This document shows, piece by piece, positions 1 to 33,673 of a stretch of 33,673 nucleotides of DNA. Where the stretch lies: positions 1 through 33,673 of the forward strand of contig JAAZMX010000028.1 of the NCBI GenBank assembly GCA_012798565.1, written 5' to 3'. Position 1 is the stretch's first letter. Each line of letters starts with the position of its first letter. Below the pieces are notes generated by a model that worked only from the letters and a program-made list of their open reading frames with translations, was not told the origin of the DNA and did no database searches. A program made the position numbers and the translations under genes. This DNA comes from Candidatus Kuenenbacteria bacterium. GTDB lineage: Bacteria > Patescibacteriota > Patescibacteriia > UBA2196 > GWA2-42-15.

Positions 1-134
1 GATTCTACTAATTCTTTGTTCTTAACAAAATTCTGTGAAAATTTAATATCTCTCATAATGATTCAGGAAATAGACTCAAAATATTTAAGAAAATTTTTCC
101 ACCATGCTTTCCAAATTTGCCTCCAAAAAATTTC

Positions 135-232
135 GTCTAACGTTTCAGTATATGCGATGTTTTGCGGAGTAAAACGGAGCAAAATATGGGAGAGCGAAGT
201 GCAACGAGCGAACCGCATATACTGTGTTAGGC
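135..232. repeat. attC-like palindrome (imperfect inverted repeat with RYYYAAC...GTTRRRY-type ends)
   Basis: GTCTAAC at 135-141 and GTTAGGC at 226-232 bracket an 11-bp perfect stem CAGTATATGCG (146-156)/CGCATATACTG (214-224). Confidence 0.5.
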
Positions 233-378
233 GAGCCGAACGGAGCGATAGCGGAGTGAGAGTGCAACGTGCCTTGCGTATTTTTGAAAAATTTATCCAT
301 ATTATTCCGTTTTTGGCGGGCTTTTTATTATTGTATTTGATTTTTTTGTTTTGAAAAATGGAAGAGGGGTTGGGGGTG
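226..378. repeat. left copy of degenerate inverted repeat flanking R-M module
   Basis: Reverse complement reads ...CAAAAAAATCAAAT...AAAAGCCCGCCAAAAAC...AAATTTTTCAAAAATACG...CGCCTAAC, matching 4205-4310 read on the + strand. Confidence 0.6.
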
Positions 379-399
379 AATTCCATTTTTCAAAACTCC

Positions 400-1740
400 T
401 TATTTAATTGCTTTCTCAATAATTTCATCAATATTATTTCTTTCACTTTCAATCTTGCTTTTGATTTCTTCTTGCTTGTCTAATTCTGCCTTTATTTCAT
501 CAACGATTTTTCGTTGTTTATCCAATTCAGGTACAGGAATTTTTATATTTTCAACCATTGGAGTTGTTAATTGTGCTATTGTATTTCCAGTTTTTTCAAT
601 ACTTTGAAAATTTATAATACTTGCTAAATATTCATTTAAAATCAATTCTTCGTTTGGGATTACAGAAATCAATCTTACTATTGGAAAGTAACTTTCTTCT
701 CTTGCCACCGCAAAACCTATAGTTCCTCTTGCTGAAATAGTAGTTGCTTTGTCATTCACTCTTGCTTTTTTACAATATGCTATAAAACCTAAATTTTCTT
801 TTCCATTTGAAAAAATCGGGTATTTATAAGTTTCATCTTTTTCTTCTGAAAAATCTTTTGGCATATCTCCACCTGCAAAAATATTTTTAGCAATATTTTT
901 TATCTTGAAATATTTTACATTTGGAATTTGAAAATTTACCTTGTTATTAAGGCTTGTTGAAACATTAGATTTTAAGTCATTAGTTTGACTAATAATTGAA
1001 AACTCCACTTCAAAAAACTTTACCTTTTTACTTTCTTCAAACTTTTTTAAATCAAACCCAAACTCTCTTGCAAAAACTTTATTAATAATCTCTTGCGGAT
1101 CTTTGAGTTGACTTTTTAGTTCTTTGATTTTCTTTTCAATCGGTTCTATTTGAGCAACGATTTGGTCTTGATTTGGTTTTGGTATTAAAGGGATTTTGAT
1201 TTTCTTAAAATGGTCAGCATTCAAGCCGGGTTGAGCTTTCTTTTTGTAAGCTAAATCTTTTACCTGTGATTGAAATAGATTTGTTGTTGTGTAATAGAAA
1301 AGAAATTGCTGATTTACTTCTGAATTTCCTCTTAAAATATAAACATGCTCATTAACCATTACTTTGTTTGAGGGAAATAGAGAAAAATCTACCCAACAAG
1401 CTTTACCAGTTAAAGCACCATCTTTACATATTAAAATATCATTATTTTGCACCTTCCCTTTAGTGGCACTTTCATAAAAATCAAACGATACATAGGGAAT
1501 TTTTGATAATTCAAGACTTCCGCCTTTTCCAATTTGCTCGCCACCCAAACTTATTGCTTCACCCTCATCTTCATCTTTAATACCGCCTTTAGGTCTGTTT
1601 CCAGCCTCGCAGGTGCTAAGAAAATTATTGATTTTGTCATATTTATATTTTGATTCAGGCAAAACAAAAGGAATCCAAAGGCGAAGACTTTCTTTTGATT
1701 TTAATTCCGCAAAATCTATTGAAAAAGTTTTTAATCCCAT
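400..1740 (-). CDS. hsdS: Type I-like restriction-modification specificity subunit (HsdS family)
   Basis: 446 aa, two TRD-like halves each followed by coiled-coil segments (IPLIPKPNQDQIVAQIEPIEKKIKELKSQL; IPVPELDKQRKIVDEIKAELDKQEEIKSKIE), overlaps the upstream methylase gene. Confidence 0.9.
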   Translation of the reverse strand: MGLKTFSIDFAELKSKESLRLWIPFVLPESKYKYDKINNFLSTCEAGNRPKGGIKDEDEGEAISLGGEQIGKGGSLELSKIPYVSFDFYESATKGKVQNNDILICKDGALTGKACWVDFSLFPSNKVMVNEHVYILRGNSEVNQQFLFYYTTTNLFQSQVKDLAYKKKAQPGLNADHFKKIKIPLIPKPNQDQIVAQIEPIEKKIKELKSQLKDPQEIINKVFAREFGFDLKKFEESKKVKFFEVEFSIISQTNDLKSNVSTSLNNKVNFQIPNVKYFKIKNIAKNIFAGGDMPKDFSEEKDETYKYPIFSNGKENLGFIAYCKKARVNDKATTISARGTIGFAVAREESYFPIVRLISVIPNEELILNEYLASIINFQSIEKTGNTIAQLTTPMVENIKIPVPELDKQRKIVDEIKAELDKQEEIKSKIESERNNIDEIIEKAIK

Positions 1741-4115
1741 AGTACACCTCTTAAATAATCTAAAGCGGTTTCTTTTACTCCGTCATCTACTAAAACCTCG
1801 CATTTTTCGTTTACACGATAAAGTTCATTTGGCATTGGTTTCTCACCTCTTTTGGTTCTCTTGTAGCCGACATTTTCTACTTCTGCCATAAATATTTTAT
1901 AGTTTAGTTCTTTGGCAACTTCACCAAAAACCCACCAAGTATTCACAAAACCAAAAACATCTTTTGTGTCATTGTCATATTTACAAAGTTCTTTTAGTTC
2001 ATCTTTGTATTTTTCCACAAGTTCTTTCGCTGATAGTTTTTGATCATCTTCTTCAATATAATCTTTGAGCATTTTTGCCAAAATTTCTTTTTCTTCTTTT
2101 TCGGTTAAGTCTTTTATTGAAGGCAATTTTGTGCGGTCTTTTTCGTCAAGATAAACTGCTGACAAATTTTCACATCTGGTTTTAAGATTGCTCCACTCGT
2201 TAGAATATTTGCTCCAAAGTTTATTCCATTCTTCAATTTCTGCTTTTGTCTTCTTTTGAGCAAAAAGCAAACTCGTCTTTGTACTGGTAAATGGTTCAAA
2301 AGTAAGTTGAGGCAAAGAAACAACCGCTTTGACTTTGAAATATTTGTAAATAAAAAGTCTGATATATTTGTTTTCTGTCGTATCAAAGACACTTTCAGGC
2401 AAAACAACACCAAAACGCCCATTTGGTTTAAGGAGTTGATACCACCTTTCTACAAATAAGTTTTCAGAGTTCTTTTTATCTCCAAAAATAAATTCATTTT
2501 TAACATTCTTTTTTGTGTCATTATCCAAATCAACACTAAAAGGCGGATTAGTTATAATACAATCAAATTGTCCGTTTACTTCTTTATCAAAATAAACTTT
2601 GTCTTGTTCGTATTGTTTTAGGAAGTTTGGAGCAGTTTCTTTGTCGTAAAATTTGAAAGGTAAAAGTCCGTCTTTAACAAAAATATTGGTTGAGCCGTCT
2701 CCATGCAAAATCATATTTACTTTTGTCGCTGTTCCGAGATTGAAATTGATTTCCACACCATAAATAAAATTTGAAGCCCATTTATTTTCTCTATGGTCTG
2801 GTATAAACCATTGATGAAATTTGTCTTCTACATCTCTTGTTTCGTGAAGTTTGTCTTTAAATCTCCTTTTTACATTTTCAGTGATAAATTTCATATATTC
2901 AATAAGGAAAGTTCCGCTACCTGCACTCGGATCAATCAAATATGGAATTTCCAAATCATTATTAACTCTTTCAATCGCCAATTTATCAAGTTGTAATCCC
3001 CAAAGTAAAAATTTCACAACATTGATGTGAGTAAAAAATTGCCCTTTAGTTTGTTTAAATCCTTCTCTGATTATTCCTTCAAAAAAGTCTCCTAAAATAT
3101 CTTTTCCGTTAAAACTATTTTTCCCGTCCACAAAGCTAAATCTTTCAAGTTCTGCGACTGTATATTTTAGTTTGTTAAGTGAAAACTTGTTTTCGTCTAT
3201 AACAAAGGACTTTTTAAGTTTTGCTTCATCAACAATATTCAATCTTTGTTTTAAGGCTCTTCTGTAAAGCTCGTTTATTCTTTCAAAAAGTTGATCGTTA
3301 GATTCAAAACTTTCTCCGTCTTTGAATGAGAAAATCTGAAAGTCATATTTTTCGCCTTTTTTCTTTTCTGATTCATCTTGGATTTTGGCAAGAATGATAT
3401 TTACCAAAGAAGAAAAAACATCATTATCATCGGTACCACCGCCACCCCAAAGAACATTGTGTAAATTTTTTCTAAGTCCGTCTAATTGTTCGTGAGTAAA
3501 ACTTGTTTCTAAATCTTTTTTACCATTTTTAATGTATGGTTCTTTTTGTGCTTTCCCGTATCTTTCAGGCAATTCATCGGCAAAATCTCTGACTTCTTTC
3601 CACGAATCAAAAGAAGTAAACTTTTCATAATCAATCAAAATACATTTGTCTTTGATTTCGCTTTCGTTTGGTTCAAAAGTATAAAGAACAAGATATTTTA
3701 CATTGTTGCCTTGTCCTTTTTCTTGTGAAGCAAGATTGAAAAGTTGTTTTTCAATTACTTCGTCTTTGTCTTTTTCATAATCTTGTGGACTTTTTAATTC
3801 AATATAAAGGAAAGCATCACCTTTATCATCTCTGACGATTATATCAATTCTTGGCTTGTTTACTTTTGGTCTTCCAATATCATATTGCTTTTCAAGTTCA
3901 ATGTTTTCAGGTTTATACCCTAATTCATTTACTAGTTTGGCTAGAACAAAAGCTCTGACGATTTCTTCATCGCCTCTAAATTTATCAATCTTCCAACCCT
4001 TGATCTTTTCAGAATACTTTACTTTTTTATTCTCAAAATCGTAGCTTTCAACAACTTTTATCTTTTGCTTATCCAAATATTGCTTGATGATTTTATAATC
4101 CATATTGACCGCCAT
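1731..4115 (-). CDS. N-6 adenine DNA methylase (HsdM-like) with N-terminal restriction-nuclease-like domain
   Basis: Motif I LIDPSAGSGTF and motif IV IITNPPFSVD; N-terminal PRIDIIVRDDKGDAFLYIELKSP resembles a D...ExK nuclease core. Start may be 4103 (MDYKII). Confidence 0.9.
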   Translation of the reverse strand: MAVNMDYKIIKQYLDKQKIKVVESYDFENKKVKYSEKIKGWKIDKFRGDEEIVRAFVLAKLVNELGYKPENIELEKQYDIGRPKVNKPRIDIIVRDDKGDAFLYIELKSPQDYEKDKDEVIEKQLFNLASQEKGQGNNVKYLVLYTFEPNESEIKDKCILIDYEKFTSFDSWKEVRDFADELPERYGKAQKEPYIKNGKKDLETSFTHEQLDGLRKNLHNVLWGGGGTDDNDVFSSLVNIILAKIQDESEKKKGEKYDFQIFSFKDGESFESNDQLFERINELYRRALKQRLNIVDEAKLKKSFVIDENKFSLNKLKYTVAELERFSFVDGKNSFNGKDILGDFFEGIIREGFKQTKGQFFTHINVVKFLLWGLQLDKLAIERVNNDLEIPYLIDPSAGSGTFLIEYMKFITENVKRRFKDKLHETRDVEDKFHQWFIPDHRENKWASNFIYGVEINFNLGTATKVNMILHGDGSTNIFVKDGLLPFKFYDKETAPNFLKQYEQDKVYFDKEVNGQFDCIITNPPFSVDLDNDTKKNVKNEFIFGDKKNSENLFVERWYQLLKPNGRFGVVLPESVFDTTENKYIRLFIYKYFKVKAVVSLPQLTFEPFTSTKTSLLFAQKKTKAEIEEWNKLWSKYSNEWSNLKTRCENLSAVYLDEKDRTKLPSIKDLTEKEEKEILAKMLKDYIEEDDQKLSAKELVEKYKDELKELCKYDNDTKDVFGFVNTWWVFGEVAKELNYKIFMAEVENVGYKRTKRGEKPMPNELYRVNEKCEVLVDDGVKETALDYLRGVLWD

Positions 4116-4204
4116 TAAATAGTTAAAATTGTTTCCATTATATAAGTATTTCTCTTATTTATTCAATTTATTATAAATCGTTTTCGGAGCGATAGCGGAG
4201 AAAA

Positions 4205-4345
4205 CACCTTTTACCCCCCTCTTTAAAAATTAAAAAAATCAAATTCCTTATTTCTTAAAGCCCACCAAAAACATTTTAAAAACAAATTTTTCAAAAATAT
4301 GTCGCCTAACTCGTTTATATGCGAAGTGTTTGCGGATAAGGTGCC
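4205..4345. repeat. right copy of degenerate inverted repeat plus attC-like half-site
   Basis: AAAAAAATCAAAT...AAAGCCCACCAAAAAC...AAATTTTTCAAAAATATGTCGCCTAACTCGTTTATATGCGAAGTGTTTGCGGA; compare site 1 GTCTAACGTTTCAGTATATGCGATGTTTTGCGGA. Confidence 0.55.
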
Positions 4346-4417
4346 TAAAGTTGTATCTTATACGAACTTGATGATATAATTTACTTAGACAGCCATCAAT
4401 TTAATTCTAGGCTTTTT

Positions 4418-5248
4418 ATGGATATTGCGCAATGTTTAGAACAAGCTAGGAGAGAATTAAAGTTAAGGAATTATAGCCCAAAGACTATTAAGGCTTATTT
4501 GTATTATCTGAAAGAATATGTCGCTTTTTTAACCAAAGACAAAGATAGGTTCAGAAAACTTGCATCGGGGGAAAAAGTCAGGATATTTTTATCAGCCAAA
4601 CAAGACAAAGGAATGTCAGGACAGACGCTCAACCTGTGCTTGCAGGCGATCAAGTTTTTTTATCGAGAAATTTTGAAATCAACAGAAAAGATTGATTTGA
4701 AATTTTCTAAAGTCAATAAAAGATTGCCGGAAATTTTATCACGGATAGAAATTGAAAGGTTGCTGTCCACAATTAAAAACGACAAACACAGATTGATGAC
4801 TGCTCTAAGCTATGGAGCAGGCTTGAGAGTCAGTGAAGTGATAAACCTAAAAATTAAAGATATTGATTTGACGGAATTAACCATTCACTTGAAAGAAGCT
4901 AAGGGTAAAAAAGATCGTTTAACTATTTTTCCAGCAAAATTGAAAGATGAGACGGTGAAAATAATTGCAGCTAGGAGCGCAGGCGATTATTTGTTTATGA
5001 GTGAACGCGGAGGAAAATTAACCGAGCGTACGGCCCAAAAAATTTTTGAGAATGCTTTGGGTGCCGCTAAGATAAAAAAGCCGGCCAGCTTTCATTCGCT
5101 GCGCCATAGCTTTGCCACACACTTGCTCGAAAATGGCGTGGACGTACGTTATGTGCAGGAACTTTTGGGACATGCTAATATTAGGACAACACAGATCTAT
5201 ACCAAGGTGACTAACCCAAGCCTGAAGAACATTAAGAGTCCGTTATAA
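4418..5248 (+). CDS. Tyrosine site-specific recombinase (XerC/D-like integrase)
   Basis: 276 aa; catalytic motifs ALSYGAGLRVSEVINLK, HSLRHSFATHLLENG, ELLGHANIRTTQIYTKV. Confidence 0.95.
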   Translation: MDIAQCLEQARRELKLRNYSPKTIKAYLYYLKEYVAFLTKDKDRFRKLASGEKVRIFLSAKQDKGMSGQTLNLCLQAIKFFYREILKSTEKIDLKFSKVNKRLPEILSRIEIERLLSTIKNDKHRLMTALSYGAGLRVSEVINLKIKDIDLTELTIHLKEAKGKKDRLTIFPAKLKDETVKIIAARSAGDYLFMSERGGKLTERTAQKIFENALGAAKIKKPASFHSLRHSFATHLLENGVDVRYVQELLGHANIRTTQIYTKVTNPSLKNIKSPL

Positions 5249-5292
5249 ATAACACGGGATCCCTCCCCGCCGATTCGGCGGTTTAGGATAGA

Positions 5293-6795
5293 ATGTTTTT
5301 TATGAGATTATCGAGTAAAATCGCTTTAAATACTATTATTCACACAGCAGGCAAATTTGGCGCGTCAGCCATCGGGCTTTTGGTCGTGGCGATTTTGGCG
5401 CGCTATTTGGGAGTTGAAGGCTATGGCCAATACACTACGGTTTTTTCTTTTTTGTTTTTTTTCGCGGTGTTGTCTGATCTCGGATTATACGTAGTGGTGG
5501 TGAACGAGCTGAAGCGTAGCCGATTTGGTGAGGAAAAATTTTTGAATAATATTTTTACTTTGCGGCTGGTCTCGGCGACCGTGATGATGGTCTTGGCTTG
5601 CGGCTTGGTGTGGTTTTTCCCATATGCATCGATCGTTCGTAAAGGAGTTTTGATCGCCGCTGTTTCTATCTGGCTCAGTCTTTTGGATCAAATCATGGTG
5701 GCTTTTTTCCAGAACCGGGCGGAAATGAAACGAGTGGCCTTAGCCGAGATGGTGAGCAAAGTGGTGGTGTTGATTTTGACCATGGCGGCGATTTATTTAA
5801 AAATGAACTTGATGATAGTCCTGGCTGTTGTGGTGGTTGGGGCTTTGGTGAATACGGGAATAAATTTTTGCTATTTGATGAAGCTTACGCCAATCAGACT
5901 GGAGGCGGACCGAGAAACCTGGAAAGAAATATTTCATCTGGCTTGGCCAGTGGCGGTGACATCGATTTTTTCTCTGATTTATTTCAAGGCGGACACCCTG
6001 CTTTTGTCGCTTTTGCCAGTGAGTCATTTTTACGCCCTGAATAACAGCGAGGCGGTAGGAATTTATGGCGCGCCATACAAAATATTGGAAGTCTTAATTG
6101 CCTGGCCAGCGATTTTTATGGGGCTGGTGTCACCAATTTTGTCGCGAAAATGGGCGGAGAAAGATGAAGCAGGATTTAAAAGAGTTTTCGGGCGAGCGTT
6201 GTCTGGACTACTGATTATCATTTGTCCGATGATCGCTGGCGCGATGATTCTGGCGCGACCCCTAATTGTATTAATCGCGGGAACAGAATTTGTTCGGTCA
6301 GCTGTAATTTTGCAGATCTTAATTTGGGCGACGGGGATTATTTTTGTGAGCCATCTGACGACCTATGCTTTGATTGCTCTGGGCAAGCAAAAAAAGATGA
6401 TTGGCTATTATGTGGCGGCGGCGATTTTGGCCGTGGTTGGCTATGTGATTTTTATTCCGCGTTATGCGTATTTCGCGGCGGCGGCGATCACGGTAGCGGT
6501 GGAATTATTCATGCTGATAACGACAGCAATACTCTTGCGCCGTAGCGTGGCGGTGGGTGTGGAGTGGAAAATATTTGGGAAGGCTTTGGCGGCGACGGTC
6601 GCCATGAGCGCAGCACTTTTGATATTGCCAGCGATGAATGTTTTACTCTTGGGGGTGGTCGGAGCGGTGGTGTATGTGACAGTTTTGTTTTTATTGAAAG
6701 GGGTGGATGGGGAGATGGTGAGGGAAATGATGGGCAGACGTACAAGCTCCAATTTCCAATTTCCAAATAAATCCCAAATTCAAAATCCAAAATAA
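5293..6795 (+). CDS. Flippase / polysaccharide biosynthesis membrane protein (Wzx-like, MATE/MOP superfamily)
   Basis: 500 aa, many TM segments; ARYLGVEGYGQYTTVFSFLFFFAVLSDLGL typical of Wzx-like flippases. C-terminus RRTSSNFQFPNKSQIQNPK is encoded by a 7-bp-period repeat. Confidence 0.88.
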   Translation: MFFMRLSSKIALNTIIHTAGKFGASAIGLLVVAILARYLGVEGYGQYTTVFSFLFFFAVLSDLGLYVVVVNELKRSRFGEEKFLNNIFTLRLVSATVMMVLACGLVWFFPYASIVRKGVLIAAVSIWLSLLDQIMVAFFQNRAEMKRVALAEMVSKVVVLILTMAAIYLKMNLMIVLAVVVVGALVNTGINFCYLMKLTPIRLEADRETWKEIFHLAWPVAVTSIFSLIYFKADTLLLSLLPVSHFYALNNSEAVGIYGAPYKILEVLIAWPAIFMGLVSPILSRKWAEKDEAGFKRVFGRALSGLLIIICPMIAGAMILARPLIVLIAGTEFVRSAVILQILIWATGIIFVSHLTTYALIALGKQKKMIGYYVAAAILAVVGYVIFIPRYAYFAAAAITVAVELFMLITTAILLRRSVAVGVEWKIFGKALAATVAMSAALLILPAMNVLLLGVVGAVVYVTVLFLLKGVDGEMVREMMGRRTSSNFQFPNKSQIQNPK

Positions 6796-6800
6796 GCACC
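6745..6800. repeat. 7-bp-period degenerate tandem repeat at flippase 3' end
   Basis: aatttcc|aatttcc|aaataaa|tcccaaa|ttcaaaa|tccaaaa. Confidence 0.7.
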
Positions 6801-6817
6801 AAGCTCAAAATTTAAAC

Positions 6818-6956
6818 TGTCATTCTCGGACTCGGCCGTGCGAACGGCCAAGATCCGGGAATCCAAACATTATTTAAATAAATTTTCTTTCTCTTTTTTT
6901 ATTTTTGGATCCCCGGGTCGTTCCCGAAGATACAGCGGGGTCGCCCGAGGATGACA
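6818..6956. mobile_element. MITE-like inverted repeat element
   Basis: Ends TGTCATTCTCGG...CCGAGGATGACA; internal GATCCGGGAATCCAAA paired with TTTGGATCCCCGGGTC; AT-rich centre. Confidence 0.55.
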
Positions 6957-6968
6957 GCAAAGTCAAAT

Positions 6969-7679
6969 ATGCTCTATATTATTTTAATAATTTTATACTT
7001 AATAGCCTTTGGATTTTTGGCGTGGCGGAAAATGGATTGGGCGATTTACATGTTCATATTTGGTTTACCGGGTTATTTGATTCGTTTTGAGGTCGGGCCT
7101 TTGCCAATGACGGTACTCGAAGGGATGATTTTGATTTTATTTGGAATATGGGGAATAAAAGCATTTAAACATTTAAGCATTTTAATATTTAAACAATTCA
7201 ATTTTCAAAGATTAAAGCGATGGGCAGAAAGATGGAAAGGATTGCTGGGGGCAATTATCTTGTTTTTATTTTCGGCTTCTGTGGCGGTGGTGGTGTCACC
7301 GGAGACCAAGGCGGCCATGGGATTGTGGAAGGCGTATTTTGTGGAGCCGATTTTGTTTTTTATAGTTTTTATTTCAGTAATACAAAAAGATAAATTGAAA
7401 AATATTATTTGGGCGCTGGCCGGCTCAAGTTTGGTGGTGAGTTTGGTGGCACTTTATCAGAAGTTAACAGGTAATTGGATTGTCAATGAATTTTGGGCGG
7501 CCGAGGCGACCAGACGAGTGAGCGGGGTTTTCCCGTATCCCAATGCTTTGGCGTTGTATGTGGGGCCAATAATTATATTATTGGTTGGGTTTTTGGTTTA
7601 TCAGATAGCCTGTAGGAAAAGGAGAGAAGGGGATGATAATCAGAAATCAGAAATCAGAAATCAGAAATTAAGACATTGA
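6969..7679 (+). CDS. O-antigen ligase/polymerase-like membrane protein, N-terminal portion (split gene)
   Basis: Multi-TM; SASVAVVVSPETKAAMGLWKAYFVEP and RVSGVFPYPNALALYVGP typical of the O-antigen ligase family. ORF-track start 6951 lies inside the repeat element, so 6969 is preferred. Confidence 0.75.
   Translation: MLYIILIILYLIAFGFLAWRKMDWAIYMFIFGLPGYLIRFEVGPLPMTVLEGMILILFGIWGIKAFKHLSILIFKQFNFQRLKRWAERWKGLLGAIILFLFSASVAVVVSPETKAAMGLWKAYFVEPILFFIVFISVIQKDKLKNIIWALAGSSLVVSLVALYQKLTGNWIVNEFWAAEATRRVSGVFPYPNALALYVGPIIILLVGFLVYQIACRKRREGDDNQKSEIRNQKLRH
7638..7672. repeat. 4 x 7-bp tandem repeat AATCAGA at the split in the O-antigen gene
   Basis: aatcaga x4 followed by aattaag. Confidence 0.95.
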
Positions 7680-8341
7680 ACATTAAATATTATTTAAGAA
7701 CAGCGTTGTTAATTTTGGTGATTATTTTGGGGTTATTGGCGGTATATTGGAGCGGCTCAAAAGGGGCGATGCTCGGAATATCGGCGGGGATAGTTTTTTA
7801 TGCTTTGTTTTGGGCGGGGAAAAGAAAATATTTTTGGCCGATAGTGGCGGTAGGGATTTTAATGGGTGCTTGGCTGTGGCAAAGCGGACGGATAAATTTA
7901 AAAGGCAACTACAGCGTAGAAGGAGGAGATTCGATCAGCGTGAGGACTGAGATGTGGCAGGAAAGTTGGCAGATGATTAAAGATCATTATGTCTGGGGCG
8001 CGGGATTGGCCGGATACCAGAGTGCGATGACCGATTATCACCAGAAAAAATATATTGAGATTTATCTTTATCCGCATAATATATTTTTGAATTTTTGGAG
8101 CGAAATCGGACTGCTTGGCCTGGTGGCATTTATCATGATTTTGGTTTGGTTTTATAGAAGGGCGGCAATGGGGCCTTTTGATGAAAAGAAGGTGGCGTTG
8201 GCGGCGACAATGGTGGTGATAGTAGTACATGGTTTGGTGGATGCGCCGTATTTTAAAAACGATTTGAGCGTGTTTTTTTGGCTGATGATGGGGATGATGT
8301 GGATAGGGGGTGTTCGTCAAAAAGAGATTGATAGGGTATAA
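7676..8341 (+). CDS. O-antigen ligase/polymerase-like membrane protein, C-terminal portion (split gene)
   Basis: YWSGSKGAMLGISAGI and GAGLAGYQSAMTDYHQKKYIEIYLYPHNIFLNFWSEIGLLGL match the conserved half of the family; TTG start overlaps the stop of the upstream ORF. Confidence 0.8.
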   Translation: MNIKYYLRTALLILVIILGLLAVYWSGSKGAMLGISAGIVFYALFWAGKRKYFWPIVAVGILMGAWLWQSGRINLKGNYSVEGGDSISVRTEMWQESWQMIKDHYVWGAGLAGYQSAMTDYHQKKYIEIYLYPHNIFLNFWSEIGLLGLVAFIMILVWFYRRAAMGPFDEKKVALAATMVVIVVHGLVDAPYFKNDLSVFFWLMMGMMWIGGVRQKEIDRV

Positions 8342-8394
8342 TGTATTTAGAAAATAATAAGTGAAACCGAGCGAAATAAATAGAAATATATTGT

Positions 8395-10419
8395 TTGTTT
8401 TTTATGATAAATAGTGATCAGGTACAAAAAAAGTTAGATGATTTGCTTCACGGTAACGATGATGGATTTGAAGATGATGTCTTTTTGGCTGAGGATTTGC
8501 ACGCGGCCAGGACGATTGTTCCCCAGCCCAAAAAAGACGAACCGGTTATTCAGCCGACAAAAAAAGAGGAAGAACCAAGGCCCCTTTATGAACGAATGGT
8601 AGAAGAGGAAGCTGACCAGCCGGTAGAAGAGCCGGTTGCTTCAGCTGAAAATGAAGAGGCAACCGAGGAAAAAGAACCAGAAAAGATAACACAGGCTAGG
8701 GAAGAAGAAAAAAGGGATGACAAAACAAGGGAATTTATGAATGGCAGTTTTAATCTTTTGCATAAAAGTGAAGAGGAGCTGAATGATAAAATTAAGGCGA
8801 TGGAATTGGCACGCAAAGAGGATGGGATAAAGATGCGGGCCATGAATATGGGTTTGGGATATATTAATCTCAAGGGTTTGCCGATTATGCCAGAGGTTTT
8901 GAAATTTATTAATGAAGAGGAGGCAGTAGCTTCGCAGGTGATTTGTTTTTTGTACAAAAAACAAGAAGAAATAAGATTGGCGACAGTTGAATTAACGAAT
9001 GAGGTGCATCGGTTGGTGGGGAGGATACAACAAGAAAACCCCGGGGTGGCGGTGGCGGTTTATCTGACGAGCGAAGAGAGTATGGCCGCGGCCTTGAAAC
9101 TGTATTCTTCTTTGCCAAGGCGAGTAGAAAGGATAAATGATATTGAAGTTTTGGAAAAAGAGATTGCCGCCTCAGGTTTACAGATTAAAGAGCTCGGCGA
9201 GATTCAGAATAAAATAAACTCAGCTTCAACTACAGAGATCTTGGGCGTGATAGTGATGGCGGCGACGAGAATGGAGGCGAGCGATATTCATATTGAGGCG
9301 GAAGAGGCGGGTATCAAAGTACGCTTTCGGGTGGACGGGGTTTTGCATGACGTGGCAATTTTACCCAAGGAAACTTGGGGAAATTTGGTTTCCAGAATAA
9401 AACTGAATGCCAGCCTGAAAATAAATGTTCAGGATAGACCGCAGGACGGGAATTTCACTCTGCGCGTCCAGGATAAACCAATTGATTTTAGAATTTCCAT
9501 TCTACCAACCAATTATGGCGAAAGCGTGGTGATGAGAATTTTATTTCATGATAAAATAAGGAAAATGAGTTTGGATAATTTGGGAATTGATGAATATAAT
9601 CGGGTGATTCTAGAAAAAGAAATCAATAAACCCAACGGGCTTTTGGTAATCACCGGTCCAACTGGATCAGGAAAAACAACAACTTTGTACTCAATATTAA
9701 ATAGGCTTAATTCGCCGGATAATAAAATTATTACCGTAGAAGATCCGATTGAGTACAAATTGGAAGGAATCAATCAATCAGAGGTGCGAGAAGACAAGGG
9801 TTATACTTTCGCCAAGGCTTTGCGTTCAATCGTGAGGCAGGATCCGGATATTCTCTTGGTGGGTGAGATCAGAGACCAGGAGACCGTAGAAATTGTTTTG
9901 AACGCCGCTTTGACCGGACACTTGGCCTTGTCTACGATTCATGCCAACAGCGCGGCCGGAGTGATCCCTCGGTTTATGGCGCTGGGGGCGAAGCCATATC
10001 TACTTTCGCCGTCACTCAATGTGTCTATTTCTCAAAGGCTGGTAAGAAGGGTATGCGGAGCTTGTAAGCAGGAAAAAATTTTGACAAATGAAGAAAAAGA
10101 AAGAGTCCAAACAGTAATAGGGGATTTGCCGGAAAGCAGAAAGAGAGTATTGTCGCCAAGCGAATTGACCAACCAGATTTTTTATACGGGGAAAGGCTGT
10201 CAGGAGTGTTCGGGTCTGGGTTATAAAGGACAGGTTGGTTTGTTTGAAATTTTTCAGGTGACCGATGAAATAAAACAGATGATTTTGACCGGAGACATCG
10301 CAGAACAGAAATTAAGGGACGTGGCGGTGAGAAATGGAATGGTGACTTTGGAGCAAGATGGAATTATCAAAGCAATAAAAGGAATCACTAGTTTGGAAGA
10401 AGTTTTTCGGGTGACCTAG
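8395..10419 (+). CDS. pilB: Type IV pilus / type II secretion assembly ATPase (PilB/GspE)
   Basis: Walker A GPTGSGKTTTLYSILN, VEDPIEYKLEGINQSEV, RQDPDILLVGEIRDQETVEIVLNAALTGHLALSTIHAN, CxxC pair CGACKQ/CQECSG. Start may be 8404. Confidence 0.95.
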   Translation: MFFMINSDQVQKKLDDLLHGNDDGFEDDVFLAEDLHAARTIVPQPKKDEPVIQPTKKEEEPRPLYERMVEEEADQPVEEPVASAENEEATEEKEPEKITQAREEEKRDDKTREFMNGSFNLLHKSEEELNDKIKAMELARKEDGIKMRAMNMGLGYINLKGLPIMPEVLKFINEEEAVASQVICFLYKKQEEIRLATVELTNEVHRLVGRIQQENPGVAVAVYLTSEESMAAALKLYSSLPRRVERINDIEVLEKEIAASGLQIKELGEIQNKINSASTTEILGVIVMAATRMEASDIHIEAEEAGIKVRFRVDGVLHDVAILPKETWGNLVSRIKLNASLKINVQDRPQDGNFTLRVQDKPIDFRISILPTNYGESVVMRILFHDKIRKMSLDNLGIDEYNRVILEKEINKPNGLLVITGPTGSGKTTTLYSILNRLNSPDNKIITVEDPIEYKLEGINQSEVREDKGYTFAKALRSIVRQDPDILLVGEIRDQETVEIVLNAALTGHLALSTIHANSAAGVIPRFMALGAKPYLLSPSLNVSISQRLVRRVCGACKQEKILTNEEKERVQTVIGDLPESRKRVLSPSELTNQIFYTGKGCQECSGLGYKGQVGLFEIFQVTDEIKQMILTGDIAEQKLRDVAVRNGMVTLEQDGIIKAIKGITSLEEVFRVT

Positions 10420-10454
10420 AGACAATAAACAATAGATAATTAATGATAAATAAC

Positions 10455-10488
10455 AAATCCCGCCAGCGCGGGATTTGTTGTTTATATG
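10455..10488. terminator. Bidirectional intrinsic terminator between pilB and M23 peptidase gene
   Basis: AAATCCCGC-CAGC-GCGGGATTT flanked by A/T runs. Confidence 0.8.
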
Positions 10489-10517
10489 AGTTGCAGGTGG
10501 CGTTGGGGAAATATCGT

Positions 10518-11825
10518 TTATAGGTAACTGAGCGGGTTGACTTTGGCATTATTGATTTTGAGTTCCAGATGAATGTGTGGTCCGGTAGAATAACCAGTAG
10601 AGCCGACTTCACCCAAGACATCACCAGCCTCGACGCGGTCGCCAACTTTGACATAAAGCTTGCGCGAATGACCATAACGAGTTTTGATGCCATTGCCATG
10701 ATCAACAATGACATTATAACCATAGCCACTGCTCCAACCGGCCAGCTCGACGCGCCCGCCATCCAGGGCATAAATAGGCGTACCGGCCTTGGCGCCGATA
10801 TCGAGACCGGTGTGGCGCCAACTATAATATTGAGTAATACGGCGAGAAACACTCGGCCAAACGTATTTGCCAATAGCCGAGGCGGTGCCCCTAGAAAAGA
10901 TATTTTTAAGAGAACTCGGAGCGGCGGCAACCGGGGCAGGGCTATAAAGTTGTTTACCACCGGGGATAATCAAGTGTTGGCTAACTTTGATAGCGGCGTC
11001 GGTGCCGAGATTATTGAAAGATAAAATTTTATCGGAAAGGACATTAAATTTTTTGGCGATACTGCCAACCGTGTCACCACGTTTTACGGCATAAGAAACA
11101 CCATCGACGGGAAGGATGGAGAGTTTCATCCCGGGCTTGAGATAGCTTTTGAGGGTGAGGTTGTTTTCCCAGAGAAGGGTATTAATAGAGAGATTAAAAC
11201 GGGAAGCGATGGAACTTAGAGTGTCCCCGGTTTGAACTTCATAGGTTTGGATGGCGCTGTTGGAAATTGAATCGGGTGTTGACGAATTGTCAAAAGGAGA
11301 TTGGTTGGGATTGACCAGGGCCTCGCCGGAGGGCGAAACAATAGCTAGTTCCGGAGTGGCGGCGTGGTCGCTATTTTCTGGCTGATTATTTTTGGATCCA
11401 AGCGCATTGAGCTGGCCAAGGATAGTCTCACTTTTGGGAAGCGATTTGATTTTTTCGTTTAGGAGAGGACGTTCGATGATTTCTTCTTGGGAAGTATAAA
11501 TGAAGATTTTGGCCAGAATACTATTTTTGTTTAATTCCTCGGCATAAGTATTTTGAGTAGAGAAATTATTAAAGACAACTAGAAAGAAAATAAGCGCAAT
11601 AAGAGAGTGAACCAAATAGCGGCGGCCGACAGTTTTTTCTAAGTGAGCGGGATTGCTTTCCCAAAAGATTTTTTTGATGTTTCTTTTGAAAAATAAAAAA
11701 CCCTTATAAAGGGGGAGAAGAAGTTGTTTAAAAAAAATACGCCACAAGCCTTTGGCCAGAAAAGCACTGGCAGAAAGGAAAAGGCTAGAGAGTCCGCTGG
11801 CGATTTTTTGGAGGATTTTTAGCAT
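10518..11825 (-). CDS. LysM domain / M23 family metallopeptidase
   Basis: Two LysM repeats (YEVQTGDTLSSIASRFNLS; YAVKRGDTVGSIAKKFNV) then HTGLDIGAKAGTPIYAL...GHSRKLYVKVGDRVEAGDVLGEVGSTGYSTGPHIHLEL. Confidence 0.95.
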   Translation of the reverse strand: MLKILQKIASGLSSLFLSASAFLAKGLWRIFFKQLLLPLYKGFLFFKRNIKKIFWESNPAHLEKTVGRRYLVHSLIALIFFLVVFNNFSTQNTYAEELNKNSILAKIFIYTSQEEIIERPLLNEKIKSLPKSETILGQLNALGSKNNQPENSDHAATPELAIVSPSGEALVNPNQSPFDNSSTPDSISNSAIQTYEVQTGDTLSSIASRFNLSINTLLWENNLTLKSYLKPGMKLSILPVDGVSYAVKRGDTVGSIAKKFNVLSDKILSFNNLGTDAAIKVSQHLIIPGGKQLYSPAPVAAAPSSLKNIFSRGTASAIGKYVWPSVSRRITQYYSWRHTGLDIGAKAGTPIYALDGGRVELAGWSSGYGYNVIVDHGNGIKTRYGHSRKLYVKVGDRVEAGDVLGEVGSTGYSTGPHIHLELKINNAKVNPLSYL

Positions 11826-11946
11826 AAAAAATTAACAAATTGTCGCCTAGGGCGGAGCAATTCGTTGATATTCAGGGTACCAGAAAAAAATGATTTAGTA
11901 AAGATAATCTGATTTGATTTTGGGGCAAGAAGGTGGTAAGATGAAG

Positions 11947-11983
11947 GGCATTAAAGCATTAAAGCATAAAAGCATTAAAGCAT
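11947..11983. repeat. 8-bp-period tandem repeat immediately upstream of leuS
   Basis: gcattaaa|gcattaaa|gcataaaa|gcattaaa|gcat. Confidence 0.85.
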
Positions 11984-14485
11984 ATGGAAAAATATAATCC
12001 GCAAGAGATAGAACCTAAGTGGCAGAAAATTTGGGATGAACAGAAGATTTTTGAGGTTGCAGAAATTACGGATAAAAAGAAGTTTTTTGGACTGATTGAA
12101 TTTCCGTACCCATCAGGTGATGGTTTGCATACGGGACATTTGCGATCCAATACCGCGATGGATATTATTTGTCGCAAAAGGCGGATGCAGGGTTATAATG
12201 TTTTGTATCCCATCGGGTTTGACGCTTTTGGCTTGCCCACGGAAAATTATGCTATTAAGAAAAAAATAAAGCCACAGGAAGCGACTGAAAAAAATATTGC
12301 TACTTTTACCAAACAACTCAAGGAGGCTGGTTTTTCTTTTGATTGGGGGCGATCTTTTTCTACGACTGATGAAGATTATTATAAATGGACACAATGGATT
12401 TTTGTGCAGATGTTTAAAGCGGGCTTGGCTGAAAAGAAAAAAGAAACTATTAACTGGTGTACTTCTTGTAAAATTGGTTTGGCTAATGAAGAAGTGGTGA
12501 ATGGGGTTTGCGAGCGTTGCGGCGGAGAAGTAATAAAAAAAGTGAAAGAGCAGTGGGTTTTGAAGATTACAAAATATGCCGATCGCTTGATTGAAGATTT
12601 GGATAAGGTTGATTATTTGGAAAGAATAAAAATGCAACAAATTAATTGGATAGGGAAATCAGAAGGAGCAACGGTAAAATTTCCAATTTCCAAGATACAA
12701 GATACAAACAAATCTCAAATTACAAATACAAATAATCAATATTATTTAGAGGTATTTACTACACGACCAGATACTTTGTTTGGAGCGACGTTTATGGTGG
12801 TGGCTCCCGAGCACTCGCTGATACAGAATTATGAATCGGGAATTATGAATTATGGAGAAGTGAAAGAATATGTTGAGCAGGCAAAAAAGAAATCGGATTT
12901 AGAAAGAACGGATTTGAATAAAGAAAAAACAGGGGTGGAACTAAAAGGCATAAAAGCAATTAATCCGGTGAACGCTAAAGAAATCCCGATTTTTGTGGCT
13001 GATTATGTGATGATGGGTTATGGCACGGGCGCAATTATGGCAGTGCCGGCGCACGATGAGAGAGATTATGAGTTTGCGAAAAAGTATAATTTAGAGATAG
13101 TCGAGGTAATAAAAGGTGGTGATGTTAGCAAAGAAGCTTTTGCAGAAATTGAAAGTGGTGAAATGGTTAATTCTGAATTTTTAAATGGTTTAAAACCGAA
13201 TGAGGCGATTGAAAAAATGATTGAATGGTTGGAAGAACCCCGACACCATGAAGGTGCAGGGCATGAAAGTATTGGTAAAAGACAAATTCAATATAAACTG
13301 CATGATTGGATTTTTTCCAGACAACGTTATTGGGGTGAGCCGATCCCGATGGTTTATTGTGAAAAATGTGGTTGGCAAACAGTGCCAGAAAAAGATTTGC
13401 CAGTAGTTTTACCTAATATTGATGACTATTTACCAACAGATGAGGGGGATTCGCCATTGGCCAAAAAAGAAGAGTGGGTAAAGACAAATTGTCCAGTGTG
13501 TGGCGGCGAAGCCAAAAGAGAAACTGATGTTATGCCGAATTGGGCCGGATCAAATTGGTATTTTATTCGCTATACTGATCCAAAAAACGATAAGATGATG
13601 GTTGATCCAAAGAAAGCAAAATATTGGTTGCCGGTGGATTGGTATAATGGCGGGATGGAACACACTACTTTGCATCTTTTGTATTCTAGATTTGTGTGGA
13701 AATTTTTGTATGATATTTGCGCTGTGCCGAAAGAGTGCGGAGTAGAGCCGTATGCCAAGCGTACAGCTCATGGCATGATTTTGGGCGAGGGTGGAGTGAA
13801 GATGAGTAAGTCTAGAGGCAACGTGATTAATCCTGATGAATATGTAAAAAAATATGGGGCAGACACGCTCCGGGTTTATGAAATGTTTATGGGGCCGTTT
13901 GATTTGCCAATTGCTTGGGAAGATAAGAGTGTCAATGGGGTTTATCGTTTTTTGAATAGGGTTTGGAATTTACAAACAAAACTCAAAAGTCAAAACTCAA
14001 AAGTCAAAATTGAAAGTCAAAATCCAAAACTTACAACATTATTACACCAGACGATAAAGAAAGTCGGGGATGATATTGAGGAAATGAAATTTAATACGGC
14101 AGTAGCGCAGATGATGATTTTGCTGAATGAACTGGAAAAACAGGAAGAAATTTCCGTGGCCTACTATTCATTATTTATTATTCTTCTTTTACCGTTTGCT
14201 CCGCACTTGGCTGAGGAATTGTGGCAAACTCTGGGACATAAGGAATCAATAATGAAGGAAAAGTGGCCAGAGTATGACCCAAATTTAATTAAGGCGGAGA
14301 AATTTGAATTGGTGGTGCAAGTGAATGGCAAGGTTAGGGAAAGAATTTTAGTGCCGGTGCAAATTAGCGAGACAGAAGTTAGAGATTTGGTGATGAAAAA
14401 CGAGAAGGTGGTGAAGTGGCTGGAAAGCAAGGAACCTAAAAAGATGATTTATATCAAAGGCAAATTGTTGAGCATCGTCGTGTAA
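11984..14485 (+). CDS. leuS: Leucine--tRNA ligase
   Basis: EFPYPSGDGLHTGHLRSNTAMDII (HIGH-type), editing domain VFTTRPDTLFGATFMVVAPEH, GEGGVKMSKSRGNVINP (KMSKS). Confidence 0.98.
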   Translation: MEKYNPQEIEPKWQKIWDEQKIFEVAEITDKKKFFGLIEFPYPSGDGLHTGHLRSNTAMDIICRKRRMQGYNVLYPIGFDAFGLPTENYAIKKKIKPQEATEKNIATFTKQLKEAGFSFDWGRSFSTTDEDYYKWTQWIFVQMFKAGLAEKKKETINWCTSCKIGLANEEVVNGVCERCGGEVIKKVKEQWVLKITKYADRLIEDLDKVDYLERIKMQQINWIGKSEGATVKFPISKIQDTNKSQITNTNNQYYLEVFTTRPDTLFGATFMVVAPEHSLIQNYESGIMNYGEVKEYVEQAKKKSDLERTDLNKEKTGVELKGIKAINPVNAKEIPIFVADYVMMGYGTGAIMAVPAHDERDYEFAKKYNLEIVEVIKGGDVSKEAFAEIESGEMVNSEFLNGLKPNEAIEKMIEWLEEPRHHEGAGHESIGKRQIQYKLHDWIFSRQRYWGEPIPMVYCEKCGWQTVPEKDLPVVLPNIDDYLPTDEGDSPLAKKEEWVKTNCPVCGGEAKRETDVMPNWAGSNWYFIRYTDPKNDKMMVDPKKAKYWLPVDWYNGGMEHTTLHLLYSRFVWKFLYDICAVPKECGVEPYAKRTAHGMILGEGGVKMSKSRGNVINPDEYVKKYGADTLRVYEMFMGPFDLPIAWEDKSVNGVYRFLNRVWNLQTKLKSQNSKVKIESQNPKLTTLLHQTIKKVGDDIEEMKFNTAVAQMMILLNELEKQEEISVAYYSLFIILLLPFAPHLAEELWQTLGHKESIMKEKWPEYDPNLIKAEKFELVVQVNGKVRERILVPVQISETEVRDLVMKNEKVVKWLESKEPKKMIYIKGKLLSIVV
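12679..12740. repeat. 7-bp-period repeat inside leuS
   Basis: ttccaat|ttccaag|atacaag|atacaaa|caaatct|caaatta|caaatac, encoding ISKIQDTNKSQITNTNNQ. Confidence 0.8.
13971..14031. repeat. 7-bp-period repeat inside leuS (3' part)
   Basis: aaaactc|aaaagtc|aaaactc|aaaagtc|aaaattg|..., encoding QTKLKSQNSKVKIESQNPKLT. Confidence 0.85.
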
Positions 14486-14505
14486 AATTATTAATTTTAA
14501 TAAAT

Positions 14506-14700
14506 ATGTATTTACACAGTCGTAATGAGCGCGGAGCTGGCAACGCTTACTATGTTTTACTTCTGATTATTTTGATCGTAGTGGCGTTCTTTTTGTCTTG
14601 CGATTTTGGATTGTTGTCTGGTGGTATTTGCGGCAGAGTAGAGGGGGTAGTGGATAAGATCAGCCAAAAGGTGAATAGCTGGGTGAGTATAAAATATTAA
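14506..14700 (+). CDS. Small single-TM hypothetical protein
   Basis: 64 aa with one hydrophobic segment (YVLLLIILIVVAFFLSC) between two well-supported same-strand genes. Confidence 0.55.
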   Translation: MYLHSRNERGAGNAYYVLLLIILIVVAFFLSCDFGLLSGGICGRVEGVVDKISQKVNSWVSIKY

Positions 14701-14762
14701 ATTTAAAAGTAAAAAATCAGTGACCAATCAAGATGGTCTTTTCAATTCACTAAAAAATAAAG

Positions 14763-16025
14763 ATGAATCCATTTAACAACGCGATGGAACAATTGAAGAG
14801 GTCAGCGGAGTTAATTGATCTAGAAAAAGATATTTGGGAGAGAATGAGAAAGCCGGATAATATTTTGCAGGTATCTTTGCCGGTAAGAATGGATAATGGA
14901 GAGTTAAAAGTATTTGAAGGCTATCGGGTGCAATACAATAATAGCTGTGGGCCATATAAAGGCGGAATCAGATTTCATCCCAAAACTGACTTGCATGAAG
15001 TCAAAGCCTTGGCTTTTTGGATGGCGATAAAATGCGCGGTAGCTGGGATTCCATATGGGGGAGCCAAGGGTGGCGTCACGGTCGATCCGAAGAAATTGTC
15101 TATTGATGAACTGGAAAGATTGACGCGGGTATTTACCCAGAAGCTGGCTAATTTTATTGGACCGGAGCGTGATATTCCGGCGCCGGACGTGAATACTAAT
15201 CCGCAGATCATGGCGTGGATGGTAGATGAATTTTCCAAAATAAAAGGATTCAATGTGCCGGGAGTGGTGACAGGAAAGCCTCTGGAAATCGGGGGATCTT
15301 TGGGGCGCAACGAGGCGACCGGCTTGGGCGGATTTTTTGTCTTGCAAAGTTTGGCCAAAAAAATGAAATTAAACCCTAAAAAAACAACAGTGGCGATTCA
15401 GGGTTTTGGCAATGTGGGTTACAATTTAGCAATATTTTTACACAAAGCTGGCTATAAGATAATCGCAGTATCTGATTCGCAGGGTGGAATATTAAACAAA
15501 AATGGACACGAGATGAACCCGGAAGAAATAATGAAAGCCAAAAAACAAAAAGGGCAAATTGACGGTTGTTATTGTCGTGGCACGGTGTGTGACTGCGTAA
15601 ATTTTGCCAAGGTGGATAATGAAAAATTATTACAATTGCCAGTGGATGTTTTGGTACCGGCGGCCTTGGAAGGAGCGATTAATGAAAAAAATGCCGGTCG
15701 CATTAAAGCAAAAATAATTTTGGAGATGGCCAATGGCGGAGTGACGCCAGAGGCAGAAGAAAAGCTGAATAAAAAAGGCGTGGTAGTGGTGCCGGATGTT
15801 TTGGCGAATGCTGGCGGAGTGGTGGTATCGTATTTTGAGTGGGTGCAAAATTTACAAAATTATTATTGGGGGCTGGAAGAAGTAAATCAGAAATTGGAGA
15901 AAATAATGGACGACTCTTTTGAAGCAGTGTGGCAGAGGAAAGAAAAATATCAGACTACTTGGCGCAACGCGGCGTTTGCTCTGGCGTTGGAGCGGATTGA
16001 GGCGGCGATGAAAATGCGTGAATAA
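14763..16025 (+). CDS. gdhA: Glu/Leu/Phe/Val dehydrogenase
   Basis: GPYKGGIRFHP, PYGGAKGGVTVDPKKLS, PAPDVNTNPQIMAWMVDEF, VAIQGFGNVG, ILEMANGGVTPEAE. Confidence 0.96.
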   Translation: MNPFNNAMEQLKRSAELIDLEKDIWERMRKPDNILQVSLPVRMDNGELKVFEGYRVQYNNSCGPYKGGIRFHPKTDLHEVKALAFWMAIKCAVAGIPYGGAKGGVTVDPKKLSIDELERLTRVFTQKLANFIGPERDIPAPDVNTNPQIMAWMVDEFSKIKGFNVPGVVTGKPLEIGGSLGRNEATGLGGFFVLQSLAKKMKLNPKKTTVAIQGFGNVGYNLAIFLHKAGYKIIAVSDSQGGILNKNGHEMNPEEIMKAKKQKGQIDGCYCRGTVCDCVNFAKVDNEKLLQLPVDVLVPAALEGAINEKNAGRIKAKIILEMANGGVTPEAEEKLNKKGVVVVPDVLANAGGVVVSYFEWVQNLQNYYWGLEEVNQKLEKIMDDSFEAVWQRKEKYQTTWRNAAFALALERIEAAMKMRE

Positions 16026-16100
16026 TGAATAAAGAATTATGAATTATGAAAAAACCAGGGCGAGAGAGGGAAATTATCAAGCTAATATTTTATAATTTAT

Positions 16101-16814
16101 TTGATAAATATAATTTGGACTATGTTTAAACAGGTTATGGCGCGCAACCCCTATAAAAAAATTCAGCCGGAAACAAGTGAACCGTATACTTTGATTTATT
16201 TGGTGCGGCACTGTCAGCCAGAATATAAATTAGAGGATGAAATGGAGGATGAATTATTACCTCTTTCCAGGATTGGAATCAGACAGGCAAAATTATTGAC
16301 CAAAAATAAATTATCAAAATTAGAGATTGACAGGATTTATTCGAGTGAGCTCCAGCGGGCGAGACAAACAGCAGAAATTTATAGCAAAAAATCAGGGCAT
16401 AGAATAAAAACTGATCCGCGGCTAAATGAGATAGACTGGGATATTTGGTATAAGATGAAATATTTCAATATGACTGACAAAACCAGAGTGAAAAGAGTCC
16501 GGGGCTATAAGGGCATGGATAAAATTTTATCCAAATATCAAGATCAAAGCCGGAGGCTTTTGGCTGATTATTGGTTGAAAAACAGAAATAAGAAGATTAT
16601 TCTTTTTTGCCATGGCAATCTGATTCGGAGCATGGTGACCGGCATTTTGAATACTGATGTGGTAGGTTTTTTGTCCATGGAGATTTATCAGTCGTCGGTG
16701 ACCAAGCTCGTGATTGACCGTGATGGCTATATCAAGATAAATTATATTAATAGTATTTCCCATTTGCCACATCGGCCAGCGGAAGATTTGTTTCATTTTG
16801 CGATTATCCAGTAG
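16101..16814 (+). CDS. Histidine phosphatase family protein (phosphoglycerate mutase-like)
   Basis: LIYLVRHCQPEY (RH motif), IYSSELQRARQTAEIY, ILFCHGNLIRSM. Confidence 0.92.
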   Translation: MINIIWTMFKQVMARNPYKKIQPETSEPYTLIYLVRHCQPEYKLEDEMEDELLPLSRIGIRQAKLLTKNKLSKLEIDRIYSSELQRARQTAEIYSKKSGHRIKTDPRLNEIDWDIWYKMKYFNMTDKTRVKRVRGYKGMDKILSKYQDQSRRLLADYWLKNRNKKIILFCHGNLIRSMVTGILNTDVVGFLSMEIYQSSVTKLVIDRDGYIKINYINSISHLPHRPAEDLFHFAIIQ

Positions 16815-16879
16815 GGAAGATTGATTTTAAGATTTAGGGTTTATGAATTAGGCCAGAGGAAAATAAGTAAGAATAAATA

Positions 16880-16908
16880 TAAAATCCGAGCGGGAAGCTC
16901 GGGTTTTT
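16880..16908 (+). terminator. Intrinsic terminator
   Basis: ATCCGAGCGGGAAGCTCGGGTTTTT. Confidence 0.8.
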
Positions 16909-16959
16909 GGTGTAGCAATGAGGAATTTAAAAATTATTAGTTCAACCCGGAGGGTTGAG

Positions 16960-16974
16960 TTTCGGGAGAAAAAA
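16960..16974. repeat. Direct repeat (copy 1) flanking HNH/Dcm module
   Basis: TTTCGGGAGAAAAAA, identical to 18595-18609. Confidence 0.7.
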
Positions 16975-16978
16975 CTCC

Positions 16979-17557
16979 CTATTTTTTTAAATGGCCATAT
17001 TTTTTAGTTAACCAATCTAGGACCGCAAGTTGACTTTCTATAGTGCCTCGTCTAATTTGGGCAAGTAGTTGAATAGTATCTGGTTTTGGCAATGATGCGT
17101 TTTGTAATCCCTCGTTGCAATTAGTACAGATCGCTTTTAAATTTGAGGGAGTATCTGAGCCACCTTTAGATTTGTCAATAATATGTCCTATTGTTAGGCG
17201 AACAGTGCGTCCTTTGTGTAATGGGTCGAGATCGCCTGCGGCAAGGCCGCAACTTTGGCATGTAAAACCATTTCTTTCTAAAACAAATGCCCTTGTTTCT
17301 TTTGAAATTACACGAGCAAAAGCAGGTTTTCTTTTTGCGCTTATTATTATATATTGCCCGGGTTTTAAATCCGCCCTATCCTTATGTGACAAGATTTGAT
17401 ATCCCTGTTCATCGCGTAATTCTCTGACGCGCCTTGCCCATTCGGCTGCCCAGCCAGACGCTTCTTGGATTTCTTTTGAGCTAATCACGCGGCCAATATT
17501 TATCAACAGAAAATCAAGAATTTTTTGTTTTGATCCTTTTTCCTTTTTTTTGATCAT
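16979..17557 (-). CDS. HNH endonuclease, probable restriction enzyme partner of the adjacent C5 methylase
   Basis: FVLERNGFTCQSCGLAAGDLD...LTIGHIIDKSKGGSDTPSNLKAICTNCNEG (HNH with CxxC pairs); start overlaps methylase stop (ATGA). Confidence 0.88.
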   Translation of the reverse strand: MIKKKEKGSKQKILDFLLINIGRVISSKEIQEASGWAAEWARRVRELRDEQGYQILSHKDRADLKPGQYIIISAKRKPAFARVISKETRAFVLERNGFTCQSCGLAAGDLDPLHKGRTVRLTIGHIIDKSKGGSDTPSNLKAICTNCNEGLQNASLPKPDTIQLLAQIRRGTIESQLAVLDWLTKKYGHLKK

Positions 17558-18534
17558 ATGGTTTGGATAGCATTTAGAATTTGTAAACTTACAGCTTTTG
17601 CAACAGCCGGAGGAAATGCATTGCCTATCTGTCTATATGATGATGTTTTTCGGCCTGGGAAATACCACGAATCAGGAAATCCTTGTATTCGTGCAGTCAT
17701 GCGAACAGTTAATCTAGGGTGGCCATCCTTTGGAAATTTTAATTCTGGTGCCGAGTCAGCAATTCCCATCCCATCAACACCCAAGTTTTTCCATTGTTGC
17801 CGTGACCGAGTTGGCCCGAGATCAGGGCCGCCATGTTTTTTAGAGCCTCCAACCAAGGTGGGGCCAACATCGTTCGCCTTTTTTGACCAATTGTGCACAC
17901 CAGCCCAACCTTTTTCAGCCATTAAATCAAATAGTGCTTCTCCGACTGTTAATTTTTTTGAAATTGGCCTTGGCCATTCAAAAATATTTTTTAATTCGCT
18001 TTTTATTGCGACTAAAATAAATCTTGGTCTTAACTGGGGTACTCCAAAATCTGATGCATTTAAAATTTTCCAATCCGACCAATATCCCATCTGGGCTAAT
18101 TTTAGTTGGATGCTTTTTCGATAAGTTTCAAATTTCGCAGATGATAATCCGGGGACATTTTCAAGTAAAACAGCTTTTGGGTCGGCCTGCTTAACAATTT
18201 TTAGTGCATAAGGAAATAAATCACGATCATCGTCTTGACCAAGTTGCTTGCCTGCGATTGAAAAAGGAGGGCATGGTACACCGCCGGCGACCAAATCAAC
18301 TCCGTAGAAACCCTTTGCGTTAAAATGTTTTAAATCATAATTAATTACATTCAATCCCGGTCTGTTGAAATTCAGGGTTCGACAATATTCCTCTTCAATC
18401 TCAACTGCCCCAACACAATCAAACCCAGCCGCCTCAAGACCTAAAAATTGTCCACCACCACCAGCGCAAAGTTCTAGCACGGTTTTCTTTTTATTATTAA
18501 CTTTTTTTATTTTCATAAACTGAATAGTTGGCAA
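17554..18534 (-). CDS. DNA (cytosine-5) methyltransferase
   Basis: VLELCAGGGGQFLGLEAAGFDCVGAVEIEE (motif I), GGVPCPPFSIAG (PC motif), LLENVPGL, RQIGNAFPPAVA. Confidence 0.95.
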   Translation of the reverse strand: MPTIQFMKIKKVNNKKKTVLELCAGGGGQFLGLEAAGFDCVGAVEIEEEYCRTLNFNRPGLNVINYDLKHFNAKGFYGVDLVAGGVPCPPFSIAGKQLGQDDDRDLFPYALKIVKQADPKAVLLENVPGLSSAKFETYRKSIQLKLAQMGYWSDWKILNASDFGVPQLRPRFILVAIKSELKNIFEWPRPISKKLTVGEALFDLMAEKGWAGVHNWSKKANDVGPTLVGGSKKHGGPDLGPTRSRQQWKNLGVDGMGIADSAPELKFPKDGHPRLTVRMTARIQGFPDSWYFPGRKTSSYRQIGNAFPPAVAKAVSLQILNAIQTI

Positions 18535-18594
18535 TTTAGTATAATAACCTTATTATACCAGAAAATAGAAATATATTTAAATCGTTTTTTGCGA

Positions 18595-18609
18595 TTTCGG
18601 GAGAAAAAA
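18595..18609. repeat. Direct repeat (copy 2) flanking HNH/Dcm module
   Basis: TTTCGGGAGAAAAAA. Confidence 0.7.
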
Positions 18610-18754
18610 GCATCTTATTTTTCCTCTAAAATTAAAGAAAAAGAAATTTGAAATTTTTTGAAACAATTGGGCGTTAGTTCAGAACAGAAAAGAAATATTT
18701 TAGCTAACTTCTTATTACGTAAATTCTCACAAGGGGCGGATTTATGGGTTAATT

Positions 18755-19246
18755 TTATAATGACCAGAAAACAAATACAAGCCCAAAATCAGACTTTTTT
18801 TTGCTAAATTCATAGAGGGCGACGCTGGCGGCGATGGCGACATTGAGGGATTCTTTTTGTCCGAGCATAGGGATGGAGATGATGGCGTCGGCTTGGGAGA
18901 GGATTTTTTTACTAATACCTTTGACTTCATTGCCGACGACTAGGGCGCAGGGAAATTGGGGTTTGAAGGTGGTTAAATTTTTGGTTCTTGGCCCGGTTTC
19001 TAGGGCGTAGATTTTGACACCTTGTTTTTTGAGTTTGGGGATGAGGAGATGGGTCTGGTAGTATTTTTCCCAAGGAACAAAAGTGTCGGCGCCAAGAGCG
19101 ACTTTGGCGATTTTGGGATTGGGCGGAGTGGCGGTGTAACCGCAGAGATAGATTTTACTGATGCCAAAGACATCAGCGGAACGAAAGAGTGAACCGACGT
19201 TGAATAGACTTCTGATATTTTGCGCGATTAAATAGATTTCTTTCAT
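18755..19246 (-). CDS. TrmH/SpoU-family RNA methyltransferase
   Basis: YLIAQNIRSLFNVGSLFRSADVFGISKIYLCGYTATPPNPKIAKVALGAD, CALVVGNEVKGIS, ISIPMLGQKESLNVAIAASVALYEF. Confidence 0.93.
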   Translation of the reverse strand: MKEIYLIAQNIRSLFNVGSLFRSADVFGISKIYLCGYTATPPNPKIAKVALGADTFVPWEKYYQTHLLIPKLKKQGVKIYALETGPRTKNLTTFKPQFPCALVVGNEVKGISKKILSQADAIISIPMLGQKESLNVAIAASVALYEFSKKKSDFGLVFVFWSL

Positions 19247-19269
19247 AAGATGCGGGATCCCTCGCTAGT

Positions 19270-19365
19270 GTTCGGAATAAACTGCGGGGAGCCGATGTTA
19301 AATAAGGAACGGATGTTTTGGGCTATTAAAAATAATTTAGGTGTTTGTTTGAGTAAAGACATAAT
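19270..19365 (-). pseudogene. Truncated duplicate of the TrmH-family gene 5' end
   Basis: Minus-strand reading MSLLKQTPKLFLIAQNIRSLFNIGSP.. matches the N-terminus of the intact gene and then stops. Confidence 0.75.
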
Positions 19366-19403
19366 TTGATTTAATTTTTTTGAGAGGAAATTACCAAATT
19401 TTA

Positions 19404-19426
19404 GGTTCAGGTCAGAGACCTGAACC
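19404..19426. repeat. Perfect palindromic hairpin
   Basis: GGTTCAGGT-CAGAG-ACCTGAACC. Confidence 0.85.
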
Positions 19427-19558
19427 AACTAGGGTTTTGGGCGATGAGGTAGAGTTTTTCTCATAAGACGCAGGGTCGGTAAGCAGTTGGAAGATAATTG
19501 GAAGGAGGGGGTATTTATGCTACAATTATAATAAGAAAACAAAATTGGTCAAATAAAT

Positions 19559-20191
19559 ATGTTAATTTATCCAAATTATAAAATTGAAAAAGAATTGTGG
19601 CGGCGGGGATTTCGCGGGGTAGCGGGATTGGATGAAGCAGGGAGAGGGGCTTGGGCCGGACCAGTGGTAGCCGCGGCGGTCGTTTTGCCGCAAAATTTAA
19701 AGATCAATGGTTTGAAAGATTCAAAATTATTGACTCCCAAAAAGAGAGAAGAACTTTTTATAGTAATTAATAAACAAGCCCTAGCCGTAGGGGTGGGAAT
19801 TATTTCTGAACAGGTGATTGATAAAGAGGGGATAATCGCGGCAACAAGACAAGCCTTTATCACCGCAATAGAAAAGATAAAAGATAGGGTGGATTATTTA
19901 TTGGCTGACGGCATAAAGATTTTTGAGCACGCGTTGCCGACAGAGTTTTACATCAAGGGGGACAGAAAGATCCTTTCGGTCGCGGCCGCGTCTGTAGTGG
20001 CCAAGGTGACCAGGGATAATATTTTAAAAGACTACCACCAGAAATATCCAGTTTACGGTTTTGACCAACACAAGGGTTATGGGACATCAGAGCACGAAAG
20101 AAAATTGGATCAGCACGGCTGGTGTATAATTCATCGCCAATCTTTTCGGCCAATAGCCGAGGGGCGCTGGGCGGAAAACAGGGAAGAATAG
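19559..20191 (+). CDS. rnhB: Ribonuclease HII
   Basis: GVAGLDEAGRGAWAGPVVAAAVVLP, LKDSKLLTPKKRE, DHYHQKYPVYGFDQHKGYGTSEH-type region. Confidence 0.96.
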   Translation: MLIYPNYKIEKELWRRGFRGVAGLDEAGRGAWAGPVVAAAVVLPQNLKINGLKDSKLLTPKKREELFIVINKQALAVGVGIISEQVIDKEGIIAATRQAFITAIEKIKDRVDYLLADGIKIFEHALPTEFYIKGDRKILSVAAASVVAKVTRDNILKDYHQKYPVYGFDQHKGYGTSEHERKLDQHGWCIIHRQSFRPIAEGRWAENREE

Positions 20192-20307
20192 TATTTGATT
20201 TTTTGGCCATTTTTTGTATAATTACTTTGTTTGAGTTGGTAGCAGGGAACATGGCACTCGAGTCCGGGGGATTAAAAATAAATTTAAAATATTTGAATAT
20301 TAATTAT

Positions 20308-20871
20308 ATGGAAGAAAAAAAGTTTCCTGGCGGGAGGGAACTCCTGGACGCTCATGTTTTACTCATTGATCAATTGGGTATAAATTATGGCGCCAAAGTA
20401 GCTGATTTGGGTTGCGGAACAACCGGTTATTTTGCCTTTCAGGCAGCAGAGGCAGTGGGTGATACAGGGATAGTCTATGCCGTGGATATTCAGAAGATGA
20501 TTTTGAAAAACATCGAGAATCGCGCCAAGATGTTGGGACTCAGCAACGTGAAGACTATCTGGTCCAATTTGGAGGATTATGGAGCGACAGCAATCAATGA
20601 TGCTGCGGTTGATTATGCCGTTTTGATCAATGTGCTATTCCAAAACAAAAAACCAGAAACAATATTGCGTGAGGCCGCAAGGGTGATGCGACGTGGAGGA
20701 CGAATATTGATCGTCGAATGGAAACAAGGGAGGTTTCCATTTGGGCCGCCAGCTGAAGTCAAGGTGACGGCAGAAAAGGTGCGCGAATTGGCTCTGGGGG
20801 CGGGATTGAAAGAGAAAAAGGAAGTGGTAGCAGGGAGATTTCATTATGGTTTAATTTTTGAAAAAATTTAA
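20308..20871 (+). CDS. Class I SAM-dependent methyltransferase
   Basis: KVADLGCGTTGYFAFQAAEAVGDTGIVYAVDIQKMIL, later ARVMRRGGRILIVEWK. The 20122 start overlaps rnhB; ATG at 20308 preferred. Confidence 0.88.
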   Translation: MEEKKFPGGRELLDAHVLLIDQLGINYGAKVADLGCGTTGYFAFQAAEAVGDTGIVYAVDIQKMILKNIENRAKMLGLSNVKTIWSNLEDYGATAINDAAVDYAVLINVLFQNKKPETILREAARVMRRGGRILIVEWKQGRFPFGPPAEVKVTAEKVRELALGAGLKEKKEVVAGRFHYGLIFEKI

Positions 20872-21274
20872 CAAATATTTTATGCGTAATTTATTGACGT
20901 TCAGCTATTGGTTCAATATCAGTCCAGAGCCGTGGCTAGAAAGCAGTTATCGATTTTTGATTTTAGTCTTTGGAATAATGGTGATCATCGGGTTATTGGC
21001 AGGATTATTTATAAAGAAAAATGACAGCGATAATCTGAAGAGGAAATTTTGGGATAAGATACAAAGTCTTTTCTTATTAATTGGTTTTCTGGGATTGGGA
21101 TTGGTTTTTTGCCGTCAAGAAGAAATCGGTTTTTTGAGCATGCCGTTTTTGCTTTTGCTTTTGGGCGTCTGGGCGCTGATCTGGGCTTATAAAATTTTTC
21201 GCTACGCGGTAAAGATTATGCCAGAAAGACGGGAGGAGCAGCGCAAGAAAGAGGAAAAACAAAAATATTTATAA
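20858..21274 (+). CDS. Hypothetical membrane protein
   Basis: TM segments IMVIIGLLAGLFI, LFLLIGFLGLGLVF, FLLLLLGVWALIWAY; start possibly 20882. Confidence 0.75.
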   Translation: MKKFNKYFMRNLLTFSYWFNISPEPWLESSYRFLILVFGIMVIIGLLAGLFIKKNDSDNLKRKFWDKIQSLFLLIGFLGLGLVFCRQEEIGFLSMPFLLLLLGVWALIWAYKIFRYAVKIMPERREEQRKKEEKQKYL

Positions 21275-21280
21275 TTAATT

Positions 21281-21646
21281 ATGAATACTAGGGCCAAGGG
21301 AAAAATTGGCGAGACGATAGCAGAGAAATATTTAAAAGAAAATAATTATAACATTTTGGCAAAAAATTATTATACACGCTGGGGAGAGATAGATATCGTG
21401 GCAAGAGATGAGACAAATGAAGAGTTGGTTTTCGTGGAAGTAAAAATGCGTCAGTCAAAGACATGCGGCTACCCAGAGGAAGCGGTGGATGACTACAAAT
21501 TGGAAAGAATGGAGGAGGCGGCTGGGATTTACCTGGAGAAATTTGGGCTAGAAGACAAATATCGTTTTGACTGTTTGGCCATCGAGAGAGAGATATCAAG
21601 AGGAAAGGTAGAGATAAAGCATTATAAAAATATTGGTTTAGTTTGA
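21281..21646 (+). CDS. YraN family (UPF0102) endonuclease-like protein
   Basis: GKIGETIAEKYLKENNYNILAKNYYTRWGEIDIVARD...LVFVEVKMR. Confidence 0.95.
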   Translation: MNTRAKGKIGETIAEKYLKENNYNILAKNYYTRWGEIDIVARDETNEELVFVEVKMRQSKTCGYPEEAVDDYKLERMEEAAGIYLEKFGLEDKYRFDCLAIEREISRGKVEIKHYKNIGLV

Positions 21647-21653
21647 AGTAAAT

Positions 21654-21896
21654 ATGGAACAGACGGGAGCGGTCTATAAAAATTTAATCAATTGCACTGT
21701 TGACAGGCTGGAAGGCGGTTGGGCAGTTTTGAAGTTGGAAGACGGGCAAACATTGAACTGGCCAATAGACAAATTGCCCGGGGGAGTAGGCGAGGGCGCG
21801 AGCGTAAATATTTTTTTGAGCACAGCCAAGAGCGAAGAGGAAGAGCGAGAAAGAACGGCCAAAAAGATTTTGAATGAATTATTAAAGACAGAATAG
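21654..21896 (+). CDS. DUF3006-like small protein
   Basis: NCTVDRLEGGWAVLKLEDGQTLNWPIDKLPGGVGEGASVNI pattern. Confidence 0.7.
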   Translation: MEQTGAVYKNLINCTVDRLEGGWAVLKLEDGQTLNWPIDKLPGGVGEGASVNIFLSTAKSEEEERERTAKKILNELLKTE

Positions 21897-21898
21897 TT

Positions 21899-23758
21899 AT
21901 GATCAAAGAGAAAATCAGCGGGGTGATAAATAACACAATTTATAAATGGCTACTCTTTGTAGCTATTTTTTTAATAGTTGTCGTAGTGGTATTTGGATCA
22001 ATAGAATTATATAGTTTTTATTTTAATAATAGGATTTATCCGGGCGTGGCGGTCGGTGAGTTGGGGTTGGGGGGTAAAAATAAAGAACAGGCGCGTGCGC
22101 TGATTTTGGCCAAGAGCGATGAGCTGGTTCATGAAGGGATAAGTTTTTATTATGGCCAAGAGAAAATGATATTGACACCGATTAGCTACAGCGAGGATGG
22201 AAACAGCCAGGTGCTTTGGACTTATGATTTGGATAAAATGGTTGATGAGGCGTATTTGGTGGGGCGGGCAGGAAAGGGATTGGCTGGCTGGCAAGGAAAA
22301 ATTCAGGCACTGTTTGGCCGGGTGATTGTAGAGGCAAGATATCAATTCAAAAAGGAGGAAACAACTGCGACAGTAAAAGAAAAATTTGGGCAATTTGAAG
22401 ATCCGGGCGAGGAGGCAAGATTGACTTGGGAGGGAAATACGCCAGTTGGCACAAGAGAAAAAACGGGAAAAGTTTTTGATTATGAACGAGCGATGGGCTG
22501 GGTAGAGGAAAATTTGCAGCGCCTGGAAAACCGACCGATAGAGTTGGCATTAATAGAGATTCAACCAAAGGTGACTCAGGCAGAAGTGGAGGGACTTTTC
22601 CCCAAAGCCAGGGAGGTTCGAAGTTTGGCGCCAGTGACCATCAAATTTATTGAGGAAGAAGAAACTAATAAAAAAAGCTGGACAATTAAAGAACAAGAGT
22701 GGAGTGAATGGCTAAAAGTGAAAGATAACGGCCAAGGGGAGGCCTATCTTGGGGTGGACGAAGAAAAAGCGAGAGACTGGCTGAAAGAGATAGCTTTGGC
22801 GGTGGATCAGCCGGTCAAAGACGCCCGTTTTGTGATGCAAGATGGGCGGGTGAGTGAGTTTCAATCAGCTCAGGATGGGCGGGTGGTGGATATTGAAGAG
22901 TCAATTAAAAAAATTGAAGAAGTGATTCTGAGAGAGGGGCAAAGAGAGACAGAACTGGTGATGATGACAGAAAAAACAAAATTGAATAATGAAAGCGTGA
23001 ATGAATTGGGAATCAGGGAATTGGTGGGGCAAGGGGAATCCAATTTTGCCGGGTCATCGAAGAGCAGGATCCATAATATTGGAGTGGGAGCAGCCGCCCT
23101 GAACGGTCTTTTGATCAAACCCGGCGAAGAGTTTTCTATTAATAACGCGCTTGGAACGATAGATGCTAGCACTGGTTATAAACCAGAGATGGTGATCAAG
23201 GGTGATAAAACAATTCCAGAATATGGCGGGGGCTTGTGTCAGGTGGGGACGACGTTGTTCCGGCTGGCGATCAATACCGGCTTACCGATTACGGAAAGAA
23301 GAAATCATTCTTATCGCGTGAGTTATTATGAACCAGCCGGGACAGATGCGACGATTTATGGTCCGTGGCCGGACTTGAAATTTATCAATGACACGGGAAA
23401 TTATTTATTATTACAGACACGAATAGAAGGGACAAAAGCTTATTTTGATTTTTGGGGGACGAGCGATGGCCGAGAGGTGGCGACGACGACACCCACGATT
23501 TATAATATTGTGCCGGCCGGGGGAACAAAGATGATAGAAACAGAGGATTTAAAACCGGGGGAAAAGAAGTGCACGGAGAGGGCGCATAATGGAGCTGACG
23601 CTTATTTTAAAAGGACAATTAGCTGGCCAGAAGGGACGGGGAGAGAAAAAATAGAAGAGACTTTCCGTTCACACTATGTGCCTTGGCAGGCAGTGTGTCT
23701 CGTAGGCAAAGAACCGAGTGAGACGGCGACGAGTACGGTAGAAGTAATCAGCAATTAG
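21899..23758 (+). CDS. VanW family protein with peptidoglycan-binding-like N-terminal region
   Basis: N-terminal TM; IHNIGVGAAALNGLLIKPGEEFSINNALG...YGGGLCQVGTTLFRLAINTGLPITERRNHSYRVSYY is the VanW core. Confidence 0.94.
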   Translation: MIKEKISGVINNTIYKWLLFVAIFLIVVVVVFGSIELYSFYFNNRIYPGVAVGELGLGGKNKEQARALILAKSDELVHEGISFYYGQEKMILTPISYSEDGNSQVLWTYDLDKMVDEAYLVGRAGKGLAGWQGKIQALFGRVIVEARYQFKKEETTATVKEKFGQFEDPGEEARLTWEGNTPVGTREKTGKVFDYERAMGWVEENLQRLENRPIELALIEIQPKVTQAEVEGLFPKAREVRSLAPVTIKFIEEEETNKKSWTIKEQEWSEWLKVKDNGQGEAYLGVDEEKARDWLKEIALAVDQPVKDARFVMQDGRVSEFQSAQDGRVVDIEESIKKIEEVILREGQRETELVMMTEKTKLNNESVNELGIRELVGQGESNFAGSSKSRIHNIGVGAAALNGLLIKPGEEFSINNALGTIDASTGYKPEMVIKGDKTIPEYGGGLCQVGTTLFRLAINTGLPITERRNHSYRVSYYEPAGTDATIYGPWPDLKFINDTGNYLLLQTRIEGTKAYFDFWGTSDGREVATTTPTIYNIVPAGGTKMIETEDLKPGEKKCTERAHNGADAYFKRTISWPEGTGREKIEETFRSHYVPWQAVCLVGKEPSETATSTVEVISN

Positions 23759-23799
23759 AAAACAGAAATTAGGTAGGAAGCAAAATAGATAGGATTTAA

Positions 23800-23845
23800 G
23801 AATATTGAGATTGGGATATTAGATATTGAATATTAAATATTAAAA
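23800..23845. repeat. 7-bp-period AT-rich repeat downstream of VanW-family gene
   Basis: ggatatt|agatatt|gaatatt|aaatatt. Confidence 0.7.
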
Positions 23846-23873
23846 CACCCGCCGAGTTGGCGGGTGATTTTTA
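23842..23873. terminator. Intrinsic terminator
   Basis: CACCCGCCGAGTTGGCGGGTG flanked by A-run and ATTTTTAAT. Confidence 0.82.
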
Positions 23874-23883
23874 ATATTGGTGG

Positions 23884-24108
23884 TTAGAAATTATTCATTA
23901 ATCCTGTTTTTTTTACTTTGCTGTTAGTTGCCAATAAATAAATAATTTCCATTAAACCCAAGGAATTTAAAATTAATATAATTATATACCAAACCTTATT
24001 GCCGCGTTTGGCTGCGCGCCAAAGAGCTAAGCCTTTCCAAACCAAACTCCAGACAAGAACCAAAAGCAATAATGGAGTATTATTAAAAATTTCTGGTAGT
24101 TGATTCAT
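23884..24108 (-). CDS. DUF5652-like small membrane protein
   Basis: LLLLVLVWSLVWKGLALWRAAKRGNKVWYIIILILNSLGLMEIIYLL. Confidence 0.8.
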   Translation of the reverse strand: MNQLPEIFNNTPLLLLVLVWSLVWKGLALWRAAKRGNKVWYIIILILNSLGLMEIIYLLATNSKVKKTGLMNNF

Positions 24109-24173
24109 AAAATAAAAATTAATTGATTAATATCTATTTTAATTTTAGCAAAAGATCAGTTTTTTTTCAAATT

Positions 24174-24336
24174 AAAACCCCGTCTTTTAGACGGGGCAAG
24201 AAAAATCGCTAATTACTCCAAGAGAAGAAAATCCTTATAAGGAGAATCCGAGTCGAAACCAGGATTATCCTTAAAAGAGATCCCCATGCTCGTCGTCTCT
24301 TGGAGAAATTAAAGATAGGATTAGTTTTTAAGCTTC
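24174..24336 (-). ncRNA. Candidate structured small RNA of unknown family
   Basis: Intergenic; minus-strand -35 TTGACA / 17 bp / -10 TATGAT upstream, 10-bp perfect closing stem CTCCAAGAGA/TCTCTTGGAG, ends in CCCCGTCTAAAAGACGGGGTTTT hairpin; no convincing ORF. Confidence 0.55.
24178..24196 (-). terminator. Terminator-like hairpin of candidate small RNA
   Basis: 8-bp GC-rich stem, 3-nt loop, followed by TTTTAATTT on the minus strand. Confidence 0.7.
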
Positions 24337-24341
24337 CAGCC

Positions 24342-24370
24342 ATCATATCATAAGAGCGGAAGCTTGTCAA
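24342..24370 (-). promoter_or_regulatory. Sigma70-type promoter for candidate small RNA
   Basis: Minus strand TTGACA (24370-24365), 17-bp spacer, TATGAT (24347-24342). Confidence 0.75.
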
Positions 24371-24419
24371 GGCGGTGTTAATCTGGTAGAGTAAGTTTAT
24401 AGATAAATTAAAGAAATAT

Positions 24420-25820
24420 ATGGCAAATAAGAGAAAAATCGGAGGGGAAGAGTTGTTTTTGAAAAGTGAGCTTTTCTGGGATATAGCCAGCAAAAGCGAA
24501 CAAAATAAGGCGGAAAAATTGGCTGGGGAATATAAGGATTTTTTGGATAGGGCCAAGACGGAAAAGCAGACAATTGCACGGGTGAGCGAACTGGCCAGAA
24601 AAAACGGCTTAACAGTGGTTGATTTGAATGAAAAGTTGCCCAAAGGTAAGACAAAAATGATTTTTATCAATCGAGGCAAGAGCGCGATTTTGGTAAATTT
24701 GGGCAAGGGAGATATGGCAGTTGGAGCCAATTTTTTGATCGCTCACGTGGATTCACCAAGGATGGATTTGAAAGTTAAGCCACTATATGAGGACGGGGAG
24801 ATAGCTTATTTTAAACCAAATTATTATGGTGGCATAAAAAAATATCACTGGCCGGTGACACCTCTCGCTATGCAAGGCACGGTAGTTTTAAAAAACGGCC
24901 AAGAGATAGAGATAAATATCGGATTGAAAGATGACGAACCAATTTTTTTGATTTCTGATCTGTTGCCTCATTTGGATAATGAAAGAAATGATAAGCCGCT
25001 CGGTAAAGCGATTGACGCTGAGGAATTAAATATTATCGTGGGAACAAAACCGGTGGCGGATAAAAAAGCTAAAGAGCGGGTGAAGCTAGCAGTTTTGGAA
25101 TGGCTTTATAAAAATTATAAAATTGGGGAGGAAGAATTATTCACAGCGGATATCCGTTTCGTGCCGGCACACAAAACAAGAGACGTGGGCTTTGACCGGG
25201 GATTGATTGCGAGTTATGGGCAAGATGATCGGGTGTGTGTTTTTGCGACGCTGAAAGGGTTTTTGGAAGCAAGAAATAACCGAATGAGTATTTTGTATTT
25301 GGTAGACAAAGAGGAGACCGGTAGCATTGGAGCGACCGGAGCAGAATCTTTCTTTTTGGAGAATGTAATTAATTATTTGATCAGAGAATTGAAATCGGAG
25401 GTAGGTATCTACGATTTTTATAGAAGGTCAAAAGCAATTTCGGCTGACGTGACCGCGGCGTATGACCCGGATTACAAACAGGCGTATGACCCGAACAATG
25501 TGGCAAGGCTGGGACACGGAGTAGTAATAGAAAAATACGTTGGTTATCGCGGCAAGTCCTACACGATGGAGGCGGAGCCATTTTTCATCAGGGCAATAAT
25601 AAATTTATTTCATAAGAATAAAGTAGTTTGGCAGACAGGGCATCTGGGTAAGGCAGACAGTGGCGGCGGCGGGACGATTGCTGGTTATTTATCTAACCGC
25701 AATATAGAAGTAGTGGATATGGGAGTGGCGCTACTCAATATGCACTCGCCGTATGAACTCTCGAGCAAGGCGGACATTTACTCAGCATATAAAGGGTACA
25801 AGGTGTTTTTGGAAAATTAG
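24420..25820 (+). CDS. M18 family aminopeptidase
   Basis: FLIAHVDSPRMDLK, VDKEETGSIGATGAES, HLGKADSGGGGTIAGYL, NMHSPYELSSKADIYSAYKGYKVF. Confidence 0.93.
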   Translation: MANKRKIGGEELFLKSELFWDIASKSEQNKAEKLAGEYKDFLDRAKTEKQTIARVSELARKNGLTVVDLNEKLPKGKTKMIFINRGKSAILVNLGKGDMAVGANFLIAHVDSPRMDLKVKPLYEDGEIAYFKPNYYGGIKKYHWPVTPLAMQGTVVLKNGQEIEINIGLKDDEPIFLISDLLPHLDNERNDKPLGKAIDAEELNIIVGTKPVADKKAKERVKLAVLEWLYKNYKIGEEELFTADIRFVPAHKTRDVGFDRGLIASYGQDDRVCVFATLKGFLEARNNRMSILYLVDKEETGSIGATGAESFFLENVINYLIRELKSEVGIYDFYRRSKAISADVTAAYDPDYKQAYDPNNVARLGHGVVIEKYVGYRGKSYTMEAEPFFIRAIINLFHKNKVVWQTGHLGKADSGGGGTIAGYLSNRNIEVVDMGVALLNMHSPYELSSKADIYSAYKGYKVFLEN

Positions 25821-25912
25821 GAACATCAAAATTTTGCGGTAAGGTATTTTTGTCCACGGGATCTTTCTCCTGCAGAACTTAATGCGGGGTCAAGATAAAT
25901 TTTGTTAAAATT

Positions 25913-26929
25913 ATGTCAAAAGACAGAGTCATCACAGCAGAAGAAAAAGAAGAGGATCAGGGTTTTGATTTGACGCTCCGGCCAAGAAGCCTGGACGAGT
26001 TTATCGGGCAAGGGCAAATCAAAACTAACCTGAAGATTTTTATTGAAGCGGCGAAACAAAGAGAGGAGGCTTTGGAGCACGTGCTGTTTTATGGCGCACC
26101 GGGGCTCGGTAAGACGACTTTGTCCCACATTATCGCCAAAGAGATGGGGGTGAATATCAAGGTGACCAGCGGGCCGGCGATTGAAAAGGCAGGGGATCTG
26201 GCAGCAATTTTGACTAACCTGGAAAAAGGCGATGTGTTGTTTATTGACGAAATTCACCGAATGAACAGAAATATTGAGGAAATTCTTTATCCGGCGATGG
26301 AAGATTATGCTCTGGATATTATTATCGGCAAGGGGCCGTCAGCGCGAACTTTAAAGCTGGAATTGCCGCAGTTTACTTTGGTTGGCGCAACCACAAGACT
26401 CAGTATGTTGTCATCACCTTTGCGCGATCGTTTTGGTAATATTTTTAGAATTGATTTTTATAAACCAGAAGAAATTCATGAGGTGGTCAAGCGTTCGGCG
26501 AAGATATTAAAGGTAAAGATGAACGAAGAAGCCGCCAGAGAGATCGCCAAACGTTCGCGCTGGACGCCGAGAATCGCCAACCGCATTTTGAAAAGAGTCA
26601 GGGATTTCAGCCAGGTGCGCGGCAAGGAAGAAATAAACAAAGATGAGTGCACGGAAGCGTTGAAGATGCTGGATATTGATCAGCTGGGATTGGATGAGAT
26701 TGACCGCAGGGTTTTGAAAATAATAATTGAAAAATATAATGGCGGACCGGTGGGACTCGGGACAATCGCAGCGGCGACCAATGAGGAGGTGGCGACAATT
26801 GAAGAAATTTATGAACCATTTTTGTTACAGCAAGGATTTCTCATGCGGACGCCTAGGGGTCGGGCGGCGACAAGAAGCGCCTATGAACACTTGGGATATC
26901 CAGTGCCGGAGGAGAATAAACTTTTTTAG
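25913..26929 (+). CDS. ruvB: Holliday junction branch migration helicase RuvB
   Basis: [96 protein letters not shown]. Confidence 0.98.
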
Positions 26930-26976
26930 GTCCCGCGAATTTACAAATATTTTACAAATCTACAAATATCTAAAAC

Positions 26977-27201
26977 ATGGAAATACCAACCTTTATTTTT
27001 TTAATAGCTTTTCTTTTAATGGCGGCATGTTTTGTGATATTTTCATTGTTTCTGCTGTATCACGCGATCAGGTTTGGGGTGGCCAGCTGGGTAAATGTTT
27101 TTACGATAGTTATATATATGGCCGGAGCGGCTCTAATTTTTTTGGCGGCCTATAGGTATATTGCCTCAGTTGACTGGAGTCAGGCGATAAAGATTTTGTA
27201 G
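26977..27201 (+). CDS. Small two-TM hypothetical membrane protein
   Basis: 74 aa, two hydrophobic segments. Confidence 0.65.
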   Translation: MEIPTFIFLIAFLLMAACFVIFSLFLLYHAIRFGVASWVNVFTIVIYMAGAALIFLAAYRYIASVDWSQAIKIL

Positions 27202-27301
27202 AGGTTTACTAAAGCCTGTCCCGAGCGACCTTGATGTCCATCGGGGGAGCCAAGGGAACCCGTGTAATTATCTGTGGGTGCCAATCAAAATCAGAGCGTA
27301 T

Positions 27302-27350
27302 TAAGACAGGATCCCTCCCCGCGGAACTCAATGCGGGGTCGGGATAAACT
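27302..27350. repeat. Dispersed GGATCCCTCCCCGC...GCGGGGTCGGGATAAA repeat
   Basis: CAGGATCCCTCCCCGCGGAACTCAATGCGGGGTCGGGATAAAC; related copies near 5255, 19252 and 25857. Confidence 0.7.
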
Positions 27351-27365
27351 TCTAATTTAAAAAAT

Positions 27366-27944
27366 ATGTTTAGTTTAAAATATTTACCACATAAAGAGCC
27401 AGATGAGAAAGTGATTTTTTGTTTGCATCGGCATGGGTTTGTTTTGTTTACAATAGCTATGGCTTTTTTAATTTTTGCCCTTTTGCCTTTGGGCGCTTAT
27501 TTTCTGGTGACGGTTGAATTGGTGCCGTTCATTGACAGCGAGATTTTGAAAATATTTTTACGCCTGCTGGTGTTTGTTTTTTATTTATTTTGGTGGATGC
27601 TTTTTTATTATGCTTTTTTGGATTATTATTTGGATGTTTGGATAGTGACGAATTATCGAATAATCGGCGTAGAGCAGAAGGGTCTTTTTAACCGGACGGT
27701 GGCGGAGTATAAATTATTCCGCATTCAAGATGTAATGGCCGAACAGAAGGGGATATTTTCCACGGTGGTGGATTATGGCAATATCCATGTTCAAACAGCC
27801 GGCGAACAAGAGTTGGTTGAATTTAAACAGGTGGCCAATCCGAACTATATAGCGAGAGAACTTATTCGTTTGGTGGAATTCAATAAACACAAGATGAATC
27901 AATCGGCAGATAAAAAAGATAAAAATGAAAGTAAGACTATTTGA
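27366..27944 (+). CDS. PH domain-containing membrane protein (YdbS-like)
   Basis: TM pair then DVWIVTNYRIIGVEQKGLFNRTVAEYKLFRIQDVMAEQKGIFSTVVDYGNIHVQTAG. Confidence 0.85.
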   Translation: MFSLKYLPHKEPDEKVIFCLHRHGFVLFTIAMAFLIFALLPLGAYFLVTVELVPFIDSEILKIFLRLLVFVFYLFWWMLFYYAFLDYYLDVWIVTNYRIIGVEQKGLFNRTVAEYKLFRIQDVMAEQKGIFSTVVDYGNIHVQTAGEQELVEFKQVANPNYIARELIRLVEFNKHKMNQSADKKDKNESKTI

Positions 27945-28995
27945 TTATAATTTGCCTAAAGAATTGATCGCTCAAAAACAGATAAAACCGCGAGATCACT
28001 CGCGGTTGTTGATTGTGGACAGGAAAAGCCGAAAGATAGAGCACGCGCATTTTTTTGAGTTGCCAAAATATTTGCAGTCGGGTGATGTTTTGGTTTTTAA
28101 CAACTCCAAGGTTTTTCCGGCGAGAATTAGGTTTGATCAGGGACGCAAGGAGATTTTTTTATTGAAAGATCTGGGAGCCGGCAGGTGGGAGGCGATGGGA
28201 CGAAAATTGGAAAAGAATGTCCAAGATACAAGATACAATTTCCAAATAAACTCAAAGCTCAAATATCAAATTATAAAAAAGTTAGATGACGGACATTGGG
28301 AAATAAAATTCAATTTGCAGGGAAATAAATTTCGAGAGTGGCTGGAGAAATATGGAGAGACACCTTTGCCGCCGTATATTAAAGTAAAAGATTCCAAAAA
28401 AATCAGGGCTGATTATCAGACGATTTTTGCCAAGAATGAAGGTTCGGTGGCGGCGCCGACAGCGGGCTTACATTTTACGAAAAGAATTTTGAGAGAATTA
28501 AAGAAGAAAGGAATAAAGATGGAATTTGTGACTCTGCATGTGGGAGCGGGGACCTTTCAGCCGGTAAAAACAGAAAATATTGAGGAACATAAATTACATG
28601 AAGAATTTGTGGTTTTAGATAAGGCGACGGCTAAAAGATTGAATCAATACAAAAAAGAAGGGCGGCGGATTATCGCGGTGGGGACGACGAGTTGTCGAAC
28701 ACTGGAGGCGGTGAGCAAATTAAGCAAGATAAGCGAGGTAAGCAAGATAAGCAAATCAAGTAAAAATGAATATAAAGTGGCGGCTGGATCGCGATGGGTG
28801 AATATTTTTATTTATCCGGGATATAAGTTTAAATTTGTGGATGGACTGATCACCAATTTTCATTTACCCAAATCATCGCTTTTGATGCTGGTTTCGGCTT
28901 TGGCTGGTAGAAAATTTATACTGGATACTTACCAATTAGCGGTGAAGAAGAAATATCGGTTTTATAGTTTTGGAGATGGGATGTTGATCAAATAA
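27925..28995 (+). CDS. queA: S-adenosylmethionine:tRNA ribosyltransferase-isomerase
   Basis: [101 protein letters not shown]. Confidence 0.97.
   Translation: [356 protein letters not shown]
28216..28275. repeat. 7-bp-period repeat inside queA
   Basis: ccaagat|acaagat|acaattt|ccaaata|aactcaa|agctcaa|atatcaa; shares tccaagatacaagataca with leuS 12688-12708. Confidence 0.8.
28712..28763. repeat. 9-bp-period repeat inside queA
   Basis: aagcaagat|aagcgaggt|aagcaagat|aagcaaatc, encoding [17 protein letters not shown]. Confidence 0.85.
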
Positions 28996-29019
28996 CAAGA
29001 AACAATTAGCAATAAACAA

Positions 29020-29047
29020 TAAAAATCCTCGGAATGGGGATTTTTAG
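29020..29047 (+). terminator. Intrinsic terminator after queA
   Basis: AAAAATCC TCGGAATG GGATTTTTAG. Confidence 0.65.
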
Positions 29048-29053
29048 TTTGGC

Positions 29054-29081
29054 TTGACTTTTGGGGTGGTGGGGGTAAGAT
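29054..29081 (+). promoter_or_regulatory. Probable sigma70-type promoter
   Basis: TTGACT - 16 bp - TAAGAT. Confidence 0.5.
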
Positions 29082-29153
29082 AAATTAATTAATAAAAACA
29101 AATAGTAAAGTAAATATTTAAAAAATTGGTGATATAAAAGAGGAGGATTAGCC

Positions 29154-29237
29154 GTGAATTATTATGGAGAGAACAGCCGGCGGTTGACGGGGCGGCATAT
29201 TCGGCCGGAGAAGATTTTCTTTTTGTCTTCAGCATAA
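29154..29237 (+). CDS. 27-codon GTG-start ORF with strong Shine-Dalgarno (possible leader or truncated gene start)
   Basis: AGAGGAGGATTAGCC-GTG; MNYYGENSRRLTGRHIRPEKIFFLSSA*; stop is in frame with the following ORF. Confidence 0.4.
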   Translation: MNYYGENSRRLTGRHIRPEKIFFLSSA

Positions 29238-29273
29238 CTGCCGAGGCCATCGCGCGCAATCGGTGCCGCGGAA

Positions 29274-29537
29274 TTGCCCAAGTTTTCTTTTGGCATAAGG
29301 AAGGGGTCAATTATTGATCACCTTCTGGTTGGCGGGCGATTAATTCGGGCTCGATTAACATATTTGGGCTGGAGTTACAAACTTCTGCCATTTGACCCGA
29401 AGACTAAGGAATATTTCAAGAGAGAGAAGATTCGGTTTTTAGTTTTTCAAACTCGTGCTGAGAGGATTTGGGTGAGACATGAAGTCTGCGCGTTCTCGGG
29501 GAAAACAACCATAGTAGTCCCTAAAAAATTTAATTAA
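29274..29537 (+). CDS. Hypothetical basic protein
   Basis: 87 aa ORF between a promoter-like and a terminator-like signal; no recognised family. Confidence 0.4.
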   Translation: MPKFSFGIRKGSIIDHLLVGGRLIRARLTYLGWSYKLLPFDPKTKEYFKREKIRFLVFQTRAERIWVRHEVCAFSGKTTIVVPKKFN

Positions 29538-29552
29538 CGGGAAGGATGGTGT

Positions 29553-29906
29553 GTGATGTTGTATCTAATTAGTATTTTTGGAACGGTGAAAAAATCGTTA
29601 TCGTTGGGTAATACCACGGTGGCAATTTGTAATTTCAAGCCACCGAAACGCACGCATTCTAATGTTTTAGAGATGTCCTTTCCAAGGATATTTTTAGGGA
29701 AGAGGTTTGTTGGTGGAATTTCCGTTGGCTTAATAGCGTTTAACGGAAAGTGGACCAACTTGGGCTCGGCGCGTACCCACCGATTGAGCAAAAAAATCGT
29801 GGGTCGAGCGGCCGGTAAGGGAGAGAGGTGGGTGCTGTATCGACAGGGGAATAGGTGGCTGGCGGTAGATTGGGAATGGGCCACCGAATCAAAGAATGTG
29901 AAATAG
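29553..29906 (+). CDS. Hypothetical protein
   Basis: 117 aa, GGGAAGGATG upstream of GTG/ATG start; no recognised family. Confidence 0.45.
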   Translation: MMLYLISIFGTVKKSLSLGNTTVAICNFKPPKRTHSNVLEMSFPRIFLGKRFVGGISVGLIAFNGKWTNLGSARTHRLSKKIVGRAAGKGERWVLYRQGNRWLAVDWEWATESKNVK

Positions 29907-29919
29907 CATCTTGTTTAAT

Positions 29920-29958
29920 TTAAAAGCCCCGGCGGGAATTTCCAGTCGGGGCTTGTCT
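29920..29958. terminator. Intrinsic terminator between orphan unit and ruvA
   Basis: AAAAGCCCCGGCGGGAATTTCCAGTCGGGGCTTGTCTTTAT. Confidence 0.75.
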
Positions 29959-29967
29959 TTATATAAA

Positions 29968-30543
29968 TTATTTTCCTAGATATTTCAATGCGGATTTGAG
30001 TTGATCTTCCATTCTGGTGACATCGGGCGGAAGTTTTTTGAGGGCGTCGCGGATGTCGCGTTCGGAGTAGCCGAGCGAGAGAAGAGCGTCAAAGGCTTCA
30101 GTATCTGATTGGGAGAGATCGATTTCTTTTTCTGAAACAGGCAGAGCGTCCAGTTTATTTTTTAACTCCACGACAATGCGCTCGGCAGTTTTCTTACCGA
30201 TGCCGGAAACTTTGTAGAGGATGGCAGGCTCGTCGCGGAGAATGGCTTTTTTGAGATCAGACAGTTTGGCGGCATCCAGAACGCCCAGGGCAGTTTTGGG
30301 TCCGACACCGGAGATGGTGATCAGGAGTTCAAAAAAGTGCAATTCTTCTGGGCTGGGAAAACCAAAGAGGGTCATGGCGTCTTCGGAGTGACGGAGATGG
30401 GTGTGGAGCTCGATTGTCTCGTCAATTTTTACTTTGGCCAAAAGTGAGGCTGGGACAAAAATTTGATAGCCGATATTGTTGACCAGGAGAGTGATAGTTT
30501 TGGATGTTTTGGAGAGAAGGGAACCCTTGAGATAGGAAATCAT
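29968..30543 (-). CDS. ruvA: Holliday junction branch migration protein RuvA
   Basis: MISYLKGSLLSKTSKTITLLVNNIGYQIFVP...FFELLITISGVGPKTALGVLDA...VSGIGKKTAERIVVELKNKL. ORF-track start 30561 reads into an 8-bp repeat; ATG at 30543 preferred. Confidence 0.96.
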   Translation of the reverse strand: MISYLKGSLLSKTSKTITLLVNNIGYQIFVPASLLAKVKIDETIELHTHLRHSEDAMTLFGFPSPEELHFFELLITISGVGPKTALGVLDAAKLSDLKKAILRDEPAILYKVSGIGKKTAERIVVELKNKLDALPVSEKEIDLSQSDTEAFDALLSLGYSERDIRDALKKLPPDVTRMEDQLKSALKYLGK

Positions 30544-30590
30544 AAAAAAGCATTTAAACATTTAAGCATTTAAACATTTAAGCATAATCA
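30544..30590. repeat. 8-bp-period tandem repeat upstream of ruvA
   Basis: catttaaa|catttaag|catttaaa|catttaag|cat; inverted related copy at 30618-30655. Confidence 0.9.
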
Positions 30591-30723
30591 TTGGGCAGCC
30601 AATAAGGGAATTGACAGGGTATTTAGATGTTTAAATGTTTATATGTTTTGATGAAGTAAGTGTAGCTTATTTGGGCTAATTTTGGAATGATTGGATCAGT
30701 TAAGGGGTGGATAAGGTGTGGAT

Positions 30724-30751
30724 TTGACAGATTCGTGGATTTTGGTATAAT
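30724..30751 (+). promoter_or_regulatory. Consensus sigma70-type promoter for 23S rRNA transcription unit
   Basis: TTGACA (30724-30729), 16-bp spacer, TATAAT (30746-30751). Confidence 0.88.
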
Positions 30752-30819
30752 AGCTAGGTAGTAAAAAAGAGAGAGGCGGTGAGCTAAATTTGCCTTAAAA
30801 TATAGTGAAAATTAATAAT

Positions 30820-30861
30820 ATGAAAAAAGTAACATTATTCACCAATAGTCTAAGCGGTTAG
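30820..30861 (+). CDS. Possible 13-aa leader peptide in 23S leader
   Basis: ATG AAA AAA GTA ACA TTA TTC ACC AAT AGT CTA AGC GGT TAG; overlaps antiterminator-like arm; no clear Shine-Dalgarno. Confidence 0.3.
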   Translation: MKKVTLFTNSLSG

Positions 30862-30912
30862 CTTTTAAACTGTTTTTTTCGCAACCAGCCGCTTAGCAAG
30901 AGCGGTTTTTTG
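30850..30912 (+). promoter_or_regulatory. Attenuator-like alternating hairpins ending in U-tract
   Basis: CTAAGCGG (30850-30857)/CCGCTTAG (30889-30896) competes with CCGCT-TAGCAAG-AGCGG-TTTTTT; an additional CGGTT...AACTG-TTTTTTT hairpin lies between. Confidence 0.55.
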
Positions 30913-31129
30913 TTACTCCTACAAATCTACAAATATTATACAAACATACAAATAATACAAATAATACAAAAGATAGAGAATAAATTCAGTTTTTAGGGCA
31001 AGACCCTGACAAGTGGATTGATTCAGATAGCAACTCAACAATTTTATAACGGGAGGTGAGAGGAAAAATTGCAATCATGTAATTTTAAATTAGAGAATCA
31101 TGCAATTCCTAAAATATAAATTTTTAGGA

Positions 31130-33673
<2,544 letters not shown>

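Follow-up and report, generated by a model that had tools for sequence, protein, structure and literature searches.

Which RNA, if any, is made from the minus strand of positions 24174 to 24370, and what could it do? The first-pass annotation, made from the letters of this DNA alone, had suggested a novel small RNA transcribed from its own promoter to its own terminator. The window, that is, the whole stretch of 33,673 nucleotides analysed here, was compared with related genomes, and the features of the locus are as follows.

24342-24370, minus strand: sigma-70-type promoter, TTGACA-17-TATGAT, with TG before the -10 element and 11 of 12 consensus matches
24173-24335, minus strand: inferred transcript, about 160 nt
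24315-24206, minus strand: rod-shaped hairpin, core of about 110 nt
24296-24315, minus strand: closing stem, 5' strand, UCUUUAAUU-U-CUCCAAGAGA (helix 1, supported by covariation)
24286-24295, minus strand: 5' bulge of 10 nt, CGACGAGCAU in the window, conserved and unpaired
24282-24285, minus strand: GGGG, in G-C and G-U pairs with UUUUC
24232-24281, minus strand: apical arm with terminal loop (covarying helices 3 and 4 and the inner helix 2)
24249-24262, minus strand: distal motif C-U-GG...CU-C-G, a mismatch followed by a G-U wobble and a G-C pair
24226-24231, minus strand: UUUUC and a single bulged U, opposite the 10-nt bulge
24206-24225, minus strand: closing stem, 3' strand, UCUCUUGGAG-U-AAUUAGCGA (supported by covariation and the fold of the window)
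24177-24197, minus strand: intrinsic terminator hairpin of nine pairs, with a run of UUUU to 24174
23887-24108, minus strand: gene for a small DUF5652 membrane protein, directly downstream of the RNA and before the VanW gene
21899-23758, plus strand: VanW gene (Pfam VanW, 3.7e-41), a convergent neighbour separate from the RNA

The promoter had been read as TTGACA-17-TATGAT on the minus strand, and the terminator as a GC hairpin with a U-tract; both readings are confirmed at the positions given above. The start of the transcript was set 7 nt after the -10 element, and both ends are inferred from the promoter and terminator only. The absence of stem or promoter conservation in relatives, together with the lack of a transcript, had been named as what would refute the proposal. 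Among the 143 relatives with 100 nt of upstream sequence, TTGACA is exact in 110, and the promoter matches at least 10 of 12 positions in 88 (62%), against 2.6% of shuffled sequences. A free-standing gene with a housekeeping promoter and a terminator is one criterion for a 6S RNA, and it is met. The region 24340-24174 folds with -57.8 kcal/mol, compared with -39.2 +/- 4.3 kcal/mol for shuffled sequences (z = -4.3; none of 200 as good). According to energy alone, the 110-nt rod ranks only tenth among 3102 segments tested within the 33,673-nt sequence. Thus, the argument rests on conservation and not on energy.

BLAST searches detected the RNA in relatives within the same genus, family and order. 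Of 287 genomes sampled from the class, 196 are matched by R1, a covariance model of seven sequences (the window and six relatives), and most of them have one copy. A phylum sample of 382 genomes lists 34 members of the class, and the better model R2 matches 30 of these. In a pattern scan, the named genomes among the matches listed are Falkowbacteria, Uhrbacteria, Buchananbacteria, Komeilibacteria and Kerfeldbacteria. As these are the named records with the RNA, we read the class as ABY1. The alignment from which R2 was derived (A5) had been selected by an exact motif, and conservation was therefore measured on A6, which contains 73 distinct sequences drawn from model matches with no motif requirement. 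The model that selected A6 had nevertheless been trained on the motif set. The first-pass annotation had asked for a covariation analysis in relatives. In A6, 39 of 44 pairs show compensatory changes, 89% of the cells pair, and the stem is conserved. The covariation score is 0.703, compared with 0.215 for shuffled alignments and at most 0.171 with slid partners. G-U cells (461) are more frequent than A-C cells (103), indicating that this strand folds and acts as RNA.

The 10-bp stem CTCCAAGAGA/TCTCTTGGAG, noticed earlier as a perfect long-range pairing, is exact at 24305-24296 / 24225-24216 of the minus strand and covaries across ABY1. The closing stem as a whole has about 20 pairs; its sequence is free and its pairing covaries, with compensatory changes at 18 of the 19 pairs of helix 1 in the 73 sequences. 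The bulge is exactly 10 nt long in 71 of 73 sequences. It reads CGACAAGCAU in 62 of 73 and takes the form found in the window in six. Its pairwise identity is 97%, against 30-49% in the stems, and its unpaired probability is 0.75-0.97. Beside the bulge, one G-C and two purine-U pairs, mostly G-U, are formed against UUUC, and the G-U wobble at the second pair is kept in 67 of 73 sequences. The unpaired U of the 3' side (U150 of A6) is invariant (73/73), and UUUC is nearly so. The apical arm carries a conserved AGG/CCU block, and the distal GG/CU is present in 72-73 of the 73 sequences. The spacing from the bulge to this GG is 23-27 nt in all 73, including two sequences in which the distal part is 38-41 nt instead of 6-16. 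Such a fixed distance, kept whatever the size of the loop beyond, suggests that the RNA docks on one large partner. As for the nested pairings proposed earlier, AAUCC/GGAUU lies in the apical arm and stands, whereas CGAG/CUCG and the self-pairing of CCUUAUAAGG fall outside the covarying structure; CGAG sits in the unpaired bulge, and its pairing with CUCG is not conserved. The rod architecture of closing stem, then 5' central bulge, then apical arm is a further criterion for a 6S RNA, and covariation supports it here.

The possibility that the locus is only a DNA-level inverted repeat or a terminator, with no functional RNA, has some support: a U-run directly follows the closing stem in 66 of 146 relatives, and the gene usually lies ahead of a convergent gene. 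This explanation fits neither the excess of G-U over A-C cells, nor the conservation of the bulge on one strand only with the promoter on the same strand, nor the fixed internal motifs, and we consider it extremely improbable. A coding function was also rejected. No convincing reading frame had been seen in the first pass, and the one frame noted here, 24 codons from an AUG in the bulge to UAA, meets a stop at varied codons in relatives and is thus not conserved.

The RNA could not be assigned to a known family by eye, and an Rfam search had been advised. No Rfam family matched the window at the gathering score. At permissive thresholds, the window, the relatives' loci and the loci of other classes gave scattered chance-level matches, none consistently repeated across loci, and neither ARAGORN nor Rfam gave a tmRNA or tRNA match. 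A tRNA-like match in one genome (G038; loci L008 and L012) was a chance match of the apical strand to tRNA-like repeats, and in G000, G001 and G004, where each genome gave two matches, the antisense strand of the rod accounts for the second. Taking stem covariation, promoter conservation and the absence of an Rfam family together, the proposal of a novel small RNA is supported, and that the small RNA at this locus is real is near certain. The computation shows a class-wide structured RNA family with conserved transcription signals that is absent from Rfam 15. The rod is a trans-acting RNA that has its own promoter and terminator, and nearly all ABY1 bacteria have kept it.

The RNA gene usually has clpP or ruvB on one side and a convergent VanW gene on the other. 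Among 30 loci, 18 have a VanW homologue downstream, which is convergent in 16; clpP is upstream in 10 of the 30, and ruvB is upstream in some ABY1. In the window, a divergent M18 aminopeptidase gene lies upstream of the RNA. The M18 gene had been suggested as the landmark for finding homologous regions, but this link is local, and most relatives share VanW instead, which is also present in the window. The DUF5652 gene has its own promoter-like site at 24170-24142.

Several individual copies were also observed. Two tandem copies about 100 nt apart are present at L025, L028, L033, L056, L081, L100, L121 and L052, in genomes that are some of family f35 and Buchananbacteria records; they recall the paired 6S-1 and 6S-2 RNAs of Bacillus. 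Three copies are altered: the bulge of L185 has no CGA, most of the inner closing stem is missing from L210, and L010 keeps the apical motif and has lost the bulge. A record titled Lysobacteraceae (L083, JAACEG010000018.1) contains an ABY1-type copy with the score and span of that in the ABY1 genome G148, and its assembly is probably mislabelled or contaminated.

Related rods were found in two other classes. In a small sister class, R2 and a further model, R3, detected the RNA in five of eight genomes (weakest E = 0.001). The bulge of these copies is shrunk to about 4 nt with the same flanks as in the ABY1 RNA, and their neighbours are VanW or ruvB. Among 387 genomes of a third, large class, R3 found six weak matches (E = 5e-4 to 0.04), and these E-values alone mean nothing. 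All six loci adjoin a convergent gene for a pilB-type ATPase, and four adjoin ruvB. These rods are 139-170 nt long, compared with 110 nt for the ABY1 core and about 160 nt for the inferred transcript of the window (no transcript ends are known). The GG/CU motif lies at the same distance in 6/6. Five of the six have hairpins on both sides of the central loop, and G328 has only the 3' hairpin; the 3' hairpin of these rods is located where 6S RNA has the open 3' side of its bubble. The third-class rods are probable homologues of the ABY1 RNA, an inference drawn from synteny and from architecture and motif, not from E-values.

6S RNA restrains RNA polymerase by imitating an open promoter. It is a rod with a closing stem, a large 5' central bulge and an apical arm with a -35-like region, to which the B. 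subtilis type adds a 3' hairpin; the bulge is copied into a product RNA of which the first 11 nt are conserved, and minimal versions remain functional (PMC8414754, PMC8876501). Known product RNAs have GG at positions 4/5 or 5/6 (PMC8414754), and B. subtilis 6S-1 RNA forms a central bubble collapse helix (PMC8876501). The Rfam 6S model (RF00013) gave no match at E <= 10 in the window region, the loci of 18 relatives and L208, none at E <= 1 in nine loci from the sister class and the third class, and none in the 18 genomes of the ABY1 group. The last result leaves the usual place of 6S RNA vacant in these genomes. An open 3' bubble side with a -10-like element is absent in ABY1, in which only one unpaired U and the G-U-paired UUUC are found. 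The bulge complement AUGCUUGUCGUG has no GG at the positions expected of a product RNA, although the product start site is not known. The bulge CAAG can re-pair with CUUG of the 3' strand, with three or four of the four pairs available in all 73 sequences. As both segments lie in nearly invariant columns, this complementarity is not covariation evidence and is only suggestive.

Earlier, a 6S-like RNA had been named as one possibility, and 6S RNA is indeed the closest known architecture. We regard a divergent 6S-like RNA that binds RNA polymerase as the best reading, at about even confidence and from architecture only, with no binding data. It is favoured by the frame, the conserved bulge, the fixed two-point spacing, the third-class rods and the vacant place of 6S RNA. 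The RNA is 6S-like in its frame; it is not called a member of RF00013 because there is no Rfam 6S match, hardly any 3' bubble and no product GG. For the binding of RNA polymerase itself, we put the chance at about one half. The partner, the promoter mimicry and the release mechanism are all inferred. In this reading, the housekeeping RNA polymerase holoenzyme would take up the rod in its promoter channel. The 10-nt bulge and the weak G-U pairs would stand in for the melted -10 region, with the distal GG/CU motif roughly at the place of a -35 element. Polymerase would be held back when nutrients are short. Release would follow when the bulge is copied into a short product RNA complementary to CACGACAAGCAU, after which the bulge CAAG may re-pair with CUUG.

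A polymerase is not the only partner that the rod could serve. The RNA may be a housekeeping RNA of unknown kind, such as an RNA that is ribosome-bound or sequesters a protein; its invariant bulge would then be bound by some other conserved protein or RNP, and the rod would be only a scaffold. A bulge 97% identical between stems of 30-49% identity is what a protein recognition site would be expected to show, no Rfam family matches, and the RNA occurs beside an apparent loss of the whole SRP system. This explanation remains possible, short of probable; it would leave three observations to be explained separately, namely the two-point spacing, the occurrence of 6S-like rods at this locus in another class, and the lack of another 6S candidate. 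In a narrower form, about as possible, the invariant bulge of the RNA in ABY1 and relatives would dock with some core machine of the cell that is not RNA polymerase, in a lineage apparently without SRP. A base-pairing regulator would use the bulge as a seed for mRNAs or rRNA, and an invariant 10-nt single strand exposed between stable helices would suit it. Against E. coli 16S, 23S and 5S rRNA and the 23S rRNA of the window, however, the bulge paired no better than shuffled seeds (the organism's own 16S rRNA is not in the assembly), and a seed leaves the invariant distal motif and the U-strand unexplained, so that we consider this role unlikely.

SRP RNA in disguise was considered with the whole genomes of G000 and 17 relatives and 14 control genomes. 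The small SRP RNA of Rfam is missing in these 18, although it is found in 11 of the 14 controls, and this speaks for the idea. The Ffh M domain was found in none of the 18 and in all 14 controls, SRP54-type GTPases are essentially absent from the 18, and the SRP core motif was found in none of them with three mismatches allowed. The ABY1 RNA has neither an Rfam match to RF00169 nor a GGAAGCAGC-type core, and no Ffh partner is found. As motif, M domain and GTPases are all missing, this identity is rejected as scarcely credible, unless a strongly altered Ffh was missed by Pfam. According to these genome searches, the SRP system seems to be absent from ABY1. If it is truly absent, ABY1 bacteria insert membrane proteins without SRP.

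The literature searched gave no paper linking 6S RNA or small RNAs with CPR/Patescibacteria, and the standard model detected no 6S RNA in these Patescibacteria. With the ABY1 RNA, which combines overwhelming covariation and a 6S-like frame with the lack of an Rfam entry, the existence of 6S regulation can be tested in one of the largest uncultured bacterial branches. If polymerase is bound via the fixed 10-nt bulge, the RNA shows how little of the 6S bubble suffices; if not, it is a new housekeeping RNA. In either case it deserves its own Rfam family, which the covariance models built here define.

Among known systems, SRP RNA (RF00169) is a rod-like hairpin whose 5' strand carries an asymmetric bulge. 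The ABY1 RNA shares this outline, but it has no SRP core motif, and Ffh and FtsY are apparently missing in the host group. The Ro-bound Y RNA has an end-to-end stem with a conserved bulge, and the ABY1 RNA is similar in both; the two are not known to have a motif in common. Ms1 RNA of Actinobacteria is a lineage-specific 6S-like RNA of about 300 nt with two extra terminal hairpins, binds the core polymerase, and was found via structure and synteny, not sequence similarity (PMC9130861). Ms1 sets a precedent for a lineage-specific 6S-like RNA, although the ABY1 RNA differs from it in length and structure. The ABY1 RNA differs from 6S RNA in that it does not match the 6S model, its core is only about 110 nt compared with 160-200 nt, its bubble has almost no 3' side, its bulge complement has no GG at the expected product-RNA positions, and the invariance of its bulge exceeds what a template would seem to require. 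It resembles 6S RNA (RF00013; E. coli ssrS, B. subtilis bsrA/bsrB) in the rod, closing stem, 5' central bulge and apical arm, in a free-standing, usually single-copy gene with a sigma-70 promoter, and in a conserved bulge sequence and a fixed distal element. The third-class rods resemble it further in the hairpins of the central loop, and the possible collapse helix between the ABY1 bulge and the 3' strand resembles that of B. subtilis 6S-1 RNA.
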